In this document: piece by piece, positions 1 through 51,268 of the stretch
Layout: each line of letters starts with the position of its first letter
How positions within the stretch are numbered: the stretch's first letter is position 1
Virus record (IMG/VR): IMGVR_UViG_3300022864_000005
Span: 1 to 51,268 of that record
DNA from: a virus
Length of the DNA: 51,268 bases
Direction: 5' to 3' (one strand)
Position numbers and translations under genes: made by a program
The notes under the pieces: generated by a model
The model's database searches: none
Seen by the model: the letters and a program-made list of their open reading frames with translations, nothing else
Told to the model about the DNA's origin: nothing

Positions 1-2
1 GG

Positions 3-194
3 AAAATAAAAATCACTCAGCGGCAGTTTATTGAGAAGTTTGACGTGGAGCGAACCACTATCTTTCGGGACCTTCAACCACTCGTCAAGTTGCACCTGAT
101 AGACACTGCGCGAGGATATTCGCCAACCGTGCGGTTGATTCGGTTTGTCTCGTACATTCAAAAAGAGCGTCCGGATTTTTTCAATGATTTGTAG
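3..194 (+). CDS. Winged-helix DNA-binding protein, C-terminal part (cut by window start)
   Basis: The frame is open from the window edge to a TAG at 192-194 and gives 63 residues. A helix-turn-helix (ITQRQFIEKFDVERTTIFRD) is followed by a wing-like turn (DTARGYSPTVRLIRF). The same pattern occurs near the C-terminus of the protein at 777-1325 (QLAKKFHVDRTTIYRLL, then SIRGYRPSARVSLFYRF), so the two are paralogues. A DNA-binding regulatory role is inferred from the fold; the target is unknown. The N-terminus lies outside the window. Confidence 0.7.
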   Translation, partial: KIKITQRQFIEKFDVERTTIFRDLQPLVKLHLIDTARGYSPTVRLIRFVSYIQKERPDFFNDL

Positions 195-689
195 CATAGA
201 TTTATTATAATTTTCAAGTTGCTTTGAAGGTTTTTCATGAAAACATTATACAATCAATTAGTTACGTGCTTTTTCCTGATTTTTCAAGCAACCTGAGCCA
301 GAAGAACCTATATACCGCCCAGATTTATTAAAGTTCAATAAATGGCACGCTCCACTTTTTAGGACTTTTTTTGAGGGTATGTCAAAGTGAAAAAGTCGTG
401 TTGCAAATTAAAAATGGAAAAATGTGGTATTTATAAACAAAATTAAGTAGTTGTGTACGATTTTACCCGAGCAACTTGAGATTTGAAATTAAATTATGTT
501 GCTATGCTGTATATTTGCTAAAATATTGAATGAAAAATCCGGTATCAAAAATCTTACATGAGTCATGTTGCAATATACTAAAATTGTAAATCAAAGATCG
601 CACGATGAGTTATATTTAAAGAAATTGCTTGACATTCCTGGCAGAGTAAGTAAGATGAATATAACTGAGCCCGTAAAGCATTTGAATAT
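195..689. other. AT-rich intergenic region with promoter
   Basis: About 500 bases with no convincing ORF on either strand. It is AT-rich and contains loosely repeated TGTTGCWAT words near 401, 499 and 560. The only interpretable element is the promoter at its right end (629-656), which feeds the structured leader at 690-766. Confidence 0.5.
629..656 (+). promoter_or_regulatory. Sigma70-type promoter
   Basis: TTGACA at 629-634 and TAAGAT at 651-656 are separated by 16 bp. The predicted start is near 663. The hexamers match the promoter at 17840-17868 (TTGACA, 17 bp, TAAGAT), including the flanking CTTGACATT, which supports both as real phage promoters. Confidence 0.6.
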
Positions 690-766
690 AACCCTGAGAG
701 TTCTCATGTCGTGAGGTATGAGAGAGCCCTTTACGGCTCCAGTTGCTCTCAGGGTTTTCTTTTTGG
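667..766 (+). promoter_or_regulatory. Structured leader: three-way-junction terminator-like element
   Basis: An 11-bp perfect outer stem (690-700 with 746-756) encloses two adjacent small hairpins (702-707/718-723 and 724-728/735-739) and is followed by a T-rich tract and then the Shine-Dalgarno GGAGGT of the next gene. The 5' end of the transcript (667-678) is complementary to 729-739 inside the structure with one bulge, so it could disrupt the second inner hairpin or form a pseudoknot. The topology equals the leader at 18758-18830. The shape is that of an attenuator or a short terminated RNA. Confidence 0.6.
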
Positions 767-776
767 AGGTAAAACT

Positions 777-1325
777 ATGGGATGGTCTTCTAATTTAAAT
801 CATATTTCAAAAGCACAAAAAGAGAGCAATAAGGAAACCGAAAAACGGTGGGATGAAGAGGAAAAGATCGAATATGAAAAGTCTCCTGAATATCGGGAGT
901 GGGTGGAACTCCAAGAATTAATCCGGAAACAAGAGATAGAACATTTGAAAGATGAGGAGATTGCTAAAGCTCAGATTGAATGCAATAAACCACATCCAGA
1001 ACTGTCAAGATTCCATAATGAAATTTGGTGGGATCTTCAAGATCAATTCACCGGGGACAGGGAACAGGTAGGAAGGATCAAGGAAATTTTACTTGAGATA
1101 ACAACCGCAGATAAAAAAGTAGCGCAAGAACAATTAGCCAAGAAATTTCATGTTGATCGCACCACTATTTATCGATTACTGAAAGGGCTTATCCAAAAAA
1201 AACTTATTACATCAATAAGAGGATACCGTCCCAGTGCAAGGGTATCACTTTTTTATCGTTTTCTTCGAGAGGGTAATGCACCTGAAATAGCTAATGAATT
1301 AGGAGTAGTGGCACATGAAACTTAA
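777..1325 (+). CDS. Winged-helix DNA-binding protein
   Basis: 182 residues. I chose ATG 777 because GGAGGT (765-770) precedes it and the upstream GTG at 711 lies inside the leader hairpin. The N-terminal half is charged and probably helical (runs of E and K). The C-terminal half carries a helix-turn-helix (QLAKKFHVDRTTIYRLLKGL) and a wing, shared with the truncated protein at 3-194. Likely a transcriptional regulator; repressor or activator cannot be told. Its 3' end overlaps the next gene by 11 nt, so the two are co-translated. Confidence 0.75.
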   Translation: MGWSSNLNHISKAQKESNKETEKRWDEEEKIEYEKSPEYREWVELQELIRKQEIEHLKDEEIAKAQIECNKPHPELSRFHNEIWWDLQDQFTGDREQVGRIKEILLEITTADKKVAQEQLAKKFHVDRTTIYRLLKGLIQKKLITSIRGYRPSARVSLFYRFLREGNAPEIANELGVVAHET

Positions 1326-1578
1326 AAAATTCACAAACCAGTCAGCAATTCCACGGGACAAGGACAAGAAAATAAAACCGCCACTGTTCCAGCCAGTTGC
1401 TCAAAAAATTGTAGATGATTTGATTGTAGAATTTGTCAACAAGAAGAAGAACTATAACCCGATCAAGTGCCCGTATAATGGCCAGCCACGAATGATTCAC
1501 CCGGCGGCCTGTGAATGGCACAAAGAGTGTCAAGATAAAGAGTGCTACAGGATTAAGTGTCCACGGATTATGCAATAA
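1315..1578 (+). CDS. Small Cys/His protein, unknown function
   Basis: 87 residues, starting inside the previous gene (11-nt overlap). The N-terminal half is Lys-rich. The C-terminal third holds a C-x14-C-x6-C-x4-C-x4-C series with two His (IKCPYNGQ, HPAACEWHKECQ, ECYRIKCPR), compatible with a zinc site. Tight coupling with the winged-helix gene suggests a joint role. Family not recognised. Confidence 0.6.
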   Translation: MKLKKFTNQSAIPRDKDKKIKPPLFQPVAQKIVDDLIVEFVNKKKNYNPIKCPYNGQPRMIHPAACEWHKECQDKECYRIKCPRIMQ

Positions 1579-1656
1579 ATGTTTTGGATTTTGGAAATTC
1601 AGGAGGGAGTTTAAGATAGTAGGGAATAAATCATTCAAACAAAAAGGAGAAGAGAA

Positions 1657-2058
1657 ATGAAAAAACTGATCGTAGCATTAGCGGCAATCATAATCGCCCT
1701 GAGTATATCGGCATGGGCAGGTGATAAGGAATATCAGGAATGCTTGAGAATGCAAGAACAGGGGTATGCTATTGGTTGTAATCCACCAATGGTTAATATT
1801 GAACGAGTAGGGAATAAGTTCACGCCAACAGAGGATATCACAAAGAAACCCGTAACCTATGAAATCCAACTCACAATCAAATACAATGCAGTCAGCGAAA
1901 CCAAAGCCGCTGAAATAGCACGCAAAGCATTGGTTCGACATGGAGAAGGTGCGTGCCAGTTTGAGGTGAAAATTAAGAAAAATGGAGATAATCAGGGTTT
2001 AACGATTACTGGCACGAGTCCTACATGGCTTAACGGAACTTTAATCACTTCAAGGTAA
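1657..2058 (+). CDS. Secreted/periplasmic small protein, unknown function
   Basis: 133 residues. A classical Sec signal peptide is visible: basic MKK, a hydrophobic core, then a probable cleavage site after AWA near residue 21. The mature part has two Cys (QECLRMQ, IGCNPP) followed by a mixed alpha/beta domain with a further Cys. AGGAGA precedes the ATG. It sits outside the early and late operons, so it may be a lysogeny-expressed accessory gene acting in the host periplasm; that is inference. Confidence 0.7.
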   Translation: MKKLIVALAAIIIALSISAWAGDKEYQECLRMQEQGYAIGCNPPMVNIERVGNKFTPTEDITKKPVTYEIQLTIKYNAVSETKAAEIARKALVRHGEGACQFEVKIKKNGDNQGLTITGTSPTWLNGTLITSR

Positions 2059-2064
2059 ATTAGG

Positions 2065-2208
2065 ATGAAAGACCCACATGAGGAATTGGATCGGTTGAAC
2101 AAAAGGATAATATTGCTCAAAGAAGAGACGGCGAGATTAATGAAGGAACGAAAAAACATTAATCTCGCCGCGGATTGGGAGGAATGGGATGAAAAAGAAC
2201 ATGATTAA
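2065..2208 (+). CDS. Small coiled-coil protein
   Basis: 47 residues from ATG 2065, six bases after the previous stop, so probably co-transcribed with the secreted protein. Heptad-like spacing of Leu/Ile (LDRLNKRIILLKEETARLM) predicts a coiled coil. It overlaps the 3' end of the convergent integrase gene by 4 nt and contains a perfect 14-bp inverted repeat. It has only a weak ribosome binding site. Function unknown. Confidence 0.45.
   Translation: MKDPHEELDRLNKRIILLKEETARLMKERKNINLAADWEEWDEKEHD
2129..2170. repeat. Perfect 14-bp inverted repeat beside integrase
   Basis: CGGCGAGATTAATG (2129-2142) and its exact reverse complement (2157-2170) flank a 14-nt A-rich spacer. There is no U-tract on either side, so it is not a standard terminator. 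The location just past the integrase 3' end fits an integrase-arm, attachment or convergent-transcript hairpin; undecided. Confidence 0.6.
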
Positions 2209-2220
2209 TCCCATCCCATT
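2183..2220. terminator. Possible hairpin between convergent genes
   Basis: AATGGGATG (2183-2191) pairs perfectly with CATCCCATT (2212-2220) across the convergent stop codons of the 47-aa gene and the integrase. A T-rich tract follows 11 nt later on the + strand, so termination is possible but not ideal. Confidence 0.35.
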
Positions 2221-3074
2221 GCATCACTAACTTTTTCTTTTAAAACCAGTTCAGGAGGGTGAAGATAAATGGTTTGGACAATTTGCACAGTATCACCCAT
2301 GAGAATAGCAATTTCCTCGATACGCATTTTACCTATAAAGAAAAGATAGGATGCAAAATAGTGTCTCAGTGCATGGGGACCGCGCCCGTCTTTCCCACTC
2401 TTTAATCCAAGCTCACCCAGCATCTCATTCACGATCTGCTTAATCCTTTCCACAGACGGGAACAAGTCCCCCTTCCACACACCTTTTTTCTTTTTCAATT
2501 GTGAAAATAATCCCTGTGAAGCAGGTGAGAAGAACGCTGGACGCGGTTCAGTCTTAGATGTGGATAGGTATAGGGTTTGCTCGTCGATGTCTACCTCAGC
2601 ACCCGTAAGGCACGCCAGTTCTTTCGCCCGGCACCCAGTCTCAACGAGCAGGCGGACAATGAGCCTGTATTTGATTTGATTGACTACCGTGGAATTCTCG
2701 AACGGATAGTTCAGGCACATGTCCACTTCGTTCTCTGACAGCCACCGCTTCGAGTGCTTTCGTTTCTTGGCCTGCTTGTCATGGTTGCTGATTTTGTACG
2801 TGTACTCGACCGGGTGTCCCAGCCAGGCCAGGAATATTTTCACATTATTTATGTGCTGTTGGACTGATTGATCTGTAATTTGTCGCTCTTGTTTTAGCCA
2901 CTTGGCATATAGCGGCATCTTGGGTTGAAAATCATCAAACGAATGAATTGCCCTGCGCTTGCAATATTCCCTCAGGTGTGCCAGGGAATACCCGTATGCT
3001 TTTTGTGAGGCTTCTGCCAGCGCCAGGATATCCGGACTGGTCAGATAGCCTTGGATCTCGTCTTGGATGGTCAT
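2205..3074 (-). CDS. int: Tyrosine recombinase, phage integrase
   Basis: 289 residues, a usual integrase length. The N-terminal SAM-like core-binding domain spans about 1-95 and the catalytic domain about 105-289. Catalytic residues seen: Arg149 (TGCRAKEL), Lys174 (TSKTEPR), His234-x-x-Arg237-His238 (HALRHYFAS) and the nucleophile Tyr270 (TIYLHP). The usual GH before the Tyr is GD (260-261), as in some phage members. It would integrate or excise the phage at an attachment site. It is the last gene of the leftward operon, with GGAGAG before the ATG. Confidence 0.93.
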   Translation of the reverse strand: MTIQDEIQGYLTSPDILALAEASQKAYGYSLAHLREYCKRRAIHSFDDFQPKMPLYAKWLKQERQITDQSVQQHINNVKIFLAWLGHPVEYTYKISNHDKQAKKRKHSKRWLSENEVDMCLNYPFENSTVVNQIKYRLIVRLLVETGCRAKELACLTGAEVDIDEQTLYLSTSKTEPRPAFFSPASQGLFSQLKKKKGVWKGDLFPSVERIKQIVNEMLGELGLKSGKDGRGPHALRHYFASYLFFIGKMRIEEIAILMGDTVQIVQTIYLHPPELVLKEKVSDAMGWD

Positions 3075-3089
3075 GGGTTATCTCTCCTT

Positions 3090-3461
3090 TCAGTGCAACA
3101 ATCTCCCCGGCACCTGCGGATCATCCACCTTCAACCCGAACGCCCGGAGAATGTTCTTGACTTTTATAGCGCATAATAAACACACCTTCGTATCCTGTGT
3201 GAACCCGGTTTCGTTTCCGTCCACATTGTCTGAAAAGTAGCAGTCTTTATGGAATTTCTCGTATTCCGCATCAATCATTTCGAAGAATACCTCAGCTTCC
3301 TCGCCCCGGAGTCCGGTCTTTATGTCCTCAAGGATAAGGTTGAACACGAACGCCACAAGAGTCTCCTGGTCCTGCTCGGACATAGAACCCAGGACCTCCT
3401 TGCCTTTCTCGATCCAGCTCGGTGTCATTTTACTTCGGATGTCGGTTACTTTTTTGGTCAT
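3090..3461 (-). CDS. Hypothetical early protein
   Basis: 123 residues with a good ribosome binding site (GAGGAG). Acidic and probably helical in the middle, with C-x21-C-x2-C in the C-terminal half (KDCYFSD, KVCLLCAIK). No family recognised. Encoded 15 nt upstream of the integrase in the same operon. Confidence 0.65.
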   Translation of the reverse strand: MTKKVTDIRSKMTPSWIEKGKEVLGSMSEQDQETLVAFVFNLILEDIKTGLRGEEAEVFFEMIDAEYEKFHKDCYFSDNVDGNETGFTQDTKVCLLCAIKVKNILRAFGLKVDDPQVPGRLLH

Positions 3462-3551
3462 AGTGTCTCCTCACTTTTTCCATTTTGGGTGTCAAAACCC
3501 ATTTTAATTTTTTCCGGATTTTTCCGGATCAAGTCCCTTTCACGCGGAGCA

Positions 3552-4145
3552 TTAAAATTGATACGATCCATTCGGCTTCCGTACCTTCACCATCCAATTG
3601 CTATCCATCGCACTATTGCGTCCCAGGTTTAACACCCCCCGGGTATTTTTCAAGACAAGTCCTTCGATCTCGGCGTCCTGAATTACATTATACACATCCC
3701 GGAAGTCCCCAGGGAATTGCTCGGTTATACCGATAGGCTCGGCATTGCATTTGAAAAGTTTTTTTAAGAGGTTCCTGCGGAACCAAAAAGGTTGTCCGAT
3801 TAACAAATTGTCCTGCCAGATGAATATGTCATAAAAGATGATTTTCTGCCTAACACCCTTTACCTTATTGTTCCGCAATTCTCCATCAAATAGGCAATAT
3901 CCATTCAACGGTAAAGAACTAAGAATTTCGCTAATCTCTCCATTCGGTTTATAGCTCATCCGCTCACCATGTCGGTTCCAAAACTGGAATTCCCCATCCA
4001 GATAGTGCAACTGCAGCCGGCTCCCATTATATTTCCGCTCAGCCACATATTCTTTGCGATTGCTTAATGATTCGAACAATGGCTGATCGATATGGATAAG
4101 TTTTGGTTTTTCAGGATATAGGAACTTAAACTCGGTTAGTTTCAC
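3552..4145 (-). CDS. Minimal ATP-dependent DNA/RNA ligase (nucleotidyltransferase domain)
   Basis: 197 residues, only the adenylation domain. Motifs in order: motif I KYNG at 38-41 (Lys38 is the likely AMP-accepting lysine; the common KxDG Asp is Asn), motif III FDGEL near 87-91, motif IV EGLVLKN near 161-167, motif V MVKVRKP near 186-192. The C-terminal OB-fold of most ligases is absent. The family seals nicks using ATP. The start is GTG at 4145 behind GGAGGTG. It lies in the early operon, consistent with replication or repair. Whether the substrate is DNA or RNA cannot be told. Confidence 0.8.
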   Translation of the reverse strand: MKLTEFKFLYPEKPKLIHIDQPLFESLSNRKEYVAERKYNGSRLQLHYLDGEFQFWNRHGERMSYKPNGEISEILSSLPLNGYCLFDGELRNNKVKGVRQKIIFYDIFIWQDNLLIGQPFWFRRNLLKKLFKCNAEPIGITEQFPGDFRDVYNVIQDAEIEGLVLKNTRGVLNLGRNSAMDSNWMVKVRKPNGSYQF

Positions 4146-4147
4146 GA

Positions 4148-4387
4148 TTAAATCACCTCCTTAATTTTCCCCACCAGAGCATCGTAATGGTGGTTGATAA
4201 TAAATTCTTCCAACCACTTGGGAATAATTCGCCATTTTTCCTGGTAGAACACCCGAATTCTTTCGATCTCATAAGTGGGATCTTCAGGTGGGTAATCAAT
4301 CCCGGTTCTTGGTAATCCAGGGATATGGTTAAACTCCATTTCCAGATCCAGCAATGGTTTTAATTCAAACTCAACCGTGCCTTGCAT
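4148..4387 (-). CDS. Hypothetical early protein
   Basis: 79 residues from ATG 4387 behind GGAG; an upstream TTG at 4396 overlaps the SD and is less likely. It contains YPPEDPTYEIERIRV and a terminal HHYDALVGKIKEVI helix. It abuts the ligase gene (2 nt gap), so co-translation is likely. Resembles short phage proteins of unknown role. Confidence 0.6.
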   Translation of the reverse strand: MQGTVEFELKPLLDLEMEFNHIPGLPRTGIDYPPEDPTYEIERIRVFYQEKWRIIPKWLEEFIINHHYDALVGKIKEVI

Positions 4388-4438
4388 GGTTATCAACTCC
4401 TTTCATTATCGTTAATCCCTCCATCCTGCCCACTAGGA

Positions 4439-5062
4439 TTATCTCAGACTCGGCTTATACGGCCTTGCAAATGTCCTCAGTGTCGGTAATTCTTTTTCTG
4501 CAACCGTGGCGTACACCCGGCGGTCGAATTCCTCAGCCACCTTCAGGGTTACGGCGGTATCAAAGAATTTCCCAAATTCCTGGCCCACAAGGTCCATAAG
4601 CTCTTGTTTTAGATTAGCATCCGTGAATACTTCCGGTTTTAACTTAACCTCGAATTTCTTCTCAATCAGATCGTCAAAATCAGTCCCCAGAATTTCCTGC
4701 AACTGCTTTTCATCATCAGCGTTGATAGAAAACTGGTTTTTACTGATATATTTCACTTGATTTCCATTGGTTCCTGGGATAGCATAGGAATGTCTGTGAG
4801 TTCCATTGTATCCCTCTGTATCCTGGTGTGGGCGGACAAATGTGATGATTTGTTCGGCCGCATCATCCATCTCAGCCTTGGAAACCTTGTTCGTCCTTTT
4901 TGCCTCCAAATACCTATCCACTTCCTGTTTGATCTCGTCAGACGTGTCCAGTGTCGGCATCTTTGACTTCGCCTTTGTCTTTGCCTTGGGTTTCGCGGTC
5001 TGCGTAAGCATATCGTCAAAACTCATAGGCTGTTCTTTAAGTTGCGCTACCGCTGCACTCAT
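4439..5062 (-). CDS. Hypothetical early protein with Lys/Ala-rich linker
   Basis: 207 residues. Residues about 23-35 form a KPKAKTKAKSK linker, likely flexible and basic. The rest is a mixed domain with NQVKYISKNQFSI and acidic helices (DDEKQLQEIL, DFDDLIEKK) and a basic C-terminus. Composition would suit a nucleic-acid-associated protein, but no family is recognised. Start chosen behind a G-rich SD. Confidence 0.65.
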   Translation of the reverse strand: MSAAVAQLKEQPMSFDDMLTQTAKPKAKTKAKSKMPTLDTSDEIKQEVDRYLEAKRTNKVSKAEMDDAAEQIITFVRPHQDTEGYNGTHRHSYAIPGTNGNQVKYISKNQFSINADDEKQLQEILGTDFDDLIEKKFEVKLKPEVFTDANLKQELMDLVGQEFGKFFDTAVTLKVAEEFDRRVYATVAEKELPTLRTFARPYKPSLR

Positions 5063-5063
5063 C

Positions 5064-5258
5064 TCACAACCCCCTTTCTCTCGCTATCCGCAAGACCTGC
5101 TGTTCAAGTTCATATTTCTTTGGACCCTGAGCAATTACGTCAGACGCAACCATTTTACTATAGTCCCATTGCTCGTCCATTCCCATCAGGCAAAACTCCT
5201 CGCTTTTTTCCTGAAGAATCTCGCACACCGCTTCAAGTAAGCGTTTCATTGCGCCCAT
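5064..5258 (-). CDS. Small hypothetical protein
   Basis: 64 residues with a strong SD (GGAGGA) before ATG 5258, separated from the next gene by one base. Helical, with a charged C-terminus. Not recognised. Confidence 0.55.
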   Translation of the reverse strand: MGAMKRLLEAVCEILQEKSEEFCLMGMDEQWDYSKMVASDVIAQGPKKYELEQQVLRIARERGL

Positions 5259-5275
5259 AGTTTAGTCCTCCTGTA

Positions 5276-5584
5276 TTATAATGAATTAAACTCCTCTCTC
5301 AAAAGATCCACATTAATGTGTAACGTGCAGATTTGAAAAAACTTACTGATTTTCCATATCCCCTCATCAGGCATTCCTTCAAGCAGTTGTTTTATGTTTG
5401 AACACCCAACCTCATAAAGAATAAATACAACATATAATATCCACGCTTCGTTATTAGTTAATTCTCTTGCTCTCCCACATCGGAGACCAGACAAGGGATC
5501 TTCATTTAAAAACATCCGACCATACCGTTTAAGCCTTGCCGCTTTTATCCCTGTCTTAGATTTCAGCTCCTTATATGTCACCAT
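5276..5584 (-). CDS. Putative MerR-like helix-turn-helix protein
   Basis: 102 residues from ATG 5584 (GGAG just upstream; TTG 5593 is an alternative but lacks an SD). The N-terminus MVTYKELKSKTGIKAARLKR looks like a MerR/excisionase-type winged helix, followed by a hydrophobic helical segment (NNEAWILYVVFILYEVG). A regulatory or excisionase-like role is inferred only from the N-terminal pattern. Confidence 0.5.
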   Translation of the reverse strand: MVTYKELKSKTGIKAARLKRYGRMFLNEDPLSGLRCGRARELTNNEAWILYVVFILYEVGCSNIKQLLEGMPDEGIWKISKFFQICTLHINVDLLREEFNSL

Positions 5585-5593
5585 TCTCTCCAA

Positions 5594-6514
5594 TCACGCG
5601 GCCTTATCAAACTTTATCCGCCTTTTGGCCCGGCCATCACTCGACAGTCCGGACAAGTCTCCAATATCGTCACCCAGCTTTCTCAGATTCTCTCCAAGCG
5701 CTTTGGCCACGTTCCACTGATCCTTGATTTCCGTAGCATCAGCAGAGTCCATGACTTCCTTCAACTCTGCAATCTTCACCCGCACTTCATCCAGGTCAAA
5801 CATGGTTGCCACGGTCATGTATTTCTCGATAATTTTCCGTGGCCTGTTCAACGTGGCCTTGGTTACAGTGTCCCCAGTTTCCAGAATCCGGTTGGAAATG
5901 TCTTCGCACGTTTCGATAATTGCGGTCTTCGTTTCCCTGAGAATCGTGTCCTTGTATTCCTCGTAGGCATCTGAGAGTTCCTTGCGGAATTCATTTTTCG
6001 CCTCGATCAGTGTATCCGGGTCAGTTTGATTCGCTGAAATTCCCGATACCTCAAACACGATCCACTTGATGGAAAACTTCGCCCGGATTGCCTCATCAGA
6101 CGGCCATTCTACATCCGCCAGGACAGGGTATTCCTCGATCATCTGTTTTTTAAGCTGTGGCATCTCGGAAACCACTTCATCCACAACCTCCATACGGGCG
6201 GCCAGGATTTTCTCCAGCCCTTCCTTAGCGGTCAGCAGGTACTTATCCGGCACGAACCACGCGCTCTTGACTTCAGGCAGGTACTGATGACCTACGGTGT
6301 TCATAAACCCCCGGACACGCTGCGGGGCACCTTGTAGGGCCAGCCTCACGCTGTTTGGGATGATGTACTTTGAGCCCAGTTTGAAAATATCCGGGATTTC
6401 GGTTGGATCTTTGTCCAGATCTCCCGGCGACAATCGCTCGGTGCCCGTCCAGCTCGATGTGGACACGATCCACACGGAACCGGATTTATTTAGCGTTTCT
6501 TCTATGCTTTCCAT
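5594..6514 (-). CDS. DUF3150-like early protein
   Basis: 306 residues, strong SD (GGAGG). Long alpha-helical protein rich in E/K (for example EAKNEFRKELSDAYEEYKDT) and a basic C-terminus (RAKRRIKFDKAA). Overall pattern and neighbourhood (AAA+ ATPase, ParB) recall DUF3150 proteins of phages and plasmids; this is recollection of pattern, not a search. Function of that family is unknown. Confidence 0.5.
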   Translation of the reverse strand: MESIEETLNKSGSVWIVSTSSWTGTERLSPGDLDKDPTEIPDIFKLGSKYIIPNSVRLALQGAPQRVRGFMNTVGHQYLPEVKSAWFVPDKYLLTAKEGLEKILAARMEVVDEVVSEMPQLKKQMIEEYPVLADVEWPSDEAIRAKFSIKWIVFEVSGISANQTDPDTLIEAKNEFRKELSDAYEEYKDTILRETKTAIIETCEDISNRILETGDTVTKATLNRPRKIIEKYMTVATMFDLDEVRVKIAELKEVMDSADATEIKDQWNVAKALGENLRKLGDDIGDLSGLSSDGRAKRRIKFDKAA

Positions 6515-6601
6515 GATAATCCTCCTTGGTTAATTTTATCCTGACAGGTAACTCCGCCAGCAGGGAAGTCATATCCTCAATATGGCTCCCCGGTTGACAG
6601 G

Positions 6602-6928
6602 TTAACATTCCTTGGAATTGTCAAATATTTGCAAGAACTTGTTACCGTCCGTGTGAGTATCAACACATATCATAGTGTAATCTTTTGCACGGTAAACCCA
6701 TTTGGACAAAAACCGTTGCATATAGATTTTGTTCTCATAATAGTTTTCGTCCAGACCATTTAATAATTCTGGTGTGTCTGCAAATCTAACAACCCCAGGG
6801 CCTTCGCCATTAAGTCGCCAGTAATATTCTCGGGCATCATCGATTGGGATTACAACCCAATCCTCACAATACCCGAAATATTTATATATTTGTTTTTGTG
6901 TTTTAAAATAATTGTCAATTAGCTTCAT
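6602..6928 (-). CDS. Hypothetical early protein
   Basis: 108 residues, SD GGAGGTG. The sequence IYKYFGYCEDWVVIPIDDAR and NKIYMQRFLSKWVYRAKDY is typical of compact alpha/beta phage proteins, but no function is known to me. Two Cys only. Part of the leftward operon. Confidence 0.6.
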   Translation of the reverse strand: MKLIDNYFKTQKQIYKYFGYCEDWVVIPIDDAREYYWRLNGEGPGVVRFADTPELLNGLDENYYENKIYMQRFLSKWVYRAKDYTMICVDTHTDGNKFLQIFDNSKEC

Positions 6929-6933
6929 GATCC

Positions 6934-6961
6934 ACCTCCTTACCCATGACTATGCACGACC
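6934..6961 (-). repeat. 28-bp direct repeat, copy 1
   Basis: This 28-bp stretch recurs at 7161-7188 with one mismatch. Both copies cover the SD of the downstream leftward gene and the tail of the upstream one, so a ribosome-binding segment has been duplicated. Confidence 0.75.
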
Positions 6962-7156
6962 TTCGTTTAAGGTAAATCTCCCACACCAGTCGATGGCAGG
7001 CTTGACATCGGGCCATTTTCCCCAATGTTGTGAGGATTCAATGGTTGGTGGATTAATACGACATTTACCTCCGAATTCTTTTTCTAAATAAGCCTGATGA
7101 GCCTGGTTAGAGCCTTTTATATTCTCAAAATACACGCAATCTTTGCAATATTTCAT
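6950..7156 (-). CDS. Small Cys-containing phage protein
   Basis: 68 residues from ATG 7156 behind GGAGGT; a longer version starting at 7216 would overlap the previous gene heavily. Pattern KYCKDCVYFE, GGKCRINPP, WPDVKPAIDWCGRF: four Cys in a CxxC...C...C arrangement, common in small phage zinc or iron-binding proteins. Function unknown. Confidence 0.65.
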   Translation of the reverse strand: MKYCKDCVYFENIKGSNQAHQAYLEKEFGGKCRINPPTIESSQHWGKWPDVKPAIDWCGRFTLNEGRA

Positions 7157-7160
7157 AATT

Positions 7161-7188
7161 ACCTCCTCACCCATGACTATGCACGACC
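7161..7188 (-). repeat. 28-bp direct repeat, copy 2
   Basis: Second copy of the repeat at 6934-6961 (one mismatch). Here it encodes the last residues of the His-rich DUF2997-like protein and the SD of the following gene. Confidence 0.75.
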
Positions 7189-7376
7189 CCATGACTGTGG
7201 CTGTGGGAATGTGCAAATCGATTCTTCTTTTTCGTTGTTACCCGTTCTCCCCCGGCCAATTTCTCGACTTCGATTAGAAATTCATCTGCGGATACGTGAT
7301 TTTGGCCACTGATTTTATCGGTGGACACACTGATTGTTCCGTCACTTAGAATCTCCAGTTTCATTGTGTCAGGCAT
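7167..7376 (-). CDS. DUF2997-like small protein with His-rich tail
   Basis: 69 residues, SD GGAGGTG. The core MKLEILSDGTISVSTDKISG and a helix FLIEVEKLAGGE match the look of DUF2997 proteins (short beta-hairpin plus helix). DUF2997 commonly travels with DUF1257 (Ycf35) and Ycf46-type ATPases, and both are encoded just upstream here, which strengthens the call. The C-terminal tail holds six His in a HS-rich run, possibly metal-binding. Role of the trio is not established. Confidence 0.6.
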   Translation of the reverse strand: MPDTMKLEILSDGTISVSTDKISGQNHVSADEFLIEVEKLAGGERVTTKKKNRFAHSHSHSHGVVHSHG

Positions 7377-7590
7377 GATTCACCTCCTTCATTTCCTCCA
7401 ACTTCTTTCTTAGTCCCTCATCCATCGGTAAAGAAATGATGGTGTATCCCTCATCTGTAGCAATACCAAAAAATCCAAAATCAAAGCGTGTTCCTTTCAT
7501 GAATCTTGGATGGTCTGATTCAATCACACGCATCGCCTTACCATAACCCCACTCCTCTTCTGGGATCCATTTAATAATTATTGTTTTCAT
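7369..7590 (-). CDS. Hypothetical early protein
   Basis: 73 residues, overlapping its upstream neighbour by 4 nt (ATGA). Compact beta-rich sequence (KTIIIKWIPEEEWGYGKAMR). Not recognised; translationally coupled in the Ycf46 neighbourhood. Confidence 0.55.
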   Translation of the reverse strand: MKTIIIKWIPEEEWGYGKAMRVIESDHPRFMKGTRFDFGFFGIATDEGYTIISLPMDEGLRKKLEEMKEVNHA

Positions 7591-7775
7591 AATTTATTCA
7601 CCTCCTCGAATTTACCACACGCTATATAGCACCCGCACTCCCCGTTTACCCGTAGGTTTCCTCTGTATTTAAAGCGCGGATCTTTGCGGATGCAACCCTT
7701 ATCACATTCTGAATCGCACCCGCATAACGGTGTAGGCAACCCATTAATGTTTAATCGTAAGCTCTTTGATTTCAT
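7587..7775 (-). CDS. Small Cys-rich protein
   Basis: 62 residues with eight Cys (CGCDSECDKGC, NGECGCYIACG), SD GGGGGAG. Likely binds metal (zinc or iron-sulfur), by composition only. Family not recognised. Confidence 0.55.
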   Translation of the reverse strand: MKSKSLRLNINGLPTPLCGCDSECDKGCIRKDPRFKYRGNLRVNGECGCYIACGKFEEVNKL

Positions 7776-7785
7776 TGGCTCCCCC

Positions 7786-8067
7786 TCAATACTTCTTCAG
7801 TTTAATTACCTGTTTGTCCTGCTTTACGTTCCAGCTTCCGGTCCACCCCTTAACCTTGGCGACTTTCTTAATACTCTCTTTCGAGTACGCCACTTTTATG
7901 GAATTCAGGGTGTCTTGCTGGTATCCCGGCTGCAATATTGCTTGGTTTCCCGTGATAGAGAATCCAGCAACGTAAAAATCATTTCCGGATCTCTCATAAG
8001 CCAGGCCCAGGGATTTGATCGCTGATTCCAGCAGGTCCCGATTCGTTGCGTTGATGTCAACGGACAT
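7786..8067 (-). CDS. DUF1257 (Ycf35)-like protein
   Basis: 93 residues. The order of an N-terminal helix NRDLLESAIKSLGLAYE, a beta strand with hydrophobic residues, and a C-terminal helix (YSKESIKKVAKVKGW) fits DUF1257 proteins, known as Ycf35 in plastids and cyanobacteria. Its neighbours are a Ycf46-like ATPase and a DUF2997-like protein, the usual partners. No strong SD precedes the ATG; translation may depend on the gene upstream. Function of the family is unknown. Confidence 0.55.
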   Translation of the reverse strand: MSVDINATNRDLLESAIKSLGLAYERSGNDFYVAGFSITGNQAILQPGYQQDTLNSIKVAYSKESIKKVAKVKGWTGSWNVKQDKQVIKLKKY

Positions 8068-8092
8068 GGTTTGTACGGTATAGCATGGAATT

Positions 8093-8377
8093 TTAATCGC
8101 CCCCTCTCACTGATCTAACAGCATTTATTTTTAACTCTTTAGATAAACTTGCGAAGTCATACACTTGCCCGTCCTTAATTGCTCGGGCCGAGATACAGCA
8201 ACCATCGCCAATGGGAACTAATCCAGCGATAGCCAGTCGGCACGTTGCCTTGTTCTTCTCGAATGTTAGTGCAGGGCATTTGATATGTTTCTCGATACCG
8301 TACACGTCCATTCCCGTTGGGCAGGTCTCGGACAGACAGCAAAACCCGCACCTCGTACATTTATTTGGGTATTTCAT
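8093..8377 (-). CDS. YkgJ-like cysteine-cluster protein
   Basis: 94 residues. CTRCGFCC near the N-terminus, then C-P-T-G, a CPAL box, TCRLA and GDGCCISA give nine Cys arranged as in YkgJ-type zinc/iron-chelating cysteine clusters. ATGA overlap with the ATPase gene means it is co-translated with it. Probable metal binding; activity unknown. Confidence 0.65.
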   Translation of the reverse strand: MKYPNKCTRCGFCCLSETCPTGMDVYGIEKHIKCPALTFEKNKATCRLAIAGLVPIGDGCCISARAIKDGQVYDFASLSKELKINAVRSVRGGD

Positions 8378-9810
8378 AGCTTTATCTTCCTCCTGACACT
8401 CGATGTTTCCTGTTCTTCACTCGCCCATATGCACACGCTCCGGGCTTTTTTGCGAATCTCTTCCACCTTCTTTGGCATTGCCTCCATGGTGGGGATCATG
8501 AACTTTCTTGCTTCATCCACATCACAACTCTTCATGGCCATGTTTCTTGCGAGCTTGGCAATATCAGCACCAGAGAATCCGTCAAGGTTGTAATCTTCAG
8601 GGATTTCTACGTCATATTTCTTGTTCCATATCTTAGAAATACCCGCACACTCCTTTTTCCCAGGCAGGTCAAAGAAAAACGTGATATCAATTCTTCTAAA
8701 TAAGGCACCTCCACTGAGATCGAGAATATCGTCAAGGCTGTTCACGGTGAATATCCAATGGGGACCCCCAGGTTTTTGATCCTCCAGGTTGATAAGGAGC
8801 TGTTGTAAAATTCTTTGCCCTGTTCCTCCATCGGTTTGTGATGCACCGCTTCCAGCTACCGACTTCTCGAATTCATCCACGAATACATAAGGGTTTCCCA
8901 GTGCATAGATGGTTTTAAACATCATGTCTGTCTTTGCTTCGGACTCGCCTTGCAGGGAACCACGCAGTCTCCCCAAGTTTGCGGTCAGCATTGGTCGTTT
9001 CATGATGTTGCTGATAACCTTAGCAACCAGTGTTTTCGCACACCCCGGAACGCCATAAAACATGGTGGCTTTTGCCAATGGATGATTTGCTGTTTCCTTC
9101 ATCCAGCTTAAAGCCTCTCCGTACCCGAAAAGATCGTCTTCTGTTTCTGTAAATTCTGAGTAAGACAATACTCCATCGGCAGCCAATTTAGACGCCTTTT
9201 GCTTGACAATGGGTTTCACATCGAATTTTCCTTCATCAACCAAAGTCTTAGCAAGGGCATTTTCCGCCCCTTCTTGTGTAAGGCCCCTGAGGGCGTCCAC
9301 AATCGCTGGGGCATCCTCGGGCATGTCCATGCTCGTATCCTGGCACACAACTCCCAGGGTGTTGCGGTGAGCTTCAGCATTAGGCATTTCAAAATCGAAT
9401 ATTGTAACATCTTCCGCCATCTCAAGCGGAATACCCATAACAGCGGATAAAAACACGATCATCTTACTGTTTTGCTTTAGATGATCCTTGATGTTCAATG
9501 CCTGCCGGACAACCGTGATATCCTGAAAATACTTATGGTAATCCAGCATAAAGACGATCGAATCTTCCGGTAATTGCTGAATGAATTGTAAGGCGCCCTG
9601 TGGATCTTGAATTTCATCATCCATAGTTTGCCACATCCAGGCACTCACATCACCATTTGGGTTCACAAACGCCTGAACACCCGATACGATGTCCCATTTA
9701 AAGAACTTCACGGCAGGGTCGATCTTCGCCCGGTTTTCCCGGATGATGCGATCCTCTTCGGTCGTGGTTGCCCAGAGATATGGGTATCCAGCTTTTTGGT
9801 AGTTCTCCAT
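8374..9810 (-). CDS. Ycf46-like AAA+ ATPase
   Basis: 478 residues, SD GGAGG. The N-terminal domain (about 1-150) has the Ycf46 pattern: YPYLWATTTEEDRII, KWDIVSGV, IVFMLDYHKYFQD, KMIVFLSAVMGIPLE. The AAA+ module follows: Walker A GVPGCAKT near 253-260 (Ala replaces the usual Gly before KT), Walker B YVFVDEFE near 306-313, sensor FTVNSLDD and arginine fingers LFRRIDI. ATP-driven remodelling of a protein or nucleoprotein target is expected. In cyanobacteria Ycf46 is linked to photosynthetic acclimation, but its presence in a phage early operon suggests a broader role. Confidence 0.8.
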   Translation of the reverse strand: MENYQKAGYPYLWATTTEEDRIIRENRAKIDPAVKFFKWDIVSGVQAFVNPNGDVSAWMWQTMDDEIQDPQGALQFIQQLPEDSIVFMLDYHKYFQDITVVRQALNIKDHLKQNSKMIVFLSAVMGIPLEMAEDVTIFDFEMPNAEAHRNTLGVVCQDTSMDMPEDAPAIVDALRGLTQEGAENALAKTLVDEGKFDVKPIVKQKASKLAADGVLSYSEFTETEDDLFGYGEALSWMKETANHPLAKATMFYGVPGCAKTLVAKVISNIMKRPMLTANLGRLRGSLQGESEAKTDMMFKTIYALGNPYVFVDEFEKSVAGSGASQTDGGTGQRILQQLLINLEDQKPGGPHWIFTVNSLDDILDLSGGALFRRIDITFFFDLPGKKECAGISKIWNKKYDVEIPEDYNLDGFSGADIAKLARNMAMKSCDVDEARKFMIPTMEAMPKKVEEIRKKARSVCIWASEEQETSSVRRKIKL

Positions 9811-9901
9811 AGCTTTTCCCTCCTTTCGTTAAGATTATGAAGTCAATTAACTTCAAAGGCCATTCCCGTGAAGGAACAGCCTGTGAAATGGTCAATGATT
9901 T

Positions 9902-10195
9902 TTATAGCTCCTCCTGGAAAAATACATATTCAATCGCTGAGTGACAGAAATAATAGCATCTTTCACTATCGTATTTGGACCGATGATATGAAACATACCC
10001 ATCCTGTTTCATTGTTAGACCGTAGGCATGGTGTTTCACATACCCTAAGAGTTTAGCTATCCCGGCCATATCCTCATGGTTGACGTGCTTCATAAATGTT
10101 TCTCGTGTGATATCTGTTGAGCTGTCAATCATTTCGGAAAAGGCATCTATGCCTGTTTTTTTCCAATTGACACAATTTCCCCCGTAACGATACAT
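9902..10195 (-). CDS. Hypothetical early protein
   Basis: 97 residues from ATG 10195 (GGAGGTG eight bases upstream; a GTG at 10204 overlaps the SD). Contains DMAGIAKLLGYVKHHAYG and an aromatic-rich C-terminus (CYYFCHSAIEYVFF). Not recognised. Confidence 0.55.
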   Translation of the reverse strand: MYRYGGNCVNWKKTGIDAFSEMIDSSTDITRETFMKHVNHEDMAGIAKLLGYVKHHAYGLTMKQDGYVSYHRSKYDSERCYYFCHSAIEYVFFQEEL

Positions 10196-10305
10196 GGTTT
10201 TCACCTCCCCTCATTTTATTTTCCTTTCCTTCCCTTCACTCATACCCGTAAGCCTGGAGGGTTTAATCTTACGAGCATGGTCAAGGGGTTATGTCCTGCG
10301 GAGCA

Positions 10306-11565
10306 TTACACCCGCATCGGCATAACCAATCCCTCGAAACTTCCTAAATTGAATGTCAGTGGCAGGCTGTTACTGTTTACGCCCACCTCAAATTCCGCGT
10401 CATTATCTTTCGTTACGTTCATAATGTCCCGCAGGAATGACGGATTAAACCCTGCTTCCATAGCTGGATCCACATGGCCGGTCATAGGCACAGTCAACCG
10501 CTGGTATGTTCCCACATCTGGATTGACACTTTCCATCTCGATCGTGCCTTTCCCATTGAACGTGAGGCGGACAGCCTTGTATGTTTTATTGGCCATTGTC
10601 AGTGCCTGGTTGATAGCTGGCAGGAAATCCCCGCGCTTGATGGTCACTGTATGCGCTGTTTTTTCCGGGAACACCTGTATGTAATCCGGGAAACGAATTT
10701 CCATTGGCCGCATGGCAAACGTAGCTTTCTCGGTCTTCACTACCACGGATCTCGCGGTCTCGGAATAAACAGGCTCGGACGCTTTACGCATCTCAGCCAT
10801 TAGCTCTTCTCGGATATCGTCTATCTTATCCTTATTGTCGAATCGCAGGCCAAAATAGTCGTCAGCCAAGCTGTTCAATTGCGATTTCTTCAGCCCTTCC
10901 AGGATATCCTCATCCGGCGGATCAGACGCTTCACGCTCGATCACTCTTTTTGCATCTGTCTTGAGCGTGATCTCATCCTCGTCTTTCCCGAGAGATGATA
11001 TGATTGTTTTCAGGGCCTCGCTGTCCACCATCACACTTCCACCCTCTATGTTAATCGGTTCCATGTGCAGACGATGGCCGTCCGTGGCCACGCATTTACC
11101 CTGCTCGGTGTCAAAATACACACCAGACAATTTAAACCCGGATGCTTCTCGGGTTACAGCAGGAATGACATTCTGCAGCGCCTTTTTCTCGACAGTCACA
11201 TACCCTGTGGTTTCTGGGATATCAAACCTCGGAAATTCGTCGGCATCTAACCCGGCAATCTCGAATAGGCCGTTGATATTCACCCAGTTTTCCTGTCCTT
11301 CCCCGTCCATTGCCTTAATTTCCACGTCATCAGCATCCAGCGAGCGCACGATGTCCGTGAGCCGGTGGGCAGATAACGTGTATTTCTCGGCAGTCTTGGG
11401 AATTTCCAGCGGGATTTCAACACCTGTTTCCAGATCAGTCGCCTGTAACGTGGCCGATTTCCCGTCGATTTGAACAGCCGACAGGATAGGTATATTACTA
11501 TTTTTCTCTACAACCCGATTGGCGATCCGCAGAGTGTCCAATAGTTCCTTTCTGTTTATTATCAT
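10306..11565 (-). CDS. dnaN: DNA polymerase III beta subunit (sliding clamp)
   Basis: 419 residues, somewhat longer than the usual 366-380. Clamp signatures: N-terminal LLDTLRIANRVVEKNSNIPI, the ATDLETGVEI strand, CVATDGHRL in the second domain, and the C-terminal NPSFLRDIM ending in GLVMPMRV, equivalent to the IMPMRL end of DnaN. About 50 extra charged residues sit in the middle domain (roughly 195-260). The clamp would tether host or phage polymerase during phage replication; no polymerase is encoded here, so the host enzyme is presumably used. SD GGAGGAGG. Confidence 0.92.
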   Translation of the reverse strand: MIINRKELLDTLRIANRVVEKNSNIPILSAVQIDGKSATLQATDLETGVEIPLEIPKTAEKYTLSAHRLTDIVRSLDADDVEIKAMDGEGQENWVNINGLFEIAGLDADEFPRFDIPETTGYVTVEKKALQNVIPAVTREASGFKLSGVYFDTEQGKCVATDGHRLHMEPINIEGGSVMVDSEALKTIISSLGKDEDEITLKTDAKRVIEREASDPPDEDILEGLKKSQLNSLADDYFGLRFDNKDKIDDIREELMAEMRKASEPVYSETARSVVVKTEKATFAMRPMEIRFPDYIQVFPEKTAHTVTIKRGDFLPAINQALTMANKTYKAVRLTFNGKGTIEMESVNPDVGTYQRLTVPMTGHVDPAMEAGFNPSFLRDIMNVTKDNDAEFEVGVNSNSLPLTFNLGSFEGLVMPMRV

Positions 11566-11623
11566 AATAAAACCTCCTCCCCTCCTGCATGAGTCCGAGG
11601 ATTTCCCGGGCTTATCCAGCAGG

Positions 11624-11643
11624 GGGCCTCCCGAAAGAGGCCA
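11624..11643 (-). promoter_or_regulatory. GC-rich hairpin upstream of dnaN
   Basis: GGCCTC (11625-11630) and GAGGCC (11637-11642) form a 6-bp perfect stem in the 135-bp gap before dnaN. Without a U-tract it may be a processing or attenuating hairpin rather than a terminator. Confidence 0.4.
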
Positions 11644-11700
11644 GGTTTCCCACTATTCGTATTTCGCAGCGAAATCTGGTTCCGGAAAAACAAAAATTCT

Positions 11701-11853
11701 TCAAAAAATATCAGAAGACTTGGCTGCCGCATCGTCTACATCTTCCATCCATTTTTCAATGGGTTTTCTTTTAGTTATGATTCCCGCCACAATTATAACC
11801 GTGATCATCCACAGGACGTTCACTAAAAAGTACGGGTTTAAAATGTAGTCCAT
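11701..11853 (-). CDS. Small membrane protein
   Basis: 50 residues from ATG 11853 with SD GGAGGT. One transmembrane segment (FLVNVLWMITVIIVAGII) followed by a charged tail (KRKPIEKWMEDVDD). A phage inner-membrane miniprotein; role unknown. Confidence 0.6.
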   Translation of the reverse strand: MDYILNPYFLVNVLWMITVIIVAGIITKRKPIEKWMEDVDDAAAKSSDIF

Positions 11854-11856
11854 GAT

Positions 11857-11958
11857 TTACCTCCGATTCCGTTTTCTCGCCTTCGCCGCAGTCTTATTCC
11901 GGGTTTTCCGGGCCTTGCGATAGGCGGGCGTTGTCTGGTTCTTCTCGTTGAATTTCAT
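11857..11958 (-). CDS. Very small basic protein
   Basis: 33 residues, 12 of them Lys/Arg (KARKTRNKTAAKARKRNRR at the end). SD GAGG nine bases before ATG 11958. It overlaps the 3' end of the upstream zinc-finger gene by 65 nt in another frame. Could bind nucleic acid. Real coding status is uncertain. Confidence 0.4.
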   Translation of the reverse strand: MKFNEKNQTTPAYRKARKTRNKTAAKARKRNRR

Positions 11959-12175
11959 GATTTTCCTCTGGAATGTTAATTAATCTCATCACTCCATCAT
12001 CCCTGTTGCTCGCACAGCCTGTGTTGGGACACAACAAAGGAATTTCTTCATCAGGCTCAAACTGCTCAATGTATGAAGCGTCAAAACATACATGGAAACC
12101 ACAATAAGGACATTCCCGTGGTGATATAAATGACGATGTTTCCAGGTAGTCTCTTTCCTGCCAGTATGATTTCAT
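11894..12175 (-). CDS. Small zinc-finger-like protein
   Basis: 93 residues. ECPYCGFHVCF followed by LLCPNTGC gives two CxxC-like pairs, a probable zinc ribbon. ATGA overlap with the preceding membrane gene and a strong internal SD (GGGAGGA). Acidic C-terminus. Function unknown. Confidence 0.6.
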   Translation of the reverse strand: MKSYWQERDYLETSSFISPRECPYCGFHVCFDASYIEQFEPDEEIPLLCPNTGCASNRDDGVMRLINIPEENHEIQREEPDNARLSQGPENPE

Positions 12176-12276
12176 TTTCCCAGTCCTCCCATCACGATAA
12201 ACGCCACCGCATACATCCAGAAAATTCCAGCAGCGAATATCCCGATTGTTGTGATTGCTTTGATTAAATCTCGCAT
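12172..12276 (-). CDS. Small membrane protein
   Basis: 34 residues with a single hydrophobic helix (ITTIGIFAAGIFWMYAVAF). SD GAGGTGAG before ATG 12276, and an ATGA overlap with the next gene. Role unknown. Confidence 0.55.
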   Translation of the reverse strand: MRDLIKAITTIGIFAAGIFWMYAVAFIVMGGLGK

Positions 12277-12399
12277 GATTTTCTCACCTCATCCTCTTCT
12301 ACAATAACTGTTTCTTGGCCTTTTTGATGCCCGGCCAATATCTCTACCCTATATCCAGGTAAATCTTTCTTTCCAAATATCACCTACTTTAAATTTCAT
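12264..12399 (-). pseudogene. Frameshifted small gene
   Basis: ATG 12399 follows a strong SD (GGAGGTGAG) but the frame stops after 16 codons (MKFKVGDIW then junk). The +1 frame continues as FGKKDLPGYRVEILAGHQ to a TAA at 12264, and the two halves read as one small beta-rich protein starting KFKVGDIFGKKDLPGY. The lesion lies near 12365-12375. It may be a true frameshift mutation, a programmed shift, or a sequencing error. Confidence 0.45.
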
Positions 12400-12478
12400 A
12401 TTTCTCACCTCCAGTTTTCCTTGATTTTCCCGCAGGACGCTCCACCCGACACCGGGTAAACCACCCTGAGTAAAGACC

Positions 12479-12524
12479 AAAAAAAAGGGGCAGACCGGAA
12501 CCAATTTCCCAGTCTACCCCTTTG
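12479..12524 (-). terminator. Intrinsic terminator in the leftward operon
   Basis: On the minus strand AAAGGGG-T-AGAC (12513-12523 side) pairs with GTCT-G-CCCCTTT and is followed by a run of eight T. The stem is about 11 bp with one mismatch. It lies between the gene at 12594 and the small genes below 12400, so downstream expression needs read-through or another promoter. Confidence 0.75.
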
Positions 12525-12593
12525 CACGGGAGGTGCGAGAGACCGCCACCCTTAGATTTTCCCGTAATGTCTCTCAGCCCCCATATAAGTTAT

Positions 12594-12758
12594 TTATTCA
12601 GCGACCTCCCGGCACCGTACTTTTCTCGCATATTCATCCATACATTCCTGGCGAAAATCTGCAATGCGTCCAACCATTTCATTCCACAGCTTTATGTGTC
12701 CGACTGTGGAGACTTTTACCCCAGATTTAGCTTCAATCTTATTGAGTATGAATTTCAT
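12594..12758 (-). CDS. Small hypothetical protein
   Basis: 54 residues from ATG 12758 (SD GGAGG). Helical, with HIKLWNEMVGRIADFRQECMDEYARK. An upstream in-frame ATG at 12839 lacks an SD. Not recognised. Confidence 0.55.
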   Translation of the reverse strand: MKFILNKIEAKSGVKVSTVGHIKLWNEMVGRIADFRQECMDEYARKVRCREVAE

Positions 12759-12842
12759 GATTTCCTCCGATTTCCTGACGTTAATCACTCCATAAACCCA
12801 CCAAACCCCGTAAACCCCGCAGGGCTTGGTAGGTCTCAATGA

Positions 12843-13769
12843 TTAAGCGTTCACGGCGGCCTGATACTCAACCGCATCACCCTCTAATTTCCCGGCGATC
12901 TTCCTGAGCGTTTTCGACAAGGCAATCATTTTCTTGTCGCAGCCCTTATCGGCATCCAACAGTCGCTTGCTATGACCGTTTCCATTGGGTGAGCTGTCAT
13001 AATCATTGGCAACATTCATCAGCTTCCCAAAGATACCCTTAGTGTTCTTGAGCGTCCAGGGTTTCCCGTTATACTCGCAGATTACGTGCTTGTTCTCTGC
13101 TTCCACTTCCTTTTTCTGCTCTTTTATGAGCTTCCCCAGCCTGTTATTTCTCGACTGAAAAACCTCATTCCGGTAAGCATTCACGACCGCGATCTGCTTG
13201 TTGGCGTTCCCGCCAGCGTCAAGGGCTTTCCCGGCGGCCTTGATAGGATCAACCCCGTCAGTGGTAAAACACTCGGCAATATGCCGGGCTACCATCTTGG
13301 AGATTTCCCCGTCATTGACCAATTTCTTGACCATGCCAGGCAGTTCCGTGATCGGCAGATCAGACTGTAAGGATTTCACGGATTTTCCCAGCTTGCTCGC
13401 AACGTACCCGACAGAGGCGCCAGCGTCTATACATCTGGACGCCAGGGTAATTTCTTCCATCGGCTTCATGGGCAAACCCAGATTGCTCGAAAGAGCGTCA
13501 AGGTTCCTGTCCACGTCGTTCCGGTATCCAACCACAAAACATGGAATTTCTGGGATACCAGCCCTTACCGCAGCCGGAAACCGATGATTTCCCTTGACGA
13601 CTTTAAACATACCGTCTTCCTGAGCCTCAACCGTTATAGCCTCATCAGGTTTAAAACCTTCAGATTTCATGCTGATTGTAAGCGACTCAATATGGGCCTC
13701 ATCAGTGTTTTCCCGTGGTTGATACGTAGGATCTACCGTGATTTTCCCGGTCTCTATTATCTGTAACAT
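12843..13769 (-). CDS. ParB-like protein
   Basis: 308 residues from ATG 13769 with a purine-rich SD; the longer frame to 13886 has none. The N-terminal ParB/sulfiredoxin-fold domain shows DPTYQPREN, then VVKGNHRFPAAVRAGIPEIPC with the conserved GxHR box. A helix-turn-helix-like region follows (YVASKLGKSVKSLQSDL), then a basic C-terminus. Such phage ParB proteins bind DNA for partition or act as regulators or nucleases; no ParA is visible. First large gene of the leftward operon. Confidence 0.8.
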   Translation of the reverse strand: MLQIIETGKITVDPTYQPRENTDEAHIESLTISMKSEGFKPDEAITVEAQEDGMFKVVKGNHRFPAAVRAGIPEIPCFVVGYRNDVDRNLDALSSNLGLPMKPMEEITLASRCIDAGASVGYVASKLGKSVKSLQSDLPITELPGMVKKLVNDGEISKMVARHIAECFTTDGVDPIKAAGKALDAGGNANKQIAVVNAYRNEVFQSRNNRLGKLIKEQKKEVEAENKHVICEYNGKPWTLKNTKGIFGKLMNVANDYDSSPNGNGHSKRLLDADKGCDKKMIALSKTLRKIAGKLEGDAVEYQAAVNA

Positions 13770-13890
13770 ATTCCGTCCCTCCCTTTGCGTTTTGGGAGCT
13801 ACGAAAGGAATTGCAGATTTCCCGCAACCCCCAGGTTTTCCCGCTATTGTAAGCAGGGTGAAAGGCAAGGAAAGGTAAAGTAGCAAAAGC

Positions 13891-14391
13891 CTATCTTTGA
13901 TCTACAAGTTCATGCCACCTTTTTTCGCCCTTCACCCTGCCTTCAAACAGATAATCCGGTGGTATCCCCGAAGAGTTAAGAATTTTCCCACAGATATAAA
14001 AATATCCAGTTTTCCCGCTGTTATGGTAGCCGAAGCGTTCACCAGCCGGAAAGAGAGAATTTTCTCGATCATCAGAGCGTGTCGTATTGCCCGCTTGAAA
14101 GCAGCATTTGAGACAGGAATTTCCTGGGCGCATCCTTAATACCGGCTCGAAACCGGATTCTGCACTACCCAGGATTTTCCTGTAATTCTCGGAGCAATTT
14201 CTCGCCCCGAAGCAAAGGAGGTGTCTGCGGTGGAGAGTGGCCTTCCCGTTATTGGAGAACCTTACATCCCCGTCCATACCATCACACTCACCAGCGAAAA
14301 GATAAACAGATACCAACCTCAGCAACCCTGCCAGCTCCAAAATTTCCTGCAAATTTCTCGCAGAATTTCTCGGAGCCCCGGCAACCTGCAT
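13891..14391 (-). CDS. Putative Cys-rich protein (weak)
   Basis: 166 residues, seven Cys in the second half (HLLCFGARNC, SCLKCCFQ, YICGKIL) that could form a zinc site. No SD before the ATG, and the DNA is full of TTTTCCYG-type repeats that may themselves be the functional element. The C-terminal part reads most protein-like. It could be a real early gene or a chance frame. Confidence 0.35.
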   Translation of the reverse strand: MQVAGAPRNSARNLQEILELAGLLRLVSVYLFAGECDGMDGDVRFSNNGKATLHRRHLLCFGARNCSENYRKILGSAESGFEPVLRMRPGNSCLKCCFQAGNTTRSDDRENSLFPAGERFGYHNSGKTGYFYICGKILNSSGIPPDYLFEGRVKGEKRWHELVDQR

Positions 14392-14399
14392 TAACAGGT

Positions 14400-15070
14400 A
14401 TCTACATTTCGCCCATAAGTGCTAACGACAGCACTTCAGGAAACACTCGGAAAACCGCATGGCGGTTATACCAGTCCCCTTTGCAGACGACGTATTTGAC
14501 GGCATACGCACCGAGTACACTTGACGGTGGCACTAAACCGTTGGATCTTATTTTATGCAGGAGCGATCCAATCCTGCCCTATATTTAACAGATACAGCAC
14601 ACCAGGCGATACAGGAATCCCAGCACACCGAGTATAGTTTTTTACATAGCAAACACCATAAGCTATGACCCGGACAGCCTCCAGGTACGCACAGCTCCAG
14701 GTGAGACCGTACGCACAGGGCTATTTTGAGAGATCACCGCCGATATTTAGGCTACTCTCCAAGGCATAACTGCCCGGTCAGGGCGTAACCCCAACAGTCC
14801 AGCCGTAATCCGCTGGCAGGATCAAAGAACTCAGCATCAGCCCACAGGCCCGGCAGGTACGCCAGGAGCCCGTTATTGGACATCGCATAAGCCCTTACGC
14901 AAGGCGGAGCATTCGTGGCCTTTTGACAGATAAGCCATTAGCAACATGACGGTTGCAGTACCTTGCCAGGTTCATCCCCGCCTTGCGAAAAGGTTTATAC
15001 ACATACATTCATAAGCCTTTCAGGGTACGTCCAGGATAGGACGTACCATCAAAGGTTTATGGTTCGATTA
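14400..15070. ncRNA. Gene-free, palindrome-rich region; possible large structured RNA
   Basis: No convincing ORF in about 670 bp, and base composition is richer in GC than the AT-rich gaps elsewhere. Perfect short stems are dense: 14417-14423/14430-14436, 14453-14458/14462-14467, 14541-14547/14565-14571, the mutually exclusive 14557-14562/14572-14577, a 9-bp hairpin GGTACGTCC...GGACGTACC near 15022-15045, and a long-range CGCAAGGCG/CGCCTTGCG pair about 100 nt apart (near 14898 and 14983). This fits a large ornate phage RNA or a replication/regulatory region. Strand is not determined. Confidence 0.4.
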
Positions 15071-15071
15071 T

Positions 15072-15191
15072 TTATGACACAAGATATCTCAACACCTTGC
15101 GATTATATGGCGATGGTAACTGCCATACGATACGACCGATTAAATGCAGCGGTCGGAAGTTATGCTGAATGAATGATTTTAGCTTTTTCAT
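15072..15191 (-). CDS. Small leftward protein next to operator array
   Basis: 39 residues from ATG 15191 with SD GGGGGTG. Basic, with FIQHNFRPLHLIGRIVWQL. It begins 18 bp from the box array, so it is probably the first gene of a leftward transcript controlled by it. Family not recognised. Confidence 0.45.
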   Translation of the reverse strand: MKKLKSFIQHNFRPLHLIGRIVWQLPSPYNRKVLRYLVS

Positions 15192-15208
15192 ATCATCACC
15201 CCCACACA

Positions 15209-15390
15209 ATCGACAATGTAATTGTCGATATCAAGATTGTCGATAATGAAATAATGCACAATGTTAATATCGACATTGCTATAATCGACATTGTTAATAT
15301 CGACAATCGCACAATGCACAATAACATTATGTATATTAGTATGATAGCATTACACACAATAGTATTGTCGATATTAAGATTGTCGACAAT
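15209..15390. promoter_or_regulatory. Array of eight ATTGTCGAT boxes (operators or iterons)
   Basis: Nine-bp boxes ATTGTCGAT or the reverse complement (one-base variants) start at 15209, 15221, 15236, 15269, 15284, 15299, 15364 and 15379. Starts are 15 bp apart within the groups 221-236, 269-284-299 and 364-379; the first two form the palindrome ATCGACAATgtaATTGTCGAT. Two AATGCACAAT repeats lie between groups. Position between divergent transcripts suggests operators of the lytic/lysogenic switch; the 15-bp direct phasing also fits replication iterons. Confidence 0.8.
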
Positions 15391-15526
15391 ATCAAGACGG
15401 ACGGAAAGTCAAAAGACAAGACTCTCTTGTCTCTCTCTTTTGTCTCTCTCTTTTGTCCTCTCAATTCATATAGTCTTGAAAGTCTCTTTTGAGTCAATTT
15501 ATTTTTATAATAATGAAAAAAAAGGC

Positions 15527-15555
15527 TTGACAGGTATTAAATAAGATGTTATCTT
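15527..15555 (+). promoter_or_regulatory. Sigma70-type promoter
   Basis: TTGACA (15527-15532), 17-bp spacer, TATCTT (15550-15555); predicted start near 15562. It drives the structured leader and the small gene at 15696. Confidence 0.6.
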
Positions 15556-15559
15556 TCTA

Positions 15560-15682
15560 TTGACACGGAGAGATAAATTGAAAAACCGGACAACAAAAAA
15601 CCAAAGTCTTGACTTGAGAAGACGGGAAAGAGTCTCCGGACTCCTCTCCGTGTCAACGTCTCTTGAGTCAAGACTTTTTTTT
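15560..15682 (+). promoter_or_regulatory. Leader with terminator hairpin and possible pseudoknot
   Basis: A stem of about 20 bp (15603-15624 with 15657-15677, a few mismatches) is followed by eight T and the SD GAGAGGAG. Inside is GAGTCtccgGACTC. The 5' end of the RNA (TTGACACGGAGAG, 15560-15572) is perfectly complementary to 15644-15656, which abuts the 3' arm of the terminator. The two pairings cross, forming an H-type pseudoknot or a switch. CTCCTCTC at 15641-15648 also complements the SD. Confidence 0.6.
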
Positions 15683-15695
15683 GAGAGGAGAAGCT

Positions 15696-15818
15696 ATGAC
15701 AATCCAAGAATTTGTAAAATTGACAGGGTTGAAAATTCGTAAGCCGATTAATAAAACAGAGTTTCAGTTTCCGGAGGTGGTTATTGAAAAAGGAAAAAAA
15801 GAGGTGGTTATTAAATAG
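15696..15818 (+). CDS. Small protein behind structured leader
   Basis: 40 residues, SD GAGAGGAG. TIQEFVKLTGLKIRKPI resembles the start of a helix-turn-helix; the C-terminus is short beta-like (FPEVVIEKGKKEVVIK). Codon use here is ordinary compared with the surrounding GAC-rich DNA. Function unknown. Confidence 0.5.
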   Translation: MTIQEFVKLTGLKIRKPINKTEFQFPEVVIEKGKKEVVIK

Positions 15819-15952
15819 GACGGAGACGGAGAAAGAGACGGACGAATAAATAAGATACATCATTATAAAGAGAGGAGAGGAGTCAAGACGGACGGAGAGT
15901 CCATCACGGACACGGAGACACGGACGAATAAGACACGGAGAGGAGAAAAATA

Positions 15953-17230
15953 ATGGAACTATCTCAAGAGACGTACGAAAAAGCAATCGGAGAAGTCTCG
16001 GACTCAATAGGTTACACGGAGAGACTTTCAAGCCCTGTAATCTCTTTAATCGAGAGGAGTAGGGACGGAGAGGACGGACTACCGGCCACAAAAGAGGACT
16101 TGAGACGTTATCTTTTAGCCTGTAAAAGACACGACAACGTCCGAGTCCATCAAACAAGAGAGGAGTCTTTATACAATAAGGACGGAGAGGAGAGACAAAT
16201 TGACTCTCTCCGAGAGACGGAGTCCGGAGAGTCAAAATACTATTTTGAGAAGTTTATAAAAAGTCTCTTTCTCAAGAAAGACAAGTTTTTATGTTCGGCT
16301 TATTTTGTCTCCGGACTTTCAACCCATAAAATTTTAAGACTCGGACTTATGAAAGAAAGTCAAAAGACTATTTATCGGAGACTTCGTTTTATAGCAGATG
16401 AATATGGACGTTTTCTCTCGGAGAGAGGGCTTGAGACAAAAGACTTGAGACAAGATGGACTTTGGACGGATGTTGTGGACTCCGGACGGACGTATTTTAG
16501 ACACAGAGACGGAGAGGACTTGTCTCCAAATATCAATCCTCTCAAGAGATATAGGCGGACAAAAGAGGAGAAAGACTTGATAAAGTTTAGAGAGGAGTCA
16601 AGACTTTCAAGAGAGAGACACCTAAAAAAGATGGACACGGACGGACACGGAGTCTCTTGTCCTCTCGGAGAGGACGGACGGAGAGACTTGAAAGAGATAG
16701 AGAAAGTCAAGAGTCCAGAGACTTCTCTCTTTACAAAGTCCGGACGTTGTTTAATCCCTCTCGGAAAGACGGAGAAAGAGGACGGAAAGAAAGCAAAAGA
16801 GTCTCTTTCCGATATACGAAGACTTCAAAGTCTTGAGTCCGCATACTTAGGAAAGAGAACGGACTCTTGTCTTGATATGGACAAGTCTCTCTCTGGAGTC
16901 CGGATATACGAGACGTTCATTACTCCAGAGAAAGAGAGGACGTTTACCGGTTTCAAGAAAGACAAGACTCCGTTTAAAGTCCATACAGGTATAGTCTCTC
17001 CAGAGACTATTGAAACTGCTCCTCTCGGAAAGACGGACGGACTCAAGAGACAAAGACAATATCTCGCTATCAAGTCTCAAGAGAAAGAGGAGAAAGACGG
17101 AGAGGACACGGACACGGAGAAAGTCAAGAGGACGGACGGAAAGACACGGACACGAAAGACTCGGACGGACTCCGGACGGACTACCATCTTGAGAAAGAGA
17201 AGAGAGTCACTAATCCATGTAACCATGTAA
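15953..17230 (+). CDS. 425-aa basic protein with extreme codon bias; possible DNA-binding initiator or regulator
   Basis: SD GGAGAGGAG precedes ATG 15953. Composition is dominated by R, K, E, D, S, T, L and G. Residues about 120-150 (LSTHKILRLGLMKESQKTIY then RRLRFIADEYGRFL) look like a helix-turn-helix; the C-terminal 70 residues are low-complexity and strongly basic (TRTRKTRTDSGRT). Asp is almost always GAC and Gly almost always GGA, unlike all neighbours. By position (first large rightward gene after the box array) it could be a replication initiator carrying its origin inside the gene, or an activator. No family recognised. Confidence 0.6.
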   Translation: MELSQETYEKAIGEVSDSIGYTERLSSPVISLIERSRDGEDGLPATKEDLRRYLLACKRHDNVRVHQTREESLYNKDGEERQIDSLRETESGESKYYFEKFIKSLFLKKDKFLCSAYFVSGLSTHKILRLGLMKESQKTIYRRLRFIADEYGRFLSERGLETKDLRQDGLWTDVVDSGRTYFRHRDGEDLSPNINPLKRYRRTKEEKDLIKFREESRLSRERHLKKMDTDGHGVSCPLGEDGRRDLKEIEKVKSPETSLFTKSGRCLIPLGKTEKEDGKKAKESLSDIRRLQSLESAYLGKRTDSCLDMDKSLSGVRIYETFITPEKERTFTGFKKDKTPFKVHTGIVSPETIETAPLGKTDGLKRQRQYLAIKSQEKEEKDGEDTDTEKVKRTDGKTRTRKTRTDSGRTTILRKRRESLIHVTM

Positions 17231-17246
17231 CCATCTAACCATCTAA
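17215..17246 (+). repeat. 8-bp tandem repeat, four units
   Basis: CCATGTAA twice, then CCATCTAA twice, spanning the stop codon of the 425-aa gene. Probably slipped-strand expansion. Confidence 0.8.
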
Positions 17247-17251
17247 TCAAG

Positions 17252-17285
17252 AGGACTCTTGTCAAAAGACTTGAGTCCTTTTGCT
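17252..17285 (+). terminator. Intrinsic terminator after the 425-aa gene
   Basis: AGGACTC (17252-17258) pairs with GAGTCCT (17273-17279) and runs into TTTTGCTTT. It closes the transcript that starts at 15562. Confidence 0.65.
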
Positions 17286-17518
17286 TTATACTCTCTAATC
17301 TCTTGAGAGACACGGAGAGAGACACGAATAAGAAAGAGAGAGGAAAGGACGGAGACTCGGACGGACAAGACGGACGTGGTGGACTCGGAGACTCGGACTC
17401 CTGGACTCCTGGACTCGGACGAAAGAGAGAGGAGAGGACGGACTCAAGTCAAGAGTCAAGACAAGACACGGAGTCAAGAGAGGAGAGAGGACAAGAGGAG
17501 AGGAGAGACTATCACCAG

Positions 17519-17568
17519 GCTTGGGATATACGCTTGGGATATACATGGGATATACGCTTGGGATATAC
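17519..17568 (+). repeat. 13-bp tandem repeat
   Basis: GCTTGGGATATAC occurs at 17519, 17532 and 17556, with an 11-bp shortened unit (ATGGGATATAC) at 17545. It marks the right edge of the GAC-rich island. Confidence 0.85.
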
Positions 17569-17595
17569 AAATAATTGGTGAGTCGCCATATCATA

Positions 17596-17660
17596 CAACA
17601 CCCCAACACCAACACTAATTACAACACCAACACCAACACCCAACAACACCCTACCACCAC
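17596..17660 (+). repeat. CCAACA/CAACAC low-complexity tract
   Basis: Irregular CAACAC and CCAACA units over about 65 bp, with no G on this strand. Sequence slippage or a single-strand-prone element; no coding evidence. Confidence 0.7.
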
Positions 17661-17839
17661 GACCTACACTTAATACCCTATTAAGTATAGGTTTGGATTA
17701 TATGTAATGATTACAAGTACTCATGCCATACCCGCCCCTACTTCTATCCCAATACCCGCCCGTCTTCTGTGGGTGGCTGGTAACTGTTCATGGATTATTT
17801 ACCAATTTTTCAAACCTAAGTCCAAGCCGAAAATCGTTC

Positions 17840-17868
17840 TTGACATTTTCAAATCTTACCCATAAGAT
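17840..17868 (+). promoter_or_regulatory. Sigma70-type promoter of the packaging genes
   Basis: TTGACA (17840-17845), exactly 17 bp, TAAGAT (17863-17868). Same hexamers and flanks as the promoter at 629-656. It would give a leader of about 260 nt before the gene at 18136. Confidence 0.65.
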
Positions 17869-18010
17869 ATTCTAATGACGCATAAGAAAAACTTATACGT
17901 GCGTGTTTAAGTAATATATATATCGTTAATTTATCCAAATAGAAATAGAATTTATTGAAACATTGAAAATTACTTATTGATACTATTATACATCGCTAAA
18001 CTGAGTTCAT

Positions 18011-18030
18011 AATTATTACAAGTAATAATT
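18011..18030. repeat. Perfect 9-bp palindrome, operator-like
   Basis: AATTATTAC, two bases, GTAATAATT. Located about 105 bp before the terminase small subunit gene. A related ATTACAAGTA word occurs near 17711. Probably a regulator binding site. Confidence 0.55.
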
Positions 18031-18135
18031 TATTAGCGCATATGATCAAGATTTTTTATTCCCTATATATATAAGTAATTTCAGGTAGTTAATGTTTTAA
18101 TTTTAGTATTAAAAATAAAGTCTGAGAGGAGAATT

Positions 18136-18672
18136 ATGGACCCATTACGATTTAATCAATTATACCCTACGATTGGGATGGATAAGAACGATCGGACACT
18201 ACTTCGGTGGGATCCTGTTACTCAATGTAGTGGAGATTGTGTTCTTTATGAAGAATGTCCGTACCAGAAGAAAGGTCGGTGTAGTTTAGAGCAGACATAT
18301 ATGAACACGATTTACCGGAATTTAATTCACCCTGATTCGGCGAAGGGGATATCCGAGCAGTTCAGCGATTTTGAGCTTCAGCGGGTGGGGTTACATTTAA
18401 TGCCATTATACCAGCAGTTAATTCGATTTAAGAAGATTGCATTCGCTGTTGAGCAGATTGTGATAAGCGATAAAAAGGGGAGCGTTAAGATTCATCCGAT
18501 TTTTGCTGAGATCCGGACTGTAATCCGAGAGATTGAGAGAGTTATGGGGGCGTTAAAAATTGAAGAAAAATGGAAGAAAAAGTTTGGATCTGCTATAGGA
18601 ATAACTGATGTGAGCCTTGAAGAATTATTTGAAAAAGGAATTCCAGGGTCATATGAGGAAATTGCAAAATAA
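18136..18672 (+). CDS. Putative terminase small subunit
   Basis: 178 residues, SD AGAGGAG. The N-terminus has a four-Cys cluster (QCSGDCVLYEECPYQKKGRC), likely zinc-binding. The C-terminal half (HPIFAEIRTVIREIERVMGA) resembles the P27-type small terminase C-terminus, in which a helical segment precedes a conserved tail. Position just before terminase large, portal and capsid genes agrees. The family recognises phage DNA ends for packaging. Separated from the large subunit by two genes and its own promoter. Confidence 0.55.
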   Translation: MDPLRFNQLYPTIGMDKNDRTLLRWDPVTQCSGDCVLYEECPYQKKGRCSLEQTYMNTIYRNLIHPDSAKGISEQFSDFELQRVGLHLMPLYQQLIRFKKIAFAVEQIVISDKKGSVKIHPIFAEIRTVIREIERVMGALKIEEKWKKKFGSAIGITDVSLEELFEKGIPGSYEEIAK

Positions 18673-18684
18673 TTAATTTAATCC

Positions 18685-18713
18685 TTGACTTTTTTAATTG
18701 TTAGTCGTATAAG
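18685..18713 (+). promoter_or_regulatory. Sigma70-type promoter
   Basis: TTGACT (18685-18690), 17 bp, TATAAG (18708-18713); predicted start near 18720. It lies directly behind the previous stop codon and feeds the three-way-junction leader. Confidence 0.65.
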
Positions 18714-18727
18714 GAGATTATGTCTAA

Positions 18728-18831
18728 AACAGTATCCCATAAATCAATCTTTAAATTAATCCCCGAGTGGGCGGTATCCGCAAGGACCGCGGCGAATTAC
18801 TGTTCGCTGACACCACTCGGGGATTTTTCTA
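18728..18831 (+). promoter_or_regulatory. Structured leader: three-way-junction terminator-like element
   Basis: A 13-bp perfect outer stem (18758-18770 with 18813-18825) encloses two adjacent 5-bp hairpins (18771-18775/18786-18790 and 18792-18796/18803-18807), then TTTTT and the SD GGGAGG of the next gene. The transcript's 5' part AACAGTA (18728-18734) is complementary to TACTGTT (18798-18804) in the loop of the second hairpin. Topology matches the element at 690-756 with no sequence identity. Confidence 0.65.
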
Positions 18832-18846
18832 TGGGAGGATGAAAAC

Positions 18847-19752
18847 ATGGAAGAAGAATGGTTATCGTGGCCTACAAACCCTGATTATGCTGTTTCAAAT
18901 TATGGAGAGGTGAAAAGGATTGTTCCATATAAAACATTTACGGGTGGTGCTATTTTAGGAAGAGTTTTAACTCCATACGTTTTACCTGAAAGGAAAGGTT
19001 TTTCCGTAGCCGTGTTCATATTGGATCGACAAACTCGACGACAAGTTGCAGGTATGGTTTTAGAAACTTTCATCGGACCATCTCCCAGGCAAGGTAAAGA
19101 GATTGTTTGGGAAGATGGAAATCCTTACAATAATCGATCGGATAACTTAGAATGGAAGCCTTTATATCCAGAACCAATTAAGGTTGATTTTTTAGAAATT
19201 GCTTTGCCAGGCGAAAAATGGAAAAGGTGGCCTGGAGAATCTTATTCTCCTTATTTTGCATCAACATTAGGAAGGGTAGCTATTCTTTTTAAAAATAATT
19301 TAAGGATAGCGAATGGGGGATGGAAAAGTAAGGATAATTGTCACCCACATAAAATTTTAAAAATAAAAAACAAGAAACAGATGAGGCAATTAACCGTTGG
19401 AAAATTTGTTTTAGAAACCTTTAAAAAATGTCCAGGAGAAGATTACTGGCTATATCGAAGGGATGGTGATGCGAGAAACGATAAATTGTCAAATTTAGTG
19501 TGGGGATTAAGGCCAAGTGGAATGTTAGGAGTAAGCGCAGAATTAAAACAAGTTAAAAGGTGGTTAGGGTTGGCAGGTGGTCATATAGCGAAAATTAATG
19601 CTATGATAAATAATGCTCCAAAAGTTAAACAACTTGCAGATAAATTAAAGGTATCTCAAAAAAAGGCAAAAGAATTTTTAGACCAGCATCAAACATTAAT
19701 GCAATCTGTTGAAAAAATTAAAAAGGAGATAGATTATGCAAAATACAATTAA
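18847..19752 (+). CDS. NUMOD4/HNH-derived protein, catalytic His apparently lost
   Basis: 301 residues, SD GGGAGGATG. Two tandem units, each with a NUMOD4-like start (WPTNPDYAVSNYGEVKR; WPGESYSPYFASTLGRVA) and an HNH-like end (WEDGNPYNNRSDNLEW near 88-103; RDGDARNDKLSNLVW near 204-218). In active HNH nucleases the residue before the DGN box is usually part of a His pair; here the positions hold Trp/Glu and Arg/Arg. The C-terminus is a probable coiled coil (about 240-300). It may be a decayed homing nuclease kept as a DNA-binding protein, or a packaging accessory. It overlaps the next gene by 17 nt. Confidence 0.65.
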   Translation: MEEEWLSWPTNPDYAVSNYGEVKRIVPYKTFTGGAILGRVLTPYVLPERKGFSVAVFILDRQTRRQVAGMVLETFIGPSPRQGKEIVWEDGNPYNNRSDNLEWKPLYPEPIKVDFLEIALPGEKWKRWPGESYSPYFASTLGRVAILFKNNLRIANGGWKSKDNCHPHKILKIKNKKQMRQLTVGKFVLETFKKCPGEDYWLYRRDGDARNDKLSNLVWGLRPSGMLGVSAELKQVKRWLGLAGGHIAKINAMINNAPKVKQLADKLKVSQKKAKEFLDQHQTLMQSVEKIKKEIDYAKYN

Positions 19753-20311
19753 AGAAAGCCTCCAAATGGTGAAAGATTTCAGGACAGCCTCAAATGAGAA
19801 ATTGTTAGAAGTTCATACCCATTTAGTCGTTTTAGAAAGTTCAGGGGTGTGGAAAAAAAAGGTTTACTATGGTGGAGACAAAACTCTGGAGAAGTTTAAA
19901 GACAGTTCATTTTCAACCTTTTTGAAGGAAGTTTTTGCAATAACGATGGTTTGGTATGTGGGAATAAATAAAATTTTAGCTGTAAAAAATGGAAAAGAAT
20001 TGTTCTTAGAGTTTGGCCGGGGAAATATGGTAACTTATATTAATAGTACCGATGAAGAACGTAAGGCTATTGTAACAAAAGCAAGGAGTACCGTGGTTAC
20101 GCGATCCTTTGCGTCTTTACGGTCGGAATTGTATCCGAATACAAAGAAAGAAATAATTGACATTCCCAATTCATGGAAAAATAAATATTTGAAAATCAAA
20201 AAGGATTTTGAGGAGTATAAAGCCCAAACTGAGGAATCGATGAGTGTTTTAAAGAAAACAATTGCTGTGTTATCAAGTGGAGCCGAGGAAGTTATTGCGG
20301 TAAATAATTAA
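19736..20311 (+). CDS. Hypothetical packaging-region protein
   Basis: 191 residues, SD GGAG before ATG 19736. Helical; basic central part (RKAIVTKARSTVVTRSFASL) and a C-terminal coiled-coil-like segment (KYLKIKKDFEEYKAQTEES). One base overlaps the terminase large gene. It could be a DNA-binding terminase accessory or an alternative small subunit; not recognised. Confidence 0.6.
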   Translation: MQNTIKESLQMVKDFRTASNEKLLEVHTHLVVLESSGVWKKKVYYGGDKTLEKFKDSSFSTFLKEVFAITMVWYVGINKILAVKNGKELFLEFGRGNMVTYINSTDEERKAIVTKARSTVVTRSFASLRSELYPNTKKEIIDIPNSWKNKYLKIKKDFEEYKAQTEESMSVLKKTIAVLSSGAEEVIAVNN

Positions 20312-22179
20312 TGAAAACCAAAACCCAAGAATACCGAGATGGTGGTGAAGGGTTTATAAAATGGTGCAATGAAAACGTATGTGTGCCAATTTATCCTGAA
20401 GGATCAGATATCCCAGTGTGGACACTCATGGGTGAACTTCCAGAAGAAAAGAATCCTGAGACTGGGAGATCGTATGCTGATATGTGGCGAATGCAGCAGG
20501 AGATTTGCCTTGAAGCGCTTCAAATGAAAGACGGACGGTTGAAGCATCGACTGATAGTTCTTTGCTGGTCTCGCGGGGACGGCAAGAGTTTGCTGGCTTG
20601 TTTAATTCAACTGTGGAAATTTTGTAATTGGCCAAGGCAGCAAATAATGCTTGGGGCAAATTCTGTTAGCCAAATACGTTTTGTCCACTACGATATAATT
20701 AGGGACCTTATTCTTAATTCACCAAGGTTACTTGCCAGGATCACCCGAAAGAATATTCAAGAAAAAGAAATTCGTTACACAGACGATAAGGGTAATGTTC
20801 GTTCAATTATCCGTGCCATTTCTTCTTTTAGTGGAATTGTGTCAAATATATCTGGTTTTAGTTTCTCTGAGATGTTTGATATGAAAAACCCAAAATTTTA
20901 TGTCCAATTGGATGGTTCCACGAGAAACATTCCCAATGCGTTGGGTGTGATTGATTCCACTGTGTCTGCTAAGTCCCACGTTCTTTACAAGCTCTATGAA
21001 ACTTTCAAGAGGGGTAAGGATCCTTCTTTATATTATTCCTATCGCTGTAGTTCGAAGGGTAAGTTCTCGGATTTCATGAACCCGAATATGACTCAAGTTC
21101 AGCTTGATTCGTATCGGGAAAAATTTCCACTTGGGGAATTTGAGAGATATTTCAAAAATATTTGGTCTGCCGGCGCCGAGCGGGTGTTCACTGATGAGAT
21201 AATTGAGGCGACAAACTTCCTTGGGATTGATCACCAGCTTAATGTTCATCCGGCGCTTATGGAAATCCTCACTGCTAAAAATAAACTTGTTGAGCAGGAG
21301 CAGAAGATTATCCGGCAGGGTAAAGATTCGGAGGAGGAATTTGAGGAGCCCACGGTTGCGCCAATATTGTTTGAGCAGCACAAGGATCGATTTGGAGAGT
21401 GGGATCAGCGGTTATGGCCAGTGAGCGATATTTACACCCTGTCTGATGCTTTCGGGAATTCTGCAATGGCGTCTGTGGAGGACCTCCAGAAGATCGGAGA
21501 TATGTACGATACTGACTGGGCGATTATGGCGGGGATGGATAGGGCGGACCCTATGAAGACCCGGACAGCGGCCAGGACAATCGTGACGGCCATAGCGAAG
21601 GGATTGGCGGGCTCCCGGTCGAATCCGTATCCGGCTGACAATGCGGACGCCCCGCGGTATTTATATTTTCTTCTTCATCTGGTAGACGTTGAGGATCATT
21701 CGATTGAGGTGGTGAAGGATGTCTTGACAGCCATAAAAGATGAGTATAATGGAATTGACGTGTTCGGGACTGAACGCTGGGGAGCGGTGGATACCGTGCA
21801 GTGGTGTGAGGACAATGATATCTTGCCCATAATCTATTATCCGGTATACGCTCGGCAGAGGACTATGTTCACGGAATTATATTTGGCGTACAAGAGTGGC
21901 AGGTTTAAGACCCCGCCTGTTTTAGTCCGAGGGCAAAAGCAGGATGATATTCTCAAAGAAGAGGCGAGTGTGTTTGACCATAATCCCGAGGCGTCAAAGA
22001 GTAAGTTTGGGAGCCCCGAGAAGTCCGAGAAGTACGGAATCCAGGATGATTGCATGTTTTCAGTGGGGTCAGCGGTGTACGCTGGGTTGAATTTAGGCGT
22101 GGACAGTTTCCGGGAGCGGAAGGGTGCTAAGAGTTTTGGGATGTTTTTTAAAGCGGGGGGATTGCTGGGGAAATGGTAG
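20311..22179 (+). CDS. terL: Terminase large subunit
   Basis: 622 residues. The ATPase domain has Walker A WSRGDGKS near 86-93 and a hydrophobic strand before SEMFDM as the likely Walker B region near 188-195; coupling motif region LGVIDSTVS near 214. The C-terminal RNase H-like nuclease begins near AGMDRADP (about 405-412), with acidic residues around DVEDHS and DVFGTER. Cuts concatemeric DNA and pumps it into the prohead. TAATGA coupling with the preceding gene. Confidence 0.92.
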   Translation: MKTKTQEYRDGGEGFIKWCNENVCVPIYPEGSDIPVWTLMGELPEEKNPETGRSYADMWRMQQEICLEALQMKDGRLKHRLIVLCWSRGDGKSLLACLIQLWKFCNWPRQQIMLGANSVSQIRFVHYDIIRDLILNSPRLLARITRKNIQEKEIRYTDDKGNVRSIIRAISSFSGIVSNISGFSFSEMFDMKNPKFYVQLDGSTRNIPNALGVIDSTVSAKSHVLYKLYETFKRGKDPSLYYSYRCSSKGKFSDFMNPNMTQVQLDSYREKFPLGEFERYFKNIWSAGAERVFTDEIIEATNFLGIDHQLNVHPALMEILTAKNKLVEQEQKIIRQGKDSEEEFEEPTVAPILFEQHKDRFGEWDQRLWPVSDIYTLSDAFGNSAMASVEDLQKIGDMYDTDWAIMAGMDRADPMKTRTAARTIVTAIAKGLAGSRSNPYPADNADAPRYLYFLLHLVDVEDHSIEVVKDVLTAIKDEYNGIDVFGTERWGAVDTVQWCEDNDILPIIYYPVYARQRTMFTELYLAYKSGRFKTPPVLVRGQKQDDILKEEASVFDHNPEASKSKFGSPEKSEKYGIQDDCMFSVGSAVYAGLNLGVDSFRERKGAKSFGMFFKAGGLLGKW

Positions 22180-22379
22180 AAACTAATTATATACTGGATG
22201 GTGTGAAAATCTATGATCCAAGGGATAATTCATGGAAAGTGTCCGACAATCCGGCATTGGTTATGGCTGAGCTGGCCTGTCGAGGACATATACAAACGGG
22301 ATGGAGACTCGACAAGGCATTAGATAATACATTTTGGGATAAAATTGGGGAGCTTGCTGATTTTTGTGACGGTATTTAA
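22173..22379 (+). CDS. Small protein resembling a tail-tip protein segment
   Basis: 68 residues, overlapping terL by 7 nt. YDPRDNSWKVSDNPALVMAE recalls a segment of lambda gpJ-like tail tip proteins (YDPR...WSDNPAL), but here it stands alone between terminase and portal. It may be a relic or a small adaptor. Low certainty. Confidence 0.45.
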   Translation: MVETNYILDGVKIYDPRDNSWKVSDNPALVMAELACRGHIQTGWRLDKALDNTFWDKIGELADFCDGI

Positions 22380-22422
22380 AGACGAACTACGTGATTGTGG
22401 CATTGCAAAAAGGAGAATTCAA

Positions 22423-22809
22423 ATGAATGAAAAAGCGGAATTGACGATGGGGCGTCCTCGGGACGCACTTACAAACGAGAAATTAACCGTGTACCTCGAT
22501 GTGATTAGCCTGTTCACCAGTTTTACGGACCCGAAAATTCAGCGGCAGGTTGCCAAAAGCCCACAGAAGCAAGAGGCCCTGGGGCAACAAATGGCAAAGA
22601 TCGGAATGCGCTTAGCCTTGATTGGTGCGGACAGTGTTGTTAAGGGATACTGTGAGTTCCGGGAGTTGTCACAACTGGAGGGTGCAAAATCAGAGGACAT
22701 TGTACGGAGTTTCGGTGATTTAATGTTGAAAATGCGAGCTGACCTGTATGGTACGCAGACTTGTGATGTGAACGATATGCTGGGATCGTTTATCGTGGGG
22801 AAGATGTGA
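22423..22809 (+). CDS. Hypothetical helical protein
   Basis: 128 residues from ATG 22423 (SD AGGAG). All-helical prediction (LTVYLDVISLFTSF, LALIGADSVVKGYCEFREL, VRSFGDLMLKMRADLYG). It resembles conserved ~150-aa cytosolic proteins found beside mobile genes, but I cannot name the family. Confidence 0.55.
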   Translation: MNEKAELTMGRPRDALTNEKLTVYLDVISLFTSFTDPKIQRQVAKSPQKQEALGQQMAKIGMRLALIGADSVVKGYCEFRELSQLEGAKSEDIVRSFGDLMLKMRADLYGTQTCDVNDMLGSFIVGKM

Positions 22810-22824
22810 TTGTGCATTTTTTCC

Positions 22825-22853
22825 TTGACACTCATAAGTTTTTGTGATAGGTG
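22825..22853 (+). promoter_or_regulatory. Possible promoter upstream of com
   Basis: CTTGACA (TTGACA 22825-22830) with 17 bp to a poor -10 (TAGGTG, 22848-22853); GATAAT lies five bases later. The -35 context equals the other phage promoters. Moderate support only. Confidence 0.4.
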
Positions 22854-22896
22854 ATAATTATACATAAATTTTTCTTATATAAAATAATGAGATTAA

Positions 22897-23019
22897 ATGG
22901 CTGAGATTGAGATTCGTTGCCGAAAATGTAACGCTTTATTGTTCAAAGGAAAGCGGGAATATTTAGTGCGGGGAATTTCTGTCAAATGCAGGAGTTGCAA
23001 ATGTGTGAATAGATTTTAA
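22897..23019 (+). CDS. com: Com-like zinc-ribbon translational regulator
   Basis: 40 residues. IRCRKCNALLFKG, then VKCRSCKCVNRF: two CxxC pairs in the exact arrangement of the Mu Com family. Mu Com binds the mom mRNA leader and opens a hairpin that hides the start site. Here com lies within a leader, between a promoter-like site and a terminator-like hairpin right before the portal gene, so it may regulate head gene expression in cis. The SD is weak. Confidence 0.75.
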   Translation: MAEIEIRCRKCNALLFKGKREYLVRGISVKCRSCKCVNRF

Positions 23020-23064
23020 TAGGCAGTTGAGCGTCCCGAACGCCGAATAGTCCCAGAGCTTTTC

Positions 23065-23137
23065 AAAAGCCGAATTTAGAGAAAAGACGGAATTTAGTTC
23101 AATTCCTCCTTCGTCTTTCTCTGATTCGGCTTTTTTT
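23065..23137 (+). promoter_or_regulatory. Long terminator-like hairpin abutting the portal start
   Basis: An 11-bp stem (23065-23075 with 23124-23134) stacks on a second stem (23078-23089 with 23112-23122, one bulged A) and an apical GGAATT/AATTCC. Seven T follow directly, then ATGGAG. A second copy of the 5' arm word GCCGAAT (23043-23049) could pair instead with the 3' arm. CCTCC in the apical part complements the SD. Either an attenuator or a translational switch. Confidence 0.6.
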
Positions 23138-23146
23138 ATGGAGCCC

Positions 23147-24784
23147 ATGCCAAAACCAAAGAAACCAGAACTTACTATAAATGATGTCCCTGATAAGTAT
23201 CTCGAAGTTGTTGCCCGGGAGCTGTCCATGAGTACCCCGTGGCAATACGATCCGGACGAAGCGGGTTATCGAGATCCTGACACCGGACAATCCTCCGCCT
23301 ATCCTGACAAGGATGATTCCGCGACAACCAGGAGCGTTCTACAAGAGCAGTGCTTTGTTAAAGCTACCCGAAACCCCCAGGTAGCAACTGCCACCAAAGG
23401 TCTTGTAGGGCGTCTCACTGGTTTTGGTTTTGAGACCAGTTCTGAAATTCAGCAAATACAGGATGTTATTGAGGAAATTGAGCTTGATCCTCGAAATCGT
23501 CTCTATAATTACTGGCCGAAGTACGTTGGCCGGGGAAAAATTGAAGGGGAGTTGTTTCTTTGTCTCACCTGTCATACCACGGGTTTCATAGAAGTTGATT
23601 TTATTGACCCATCCGCCATTGAATCCAGTCAAGAAGAATCCGGTATTATATTCCATCCCACTAAAACCACAACTCCCCTTATTTACTGCATAAAAGACGA
23701 TGAGAACGGCGTAGATGAGCAAATCCCGTCCATTTTTATCGCTCGATACCCCGAATGGCTTGAGTATGCAAAGCAAAGTCAGGCGTATTCGTCGACCGCG
23801 CTGAAAAATAGTAAGTCCGGAAAGAAAGTTTTCAAGAAAATGGGCGGGTTCAACCGTTTCATCGTGGCATGGGATCAGGGATATATCACAAGACGAAACA
23901 TTGGCCACATCCGGACGGTTCTTGAGTGGGTACAGTATTACGAGGACATTAAAAAGTATGAACTGGACCACAAGAAATCCGCGGGAGCCTATGTGTGGAT
24001 TGTGAACTTCACGGACGTGAAATCGTGGATCCAGTGGTTGAAAATGTCAGATGCAGATCGGCAAAAGACAGGCATTGCAGCCAAAAAGACCCCGGGCGGA
24101 ACGATGGTGCTGGGGCCAAACATGGAAATGAAGGCGTCAAACCCGAATCTACCGAATATCTCCGATTCAGATTCAGATATTATGGCCATGGTTACGTCAG
24201 GCTTAAATGAAGAATCAGGTGTAACTACAGGGCAGTCAACCGGGACGTTTGCGTCTGTTAAGGAATCCCGGGGACCTATGAGTGACCGGACTTCTGATGA
24301 GATTGCCTATTTCGAGCGGTTCCTCCGGTATGATTTCTGGGGGAGCATTTTTTTCTTACGGTCACAAGTGACTGCATTTCCGGAATTCTTCAATGTCGAA
24401 GAGGCTGTGGCGTTTAAACCCGGGAAAAGTGACGGCGAATCCGAGCCGATTTTCAAAAAAGTCAAGAAACATCCCGAGGCTATTATCGACATCAATTTCC
24501 CGACTTCTGAAATCAACGATATGGAATCCAGGGCGCGGAGCCTTTTTGGTGTAAAGCACAGTGATCTGAGCGATACAGCGGGGATCCCGAAATCCGAATT
24601 GGTTAAAAAATTGGGTTATGCAAATTATCCAAAAATGAGACTTCAGTATGAGACTGAAAAAAGAAAATATCCGGAATTACCAATGACAGTAGATGCGGAG
24701 AGCATCCAGGAGAGTCAGCAGGCGGAACCGGCAAGAAAGAAGGTGAAAGACGATGGCAAAGGGAGTTCCAAAGAAAAACGGTAG
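23147..24784 (+). CDS. Portal protein
   Basis: 545 residues from ATG 23147, four bases after GGAG; ATG 23138 sits on the end of the terminator hairpin and has no SD. Portal features: an N-terminal arm, a mixed core (ATRNPQVATATKGLVGRLTG; a GEL/FLCL strand near residue 140), the helical stem region with TRRNIGHIRTVLEWVQYYED near 265, and a disordered C-terminus (QQAEPARKKVKDD). Forms the dodecameric DNA gate at one capsid vertex. Context (terminase before, protease after) agrees. Confidence 0.85.
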   Translation: MPKPKKPELTINDVPDKYLEVVARELSMSTPWQYDPDEAGYRDPDTGQSSAYPDKDDSATTRSVLQEQCFVKATRNPQVATATKGLVGRLTGFGFETSSEIQQIQDVIEEIELDPRNRLYNYWPKYVGRGKIEGELFLCLTCHTTGFIEVDFIDPSAIESSQEESGIIFHPTKTTTPLIYCIKDDENGVDEQIPSIFIARYPEWLEYAKQSQAYSSTALKNSKSGKKVFKKMGGFNRFIVAWDQGYITRRNIGHIRTVLEWVQYYEDIKKYELDHKKSAGAYVWIVNFTDVKSWIQWLKMSDADRQKTGIAAKKTPGGTMVLGPNMEMKASNPNLPNISDSDSDIMAMVTSGLNEESGVTTGQSTGTFASVKESRGPMSDRTSDEIAYFERFLRYDFWGSIFFLRSQVTAFPEFFNVEEAVAFKPGKSDGESEPIFKKVKKHPEAIIDINFPTSEINDMESRARSLFGVKHSDLSDTAGIPKSELVKKLGYANYPKMRLQYETEKRKYPELPMTVDAESIQESQQAEPARKKVKDDGKGSSKEKR

Positions 24785-24860
24785 TGGTGGTGGAACCAGG
24801 AATAACCGTGGGCGCGGGGGTTGTAAACCGACCCGGAAAACAGGAAAAGGCAGGAAGTAA
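24753..24860 (+). CDS. Small Gly/Arg/Lys-rich protein
   Basis: 35 residues overlapping the portal 3' end in another frame, SD AAGGTG, and ending in TAATG with the next gene. KNGSGGGTRNNRGRGG gives an RGG-like basic sequence. Possibly an RNA/DNA-binding head peptide; coding status moderately supported by SD and perfect coupling. Confidence 0.5.
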   Translation: MAKGVPKKNGSGGGTRNNRGRGGCKPTRKTGKGRK

Positions 24861-26053
24861 TGAAAAAAAAGGAGAAACAATCAATGGAAACTACAGTTAC
24901 GAAAATGCCGAAAGCGGCTCTTCATTTTATGGATCACGAAGGGTTTGCTCAAGTGAAAGATCAAGACGGCGAGGATGATTTCCAGATGGTTGCGTATAGC
25001 GGGGGGATTATTGAAGACCACTGGTATTGGGGAAATTTGTCAATTGATTTGGCGGGGATGTCTTTCCCGAAAAAACAGTATCCTATCCTTGAAAACCATG
25101 AAACGTCTAAAAAGATTGCATTTGCTAAAAAGCCGGATACCAGTATGGGGGCAATTAAATTCAATGGTGCTCAATTTGTTGATACTCCGGAAAGTAAGGA
25201 ATTCAGGAAGCTATCAAAATCCGGATTTCCGTTTGAGGCCAGTATTTATGCTTCCCCTACTTCTGTGGAAAGACTTAATAAGGGTGAAAAAGCGGAAGTG
25301 AACGGGATAGTCCTGAAGGGACCAGGGACTGTTTGGCGCAAATCTACATTCAAAGAGGCTTCGGTTTGTGTATTCGGGTATGACACCAACACAAAATCAG
25401 CGGCTTTTGCAAGTGATGAGATAGAGATAAGTCTTAAAACCATAAGCAACGCTCGGAGCGACCAAGCCGATAAACAATTTAACGAGGAGGTGAAGGAAAT
25501 GAACTTTGAGCAGTTAAGCAAGGAACACCCTGAGCTTTTGGCCGAAATCGTGACTAAAACCACTGATGATGTGACCAAAGAGCTTTCTGATAAGTTCGAT
25601 AAGGAAAAAACGGACCTTGAGGACAAGCTGGCCCAGGAGCGAGATGGTCGTAGCGATGAGCGTAAGGAATCAAAGAAAGAGATTGCCGCGCTTCAGAAGT
25701 CTGATGCCATCCGCACGGAAAAGGAGCTGAAGTCTGATGCCAAAGAGATCTGGAATGAGAAATTGAGCGAGAGCACAATTCCGGATCGACTGAATGACAA
25801 GGTGAGGAATCAAGTCAGTCATGAAGATTTCATCAAAGATGACCAGCTTGATGCCGAGGCTTTCGGGAAGGCGGTCGATGCCGAGATCGAAGATTGGGAA
25901 TCCAGGGGCATAACTTCAGAAACGTCTGGTTTTGGTGTTTCGGTCAAGGAGGTTGAGGGCGAGAGCGCCAAACTGAAGAAAGAAGACCAGGCCGATGAAG
26001 ATTTGGCGGATGAGATATTCGTCATGTCCGGTGGAAAAAAGGAGGTGAAGTAA
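24860..26053 (+). CDS. Prohead protease fused to scaffold
   Basis: 397 residues. The N-terminal 200 residues show a phage prohead protease: a conserved His in LENHETSK (near 78), GFPFEASIYA (near 125, with the likely Ser of ASIYAS), and KEASVCVFGYD. The C-terminal half is helical and charged (DKFDKEKTDLEDKLAQERD) like a scaffold, the arrangement of Mu gpI-type proteins. It cleaves head proteins during maturation and helps shell assembly. ATG 24884 behind GGAGA is an alternative start. Confidence 0.8.
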   Translation: MKKKEKQSMETTVTKMPKAALHFMDHEGFAQVKDQDGEDDFQMVAYSGGIIEDHWYWGNLSIDLAGMSFPKKQYPILENHETSKKIAFAKKPDTSMGAIKFNGAQFVDTPESKEFRKLSKSGFPFEASIYASPTSVERLNKGEKAEVNGIVLKGPGTVWRKSTFKEASVCVFGYDTNTKSAAFASDEIEISLKTISNARSDQADKQFNEEVKEMNFEQLSKEHPELLAEIVTKTTDDVTKELSDKFDKEKTDLEDKLAQERDGRSDERKESKKEIAALQKSDAIRTEKELKSDAKEIWNEKLSESTIPDRLNDKVRNQVSHEDFIKDDQLDAEAFGKAVDAEIEDWESRGITSETSGFGVSVKEVEGESAKLKKEDQADEDLADEIFVMSGGKKEVK

Positions 26054-26054
26054 T

Positions 26055-26750
26055 ATGCCACAAGGAGATACACCATATATTTTGAGAGGTTCACAGTCCG
26101 ATATGAAACGGCTGTTTTACAGTGACCCCAACAATGCTTTATCGAGGGCGATAACCATTCCTGCCGGCTACGGAATTATAGAAGCTGGTGCAGTTATGGG
26201 GATCATCACGGAGAGCACAAGTCGAGTGGATCAGTATGTGCCGTACACTGGCATTGATACTGTTGGGAACGTAGCGGCTGGAATTGCCGATCTGTTTGGG
26301 GCTGCATTCTTAGTGTCCGACCCGAGTACCGGAACGACCGGATACACTACGTTGAATGACAGCTACAAGTTTCTCGTGGGTGATCATCTGGTTTGCGGGG
26401 ACAGCGATCGTGCTGGGACCGAAACGGACCTTGGCGCGATTACGGCCATTGACAGAACAACTTATACCCACATGGGGGTAATCACGGTAACGAATGCTTT
26501 TGAATCGCAAACCATAGCCAAAGGCGCTGTGATCACCATCCAGAGCTTTGCCACAACTCCATTTGTGAAAGGCGTTGGGATTTTGGTTGGAACCGTAGAT
26601 GCTGGGACGGGCGAGGACGCCAAGGGAGCGCAGGGTGTTATGGTCATCAAAAACGCCATGCTTTATAAGGATTCGCTGTATAACTATAACGCCGATGTTC
26701 TGACGGACCTTTCGGGTTCTGTTGAGAACGGGCGATACCTGGTTATGTAA
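26055..26750 (+). CDS. Putative head decoration protein
   Basis: 231 residues, encoded between scaffold and capsid genes, the usual decoration locus. Beta-rich: IPAGYGIIEAGAVMGIITE, YKFLVGDHLVCGD, KGAVITIQSF and NYNADVLTDL near the end. It resembles lambda gpD-like/Mu-type capsid stabilising proteins but is longer. SD AAGGAG. Binding to the capsid surface is inferred from position. Confidence 0.6.
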   Translation: MPQGDTPYILRGSQSDMKRLFYSDPNNALSRAITIPAGYGIIEAGAVMGIITESTSRVDQYVPYTGIDTVGNVAAGIADLFGAAFLVSDPSTGTTGYTTLNDSYKFLVGDHLVCGDSDRAGTETDLGAITAIDRTTYTHMGVITVTNAFESQTIAKGAVITIQSFATTPFVKGVGILVGTVDAGTGEDAKGAQGVMVIKNAMLYKDSLYNYNADVLTDLSGSVENGRYLVM

Positions 26751-26773
26751 GAAAGGAAAGGAGGTGAACAAAT

Positions 26774-27997
26774 ATGCCTATTAGTATTAGTGATATACCT
26801 GCCTTGAAGTTAACGGTACTAAATAAGCTCGTTACCAAATTCATGGAACCACCGAATTTGATTCTGAGGAAGATGTTTAGTGCGGTAAATTACGAGTCAG
26901 CGGACATTGAATGGGAATCTCAGATCGGCAGCAGGGGTTTAACCCCGTTTGCGGCTGAGGATGCAGCGGCTCCGGATGCTGTTGTGCCGGGCAGTTCAAC
27001 AAGCTCTGCTCACGCGGCATTTTGGAAAGAAAGAACCTTTTTTGGGAGTTCTTTTTTGAACAACATTCGTCAGCTCGGGACCGACCGTAAGTATCAGAAG
27101 TCGGCCCGGACTCTCTCTCAACAGGTACGTAATCTGAGTAATAGATCGTATCGCAGGGAGGAATGGATGCTTGCCCAGATGCTCTGTAATGATGGCTTCA
27201 CATATAAGGATTATAATGATGTCTACATTACCTTGGATTACGGCATTCCCGATGACAACAAGGTTTCCCTGGGAGTTGATTACAAGTGGAGTGATGGGAC
27301 CAAACGAGACATTGCTCAGGACATTTTTGCTGCAAAGCTGGTGATCAGCAATGCCAATGCGGGGATCTTGAACCATGCTATCTTCACTACGGAAGTTTTG
27401 AAGTACATGATTTTCGACGATACCATCCAGACCCTTCTGTCAAAGTCGTCTTATGGCGATGGGGATCTTTTCCAGAACCCGTTAAGCGTGATTGGCAGTT
27501 TGGTTGGAATCCAGAATATGCACCTGTATGACGAGGCGTATCAGATCCGGGCATGGATAACCACTGCCCTGACCGCTGGTGCATCCCCGACAGTGTATGT
27601 TGATAACACCACCGATTTTGAGGTGGGTGGAACTTTAACTTGTCTGGATACTTCGGCAAACACAAAAGAAGATTTAACCATTGCGTCCATAGATACAAAT
27701 GCAGGGACCATTACCTGTACCGGGACGCTTGCCTCGGCTTATAAGGCTACTGAGGATTATGTTTATATGACAAAGAAGTTTATCCCTACGGATAAGTTTG
27801 TCATGTGGGCCGATAGTGTGGATGGCGAGCCGATTGCTGAAATGATGAAGTCTCCCCATGAACTTTCCAGAAAATGGGGTCAGCAGATTGATCGTTGGGT
27901 GAAAACCGATCCTGATGGAATCTTCGTGCGAGTTGAAGATAAGGGTTTACCCGTTCTGTATCACGAGGATGCAGTTTACCAGTTAGACGTAGCATAA
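26774..27997 (+). CDS. Major capsid protein (gpE-like)
   Basis: 407 residues, strong SD (GGAGGTG). Overall pattern of the lambda gpE family: N-terminal LILRKMFSAVNYESADIEWE, a long spine helix with RREEWMLAQML, and C-terminal FVRVEDKGLPVLYHEDAVYQ. An extra Thr/Ala-rich beta domain seems inserted near residues 262-325 (TAGASPTVYVDNTTDFEVGG). Forms the icosahedral shell. High expression is likely. Confidence 0.88.
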   Translation: MPISISDIPALKLTVLNKLVTKFMEPPNLILRKMFSAVNYESADIEWESQIGSRGLTPFAAEDAAAPDAVVPGSSTSSAHAAFWKERTFFGSSFLNNIRQLGTDRKYQKSARTLSQQVRNLSNRSYRREEWMLAQMLCNDGFTYKDYNDVYITLDYGIPDDNKVSLGVDYKWSDGTKRDIAQDIFAAKLVISNANAGILNHAIFTTEVLKYMIFDDTIQTLLSKSSYGDGDLFQNPLSVIGSLVGIQNMHLYDEAYQIRAWITTALTAGASPTVYVDNTTDFEVGGTLTCLDTSANTKEDLTIASIDTNAGTITCTGTLASAYKATEDYVYMTKKFIPTDKFVMWADSVDGEPIAEMMKSPHELSRKWGQQIDRWVKTDPDGIFVRVEDKGLPVLYHEDAVYQLDVA

Positions 27998-28009
27998 GGG
28001 GGTGACGGT

Positions 28010-28480
28010 ATGAAACAGAAAATGGGACCATACTCTTCCCCGGGTGCTCAAAGACAGTGGGCAGCAAATGAAGTGTCACCCATGATGGCCTTACATTCTG
28101 GTGAAATTACTGGCAATATTACTGATGCTCCTTTGGGGGCGGCAAATGTTGGTGGTAAGCTCCAGGATGTTTGGCTGTCTTGCGAGGAAAGTGGCAAGGA
28201 TGATAGCAATACCTTGTCCTTAACTGTTGATGTGAAAATCAACGGGACAACTTGCCTGACCACTGCTCCCATTATTGCTCACGTGAGTGGGGAGGCGTCA
28301 AGCAACAAAACAACTAAGGTGAGTGGTGACACTGGTATTACGCAGGCTGTAATGAGCGCGTCTGCTAATGATGTGTCTCCTGGAGATATGATAACCTATG
28401 ACATGACCTTAACCAGAACAACCAGTCCCACAACCGAGATGCGGAATTTGGCCGTGGTTGTAGCATTTGAACCTACTTAA
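28010..28480 (+). CDS. Putative capsid-associated (head fibre/decoration) protein
   Basis: 156 residues following the capsid gene. All-beta composition rich in S, T, N and V (SLTVDVKINGTTCLTTAPI, TYDMTLTRTTSPTTEM). SD GGGGGTG. Resembles an Ig-like or jelly-roll surface protein. Role inferred from place and composition. Confidence 0.55.
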   Translation: MKQKMGPYSSPGAQRQWAANEVSPMMALHSGEITGNITDAPLGAANVGGKLQDVWLSCEESGKDDSNTLSLTVDVKINGTTCLTTAPIIAHVSGEASSNKTTKVSGDTGITQAVMSASANDVSPGDMITYDMTLTRTTSPTTEMRNLAVVVAFEPT

Positions 28481-28495
28481 CGGAGGGCAATCGAC

Positions 28496-29011
28496 ATGAA
28501 AGTCGAAGTCTTGAAACATATTAAAGGTGAAGAACTTTGGAAGAAGGGAATGGTGTTTGATGACACCATATCCCCGATTCCAAGGGATGTAATGGCTGAA
28601 GTGGCCCAGGGAGCCAGGACAGTAAGGGTACTCCCTGAGCCCAAGCCTGAAGTGACGGAAACGATTCACGAAACAACTATCAATGTACCCGAGGAAGAAG
28701 AAACCCCGGAGGCCGCAACCGAGAAAACCGTTGAGGCAGAACCCGATAACGCGAGCTTTTTAACCAAAGAGAAACCTACCAAGCACCTTCCAGAGCTGGA
28801 GGGTCTAATCCATGCAAAGGGCACAATAGCCGCTGTCTCAAATTTACTTAACGTAAGTTACCAGACAATAACGAGATGGCGAAAGGGTGCCACACCAAAA
28901 CCTGAAATACTTACGAAAATTAAGAAAGAATACGAGAAACTGAGGCCGAAACATGACCAGCACAGAAATGGCAGCGTTGCTTCAACAGGAATTGAAGGGG
29001 CTTTCGAGTAG
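28496..29011 (+). CDS. Head-region protein with helix-turn-helix C-terminus
   Basis: 171 residues, SD GGAGG. N-terminal 50 residues look like a small structural domain; the middle is an acidic linker (EEEETPEAATEKTVEAE). Residues about 108-135 form a convincing HTH (TIAAVSNLLNVSYQTITRW). A DNA-binding module inside the head operon is unusual; it may contact packaged DNA, or regulate. The next gene starts 59 nt before its end. Confidence 0.6.
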   Translation: MKVEVLKHIKGEELWKKGMVFDDTISPIPRDVMAEVAQGARTVRVLPEPKPEVTETIHETTINVPEEEETPEAATEKTVEAEPDNASFLTKEKPTKHLPELEGLIHAKGTIAAVSNLLNVSYQTITRWRKGATPKPEILTKIKKEYEKLRPKHDQHRNGSVASTGIEGAFE

Positions 29012-29396
29012 CATTGAAGATGATGACTATACCAATGCGATATTAGCCGCCGAGCGTGATACCGGATGGTCATTGCCACAAACTGCTGATTTTAAGCTCA
29101 CTTGGTTAATCTCACGAAGCAAAAGGCATTTATTCTTTTACCTGCTCTCGCAGTCAGCGGAAGATTTCAGGTTTAAGAATATATTCCTTAATCATCAGTT
29201 TGACCATTACTCGAAATTAGTTGACCGGATGGATAAAGATTTTAATGTGGCGATAGAGGACAACGCCCTGGAATTTGCCGGTGTTGCAGCGACAGAAATT
29301 GCTGGGACAAAGATTGATTCTGGATTTGGATATCAGGGGCAAACAAGCCGAGATTACACATATGATGAAGATAATGAAGTTATCATAACACCATAA
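28953..29396 (+). CDS. Putative head-tail connector protein
   Basis: 147 residues, helical, with WSLPQTADFKLTWLISRSKR and a C-terminal YQGQTSRDYTYDED. Size and position after the capsid genes match head completion/adaptor proteins. SD GAGG inside the preceding gene. Confidence 0.5.
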   Translation: MTSTEMAALLQQELKGLSSSIEDDDYTNAILAAERDTGWSLPQTADFKLTWLISRSKRHLFFYLLSQSAEDFRFKNIFLNHQFDHYSKLVDRMDKDFNVAIEDNALEFAGVAATEIAGTKIDSGFGYQGQTSRDYTYDEDNEVIITP

Positions 29397-29403
29397 TGCA
29401 AAC

Positions 29404-30021
29404 ATGGCGATTGGCGAAAGTATAAAAAAGGCACTGGCCAAAGTCGGCAGTGCGTACACTATCATACGAGATGCCGGAAACATATCCGGTGAGTATGCTA
29501 TTTATGATTATGTCCAGCAAGCTACGAAACCAATAAGTTTGGAGCATTTCAGGAAGGCGGACCTGTCTTACGATACTGATGTTGTAGTTGGGGATGTAAT
29601 CGATTTTGAGGAAACCAGCGAGCGATTTCTTATCATGAATATGCTCCCTGATTTGTTCAAGAACGATACGATTGTTTACGGTGGTATCTTTTACAAATGC
29701 AACATATCCAGCGGAGAATTACTCAGACCCAGCGGTGAAGTGTGGGGGTCTGATTATCACAAGGAAACTCAGTGGGAAGGAATAAAAGATAATTGCGATG
29801 CCATGCAGGTGGCGGCGCTCTATGGGAATTCATTGGAGGACGATGAGGAGCTTGCATTGCTTCAACTCCGCAAGGATGAATTGTATATAGCTCATTCGAT
29901 AGGCGTTCAGTCAATGGATAGGTTCCAACCTGTAAGCGGGGAATATTATCAAGTGTCTACAGTAGAGACTCGTAGGTTCCCGGGAGTGGATGTCGCAATT
30001 TTAGAAGAGGATCATCGATAA
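29404..30021 (+). CDS. Putative head-tail joining (stopper) protein
   Basis: 205 residues; mixed beta protein with VVVGDVIDFEETSERFLIMN, a pattern seen in connector/stopper proteins that report on a value-type beta barrel. It is the last structural gene before the 11-kb glycosyltransferase block. Assigned mainly by position. Confidence 0.5.
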   Translation: MAIGESIKKALAKVGSAYTIIRDAGNISGEYAIYDYVQQATKPISLEHFRKADLSYDTDVVVGDVIDFEETSERFLIMNMLPDLFKNDTIVYGGIFYKCNISSGELLRPSGEVWGSDYHKETQWEGIKDNCDAMQVAALYGNSLEDDEELALLQLRKDELYIAHSIGVQSMDRFQPVSGEYYQVSTVETRRFPGVDVAILEEDHR

Positions 30022-30038
30022 TCACCGGAGGGTGAAGG

Positions 30039-32063
30039 ATGAAAAAAGTTCTTTTTGTGGGTGAACACATGCTGAGTAAAGTCGGCAATGGCAATATGCT
30101 TGCCGCCGTTCTTTCTCAAGTGAATAAAGAAAAATATCAGGTAGCCTGTTTCTGTTCTCATGATGTGGATCCGATAAAAACAGTATTTGACCCAATGCCG
30201 TTCACGGTCATTAACGCCACAACTCCGAAGGATTTTTGGGGTAATGAACGATTAGTTAGCATTGTCCAAAGAGTTGATCTTGATATTCTCTGTTTTGTTG
30301 GAATTGATATTTGGCGATATCAACTGATTTGGAATCGTATAATACAACTCAGGGATCACAAGAAATTTAAGATCATATTTATTTTCCCTTACGATGTTCA
30401 ACATTTAAGACTCGATTGGGCGAAGTTGGCGGCGACCTGTGATTTGCCATGCGTATACTCACAATATGGCATTAAGATGCTTAAAGAAAGAGTGCCACAC
30501 CTTGCCTACTTCAAGCCACCACTTTTCAACAAACATTTATTCAAACCGCAGGATAAGGCTTTAGTGAGAAAAAAGGTTTTCTCAGGTGTAGCCGCTGACA
30601 AGATAATATTTGGGTTTGTCGGGCAAAACCAAGTTAGAAAGTCTCCTGAACGGTTACTGAAAGCATATTTTGAGGCCAAGCGTGAGAATCCTAATATTTT
30701 ACTGTATCTTCATACGGATTTAGAAGGTGGGGTTTACAACCTAAAACAGATTGCGAAAGATTATGGCGCGATTTCGGGCGATTTAATTCAGAAAACCCAA
30801 GGATTCAAATATCCCGTCGAACAAATGGTGCATGTTTACAACGCTATGGATTGCCTCGTAAACTGCACGATTCAGGAAGGGTTGTCATGGACGCCTCTTG
30901 AAGCAATGGCCTGTGGGACCCCGGTAATTGCCTCAGATACCACATCTCAGACAGAGTTAGTTATAGGTGCAGCGGAGATGGTGCCGTGCAATGATCTGGC
31001 TTTTGTTCCGCTAATGACCGAAGGCGGAAAATCCGAGGTGGAATCAAGGGCGTGTAAAGTGAGAGACATTAAAGACACCATTTTAAGGGTAGCTGCTGAT
31101 CCGGACTTACGTAAGCAGATGAGCGAGAAAGGGATTGAAAGAGCAAGGAATTGGTTGGAAGGGGTAGGAAACGTCAACGACCTATTTGATTCAGTCGATA
31201 AAATCAAACCAGCGGCTAAAATCAATAAGGTGTTATTCGCTCAACACTCGTCTGCGGGTGATGTGCTGATGGCGACCCAGTGCTTCAAGGGGATTAAAGA
31301 GCGACATCCGAAACTGCCTTTGGTGTATATGACGCAGAGGATTTATCAAGATATCATCGAAGGCAATCCGTACATTGACGAAATCATTGATTGGGATACG
31401 CAGTCATTAGGGCAGTATCAAGTTGTCTACAATCCTCATGACGAGCACATTCTTGAGGGTGGATTTAATAATCTGGATGTGACCCTTCACAGCATGTACC
31501 CGTACTTCTGCAAGGTGGATGCGGATGATTTGGCGATTGAGCAGGTGAAACCTAAAGTGCATCCTGCCCAATTGTTATCTCTTTCAATGGGAAAAACAGT
31601 GGAAGACTACATCATTGTCCACACAACCGGTGGGAATGCGAAATATCGATCATACCCTCACATGGATGTAGCCTTGAAAGGGATTGGCCTCCCGGTGATT
31701 CAGATCGGTGGCTTGAGCGATATCAGGTGTAAGTCCGATCTTGACCTTTGCGGGAAATTGACCTGGCGGGAGAGTGCGTGGGTAATGGCCCATGCGAAGG
31801 TCGCGGTTGTGATTGATAGTTTCTTGTCTCACCTGGCCGGTGCGGTAGGTACGGATGCCGTTGTCATTTACGGACCTGCCCCGCCGCGCGTGGTTCAACC
31901 TAAAGCTCAAGGCTGTAAAATCATTAACCTGAAACCGGATATGTTGAAGGTTTGCTCGAAGATGACCCATTGTTGGGGGGAGAATCCTCAGTGTAATTCG
32001 CCGTGTATCCACACAATATCGCCCATGATTGTAAAGAAGGTGTTGAAGGAATTGTTGAAATGA
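30039..32063 (+). CDS. Fused glycosyltransferase: GT4 plus GT9 (heptosyltransferase-like)
   Basis: 674 residues. The N-terminal half (about 1-390) is a GT-B GT4 enzyme: VGQNQVRKSPERL and the nucleotide-sugar box EGLSWTPLEAMACGTPVIAS near 287-306. The C-terminal half (about 395-674) is GT9-like: KVLFAQHSSAGDVLMATQ, YIIVHTTGG and AVVIDSFLSHLAGAVGT. GT9 enzymes usually add heptose to LPS core. Fusion of the two is unusual. First gene of the cargo block, SD GGAGGG. Confidence 0.85.
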   Translation: MKKVLFVGEHMLSKVGNGNMLAAVLSQVNKEKYQVACFCSHDVDPIKTVFDPMPFTVINATTPKDFWGNERLVSIVQRVDLDILCFVGIDIWRYQLIWNRIIQLRDHKKFKIIFIFPYDVQHLRLDWAKLAATCDLPCVYSQYGIKMLKERVPHLAYFKPPLFNKHLFKPQDKALVRKKVFSGVAADKIIFGFVGQNQVRKSPERLLKAYFEAKRENPNILLYLHTDLEGGVYNLKQIAKDYGAISGDLIQKTQGFKYPVEQMVHVYNAMDCLVNCTIQEGLSWTPLEAMACGTPVIASDTTSQTELVIGAAEMVPCNDLAFVPLMTEGGKSEVESRACKVRDIKDTILRVAADPDLRKQMSEKGIERARNWLEGVGNVNDLFDSVDKIKPAAKINKVLFAQHSSAGDVLMATQCFKGIKERHPKLPLVYMTQRIYQDIIEGNPYIDEIIDWDTQSLGQYQVVYNPHDEHILEGGFNNLDVTLHSMYPYFCKVDADDLAIEQVKPKVHPAQLLSLSMGKTVEDYIIVHTTGGNAKYRSYPHMDVALKGIGLPVIQIGGLSDIRCKSDLDLCGKLTWRESAWVMAHAKVAVVIDSFLSHLAGAVGTDAVVIYGPAPPRVVQPKAQGCKIINLKPDMLKVCSKMTHCWGENPQCNSPCIHTISPMIVKKVLKELLK

Positions 32064-32101
32064 AAGATGTAAGAGATGGTCAAAGGAGAAAGAGGTGTTA
32101 G

Positions 32102-32299
32102 ATGGAAAAAGCACAAATTGATATTGAGTGTGATGGAGAAGATTCGAATTTTACTGTGAACGGAGAAGTTATGTTCCCCCGTAATTTCCCCATTGAAGAA
32201 AACAGGGCGATGCTAATTGGGGAAATTATGTGTATGAGAAACCGTGACCTTTTAACTTTATCTCTAGAGCGGCTTATGGCCGAAAAACTGAACTACTAA
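32102..32299 (+). CDS. Small hypothetical protein
   Basis: 65 residues, SD AGAGG. Acidic, NFTVNGEVMFPRNFPIEE then a helical C-terminus. Not recognised. Confidence 0.5.
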   Translation: MEKAQIDIECDGEDSNFTVNGEVMFPRNFPIEENRAMLIGEIMCMRNRDLLTLSLERLMAEKLNY

Positions 32300-32319
32300 A
32301 GGCTAAAAAAGAGGACTCT

Positions 32320-32538
32320 ATGAATATAGACCGAATGATTTTACCTATTGACGACAAGGATCTCCAAAATCAGGTTAAAGTTCAATTGATTGAGGCGATT
32401 ATGTCTGGTGATATTACGGAGTGTGGCGTGAAGAATATAATTGCTGATGCCTGGGATGAAAACGAAAATAGAACGGGTAAGGCATTTACAGGGGAACAAG
32501 TTTTGAGAATTTATATAGTGCAAAAGGAAAAAGAATGA
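32320..32538 (+). CDS. Small hypothetical protein
   Basis: 72 residues, SD AGAGGA; overlaps the next gene by 4 nt (ATGA). Helical, with GDITECGVKNIIADAWDENE. Not recognised. Confidence 0.5.
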   Translation: MNIDRMILPIDDKDLQNQVKVQLIEAIMSGDITECGVKNIIADAWDENENRTGKAFTGEQVLRIYIVQKEKE

Positions 32539-33278
32539 TAATCGGAATGAAGGGCTTAAATGAATCCCGCTATGTCAAACCCGTAATCGGTGACATCCAC
32601 GACGAGCCATGGGTTGACCGGATTATCGTGATCGATGGCCGCAGTTCTGATGATACGGTTCATGAGCTTCGTCAATTCGATAAGGTCGAGGTTTATTCTC
32701 ACAAGTGGGAAAAATGGTTTCACGCTCAGGAAATCATACAATCCAACATTTTGCTTCAGTATATTCCACTGGGCTCAATCTTCTTTATCTTGGACTTTGA
32801 TGAACGGTGTTCTGACGACCTGAAAATGCTTCTGGCAGACATTGATGATAATGGTATGCCTGATGACATGGATTGTGTTCACGTATCCCGGAAGTCATAC
32901 GAATTAATGCGATTTGATGATTCGCCGTTTGCGATTCCGGATATGGCACGCCCCGGGTTTTGGATTACGTCTCATACCATTGGCCAGTACCCGGATTACC
33001 AGTTGCGGATTATCCGGCGGAAGCTGGGAATGCACTGGATTAATTCCCCGCACCATATCATGTATGGAATGCAGGAGAATTTATTTACCAACAAAAACAT
33101 TCAGGCGGATTTAATTCATTACCATGGCAAAGAGGATGCCCGAGATCGGCACAATATTGAACGACAATGGCTGAGGAACCAGGCGCGGCGTAAAGAGCTT
33201 GGGCTGGAAGCGGATATATTCGAGGGAGATCCGAGTCCTGAAATGGCGAAGTATGCAGACCCGGAGTATTGGAAATGA
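32535..33278 (+). CDS. GT2-family glycosyltransferase
   Basis: 247 residues. GT-A fold: MIIGMKGLNESRYVKPVIGD, VIDGRSSDDTVHEL, and the metal-binding FILDFDERCSDD (DxD-like) near 92. Resembles transferases of the WaaE/SPS type acting on polysaccharides. ATGA coupling on both sides shows it belongs to one translated block. Confidence 0.8.
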   Translation: MIIGMKGLNESRYVKPVIGDIHDEPWVDRIIVIDGRSSDDTVHELRQFDKVEVYSHKWEKWFHAQEIIQSNILLQYIPLGSIFFILDFDERCSDDLKMLLADIDDNGMPDDMDCVHVSRKSYELMRFDDSPFAIPDMARPGFWITSHTIGQYPDYQLRIIRRKLGMHWINSPHHIMYGMQENLFTNKNIQADLIHYHGKEDARDRHNIERQWLRNQARRKELGLEADIFEGDPSPEMAKYADPEYWK

Positions 33279-33508
33279 ATTTTGCAATTATAGGGCTGGG
33301 GTATGTGGCCCCTAAACATTTAAAGGCCATAAAAGACGTGGGCGGGGAGTTGATCGCTACCTTAGATCCGTATGATTCCGTGGGTGTATTAGATTCATTC
33401 TTTCCGGGGTGTCAGTATTTCAAAGAGTTTGAGAGCTTCGATCGATTCTGTTCAACCGCAATCCATTTTATGGAGCAATCCAAAGGATGTGACCATAGTT
33501 ATAATTGA
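33275..33508 (+). pseudogene. N-terminal fragment of a Gfo/Idh/MocA-type sugar dehydrogenase
   Basis: MNFAIIGLGYVAPKHLKAIK is the Rossmann start of WbpB/WlbA-type UDP-sugar 3-dehydrogenases, followed by YDSVGVLDSFFPGCQYFKEF. Homology appears to end near residue 55 (FESFDRF), after which the frame reads into glycosyltransferase DNA out of frame and stops. About 250 residues are missing. ATGA coupling to the GT2 gene shows an intact gene once stood here. Confidence 0.7.
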
Positions 33509-34202
33509 TAATCAAAGCACGGATGGCACACAGGATATGCTGGCAGAATATCAAGCAGAGAATGATATTATAAAGCAAATTATTTATAACCCTGAAAACA
33601 AACATGCGGGGTATGCCTCAAATCAAAGTTTAGAGATTTTATCCGAGTGCTGTGATGTGGTTGGAAGCATAGCGAACGATGTTTTCGCAGAACCTGGGTG
33701 GGATAAGAACATGAGAGCCTGTTTTGAAGAATTAAAAACTGGTTATATGATAAGTCTTGTCAGGCCAGCCAAGGAAAAACATAAGGAAATAACGCCTTCA
33801 GGGAAAGGGCACTACATTAAAACGCAAGAAATGGCTGCTTGTACTTTTTTACGATCTGAGCATTTCTTAAAGGGGTTTAAGTGGTCCATAGTGCCATGGG
33901 GAAAGGGGCGGATCGGTCCCATGCCTGAATTTCACCAAAGACTGAAGCGTGGTTTTAAAGGACAAGATTCACTGAGGGGAGCGACACTGGCAACACCTGG
34001 GTTTATAGTGAGACGTTGTGAGTATACAAACCCTGAATTTATCGAGTATTACAATAAAACTTTTAGTGAAAGAACCATGTTGACGGAACTTGCCAGAAGA
34101 AGAAAATTGGAGGCGGAAGGGAATGCCTCGTTGATATCTTTTGAATATCGGTATAGTCTTAATTGGGAAGAATTTTTAAAGAAATATTATCCGGAGAAGT
34201 AA
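33429..34202 (+). pseudogene. GT2 glycosyltransferase lacking its N-terminus
   Basis: 257 codons if read from TTG 33429, but there is no SD and the first beta strand of the GT-A fold is absent. Homology-like sequence starts at SIDSVQ and continues VTIVIIDNQSTDGTQDML, GYASNQSLEIL and GSIANDVFAEPGW. The 5' end is fused out of frame to the dehydrogenase fragment. Either inactive, or rescued by the weak TTG. Confidence 0.6.
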
Positions 34203-34204
34203 TC

Positions 34205-34840
34205 TTGAGTGATCTAAAAGAGCTTGCATCAAAAATAGGGGTAGAAAAGATCGGGGGATCTTCTTTGGATCAGGGTAAGTTATACCACGATATCCCTTTT
34301 ATGTCCTTGCCGAGCCACAGGAAGAATACCAGGTTGAGGGTAGATAGAATCCTGATGGAGATTGACGTAAAGGGCAAGAAAGGTCTCGACTTGGGTTGTT
34401 CGGCCGGTGGGATAACCTTTCGCCTGCAAGCTGCCGGGGCAAGTATGACTGGGATTGATTACGATAAGGCCATGATAAACCTTGCGACGGCAATAGGGAA
34501 CAAATTTAAAACCAGTGCCAAATTCGTTCATTCGATTATCAATAAGGAGTTGATATCCGGATTAGAACAATATGGCTTCATTGTTTGGTTCGATCAGTGG
34601 ATGTGGTTGTTAAAGCAGGCGGGAGAAGATGCGTATGAATGTATCTCGATTGTGTCACAAAAGACAAATTGCCTGTTCTTCTCAACCACACAGGGCGATG
34701 CTATGGCAAAGAGCGCCAATATATCGTCAAGTCAAGATGTGTTCAATATTCTAAAAGACAATACCGATTATCAAATTGATGATCTCGGGACAGTAAAGGA
34801 CGGCTGGTATCCACGAAATATTTTCAGGTGTTATAGATGA
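34205..34840 (+). CDS. SAM-dependent methyltransferase
   Basis: 211 residues from TTG 34205, eight bases after GGAG. Class I motif I is clear (KKGLDLGCSAGGITFRL near 60-75), then GIDYDKAMINLA and FIVWFDQWMWLL. Probably methylates a sugar or another product of this block; the substrate is not evident. Overlaps the next gene by 4 nt. Confidence 0.75.
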   Translation: MSDLKELASKIGVEKIGGSSLDQGKLYHDIPFMSLPSHRKNTRLRVDRILMEIDVKGKKGLDLGCSAGGITFRLQAAGASMTGIDYDKAMINLATAIGNKFKTSAKFVHSIINKELISGLEQYGFIVWFDQWMWLLKQAGEDAYECISIVSQKTNCLFFSTTQGDAMAKSANISSSQDVFNILKDNTDYQIDDLGTVKDGWYPRNIFRCYR

Positions 34841-35322
34841 GAGGGAATACCGCAAGGATTGAACTATTAGAGGGGAACATATTGAAAACTATTGACCTTA
34901 ATTCCTCTACAACCAAGCTGATAAACTCGTTCTTGAGGCCACACTACCCAGGTGATATTGAGCCGATTGTGGCACATGAAGTCAAGGCATTAGAGATATT
35001 GGCTAAATATGATATATCGCCTATTGTCAAGAAATACGGCAAGGATTTCATTGTGATGTCCTATGTGGGGGAAGAAGCGAAAAGTGTTTCGGCCGAACAG
35101 GTTAACCATATTGTAAGTACTTTAACTAAGGCCGATATCGTTCACAATGATCTGGTGTTTAACGAGGAGCTTAGAAATATTACGATTCTTAATGGCAGGG
35201 TTTACCTGATCGATTTTCAATTAGCATCCATGTCTGGCATACCGTCTGTTAAAGATATCCGGAAAGCATTCTGGCGACCAAATTATGAGAGTGACGAAAA
35301 ACAATTAAGGGAAATGATATGA
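34837..35322 (+). CDS. Kinase-like protein (lipopolysaccharide kinase type)
   Basis: 161 residues. Pattern of small protein-kinase-like folds: EVKALEILAKYDISPIV, FIVMSYVG hinge, catalytic-loop-like IVHNDLVFNEELRN (HNDL for HxD) and VYLIDFQLAS (DFQ for DFG). The glycine loop and lysine region are short. Such enzymes phosphorylate LPS or sugar moieties. ATGA overlaps at both ends. Confidence 0.65.
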   Translation: MRGNTARIELLEGNILKTIDLNSSTTKLINSFLRPHYPGDIEPIVAHEVKALEILAKYDISPIVKKYGKDFIVMSYVGEEAKSVSAEQVNHIVSTLTKADIVHNDLVFNEELRNITILNGRVYLIDFQLASMSGIPSVKDIRKAFWRPNYESDEKQLREMI

Positions 35323-35891
35323 CAGAAAGACTGTTTATTGAAACTGTAATCCCATACGAGCCATGCAAGAAAGTAGGCTTTGCGTATAACCGGGCCATGG
35401 AACACGCAAATGATTGGGTTCTGATAATGGATCATGATTTGTTTTTATGTAACCCAAACTGGTACGAGGCGTTTTTGGCGGCAGCAACAAGACTTGGCCA
35501 CCAAGCAGGTTGGATAACTGCCGTCACTAACCGCTGCGCGTCCGGATCTCAAAAGTCTCTCGGGTGTCCGGAAGGAAGTGATGATTTAATCGACCATATT
35601 AGATGGGCGGAGAAGGTTTGGAAAGAGCATGGGACAGCTACCGTAGAAGGTGGTGGTTGTGACAATGGTCATATGATCCTGACACACAAGGGGGCATGGG
35701 AAGATGCAGGCGGGTTTAACCAAGCAAAGGGAATGCACTGTGACGGTGATTATTTCAAAAGAATCATCAAGGCTGGGTACAAGGCGTATTACATGCCTGG
35801 AAACTATGTTTACCACCTTCAAGACCGGAAATATCAGGTTTGGAAATGGCACAAATGGAAGGACTATGGCCATGAATGGAGGGTGTTATGA
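35319..35891 (+). CDS. GT2-like glycosyltransferase
   Basis: 190 residues, short for GT2. KKVGFAYNRAMEHANDWVLI then the metal-site MDHDLFL, and GAWEDAGGFNQAKGMHCDGD with a conserved acidic pair near the C-terminus. The first strand of the fold is reduced. Likely active on the same glycan as its neighbours; coupled by overlap with both. Confidence 0.65.
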   Translation: MTERLFIETVIPYEPCKKVGFAYNRAMEHANDWVLIMDHDLFLCNPNWYEAFLAAATRLGHQAGWITAVTNRCASGSQKSLGCPEGSDDLIDHIRWAEKVWKEHGTATVEGGGCDNGHMILTHKGAWEDAGGFNQAKGMHCDGDYFKRIIKAGYKAYYMPGNYVYHLQDRKYQVWKWHKWKDYGHEWRVL

Positions 35892-36202
35892 GTGTTGTCT
35901 ATGTGTGTAAAATGTGCGGCCGTTCGATGCGGGCTGAAGAAAAACCAGCGTGTTGTTATTTTGATCACATGGACGCAATTGAAAACATCAGTGACGAGGA
36001 TGCGGTCAAGATGGGGCTTAATATCCCAGAGGGCGAAATCTTTGAGTTCCCTGGGGATGTGAGGTGGGACCCGGTGACGGGAGAACCTGCCATGGTTACG
36101 CTCAAGAAGATTGAAACTGGATCAGGGTGGCCGAAACTTGTAGTGGAAGGTCGAACGCTTAGGCAGTTCCAGGACGCGATTATGGTGGAGGTGCGGGCGT
36201 GA
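35888..36202 (+). CDS. Small zinc-ribbon protein
   Basis: 104 residues from ATG 35888 (ATGA). CKMCGRSM then ACC gives a CxxC plus CC site near the N-terminus; the rest is acidic and mixed. One of several zinc-ribbon proteins in the late region. Overlaps the next gene by 4 nt. Confidence 0.55.
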   Translation: MSVVYVCKMCGRSMRAEEKPACCYFDHMDAIENISDEDAVKMGLNIPEGEIFEFPGDVRWDPVTGEPAMVTLKKIETGSGWPKLVVEGRTLRQFQDAIMVEVRA

Positions 36203-37038
36203 TTAGCATCGCTATAAATCTCGACACGCGCCCCGGATTCATGGAGCAGTCCACAAAACAGGGGACCATGCTCAACGGGACCCGTTCACTTGACTTCTTT
36301 ACCGAGGGTATAATCAACAAGGTCAAATTCTTCGAAGGCCATGAGATCGAAACGACTGTGTTTATTGATGTCCATGATCCGCTCCCAAAGGAAACGCAGG
36401 ATTGGCTACTAAACCAACAGGCAAATGGGATTATAGACAATCTGGTGTTCAACCGGCATACGGAGAAGTATTTGGGAGCGTTTGAACCGAAATGGAATGA
36501 TATTAACTTTTTGAATGCCATAGTATTGACAAGGGGTGACTACCTCGTTCATTTTGATGGAGATATGAATGCCTTCATTAATGACAAAAATGTAATTAAG
36601 GAATGGCTTCAGTGGCTTGATGAGGAGCGGTTTGATTATATCAGTTATCCAAGTCAATATTCCCCGATGCCTGCAACGGATGGACGGTATAAATCGTATT
36701 GGTGGGCCTCGACAAGATTTTTTCTCTGCAAGCGAAAGATTATCGACTATACGGAAATTGTCAAATGCCTGCGGAGTTCAGAATATCTTTACGGAAAATA
36801 CGGGACCGAAGGCGAACCAAAAAACCCATGGCTTGAACATATCTTAGGGCTTATGACCAGTGGGCAGAACCGGGTGTTTTATCCACCGATACAATCTCAG
36901 CGATATTTAATCTTCGCATGGTCCAGTTACCTCTCAGGGGTATTGAAACAACTCAACGAATGGCCTTATAAGAAGGTCATCGAATATATCAATCATATCA
37001 GCTACCCATGTGATTGCGCGGCAAAGGAGTTGAAATGA
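36199..37038 (+). CDS. Putative GT2-like glycosyltransferase
   Basis: 279 residues from GTG 36199 (SD GGAGG). GT-A features: ISIAINLDTRPG, TTVFIDVHDPL, and a DxD-like YLVHFDGDMNAF near 120; acceptor-side aromatic residues (YKSYWWASTRFFL). Substrate unknown. Confidence 0.6.
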   Translation: MISIAINLDTRPGFMEQSTKQGTMLNGTRSLDFFTEGIINKVKFFEGHEIETTVFIDVHDPLPKETQDWLLNQQANGIIDNLVFNRHTEKYLGAFEPKWNDINFLNAIVLTRGDYLVHFDGDMNAFINDKNVIKEWLQWLDEERFDYISYPSQYSPMPATDGRYKSYWWASTRFFLCKRKIIDYTEIVKCLRSSEYLYGKYGTEGEPKNPWLEHILGLMTSGQNRVFYPPIQSQRYLIFAWSSYLSGVLKQLNEWPYKKVIEYINHISYPCDCAAKELK

Positions 37039-38111
37039 AAATTATCCTAACAGGGAATTCTTTTCCATTTGGCGAGGGTCACGCATACGGGGGTGAACGT
37101 ATTTTAGGCTATCTTACTCAAGAGTTGATTAAGCTCGGCCACGAAGTCTATCTTTTTGCCCGGGAAGGCACAAACGTTTCTGAAGCCACGGATTATATCC
37201 CAATAGGTCCGCTTTGTGATGATAGAGATGTCCATTACGAAGCGGTAAAAGAATACGTTGCCAAGACTGGCATAGAACCTGACATTTATTTCTGCGGATA
37301 TTTCGGAAAGGGAGACCAGGGAGCATTAGAGCGATGGCCCTACGTGGAACTTATTTGGTGCAGATGGTCTCACGCAAAATTTGAATTTCCGAAGGTCAAG
37401 CCGTTCAATGTTGTGTCATATTCCAATTTATTACAACAGGATATGATTGACAGTGGTGTTCCCACCACCATGATTCATTACGGTCTCCCGAAGGATTTAT
37501 ACAAATTCCAACCTGACAAGGAAGATTACGCTGTCTGGATTGCAAAGGCTGAAGGTGGTAAGGCTCCCAGGCTTGGGGCTGAATTGGCAAGAGCGGCAGG
37601 CCTGAAATTGGTATTTATGTGTCCTCCTTACAATACTGGGGTAATGTGGGATCAGGTGCTTCCCTATGTGGACAACAAGAATATCTTTTGGGTCCGTGGT
37701 GTAGATGATCAAATGAAATATGAGATCATGAGCAAGGCAAAGGTTTTTTTATACACGAACTCAAACGAATGGCGCGAACACGCAGGGATTGTTTTACTTG
37801 AAAGCCTTGCCATGGGAACCCCTGTAGTGGGGATGAACCGCATCAATCAAGATTGCGCTATTGTAACCGACAAAATCATCGAGCACGGCAAGCACGGATT
37901 TATCCTGAATTATTACGATTCGAATAACTTGTCTGAAATTCTCAGCGTGGGTGTCCCGCTTATTAATCGAATTCACGAGATCGATCCGATTGACTGCCGG
38001 GAGCAGTTTGAAAAGCGATTTACCGCTGATTTAATGGCCAGGCGGTACGAATGGTTATTTGAGAGAGTGGCCTCGGGCGAACGATTTGGGACGGTGGAGG
38101 TGCCGTTTTGA
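37035..38111 (+). CDS. GT4-family glycosyltransferase
   Basis: 358 residues from ATG 37035 (SD AGGAG). GT-B fold: HAYGGERILGYLTQELIKLG and the donor box HAGIVLLESLAMGTPVVGMN near 255-275. Typical length for GT4. Overlaps the previous gene by 4 nt. Confidence 0.82.
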   Translation: MKIILTGNSFPFGEGHAYGGERILGYLTQELIKLGHEVYLFAREGTNVSEATDYIPIGPLCDDRDVHYEAVKEYVAKTGIEPDIYFCGYFGKGDQGALERWPYVELIWCRWSHAKFEFPKVKPFNVVSYSNLLQQDMIDSGVPTTMIHYGLPKDLYKFQPDKEDYAVWIAKAEGGKAPRLGAELARAAGLKLVFMCPPYNTGVMWDQVLPYVDNKNIFWVRGVDDQMKYEIMSKAKVFLYTNSNEWREHAGIVLLESLAMGTPVVGMNRINQDCAIVTDKIIEHGKHGFILNYYDSNNLSEILSVGVPLINRIHEIDPIDCREQFEKRFTADLMARRYEWLFERVASGERFGTVEVPF

Positions 38112-38198
38112 TTTATGATGCTCAAATAGAAACCCAGCCAATGGGCCTGACCCACAAATTGCCATTGAATTTTATCGAAAAGAATTGGAGGACGGATC

Positions 38199-38909
38199 AT
38201 GAAAATAGCATTTGCAACAACGGTAACAAGAAATTATTTACCATACTTGAGGGCATTGCTGAACAGCATAAAAATTAATAGCCCTTCGGTCGCAGGCACC
38301 CCGTTCATCTGTTTTACCGGAACTAACGATACGGCAGAAATCAAAAAAAAGGAATCTGCCCTGAGTTGGAAAGAAAAGCAACAGCTTAAAGAGCTGTATC
38401 CCTCGGTTGAATTTAAGACCGTAGACGTGTCCAAGTATGTAGCTACTTCAAAGTTAACCCCTATTTTCTGGCGAATGGAAGTCTTTAATCTGCGCGGATA
38501 CGACAAGGTGATATTCATCGATGCGGACATGATCTGCTTAAAGGATATCTCCGGACTTTTGAACATCGAGTGTGATATTGGAACCACAGAGCAAACCAAG
38601 GGTTGGAAGGATTGGAATTGGGGATTATTCATTGTTGGCAGGAAGTACCTGAATTCCAAGACTTATAAATGGTTGCTTGATGCGAAACATGATCAGACAA
38701 AGCCAGCGGAACCCATGCACCTTTTTACGAAGCTGTTCGGGAAGGAGCTTTACGAGATCCCGCAGAAATACAACAGGATCGTTCCGCAGTTGAGTGTTGC
38801 TAAAATGTTTGATAATGAAATGATACATTACATTTACAAGCCTCTCACGAAACTTGAAGGCCATATTAAACCGGAGTATCTGGAGTTATGGAAAAAGTAC
38901 AGCGTCTAA
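38199..38909 (+). CDS. GT8-family glycosyltransferase
   Basis: 236 residues, SD GGAGGA. IAFATTVTRNYLPYLRALLN, FNLRGYDKVIFIDADMIC (DAD metal motif near 108) and GLFIVGRKYLNSKTY identify a GT8 (glycogenin/LPS galactosyltransferase-like) enzyme. It would transfer a hexose with retention. The 87 bp before it hold no clear gene. Confidence 0.82.
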   Translation: MKIAFATTVTRNYLPYLRALLNSIKINSPSVAGTPFICFTGTNDTAEIKKKESALSWKEKQQLKELYPSVEFKTVDVSKYVATSKLTPIFWRMEVFNLRGYDKVIFIDADMICLKDISGLLNIECDIGTTEQTKGWKDWNWGLFIVGRKYLNSKTYKWLLDAKHDQTKPAEPMHLFTKLFGKELYEIPQKYNRIVPQLSVAKMFDNEMIHYIYKPLTKLEGHIKPEYLELWKKYSV

Positions 38910-38919
38910 TGGTGCATAA

Positions 38920-40125
38920 ATGAAGCCTGATATCACACTGATATTCTCATCCAGCCCATTTCTTCTTGACCAGTCGGTATTTCCGCCCTTGGGAATTCTA
39001 TATCTATCAGCGTTTTTGAAACAATTTGACTTAAAAACCCAGTGTCTTGATATGGGACTTGGCCATACACCGGACATGGTGGAATCGGATGTTGTTGGGA
39101 TTTCGTTTACCTCACCTCAACGGTTAGAGGCGTTTGGGTTGGCAAACAAGTTCAACCACATGGGTAAACAGGTCATTGCCGGGGGTCCTCACGCTACACA
39201 TAAACCTCAAGAGTGTCTTGGACGTGGCTTTACCCATGTGGTTCGGGGGCAGGGTGAGACAGGGCTGATGTTGTTTTTGTCTCAGATATTGAAAATGAAT
39301 TTCAACGTACCGCTACAAATAGATATTGACGACATTCCTTTTCCTGACCGGGACGCATTACCAATACGCGATTATCATTATGAAATTGAGGGTATTCCGG
39401 CTACGCCTATTATGACCACCCGGGGATGTCCATTCCATTGTGCTTTCTGTGCCAAGATAAATGATGACTTTCAGATTCAGTCTACTGAGCGAACCATTGC
39501 AGAGATTGAGCACGTTCACGACAAATACGGATACAAAGCCTTTATGATATTTGACGATGTGTTTATTGCCAGCAAAAAGCGGCTTGGTAGAATAGTTGAT
39601 CAAATTGGCGGGAAATATCTTTTCAGGTGTTTTGCCAGGAGCAACCTGCTTGACGATAAAGTATGTGAATTACTCAGTAAGCTCGGGGTTGTGGAAGTTG
39701 GTATAGGCATTGAAAGTGGATCTAATGATGTGCTTGAAAGAAACATGAAGGGGACTACCCGCAAAATGAATACCCGGGCCGTTGAGAGACTTCACAATCA
39801 TGGCATTCGTGCGAAAGCGTTTTTAATTGTCGGGCTCCCCGGGGAAACAAATGAAACAGTGGTTGAAACTGCCGATTGGATTGAAGAAGTACGTCCGGAT
39901 GATATCGACATTTCGATTTTTCAACCAATGCCTGGTTCAAGGATCTTCGCTGATCCTGCCAAGTGGGGAATTAAATTCAACTATAATGGCCAGCCAGGTT
40001 GGTATAAGGGTACGCCAGGTCAATACGAAGCAAATATCGAGACAGAGGAACTTAATGCTGAGGAAATTGTTGCGTGGCGAGACATGCTTGAACTTGAATA
40101 TAAACCGAGAGAACTTTTGAGATGA
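38920..40125 (+). CDS. B12-binding-type radical SAM enzyme
   Basis: 401 residues. N-terminal domain (about 1-135) with the layout of B12-binding radical SAM enzymes (PPLGILYLSAFLKQF, VVGISFTSPQ, VIAGGPHAT). The iron-sulfur motif is CPFHCAFC with Cys170, Cys174 and Cys177; GIESGSNDVLERNMKG and LIVGLPGETNETV follow. Such enzymes (BchE/MiaB-like class) methylate or rearrange unreactive carbons. Rare in phages; within a glycosyltransferase block it probably modifies a sugar or lipid. Confidence 0.85.
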   Translation: MKPDITLIFSSSPFLLDQSVFPPLGILYLSAFLKQFDLKTQCLDMGLGHTPDMVESDVVGISFTSPQRLEAFGLANKFNHMGKQVIAGGPHATHKPQECLGRGFTHVVRGQGETGLMLFLSQILKMNFNVPLQIDIDDIPFPDRDALPIRDYHYEIEGIPATPIMTTRGCPFHCAFCAKINDDFQIQSTERTIAEIEHVHDKYGYKAFMIFDDVFIASKKRLGRIVDQIGGKYLFRCFARSNLLDDKVCELLSKLGVVEVGIGIESGSNDVLERNMKGTTRKMNTRAVERLHNHGIRAKAFLIVGLPGETNETVVETADWIEEVRPDDIDISIFQPMPGSRIFADPAKWGIKFNYNGQPGWYKGTPGQYEANIETEELNAEEIVAWRDMLELEYKPRELLR

Positions 40126-40292
40126 TGATCTGGGTTTGTCCAAAATGTCATTATAAAAATGAAATCGAAGATGACAAACTTGATGATTATTGGTGTGAGA
40201 ATTGCGGGCGGACAATGGAAAAGGTAACAAGAGTTGAATGGGAAATTAAACCAACCACCTTTATGCCGCCCGATCCGAGGCATATATGTTGA
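40122..40292 (+). CDS. Small zinc-ribbon protein
   Basis: 56 residues, starting in an ATGA overlap with the radical SAM gene. WVCPKCHY and YWCENCGRTM form a two-CxxC zinc ribbon, followed by a short tail. May bind nucleic acid like Com, or act as a protein adaptor. Overlaps the next start by 7 nt. Confidence 0.6.
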   Translation: MMIWVCPKCHYKNEIEDDKLDDYWCENCGRTMEKVTRVEWEIKPTTFMPPDPRHIC

Positions 40293-40672
40293 CACTATTT
40301 GTTGTTCAAAGTAGGGCAGATAAATTGGATTCAGCATTGGTGGTAAAATCATTTGAGGGATTAGCTGATGAAATTCATTTCGTGCCAAACATTCAGAGCA
40401 TTAACGATAAAGCTAAGAAGAACGAATGGTATGCTGTGATCTACGATGATGAATATATTGATGAGCCGCTTAAAGAAGGGCTGAAGGTATTTATTGAGCA
40501 AAGTGAGGTGGATGTGTTGGTATTGGGAAAACAGTCAAAGGATAAATTCTTTAAAGCGCCCAGGTTATTTCGACGCGCTGTTCAATTGGAGGAAGATTCG
40601 CTTATTCCTGTCAGGGCCGATTTAATGTTTGAAACCGTATTGAACGGGTGGGTTTATGATAACAATAATTAG
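40286..40672 (+). CDS. Glycosyltransferase-like fragment or small GT-A protein
   Basis: 128 residues. WYAVIYDDEYIDEPLKEGLK with an acidic DDE cluster and DVLVLGKQ resemble part of a GT-A fold, but the protein is too short for a whole enzyme. Last gene of the cargo block. Confidence 0.5.
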   Translation: MLTLFVVQSRADKLDSALVVKSFEGLADEIHFVPNIQSINDKAKKNEWYAVIYDDEYIDEPLKEGLKVFIEQSEVDVLVLGKQSKDKFFKAPRLFRRAVQLEEDSLIPVRADLMFETVLNGWVYDNNN

Positions 40673-40681
40673 GAGGGAAAG

Positions 40682-41206
40682 ATGGTAAGCCGAAGAGGTT
40701 TCTTGAAAGTAGCTGGCGGCACAGCAGCCTTGGCAGTTGTTAATCCTTTTAAGGCATTCGCTGGGTTTATTCCTGATGATATCAAAGAGGGTGAAAATGT
40801 ATTTTCGTTGGGTTTAGGCAATGTTTGTATTGGCAGTGCCATTGCAAATCTTCATGAAAAAGATATTTGTTTAAAGAAAACTGGATTGGCAACGATAAAA
40901 ATTCGGACCTTTACTGATTTCAATAAACCAATGAATGGTTTCCCAACAGCTAACGATTTTCAAGTTTCTATGTCTTCTGAAATAGTAGCCGAGTGTTTCT
41001 TTAAAAAGGAGCCGAATATATTTGGGAGTGTCGGGCGTGTAGAAGTTGTTGTTATGTATCCAGATGGCCACAATTTTATGGCGATAATCTTCCCAAAAGC
41101 CCGAATGACAAGAAAGAAGGATATGTTTGTCTTTACATCTATTCCCGTGAAACACGAAACATGGAAAGATATGCCCCTTGGACGATTTTATTGGGATCGA
41201 AAATGA
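40682..41206 (+). CDS. Tail-tube-like paralogue with twin-arginine signal
   Basis: 174 residues, SD GGAGG. Begins SRRGFLKVAGGTAALAVV, a textbook Tat signal (SRRxFLK, then a hydrophobic stretch, AFA cleavage site near residue 27). The rest aligns by eye with the tail tube protein at 43090: LGLGNVCIGSA vs LGLAQIRVGSS, YPDGHNFMAIIFPKARM vs YPDQSSTMIIIFPRAQV, and GRFYWD vs GHILWA at the end. It seems a duplicated tail gene redirected for export, or a virion protein with a disguised N-terminus. ATGA overlap with the next gene. Confidence 0.65.
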   Translation: MVSRRGFLKVAGGTAALAVVNPFKAFAGFIPDDIKEGENVFSLGLGNVCIGSAIANLHEKDICLKKTGLATIKIRTFTDFNKPMNGFPTANDFQVSMSSEIVAECFFKKEPNIFGSVGRVEVVVMYPDGHNFMAIIFPKARMTRKKDMFVFTSIPVKHETWKDMPLGRFYWDRK

Positions 41207-41724
41207 TAACAATCAAATTTAAAGAAGCGGATTTCCAGCGATACATGAGGGCGCTTACGAAACTTCAGCAGAGTGTAAAGCTGTTTGGCCAGGATGAAAT
41301 GCAACGGCGGTGCGCGGTGGATTATTTTCAGCTACTTGTGAATAATATTAAAAAAAGGTACTTTCCACGACCTGCATACTCAATACGATATAGAAGCTGG
41401 AAGTATGAATATGGCTGGCAAGGCTATCCGTCTCCGTGGCGATTAAGGGGGGACCTGGTAGGCAGTCTGTCTGCGTTTAGGGCGCCTGATGGAAAGAGCT
41501 GGATTGGTGGGGTCCCGATAGGGGCAATGGACTCAGGAGGTAAGTCATGGTTTGGAAAGGGTTCAAAAGGGCCGAGCGGTGGTTCAAAATCAATAGCTAT
41601 GTACGGATCTATTGAAGAGAAAAGAAGGCCGGTGTTTGGACCGACCGCAAGCGAGTATGCTGGGGCAGGCTGGTCGAAGCGTGGGCAGGAAGCGTTAAAT
41701 AATCTAAGAAAGGCGTGGGCATAA
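41203..41724 (+). CDS. Tail completion protein (HK97 gp10/Mu gpG-like)
   Basis: 173 residues from ATG 41203 (ATGA). Basic, N-terminal helix FQRYMRALTKLQQSVKLF, then RRPVFGPTASEYAGAGW and a final helix KRGQEALNNLRKAW, resembling HK97 gp10-like tail completion proteins. A Gly/Ser-rich loop (GKGSKGPSGGSKS) sits in the middle. It resumes the structural order after the cargo block. Confidence 0.6.
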   Translation: MITIKFKEADFQRYMRALTKLQQSVKLFGQDEMQRRCAVDYFQLLVNNIKKRYFPRPAYSIRYRSWKYEYGWQGYPSPWRLRGDLVGSLSAFRAPDGKSWIGGVPIGAMDSGGKSWFGKGSKGPSGGSKSIAMYGSIEEKRRPVFGPTASEYAGAGWSKRGQEALNNLRKAWA

Positions 41725-41725
41725 A

Positions 41726-41935
41726 ATGAAATTTATAATTAGAATACATTCATGGGTAACTTGGTTGATCCAGCATCTTCCTAAATATCGGTGTGCAAAC
41801 GGTAATCACACTTGGCTATGGAGTGGTGCTTCAAAAGCAACAAGGCCAGACCCTCTTTCGTTTTGTAGATGTGGAAAACATCAGTGGTGGGAAGTTGAAA
41901 AGAAACACCAAGAGTTAAATAATGCAAGTTCTTAA
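41726..41935 (+). CDS. Small Cys/His/Trp-rich protein
   Basis: 69 residues. KYRCANGNHTWLWSG and SFCRCGKHQWWEV provide a possible Cys3His2 metal site. One base after the previous gene. Not recognised. Confidence 0.5.
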   Translation: MKFIIRIHSWVTWLIQHLPKYRCANGNHTWLWSGASKATRPDPLSFCRCGKHQWWEVEKKHQELNNASS

Positions 41936-42143
41936 TATAGAACCCAAAGACATCCATGTTACTATTGATCTAAGTATTAGGGAAATCAAAATGCTATTGA
42001 AAGCATTAGATAGAGTTAAGATCGATTATGACGGAAAGAAAGAGCCGGACATGATAGAGGCCGCCGGGTTTTTGAAACTGTTTTTTAAGTTTCTATCTGA
42101 GGTCGAGGAAGAGATTGGACCACCTAAGCGTAATGCAGCGTAA
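41922..42143 (+). CDS. Small hypothetical protein
   Basis: 73 residues, overlapping the previous gene by 14 nt. Helical (SIREIKMLLKALDRVKIDYD). Not recognised. Confidence 0.5.
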   Translation: MQVLNIEPKDIHVTIDLSIREIKMLLKALDRVKIDYDGKKEPDMIEAAGFLKLFFKFLSEVEEEIGPPKRNAA

Positions 42144-42288
42144 AGAAGCCTTGGACGATGTGATTTATCGGGCGATTATCCATTTTGAATCGGAGACGGG
42201 TGTTTCGGTTTTAGGTGTTAATGTGAGCAGGGTAGACAAAACAGCCTGCACCAGCGTATCAACAGAGGTTAAAGATAGATGGCTTTAG
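42133..42288 (+). CDS. Small hypothetical protein
   Basis: 51 residues from ATG 42133, overlapping genes at both ends (11 and 10 nt), which supports coding. EALDDVIYRAIIHFESETGV then VLGVNVSRVD. Not recognised. Confidence 0.5.
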   Translation: MQRKEALDDVIYRAIIHFESETGVSVLGVNVSRVDKTACTSVSTEVKDRWL

Positions 42289-42749
42289 ATAATACTGCGA
42301 AGGAAAGTAACATACGAGATTCGATAAAAAAGTTCTTTATCGATTCACTCTATACTGCCGAAGGCGTTCAAGTCACATTCGACCGATATCTCAGTACTCC
42401 GGATGTCCGTTCAAAATCAGTGGATCGATGGGTGTCCATTAACTTCGGCGGGATGGAACTCAGTGAGTTGTCGTCTCATATGCTCAACATCTATTGCTGT
42501 ACCCGGGCAGACGGTGAAGGGTTTAAGTTGGCCCAGCTTCGGGACAAAGTTTATAAATATTTAACTGACAATACTCAGACTGATGGTATGGCCCGGATTA
42601 CTTTTTACCGTAGCCGAGCCGATGGTAATTGGACGGGGATAGGGTATTTTATTGTCCAGGACGTTATTGAAAGCCAGCAATTTGAGGCAGATGATGGCAC
42701 AAAATACAAAATCTTAACAGCGAGACTCAGGTTTTCATCAAAGGTTTAA
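42279..42749 (+). CDS. Putative tail terminator protein
   Basis: 156 residues. IRDSIKKFFIDSLYTAEGV, VSINFGGMELSELSSHMLNI and a C-terminal strand (KYKILTARLRFSSK) match the alpha/beta pattern and size of gpU-like tail terminators. Position between tail completion and tube genes fits. Confidence 0.55.
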   Translation: MALDNTAKESNIRDSIKKFFIDSLYTAEGVQVTFDRYLSTPDVRSKSVDRWVSINFGGMELSELSSHMLNIYCCTRADGEGFKLAQLRDKVYKYLTDNTQTDGMARITFYRSRADGNWTGIGYFIVQDVIESQQFEADDGTKYKILTARLRFSSKV

Positions 42750-42750
42750 T

Positions 42751-42981
42751 ATGGATAAGAAGATTTTCGTTACTTGCGAGAAATGTGGAAAGCGTTTAAT
42801 CGAGCGGTTGCCGAACGGATTATGGCGATTCTGTTTTGGGCGCAATCCTGAAGATCCCGGGAAGCCTCCGGTTGACATTCTTATTCATGGGAACCTTCAA
42901 ATAAAATGTCTGCGGCGTACTTGCGGGCATGTCAACACTTTAAACTATCTTCCTTTCAAGGAAAATAGAGACGCTGCTTAA
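42751..42981 (+). CDS. Com-like zinc-ribbon protein with insertion
   Basis: 76 residues. VTCEKCGKRLIER and IKCLRRTCGHVNTL place two Cys pairs in Com order, but a 25-residue insertion (FCFGRNPEDPGKPP) lies between. It precedes the tail tube gene, with a 108-bp leader between them, much as com precedes the portal. Confidence 0.55.
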   Translation: MDKKIFVTCEKCGKRLIERLPNGLWRFCFGRNPEDPGKPPVDILIHGNLQIKCLRRTCGHVNTLNYLPFKENRDAA

Positions 42982-43089
42982 AGCCCTTCAATCAGTTCTA
43001 CTCTGAATCTTACCTCAATCGGTCTATCCGAAAACTCCGACTTATAAATGTAATGTTGTGAATATTGGTTCACAGAAAGGAGTTTTACT

Positions 43090-43674
43090 ATGGCAAGATC
43101 AGGTCCCGTAGCGACAGATACGACAACTATTGCGCTTGGATTGGCGCAAATACGAGTTGGTAGTTCGTCTGACAATATTACCAAACCTGGAGCTGAACTG
43201 TCTTCCAGTGATTCGATTGGAGCCTTGGCGAATACTAAGTTCACCGGGAATACCGATTGGTACAAACTGGAATCAGGCTTTCCTCTAATTGAGGATTATA
43301 CCACGCCTATCAGGGAAGGAGCTATGCTGGAGTGTGCGTTTAAGGAGATCACTCCGGAGCACATGGCTCTGGCTCATGGTGATGACATCAGTGGAGGTGG
43401 ATATGATGTCCATTCTGGTGAGGTTACGTTAGGTAGCCGATCTGCTCCCGATTACGTGCGGATGGAAGCGGTATACACTTATCCTGACCAGTCAAGCACT
43501 ATGATCATTATCTTCCCGAGGGCGCAGGTGTCAGCGAACGTGGAGATGGATTTGCAGTCTGAGACTGCTGCTGCTGTTCCGATTACATTTGAGTCCAAGA
43601 ATGCGTCAAGTGACGTTACGGACGGCGATGCAATTTGGGATGACAAAGCCCTTGGTCATATCCTTTGGGCATAA
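43090..43674 (+). CDS. Major tail tube protein
   Basis: 194 residues, SD AAGGAG, own 108-bp leader. Beta-rich (TIALGLAQIRVGSS, MLECAFKEITPEH, VRMEAVYTYPDQSSTMIII) as in siphovirus tube proteins. Followed by a hairpin and the chaperone pair, as in other tails. A shorter Tat-tagged relative lies at 40682. Confidence 0.7.
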   Translation: MARSGPVATDTTTIALGLAQIRVGSSSDNITKPGAELSSSDSIGALANTKFTGNTDWYKLESGFPLIEDYTTPIREGAMLECAFKEITPEHMALAHGDDISGGGYDVHSGEVTLGSRSAPDYVRMEAVYTYPDQSSTMIIIFPRAQVSANVEMDLQSETAAAVPITFESKNASSDVTDGDAIWDDKALGHILWA

Positions 43675-43687
43675 ACCTTTAAAATAA

Positions 43688-43714
43688 TTGTGGTGGGCGT
43701 TGTGCTCATCACAA
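43688..43714 (+). promoter_or_regulatory. Intergenic hairpin after tail tube gene
   Basis: TTGTGGTG (43688-43695) pairs with CATCACAA (43707-43714) with one G-U. No U-tract follows, so it would stabilise the tube mRNA or damp read-through into the chaperone genes. Confidence 0.45.
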
Positions 43715-43730
43715 AATAAGGAGAATTATC

Positions 43731-44213
43731 ATGTCGGAGAATGAACAGAAAAAGATTAATCCGCAAATCACGGAGATCGAGATCGGTATCCGTGAAATGC
43801 GGAAGATTAAAATTTATCCCTTGTCCATGTCGGATCAGTTAAAGCTGACTGGTTTAATATCCACGGCAGTTGCGGCGCAGGTTGCCAAAGAAGAAGGTGG
43901 GGACATAGCTATAGTGGCGTTTATTGTGGAATTAGTGAAGGAAAACCTTGGACGTATCCTAACTATGGTAACGGGAGAGGATGACAAATTATTGGAAGAG
44001 GTTTCCAATCTTCAGGCGGCTGCAATATCCGAAGTGGTTTATGAGATGAATTACGGCATTGTAGTAAAAAACTTCAAGAGCCTCTTCGAGAAAGTGATGA
44101 CGCTGTTTCCATCGGAGAGGCCGTTACCGCAGTTTGCGAGCGATACGGATACCGAATTGACGACTTCTACAGAAAATCCTTCAGAGACGGAGGAGTTACC
44201 TTTGGACAGTTGA
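43731..44213 (+). CDS. Tail assembly chaperone, G-like (unshifted product)
   Basis: 160 residues, SD AAGGAG. PQITEIEIGIREMRKIKIYP and a helical middle, as in lambda gpG-type chaperones. A slippery heptamer at 44066-44072 allows a minority product that continues into the next frame. The unshifted C-terminus is low-complexity (TELTTSTENPSETEEL), typical of a tail encoded opposite a real overlapping frame. Confidence 0.75.
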   Translation: MSENEQKKINPQITEIEIGIREMRKIKIYPLSMSDQLKLTGLISTAVAAQVAKEEGGDIAIVAFIVELVKENLGRILTMVTGEDDKLLEEVSNLQAAAISEVVYEMNYGIVVKNFKSLFEKVMTLFPSERPLPQFASDTDTELTTSTENPSETEELPLDS

Positions 44214-44476
44214 TTGTGCTGTTCGAGCATTCGGAAAAGAGGTTCGGGGATAGGCTGAAGTTTGAGGCACAGATTCATGGAGTTAATATTGAAGAGAAAA
44301 CTGCCCCGGCAGGACAAGCTAAAAAGCCAAAGGGTGGATTTATGTTCGGAGATCCGGAAGCGTACAAGGATATGCCAAAGGCTGAAAAAGAGCGAATAAC
44401 GCAGCAAATGATGAACCGGCACAGGATTTGGGCTCAGGAGAGTAAACCCATGGGCGGGAAAACGAGGGTAAGATAA
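43731..44476 (+). CDS. Tail assembly chaperone fusion, G-T-like (by -1 frameshift)
   Basis: Ribosomes slipping -1 at A AAA AAC (44066-44072; codons GTA AAA AAC) would continue KLQEPLRESDDAVSIGEAV, CERYGYRIDDFYRKSFRDGG and LIVLFEHSEKRFGDRL to the stop at 44474-44476, a product of about 248 residues. The -1 frame has no stop from the slip site onward and reads as protein throughout. Ending the T part right before the tape measure gene equals the lambda gpG/gpGT arrangement, where the fusion wraps the tape measure during assembly. Confidence 0.82.
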
Positions 44477-47400
44477 ATGGCTGATAAAACATTGACACTT
44501 GGAACGTTGTTTTCGGCAGATGCTAAAGATTTGTTGGCGGTTTTGAAAAGGGTCAAGACCCAAATAAATATGATTGCGACTGCGGCAAAACAGTTGCAAA
44601 CCTCTATGGGTGCGATGAATAATGCGGTCAAAACTGGCGCATCAGGAATGTCCGGTTATGCTTTAGCAACTAAGTCTACAGTGGCATCCATAAAGGGTGC
44701 TGTTGGGGAATCCTCAAAGTTTAAGCAAGCCCTTAGTCAATTGAATTCAGTGGCAGCTAAAACAAAAACTGGATTCGATGCGGCTCACTCCACATTAATG
44801 AAGGTTGAAAAAGCCATTCATGCTACTGGCCAAAGAATGACAGCAGCAGGAAAAAATGGCCAAGGTTTTGTTAATACTGCAAATCGTATGGCATTGGTTA
44901 ACCAAACGCTTACCGGAAAACTCAAAGCAACTTCTGCAGGATTTCAGCAGGTTGGCACACAAACAGTAAAAGCCTCCACCGCAACTAAAAAAGCCACAGA
45001 GCAATACGCTGGCTTTACTAAACAAATATCTCGGGTTCATGGTGGCCTTGAGCGCGTCAAAGCGGCGTTCAAGGTTACAGCGTCCTACGGTATTGCAGCC
45101 ACAGCGATTTATGCGGTTGTAACCGCTTTTAAAACGGGCGTCCAAGCTATGATTGATTATGATCAGGGGTTGAAGAATCTCCAAGCCATTACTGGGGCAA
45201 CGGATGCTGAAGTGATGGCCATGGGAGAGACCATTAAGACCGTTGCGAGAGATACTAAATTTTCAACATCTGAAGTAGCAGAAGGAATGACGTTATTGGG
45301 CCAGGCCGGTTTTGACGCTGGTGAGTCTATGGCCGCCATGCACGATACCGCAATGTTGGCCACCGGAACCTTGTCTGACATGAAACTCACAACCGACCTT
45401 GTAACTACTACAGTTAGGGCGTTTGGATTGCAAGCCACTGATTCTGGGCGCGTTGTAGATGTTATGGCGAATGCTATCAATAAATCAAAACTCACCATTG
45501 ATAAACTAAGAATTGCATTTAATTATATTGGTGCCACTGCCGCGCAAGCTGGACTAAGTATTGAGCAGGTTGCCGCAACCGCCATGAATTTTGCTAATAG
45601 TGGTCTTAGAGCCTCCACAATTGGAACAGGGTTCAGGCAAGTCCTAAGTAAACTTTTAAAGCCAAGTGAGAGATTGAGTAATGCGTTAGCAGCGGTGGGG
45701 TTAAACCTGGATGATGTGAACCCTAAGATGGTTGGGTGGCAGGGGTCGCTTAATGCTCTTACAAATATCCTTTATGATTCAGAGACCAAAACAGTGGATA
45801 TGGCCAAGGCGTTTAGTCTATTTGGTTTACGTGGTGCTCAGGCAGCGGCAGTCATTGTCTCATCCTTTGTTTCCGGGAAGTATCAAGATGCGTTGAATAA
45901 GGTTTATGAACTTGGAACTGCTGAGGAAATGGCAGCAAAACAAGCTGAAGGGCTTGGTATTAAAATCAAGAACTTGGTTGATAGGGCTAAGAATGTCGCT
46001 GTTGCTTTTGGTGAGGCTGGGGCCGCTAATGCATTAAAACTCTTTATTGATGGTTTAGGGGGGGTTGTGGTTGGAATTGAAACCTTTGCGGGGGCAATTG
46101 CAGGGCTGGCCATAATTCAGTTGGCAGCTTTAACTGGGGCATTGAAAGTAGCACAGATAGCGGCAGCTTTTCTTTATTCAACACTTATGAAGTTTACTGC
46201 AATCCAAGCTGTTGTTATGACTTTCAGGGGATTGGCCACGACTCTTTCTGGAAAGACCGGTCTCGTGGGGGGCTTGGCTACTGCGGGGCTTTATCTAAAG
46301 GGTTTTCTTGCTGCATTAGGTCCACTTAAAATTATATTATTAGCAATTACAGGGGCATTTTTGGCTTATCGAAATGCTATGCAGGCATCCGTGAAGGAAG
46401 TTGAACTGAATGCTGTCAAGTATATGCAACTTGTTAATTCACTTAAAGCATTTGGCGGAGCGTTAGAGACAACAGGCCAGAGGGCTATAAGATTTAAAGA
46501 TGATACCTTTCAAGGCAATGCTACGAACCAAGCATATTTAGTCACGTTGCAGAGATTGATTAAAGCACACCCTGAGTTGGCAGATAAAATTCAGCTTACT
46601 ATTGATGCTTACAAAGAAAACAATAGAGTACTAAAAGAATTTGCCAGTGAAGCTCATCTATCAAAGGTGGAAGCGTTAGTTCAATTACATAGAGAATATG
46701 GTGAGGCTGCTGAAGATGCAAAACTTTGGGCTGGGGTGTGGGAAGAAGTTAAACTCCAACTTTCCGCTGTATGGGATGGAATCAAATGGGTAGGTAATGA
46801 GATTGACAGATTAAATGACAAGGTAGGGGACCTTAAGTCCTCTTTTGCCGGTTGGTTGGCAGATGTTGCTGAAGCACATATTCCGGTAGTGGGCAAGATG
46901 TTAAGTAAGATGTTCCGAATTTTAGAGGAAGGCTGGAGAAAAAGTTCAAAAGCTGTGGCTAAATATTTTAAATCGTTTGGTGAAGGAACTACTGAAGTTG
47001 AAAAGTTTAGCAAAAAACAAAAGGAGGTTATAGACAGCATTGCAAATGGTTACTTAACTCTTAAAGAAAAAACTAAGCTGTCATATTTTGAAATTTTACA
47101 TGAATTACAGGCTATGACAGTTGAAGGTAAAAAGTTAAGCCATGAACTTGTATTTGCAATTTTGGAAGCTATCACAAAAGGTCAGGAAGCGATAAGTACA
47201 TGGGTTAAAACACATGGGGAAGCTGTGCAATCAATGACAGAGACTTGGTTGACGTATTATAGAAAACAGGACCTCATGGGTCAGTTTGATCTCCAGAAGA
47301 AGAAAGCCTCCTTGGAAAGCTCGGCTAAAAAATTAAAGGAGTTCTTACAGGGTAAACTTGGAGACGAAGAAGATGCTCAAAAAAAGATAAATACTGTAAT

Positions 47401-48592
47401 GACGAAATGGTGGAATATGCAGTTACGTGAGTATATTGCCATGCTCGACAAAAAGGATGCTAAATCCCAAAGTAGTGAACAAAAACTTATGGATATGATA
47501 GATAACGGTCTTGCGAAACAACAGAGCGTTTACGTAAAAATTGAACATGATCGCCAAAAGATGTTGAAAGTGTATGCCTGGACGGAAGCCCAAAAGGACA
47601 AAATAAACCAATTTTATAATAACAAGAGGGATGCCGCAAATGCAAAAGAAGAAAAAAAGGCAGAGGAACGCCATGCTAAATATCTAAAAGAAACTGGAAG
47701 GGCTGCGGAAATAAATTTAGCAGATCTTGATCGTGAATTTAAAGAACGTGAAGATTTGGAAGAAGACTTAACTGACAAAATCAAGCAAATGACCCTCTCA
47801 ACCAAGGATTACAAATTAGGGGCTCTTGACGAAGAAATCGATAAAATTAAAGAGAATTACACCATTACTCAAGAATTATTAGAATTGCTTAATGAATATC
47901 GTACAGCCTCTATTAAAAAGATCCAGGAAGGTGCTACTAAGTGGGTAGAGATTACCAAAAAAACCCGCAGGTTGATCCAGACTGAATTCGGTGATCTATT
48001 CGGTAGTATTCTTCAAGGCGAAGTTAAATCCTTTGGTGACTTCCTGCTTGATTATTGGAAGGCAATGGCCAATTCTCTCGGAGACATTCTTGCCGAGGCC
48101 CTTGTAAATAGTGTGTTTGGGAAACAAAAGGATAAGGGTATTTCGTTCGGAGACATATTTGAAGGGATAATGGGAATGTTTGGCGGTGGTGGCGGAGGTG
48201 TAGGTGTAGAAAGTGGTGGCTTTGACCCAGGAGGGTATTACGGTCAATGGCACAAAGGCGGTATTGTAGGCGTGAGCCCTGCCCCTGTACGAGCCGTAGA
48301 CCCCATGGCCTTTATAAACGCTAAACGATATCATAGCGGTCTTGCTTCGGACGAGATCCCGGCAATTCTTCAAAAAGGTGAACAGGTTATTCCAAAAGGC
48401 CAAGCCCAACAGTCCCAGCCGGCCCAACAGTCCCAGGCACCACAACAAACATACAATATTAATATTCAAGCCGTTGATGCAAAGTCTTTCACGGAATTGG
48501 CAAGACGTAACCCCCAGGCAATTATTGGGCCATTCAAGGATGCGTGGAAGGCCGGTAGTGACGTAAGAGATTTAATCCGCTCCACAATTTAA
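44477..48592 (+). CDS. Tail tape measure protein
   Basis: 1371 residues. TP901-type core near 220-480: MIDYDQGLKNLQAITGATD, STSEVAEGMTLLGQAGFDAG, ALAAVGLNLDDVNPKM. Hydrophobic segments near 540-640 (AIAGLAIIQLAALTGALKVA) may enter the host membrane during DNA ejection. Long coiled coils span about 930-1150. The C-terminus (KRYHSGLASDEIPAILQKGE) is the element common in proteobacterial phage tape measures. Its length sets tail length. Confidence 0.92.
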   Translation: MADKTLTLGTLFSADAKDLLAVLKRVKTQINMIATAAKQLQTSMGAMNNAVKTGASGMSGYALATKSTVASIKGAVGESSKFKQALSQLNSVAAKTKTGFDAAHSTLMKVEKAIHATGQRMTAAGKNGQGFVNTANRMALVNQTLTGKLKATSAGFQQVGTQTVKASTATKKATEQYAGFTKQISRVHGGLERVKAAFKVTASYGIAATAIYAVVTAFKTGVQAMIDYDQGLKNLQAITGATDAEVMAMGETIKTVARDTKFSTSEVAEGMTLLGQAGFDAGESMAAMHDTAMLATGTLSDMKLTTDLVTTTVRAFGLQATDSGRVVDVMANAINKSKLTIDKLRIAFNYIGATAAQAGLSIEQVAATAMNFANSGLRASTIGTGFRQVLSKLLKPSERLSNALAAVGLNLDDVNPKMVGWQGSLNALTNILYDSETKTVDMAKAFSLFGLRGAQAAAVIVSSFVSGKYQDALNKVYELGTAEEMAAKQAEGLGIKIKNLVDRAKNVAVAFGEAGAANALKLFIDGLGGVVVGIETFAGAIAGLAIIQLAALTGALKVAQIAAAFLYSTLMKFTAIQAVVMTFRGLATTLSGKTGLVGGLATAGLYLKGFLAALGPLKIILLAITGAFLAYRNAMQASVKEVELNAVKYMQLVNSLKAFGGALETTGQRAIRFKDDTFQGNATNQAYLVTLQRLIKAHPELADKIQLTIDAYKENNRVLKEFASEAHLSKVEALVQLHREYGEAAEDAKLWAGVWEEVKLQLSAVWDGIKWVGNEIDRLNDKVGDLKSSFAGWLADVAEAHIPVVGKMLSKMFRILEEGWRKSSKAVAKYFKSFGEGTTEVEKFSKKQKEVIDSIANGYLTLKEKTKLSYFEILHELQAMTVEGKKLSHELVFAILEAITKGQEAISTWVKTHGEAVQSMTETWLTYYRKQDLMGQFDLQKKKASLESSAKKLKEFLQGKLGDEEDAQKKINTVMTKWWNMQLREYIAMLDKKDAKSQSSEQKLMDMIDNGLAKQQSVYVKIEHDRQKMLKVYAWTEAQKDKINQFYNNKRDAANAKEEKKAEERHAKYLKETGRAAEINLADLDREFKEREDLEEDLTDKIKQMTLSTKDYKLGALDEEIDKIKENYTITQELLELLNEYRTASIKKIQEGATKWVEITKKTRRLIQTEFGDLFGSILQGEVKSFGDFLLDYWKAMANSLGDILAEALVNSVFGKQKDKGISFGDIFEGIMGMFGGGGGGVGVESGGFDPGGYYGQWHKGGIVGVSPAPVRAVDPMAFINAKRYHSGLASDEIPAILQKGEQVIPKGQAQQSQPAQQSQAPQQTYNINIQAVDAKSFTELARRNPQAIIGPFKDAWKAGSDVRDLIRSTI

Positions 48593-48605
48593 TGAGGTAA
48601 TAATC

Positions 48606-49235
48606 ATGGCGGCGTTCCCCACATTATCACGATTCTCATACATTATCCCGCTTGAAATGAATTTGGTAAGCGGCAAAACTTTGATATCGAGTTTCGATGA
48701 ATACGGAGAAGAGAAGAGGCGGAAAAAACAGACCTTTGTGAAACGCGATCTTGCTTTGGTTTTCGAGAACTTATTGAAAGATGATATCCGATTATTGTGG
48801 AGATTCCATGTTGCCAGGCATGGGAGCTATGAAGCCTTCAACATTTTCCTTGATACCAATTTTGGGGCGTGGATCTCAACTGATTCATACATTGACGAGT
48901 ATGTTGGTGTAGGGAATGACTCAACGGTGCTTTTTAATCTGCCAGCTAAGTCCAGTTCCGATTACAAAGTCTATGTGCAGAACCCTGGTGAATCCAGCGC
49001 GGTCGAGAAGACAGGCGGGGGAGTTGACTATACGTTTTCTGCTCTTGGCGGTACAGATGGTGCGGACGAGATTACGTTTACAACTGCTCCTGAAGCTGGA
49101 GCAATAGTAACGTATGATTTCACGGGAACTCTAAAGATTCGATCGAGATTTAAAGAGGATGAAATGACATATCAACAATTTTACGATCGATTATTTAATG
49201 CAGGTCTTGAAACAAAGGGTTTATTGAATTCATGA
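48606..49235 (+). CDS. DUF2460-like distal tail protein
   Basis: 209 residues. TLISSFDEYGEEKRRKKQTF then LLWRFHVARHGSYEAFNIF and EMTYQQFYDRLFNAGLETKG give the DUF2460 pattern, with an inserted beta domain in the middle (NDSTVLFNLPAKSSSDYKVY). Such proteins form the distal tail hub below the tube. Overlaps the next gene by 4 nt. Confidence 0.7.
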   Translation: MAAFPTLSRFSYIIPLEMNLVSGKTLISSFDEYGEEKRRKKQTFVKRDLALVFENLLKDDIRLLWRFHVARHGSYEAFNIFLDTNFGAWISTDSYIDEYVGVGNDSTVLFNLPAKSSSDYKVYVQNPGESSAVEKTGGGVDYTFSALGGTDGADEITFTTAPEAGAIVTYDFTGTLKIRSRFKEDEMTYQQFYDRLFNAGLETKGLLNS

Positions 49236-49858
49236 GAACATTAACTCCTGATATTATTGCAGAGCTGGAAGCATCCGAGCTCACTCCTTTTTATGGTCTC
49301 AAGATTGAATTGGAAGGACTCGAACAACGGTATACCGATTGTGACATCCCTCTTATAATATCTGGAGAACTTTATTACCCGAGAAAGTTTAGTTTTGAGG
49401 CCATTAGATATTCGATGAATAACGTTGTTGATCAATTGAAGCTCAAGGTTGATGACATTGATGAGGTTTTAAAACAACCTTTTGCAGATGCCGTAGTGCA
49501 AGGAACAACAGTAGAATTAAAACAGGCACTGTTAGACTCCAACCGGAATGTGTTGAGTGGTGAATTTACTATGTTTGAAGGAGAGATAGACGCATGGGAT
49601 TTAGATGAGACTGATGTTAATATGACGATTGCCAGCCAGTTTGTCCAATGGTCGCAGCAAACGTTATCGAGACACAGTGCATCCTGTAGATGGAAAGAAT
49701 TCGCAGGAACGGAGTGCGGATATTCCGGAGATGATAAATGGTGCGACAGGAGCTATACAAGGTGTCAGGCGTTGAACAATACAGCTAATTTCGGTGGATT
49801 CAGATTTTTGCCTGCCTTGATGGACAAAGAGGTGTGGTGGGGGAGTACTCAATCATGA
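49232..49858 (+). CDS. DUF2163/gpL-like minor tail (hub) protein
   Basis: 208 residues. LELEGLEQRYTDCD-like start, then C-terminal Cys box: SASCRWKEFAGTECGYSGDD, KWCDRSYTRCQALNNTANFG. The four Cys, spaced as in lambda gpL-like hub proteins, may bind an iron-sulfur cluster. Ends FGGFRFLP, a family hallmark. ATGA overlap with the fibre gene. Confidence 0.75.
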   Translation: MRTLTPDIIAELEASELTPFYGLKIELEGLEQRYTDCDIPLIISGELYYPRKFSFEAIRYSMNNVVDQLKLKVDDIDEVLKQPFADAVVQGTTVELKQALLDSNRNVLSGEFTMFEGEIDAWDLDETDVNMTIASQFVQWSQQTLSRHSASCRWKEFAGTECGYSGDDKWCDRSYTRCQALNNTANFGGFRFLPALMDKEVWWGSTQS

Positions 49859-51268
49859 AAAGATATTTATCACTATTAATAATTATTGTTTCGCTTGGGT
49901 TGGTATTTAATGCACCTGTCTCGTTTGGTAAAATAACGTACCAAAGAACTGCTATTTCTGGAGGAGGATCGGGCGCTTTAGATGAGATTGATGGAAGCGG
50001 CCTTAATGATGGAGTGCTTGCTTTTGTTCACGTGAGCGGCAAAAAATATAGCTACATCCTGGATGCTGATAGCGGATTAAGTGAAGCTCTCCCGGGTATA
50101 GTGGCGCCTGATACCAATGCCGGAACAAAGAGGTGGATCTTACAGAAAGACAGTACTGAGGGCGGTGGAACCAACTTCGATTCTTCAGGTTCGACGGGTC
50201 TTGTAAAGGTTACAGGGGGGTCGTGGTCTACCACCACAAACAACTCAAGTACTTGGGATTCCACAGCCACAACGGTTACGGCAGGATCAGCTAATTGGGA
50301 TACTGCATATTCTGATCGTTTGAAGTGGGATGGAGGGGCTACTGATTTAGTAGCGGCAACCGGAAGGTCTTCTTTGGGGATTGATGGTCATGCTTCAAAT
50401 ATAACCTCGGGGGCGTATTATACTGGGGTTTTTGATGAGTTTGATTATTCGGCGGCAGAGAATGTGCAGGATGTGTTAGACGATTTGGATGCAGCTATAT
50501 CCTCTGCGAATACCCATTCTGATGCTCTATACAATACCTACGTGGGGACTGACGCTCTTGCAGCCAAAACAACCGGGGAACAAAATGTGGCAGTGGGTTA
50601 TTATGCGCTTGATGCGAATACCTCTGCAATTGGCAATGTGGCGGTTGGATACAATGTCATGGGGAGCAATACGGTCGGATTTGGTAATTCTGTACTTGGT
50701 GCTTCAGCTCTCTTATATAATATTGATGGAGACTTGCACGCAGTTCTTGGATGGCAGGCTGCTCAGGGCAATACCACTGCTGACAAGAATACCGCTATCG
50801 GAGCAAGTGCTTTCTTCAGAAATAAAACAGGATCAGGCAATGTGGGGCTTGGATATAAAGCAGGCTATGGTGTATACAACAATAGCAATGAACACAATGT
50901 CTTCATCGGATACCAAGCAGGCGATAGTGTAACAACCGGATCTGATAACATCGTTATAGGTTACGATCAAGACCTTTCCTCTCCCTCAGCGAGTAATTAT
51001 CTCAATATCGGTGGAGTGTTGACCGGGAATTTGTCAACAGGTGCTTTGGATGTTACAGGTGCATTTAAGGCTCTAACACTTGAGAGCACCCAGGCTACAG
51101 GAACAGCGCCTTTCACGGTAGCTTCGACCACAGAAGTGGCCAATCTGAAAGCGGCTACCGCGACTTTGGCTGATGCTGTAGATATCACGGAATCTGCCGG
51201 GGGTATTGTCTGGACTGATGCAGATAGTTTGGAGGTTCTTGCAGGAACAGCTACAGCGGCCCAGTTCT
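49855..51268 (+). CDS. Tail fibre/adhesin with Sec signal peptide (cut by window end)
   Basis: At least 471 residues, open at the window edge. Starts MKRYLSLLIIIVSLGLVFNA with an SFG cleavage-like site: a Sec signal peptide. The body is Ser/Thr/Gly-rich; residues about 235-365 hold YadA-head-like repeats (NVAVGYYALDANT, GNVAVGYNVMGSNT, NTAIGASAFFRN, GNVGLGYKAG, HNVFIGYQAGDS). It sits where the tail tip or fibre gene is expected, but an export signal is odd for a phage fibre. Host-receptor binding is inferred. Confidence 0.7.
   Translation, partial: MKRYLSLLIIIVSLGLVFNAPVSFGKITYQRTAISGGGSGALDEIDGSGLNDGVLAFVHVSGKKYSYILDADSGLSEALPGIVAPDTNAGTKRWILQKDSTEGGGTNFDSSGSTGLVKVTGGSWSTTTNNSSTWDSTATTVTAGSANWDTAYSDRLKWDGGATDLVAATGRSSLGIDGHASNITSGAYYTGVFDEFDYSAAENVQDVLDDLDAAISSANTHSDALYNTYVGTDALAAKTTGEQNVAVGYYALDANTSAIGNVAVGYNVMGSNTVGFGNSVLGASALLYNIDGDLHAVLGWQAAQGNTTADKNTAIGASAFFRNKTGSGNVGLGYKAGYGVYNNSNEHNVFIGYQAGDSVTTGSDNIVIGYDQDLSSPSASNYLNIGGVLTGNLSTGALDVTGAFKALTLESTQATGTAPFTVASTTEVANLKAATATLADAVDITESAGGIVWTDADSLEVLAGTATAAQF

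Follow-up and report, generated by a model that had tools for sequence, protein, structure and literature searches.

We found a sharply bounded, one-sided ban on a short word that acts at the level of the DNA, differs in its word between related phages and is paid for in protein composition. The window, that is, the whole stretch analysed, is the 51,268-nt IMG/VR virus record IMGVR_UViG_3300022864_000005 of an uncultured phage. Its word-restricted island, located at 15395–17515, sits between two divergent modules: one on the minus strand to the left, with integrase, ligase, AAA, sliding-clamp and ParB-like genes, and one on the plus strand to the right, with terminase, capsid and head-protease genes. 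This island is the window's version of a family feature, a segment of about 1–2 kb to the left of a C-run element from which one dinucleotide is nearly purged on both strands. The dialect is GC-poor in the window phage and in L002, and GG/CC-poor in L022, L023, L026, L044, L073 and, less strictly, L057. Something that reads a dinucleotide in DNA probably selects against it in this segment, and the evidence points to selection on a short DNA motif rather than to codon choice, methylation sites or repeat duplication.

Word usage in the window's island

The clearest single rule of the island, overlooked by the first-pass annotation, is the near-absence of the GC dinucleotide (rho 0.16, against 0.97 in the background). 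The depletion extends from about 15348 to about 17575 and is found on both strands, in coding and non-coding DNA, beyond what composition predicts; the G+C content of the island (0.44) is the same as that of the genome. Only 2 GC were observed in 666 nt of non-coding island DNA, and 12 in the 1278-nt P0001 gene, where 9 of the 12 form the start of an alanine codon, so that leftover motifs stand mostly where another constraint forces them. Alanine makes up 2.1% of P0001, compared with 8.2% of the window's other proteins. The leftover GC together with the lowered alanine have the look of a DNA-level ban competing with protein needs.

The first-pass annotation had described a 2-kb island dominated by GAC, GTC, GAG, CTC and GGA, and counts against the rest of the window showed the bias to be real and stronger than first described. 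GAC/GTC, GAG/CTC and AGA/TCT are 3.3–3.7 times as frequent as in the background (162, 198 and 220 observed, with 44, 52 and 66 expected); GGA/TCC (143 versus 77), GACTC/GAGTC (38 versus 1.2) and GACGGA (30 versus 0.6) are also enriched. GGG, CAG and GGT are scarce in addition, and CCC, CGC and GCC are avoided. The nine GAC reported for 17341–17400 and the seven for 16441–16500 were exact on recount; outside the island, GAC and GTC together reach a maximum of 6 per 60-nt stretch. A purine precedes 86% of GAC when both strands are read (A 70, G 70, T 21, C 1). The bias is independent of the reading frame (27, 24 and 20 GAC and 13, 16 and 12 CTC in the three codon phases of the gene) and is shared by non-coding DNA, with 87 GAC/GTC per kb compared with 77 per kb in coding DNA. 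Codon shuffling of the gene gave z = 10 to 12 with the codon usage of the genome and 4.8 to 5.9 with the gene's own usage. As the earlier reading had argued, a protein-level cause cannot explain a bias whose words are shared by coding and non-coding DNA; therefore the cause acts on the DNA. The GC ban alone underpredicts the enrichment of GAC, GAG and AGA, and about 88 of the 256 four-letter words need a penalty to cut the divergence from 0.91 to 0.37 bits in this island.

The suggestion that the island is a methylation-dense GANTC region did not hold: the 38 sites are 19 GACTC and 19 GAGTC, with GAATC and GATTC both at zero, and GANTC methylation sites were rejected because not all forms of the motif are enriched. 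Avoidance of restriction sites was likewise set aside, as four-letter palindromes are only mildly low, at about the level that dinucleotides predict. Searches against Rfam gave matches at chance level only.

Immediately to the left of the island, at 15205–15394, repeat search and dinucleotide counts revealed a patch without GG or CC in which TCGACAAT/ATTGTCGA repeats run in both directions; located near the ParB-like gene, they could represent iterons or operators. Within the island, a long hairpin followed by a U-run is written in island words on the plus strand at 15603–15683 (−36.7 kcal/mol, z −4.3); it is terminator-like in shape only, since word-poor DNA gives some complementarity anyway. 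At 15559–15683, TTGACACGGAGAG is complementary to CTCTCCGTGTCAA and AAGTCTTGACTTGAGAAGACG to CGTCTCTTGAGTCAAGACTT, the two pairs crossing each other ahead of the U-run; an attenuator is possible, and chance pairing is likely in such word-poor DNA. A small plus-strand ORF of 40 amino acids (15696–15818) is preceded by the Shine-Dalgarno-like GAGAGGAG and has no database match. The plus-strand P0001 gene (15953–17230) encodes a 425-residue orphan protein and is followed by a terminator hairpin at 17248–17283 on the same strand (−20.7 kcal/mol, z −5.8), which the alignment showed to be conserved in L002, where the copy has z −4.3. The non-coding DNA past the terminator (17285–17515) still uses island words and differs in length in L002, and a 24-nt direct repeat, TGGGATATACGCTTGGGATATACA, was found by repeat search in two copies at 17522–17569.

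Homologs of P0001 were found neither in Pfam, PHROGs and the PDB nor among phage records, and among viral contigs only in L002; none was located outside such an island. The AlphaFold models of P0001 (pLDDT 37) and of the protein shared by L022 and L023 (pLDDT 43) were too poor for a fold search. L002 is the nearest relative that reaches the island region and the sole phage that shares the window's island: when the same island was sought in related phages, as had been proposed, L002 was found to carry the end of the P0001 gene in the same GC-poor dialect. Synonymous sites appear constrained in the island, where synonymous change between the two phages is 11.5%, as against 26% for the terminase and 45% for a neighbouring gene, a comparison over 61 codons only. 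Several of the differences, read from the alignment, exchange one island word for another, such as GAC for GAG.

GG/CC-poor segments and the C-run element in related phages

To gather relatives, the gene of the terminase large subunit (20311–22179, plus strand; PHROG match with E 3e-10) was used as bait, and 61 contigs with a related terminase were fetched. Further contigs were obtained through the conserved plus-strand gene upstream of it (18136–18672), which is labelled small-terminase-like by position and has no family match; left-arm genes used as bait returned no relatives. The stretch at 19736–20311, flanked by an HNH nuclease gene and the terminase gene, weakly resembles the MunI restriction enzyme family (E 0.003, under the cut-off). 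L042, L043 and L044, contigs of about 87.8 kb from three metagenomes, are identical over all shared bases and cut differently; they are probably a single circular assembly and were counted as one. One terminase relative (L063, 1–6679) lies on a contig binned as Candidatus Desantisbacteria, which may be a host hint or a binning error.

Islands in relatives were located by inspecting the DNA upstream of the small-terminase-like gene, where many relatives carry odd word-rich DNA, each different. In L023, no GG/CC was observed on either strand over 1056 nt, where 104 were expected, and L022 has 2 in 1390 nt, with 108 expected. The corresponding counts are 6 versus 119 in L073, 9 versus 164 in L044 and 17 versus 150 in L026, and the depletion is weaker in L057 (16 versus 105) and L046 (10 versus 71). 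The GG/CC-poor segments of the five most depleted phages are 0.9–1.8 kb long, and they are the only stretches with GG/CC at or below 15% of the expectation from local composition in about 810 kb of related loci. No comparable local composition was found at the right ends of lambda, phiC31, D3, 2972 and FCL-2. A model with a fixed-weight GG/CC ban fits well only L022 and L023, the other islands keeping some sites, and L044 and L073 also lack GAT/ATC and GAG/CTC. As L022 and L023 encode homologous island proteins (54% identity), and L044 and L073 do so as well (40% identity), the five islands represent about three independent lineages. When coding and non-coding DNA from a single phage were compared, four-letter word usage correlated at r 0.66; between phages the value was 0.37. 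Blocks of high simplicity in L058 (3351–4600) and L026 (1–750 and 1951–2700) were set aside, since the reading frames there resemble those of repeat proteins. Several AT-rich relatives contain CG-poor windows, which were left uncounted because they reflect a general scarcity of CpG.

The proteins encoded in the GG/CC islands are small and contain almost no glycine, proline or tryptophan. These are proteins of 97–168 amino acids in L022 (830–1273 and 245–538), L023 (6892–7383), L057 (309–617 and 825–1331), L044 (6056–6526) and L073 (9215–9658). The three residues together number 0, 0, 1, 1 and 2 in the main island proteins of L022, L023, L044, L073 and L057, respectively (147–168 amino acids). 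The Shine-Dalgarno sequences of L022 and L023 are also free of GG, for example AAAGTGAG. The first-pass annotation had named a homologous gene free of the bias as the informative comparison, and for the GG/CC islands such a gene was found: the L099 homolog of the L022 protein (44% identity) lies in DNA with normal GG/CC and uses glycine, proline and tryptophan. In these islands the bias thus belongs to the DNA segment, and the two 40%-identical homologs of L044 and L073 are themselves written in partly different words. The ban in both coding and non-coding DNA, the L099 homolog and the low synonymous divergence from L002 support DNA-level selection against a short motif.

On the right, the relatives' islands are bordered by a conserved C-run element, located in the window at 17727–17815 on the plus strand. 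Its consensus, ACCCCCCTCnATTTATCT ... CGGGGTACTnACCATAATnTTTTTCC, was recognised in 17 phages through alignment, and the L026 copy was picked out by eye, although the flanking DNA is unrelated among phages; the window's copy reads CCCGCCC. In most such phages the island abuts the element, and in L026 the two are about 500 nt apart. For the five phages pooled, the observed/expected ratio of GG/CC is about 1.1 at distances of more than 1250 nt left of the element, 0.01–0.24 in the last 1000 nt before it and 1.23 immediately to its right. The small-terminase-like gene of L026 lies some 3 kb further right than the element, which indicates that the islands go with the element and not with the gene. 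In the majority of relatives that carry the element, L068 among them, there is no GG/CC island. Tandem repeats with a sequence unique to each phage were observed near the element in L006 (121–330), L010 (480–600), L057 (1500–1680) and L046 (1080–1150). Judged by its position and sequence, the C-run element may be cos, and we regard it as a candidate cos or packaging site.

Alternative explanations of the restricted words

Enrichment of binding sites, also raised in the first-pass annotation, is the alternative that survives best, and we consider it unlikely though worth serious weight. Here a protein, such as P0001, the ParB-like protein (12843–13886) or a replication or packaging protein, would coat its own locus, as at an origin inside an initiator gene. 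Consistent with this, GAC, GAG and AGA exceed what a GC ban predicts, the adjoining TCGACAAT array resembles iterons, a ParB-domain protein is encoded nearby, and the words differ by phage while agreeing between coding and non-coding DNA within one. The GC-skew minimum near 15.5 kb would fit as well, and is confounded by the switch of gene direction there. The idea was weakened by the absence of helical phasing in the spacing of GAC/GTC, by repeated 8–12-mers that are no commoner than under a fourth-order word model, with no repeats beyond 5-nt words, and by the lack of any island motif longer than about 6 nt. Nor does enrichment of sites explain why the rule in relatives is a ban, with GG/CC near zero. 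The island resembles a lambda O type origin in that repeated sequence lies within a gene and next to it, and divergent modules flank the gene. It differs from one in that no regularly spaced repeated binding sites were found within the P0001 gene (no iterons, helical phase or long repeats), in that P0001 has no initiator homology in Pfam, PHROGs, the PDB or phage records, and in that the family-wide feature is a dinucleotide ban, not repeated sites.

Neutral turnover, in which short direct and inverted repeats homogenise a region by slippage or template switching, appears improbable. Several short dialect patches do lie side by side, tandem copies are present locally at 17376–17420, a 21-nt insertion in L002 is another such copy, and tandem repeats surround the C-run element in many relatives (L006, L010 and L057), and the over-use of a few short words in coding and non-coding DNA is what is known as cryptic simplicity. 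Against this, direct and inverted repeats, near or long, were not in excess over the fourth-order model, a weak test as the model was trained on 2.1 kb, and no repeat excess was seen beyond 5-nt words. Synonymous divergence in the island is lower, not higher, and duplication would not be expected to leave a ban as strict as 0 GG/CC in 1056 nt.

The position of the islands, directly before the C-run element and on one side only, would also fit an avoidance of packaging decoys. If the terminase recognises C-runs, the DNA packaged just before the terminal cos would have to be free of look-alikes. CTC and ATC, which occur in the consensus element CCCCCCTCnATTTATCT, are likewise missing from the islands of L044 and L073, and the window avoids CCC, CGC and GCC, with CCCGCCC as its own element. 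However, the ban is missing in most relatives with the same element, and purging every CC pair goes beyond the avoidance of a six-C run, so we give this account only a small chance.

A sequence-specific mutator, such as a cytosine deaminase with a CC or GC context acting on often single-stranded DNA, could erode a motif, and a context-dependent enzyme could yield one lost dinucleotide. The GG/CC islands are indeed AT-rich (25–36% G+C, compared with about 43%). The window's island, by contrast, keeps the G+C content of its genome and shows no rise in GT/AC, which GC deamination should produce. In the GG/CC islands GC is raised (rho 1.5–2.4) and TC/GA mostly is not, while reading frames and terminators persist. 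A mutational process also sits poorly with a synonymous divergence in the island that is below that of neighbouring genes, not above, and all these make a mutator very unlikely.

A protein- or codon-level cause, in which a repetitive or biased amino-acid sequence such as that of P0001, rich in K, R, E, D, S and T, dictates the words, is contradicted by non-coding DNA that obeys the same or a stronger rule, by effects in all codon phases with synonymous controls at z 4.8 to 12, by the L099 homolog in normal DNA and by the partly different words of the two 40%-identity homologs.

A possible defence motif at the first-entering genome end

Selection against a motif recognised by host defence is the explanation that we prefer. 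If the C-run element is cos, the island would form the terminus of the packaged genome that leads on injection. A host factor able to recognise a motif of 2–3 bases in double-stranded DNA would hit early-entering DNA hardest and would purge the motif there. A CRISPR PAM (NGG or CC for the GG/CC islands) would be the natural candidate for what is read, and different hosts would impose different motifs and hence different dialects. A reader of 2–3 bp that acts only at the terminus fits a defence nuclease or the CRISPR adaptation machinery. Spacers are reportedly acquired from the first-injected free end of phage DNA, a host process in type II-A systems. We propose the full mechanism, in which a defence-recognised, PAM-like motif is purged from the first-injected genome end, tentatively and as somewhat short of an even chance. 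Several points count against it: the rest of the genome would stay targetable, as the motif-free DNA spans only 1–2 kb; the island borders resemble those of a gene module and not a gradient with distance from the end; and GC matches no PAM that we know of.

Motif avoidance is known in phages as a weak statistical bias spread over the whole genome, and the first-step-transfer DNA of phage T5 is not known to contain EcoRI sites. The depletion of PAMs in phages of CRISPR-bearing hosts (Kupczok and Bollback 2014, PMC4246573) is alike in that a short motif is under-represented, which was attributed there to selection and not mutation. That depletion is partial and genome-wide, with known hosts and PAMs, whereas the one described here is near-absolute and confined to 1–2 kb. 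The first-entering part of T5 DNA is likewise special toward host nucleases (PMC8092258); in T5 this concerns complete restriction sites and an established injection in two steps, and here a dinucleotide and an order of injection that we infer. Free ends of phage DNA are a preferred source of spacers (PMC10415147), and PMC8092290, citing Modell 2017, describes the targeting of whichever end is injected first. First-end spacer acquisition (Modell 2017, cited in PMC10415147 and PMC8092290) would supply selection at one end only; it is a host process shown in type II-A systems, and its action on the phages studied here would be hypothetical.

In its broadest form, the claim is that phages carry 1–2 kb with a dinucleotide forbidden on both strands at the first-entering end, with proteins rewritten without glycine, proline or alanine, and that the word varies by lineage and records a host-defence motif; taken as a whole, we consider this possible but doubtful. 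A local, near-absolute ban that removes glycine, proline and tryptophan would directly mark what attacks phage DNA and at which place. Should the banned dinucleotide be a host-defence motif, that motif could be deduced for phages not in culture, and segment length would tell which part of an entering genome is exposed. Irrespective of the agent, protein composition can be overridden, within sharp bounds, by a rule that acts on the DNA.

Follow-up and report, generated by a model that had tools for sequence, protein, structure and literature searches.

A 14-base leader segment that can pair with the 5' end of its own transcript or with a downstream ribosome-binding site suggests a self-regulating RNA switch in a phage

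The leader upstream of a 425-amino-acid phage gene carries a 14-base segment (positions 15641 to 15654, CTCCTCTCCGTGTC) that can pair with the 5' end of its own predicted transcript or with the ribosome-binding site of that gene, which suggests a self-regulating RNA switch. The window analyzed is the whole virus record, 51,268 bases, and the leader and its genes lie on the plus strand. Our preferred reading, held tentatively and at somewhat short of even confidence, is that the leader is an autoregulatory attenuator of a phage operon with an antisense segment that acts in cis and in trans. Established here are the sequences and complementarities, how rare these are under the null models, and the predicted energies given below.

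Promoter, terminator, and crossing helix

A consensus scan located a sigma-70-like promoter with 10 of 12 matches, TTGACA (15527) and TATCTT (15555) separated by 17 bases, with a TG before the -10 element (extended -10). Its position predicts a transcription start near 15562. No further plus-strand promoter-like site turned up in the scan ahead of the two genes, which start at 15696 and 15953, and the promoter lies about 120 bases upstream of the end of a strong terminator that is directly followed by the genes. The terminator stem, put at about 20 bp in the first-pass annotation, was found to comprise 21 bp (15603 to 15624 with 15657 to 15677; -27.9 kcal/mol) with one bulged A and eight T after it, the 3' arm and U8 tract together occupying 15657 to 15682. 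A small hairpin, GAGTC-TCCG-GACTC (15630 to 15643; -6.4 kcal/mol), stands between the two arms. This intrinsic terminator is situated, as in an attenuator, between the promoter at 15527 and the open reading frames from 15696 onward, the first of which encodes 40 amino acids (ATG at 15696; 15683 to 15818 with its Shine-Dalgarno sequence GAGAGGAG at 15683 to 15690). The 425-amino-acid frame follows at 15953 to 17230, with a terminator-like hairpin after it at 17252 to 17289.

The terminator stem is crossed by a second helix, as the first-pass annotation had proposed. The sequence and coordinates of this helix were borne out: TTGACACGGAGAG (15560 to 15572) is the exact reverse complement of 15644 to 15656, and the helix abuts the terminator, whose 3' arm begins at 15657, right after 15656. 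Its placement at the 5' end of the transcript also stood, but the full 13 bp in the RNA did not, because a start near 15562 would probably leave a helix of about 11 bp. The annotation had further paired CTCCTCTC (15641 to 15648) with the Shine-Dalgarno sequence of the 40-amino-acid frame. The positions are right, but the 8-bp match is not significant and is weak on its own, because 12 to 25% of random leader/ribosome-binding-site pairs reach 8 (Markov order 2 to 5, the region's vocabulary). The observation of crossing helices, terminator, and promoter is confirmed, and the earlier interpretation of it is partly supported.

In riboswitch-type attenuators, a promoter-proximal terminator competes with an earlier helix, and the leader may resemble them in setting its promoter-proximal terminator against an earlier 5' helix. 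The suggestion that the leader is a switch fits to the extent that a terminator between promoter and genes, together with an alternative 5' helix, makes a conditional leader. A metabolite riboswitch is without support, as an Rfam search of the leader gave no match and no riboswitch of a known class. The leader differs from riboswitch-type attenuators in having no ligand domain or Rfam match and also in that its competing helix shares no bases with the terminator, so that at most topology would keep the two from forming together.

The 5' arm of the crossing helix also contains an SD-like sequence, CGGAGAG, five bases before a TTG at 15578 that may open a candidate 54-amino-acid leader frame (15578 to 15742). 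A ribosome translating this frame would cover the 5' arm of the terminator and let polymerase pass, and the 5' helix would hide the Shine-Dalgarno sequence and favor termination. The position of the SD-like sequence and the fact that the frame spans the terminator before ending at 15742 are consistent with such leader-peptide attenuation. However, the start codon is TTG, the frame is short in a region that is rich in open frames, and it has no homologue for coding comparison; we regard this explanation as improbable.

Predicted folding of the growing transcript

Transcripts that end at or before 15674 can form the 5' helix alone (-33 to -36 kcal/mol). When the U tract has been made, the two structures are of near-equal energy, with the terminator at -38.0 kcal/mol versus -35.6 kcal/mol for the 5' helix, a difference of 2.4. 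Ensemble folding by length, a series of nested equilibrium models, gave 0.97 for the terminator at 15682, 0.68 to 1.0 for the 5' helix at 15700 to 15850, and 0.70 to 1.0 for the helix with the ribosome-binding site from 15950 on. The predicted order as the transcript grows is thus 5' helix, terminator, 5' helix, and ribosome-binding-site helix. Overall, the leader folds only 1.4 to 1.6 SD better than order 2 to 4 Markov sequence of the region.

Because the 5' helix and the terminator have no bases in common, a pseudoknot that contains both, as well as the small hairpin, is possible. Its loops, one of 30 nt and one of 19 nt that holds the hairpin, are long enough. A rough estimate, in which sterics are left out and loop entropy enters as a single constant, puts the pseudoknot at -52 kcal/mol versus -38 with only the terminator formed and -35.6 with only the 5' helix. 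The leader might form such a pseudoknot stably, with both helices (about 33 bp) present together, and it would then serve as a protein-binding site or protect a putative stable short RNA. These points speak for a stable pseudoknot, but the energy that favors it is that rough estimate, and we consider this reading more unlikely still than leader-peptide attenuation.

Pairing with the ribosome-binding site in word-biased DNA

A full list of inverted matches, with no limit on distance, yielded a second pairing, which is absent from the first-pass annotation: 15641 to 15654 can pair over 14 bp, without a mismatch, with 15932 to 15945 (GACACGGAGAGGAG). This is the strongest pairing of the segment, and the putative target holds the Shine-Dalgarno sequence of the 425-amino-acid gene, seven bases upstream of its ATG. 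Among the 84 open reading frames with SD-like sites in the whole record, the ribosome-binding site of this gene paired best with the leader segment, at -35.5 kcal/mol versus -25.8 for the next, in a ranking that favors genes within the biased region. CTCTCCGTGTC has one copy in the 51 kb, and its complement is found at the 5' end, at the ribosome-binding site, and at 17309. A target-like copy lies upstream of the antisense segment, GACACGGAGAG being present at both 15562 and 15932. The leader also matches 15874, 16182, 16219, and 17309 over 11 to 12 bases, and 15656 to 15667 matches the first codons of the 425-amino-acid gene (15963 to 15974) over 12 bp, which may be a product of chance.

The DNA from 15380 to 17560 (2.2 kb) has a very restricted vocabulary that is alike in coding and noncoding DNA. 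GACGGA occurs 30 times versus 0.4 expected from the rest of the record, AGAGGA occurs 26 times versus 0.7 expected, and GAGTC and GACTC occur 19 times each. The bias consists of dispersed words (GACGGA, AGAGGA, GAGTC/GACTC, and GAGAC), not tandem repeats. Such extreme bias makes complementarity cheap, and because the sense DNA is word biased and GA rich, any CT-rich segment matches many places; matches must therefore be judged against that vocabulary. In simulations with Markov order 2 to 4, at least one inverted repeat of length 13 or longer, spanning no more than 250 bp, arose somewhere in the 2.2-kb region in 15 to 45% of cases but in a given 145-base stretch in only 0.25 to 0.75%, and two inverted repeats of 12 or more in one 145-base stretch arose in 0.1% or less. 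Compared with random 30-mers drawn from the region's antisense vocabulary (orders 2 to 6), the 13 bp with the 5' end had a P of 0 to 0.003, and the 14 bp with the ribosome-binding site, a post hoc match that is one among several possible partners, had a P of 0 to 0.014.

One possibility is that the leader is a plain promoter-proximal attenuator or a stand-alone short RNA, with a real promoter and terminator, and that the crossing helix and the ribosome-binding-site match are by-products of the restricted vocabulary. The extreme word bias of the region argues for this, as does the regionwide count of inverted matches of at least 13, whatever their distance, with 1.8 to 2.8 expected (order 3 to 4) versus 6 found. 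However, the local probability of each match is about 1% or less, and both matches fall on functional places, the 5' end and the ribosome-binding site. We treat the by-product explanation as a serious possibility, though not a probable one.

For the autoregulatory attenuator that we prefer, the following sequence of events is proposed. Transcription would start near 15562, and the nascent 5' end would pair with 15644 to 15654 once that stretch is made. The terminator arm would emerge next and, either by itself or together with the 5' helix in a pseudoknot, halt some of the transcripts at the U tract, so that termination would release a leader RNA about 120 nt long. In read-through transcripts, 15641 to 15654 could give up its pairing with the 5' end and mask the 425-amino-acid gene's ribosome-binding site over 14 bp, and the released short RNA could cover the same site in trans. 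The 5' arm, which bears the target's GACACGGAGAG, would act as a decoy. We infer the transcription start, termination, switching, and repression, and the mechanism as a whole is plausible. It is doubtful, though conceivable, that the leader represents a new regulatory type in phages: one segment would move from the 5' end of its RNA (the decoy) to the main gene's ribosome-binding site, attenuation and translational repression would be joined in one molecule, and termination would be followed by action in trans, all in DNA of highly restricted vocabulary.

Comparison with c4 and relatives of the operon

The leader possibly works like c4, the antisense RNA of the immI operon in phages P1 and P7 (Rfam RF01695; c4-a1b1; c4-2, RF02944). 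In that system a target-like copy (a1b1) lies upstream of c4, and the layout here, with a putative 5' decoy, an antisense segment, a terminator, and the target ribosome-binding site in turn, resembles that of c4, icd, and ant of P1. c4 is, and the leader RNA would be, a short antisense RNA that lies within the phage operon of its target, presumably the same operon here, and pairs at the ribosome-binding site (for c4, PMC5320573, PMC8198154, and PMC12197685). c4 is a 77-nt three-stem RNA that is cut by RNase P and has two loops, a' and b' (PMC5320573), which cover the ribosome-binding site in part (PMC5320573, PMC12197685); in P1, c4, icd, and ant1/2 are in one operon (PMC8198154). In contrast to this three-stem fold with two loops, the leader has one 14-base segment beside a terminator stem. 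It is not a c4 RNA, and c4 covariance models gave no match in 15450 to 15960, even at an E value of 5. If the proposal is true, a simple attenuator would take the place of the c4 fold in a c4-like self-antisense circuit, and the case would show how self-antisense circuits can arise from repeated short words.

Elsewhere in the record, a c4-2 RNA match with a terminator-like end is found at 18758 to 18827 (RF02944; E value, 1.2e-7), ahead of an HNH endonuclease gene. Among the ribosome-binding sites of the record, none stood out clearly as its target. The match is genuine, and therefore c4-type regulation may be in use in the same phage.

The 40- and 425-amino-acid frames appear to form one operon with the leader, just upstream of the packaging genes. 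The 40-amino-acid frame had no family match and the 425-amino-acid frame no significant one, and the AlphaFold model of the larger protein (pLDDT of 34.5) was not usable. The 425-amino-acid frame is nevertheless probably a real gene, because its 3' end is conserved in one contig (L002) with 86% protein identity, indels in multiples of three, and the terminator-like hairpin retained after the gene, and because a second contig (L068) encodes a distant relative in DNA of quite different composition. Substitutions by codon position were 8/3/12. Both contigs are from phages with related terminases.

No homologues of the leader or the 425-amino-acid gene were found in phages or plasmids, a protein search of viral contigs and a search of genomes gave none, and a search with the exact helix pattern gave no homologous leader. 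Terminase relatives comprised 61 loci, mostly breaking off near this region, from which only the 3' end in L002 and the distant protein relative in L068 were recovered; neither contig shows a comparable leader. DnaN, small-terminase-neighbor, and ParB queries yielded no further leader, and searching genomes for the terminase turned up a single short MAG contig. No relative was found that covers the leader and could show covariation.

L002 carries the vocabulary of 15380 to 17560 too, and L068 is without it and has its own milder word bias (GCGCT, TCAATC, AAGGTT). Repeat-rich stretches are found near or upstream of the packaging genes, where many contigs stop, in several other terminase relatives (L005, 600 to 1050; L006, 1 to 350; L026, 1 to 3000; L058, 3000 to 4500). 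They contain GTAAACAG iterons, 20-bp tandem repeats, and pentapeptide-like repeats. We do not claim a word-biased stretch at this place in every relative, as those of the relatives are partly tandem and pentapeptide-like repeats.

Upstream of the promoter, between leftward and rightward genes, TCGACAAT/ATTGTCGA iterons are clustered at 15210 to 15395, some direct and some inverted, and this cluster is a candidate centromere or origin. A ParB-like gene is located at 12843 to 13886. Just past the word-biased region, at 17530 to 17570, there is a short repeat, TTGGGATATACGC/TGGGATATACA.
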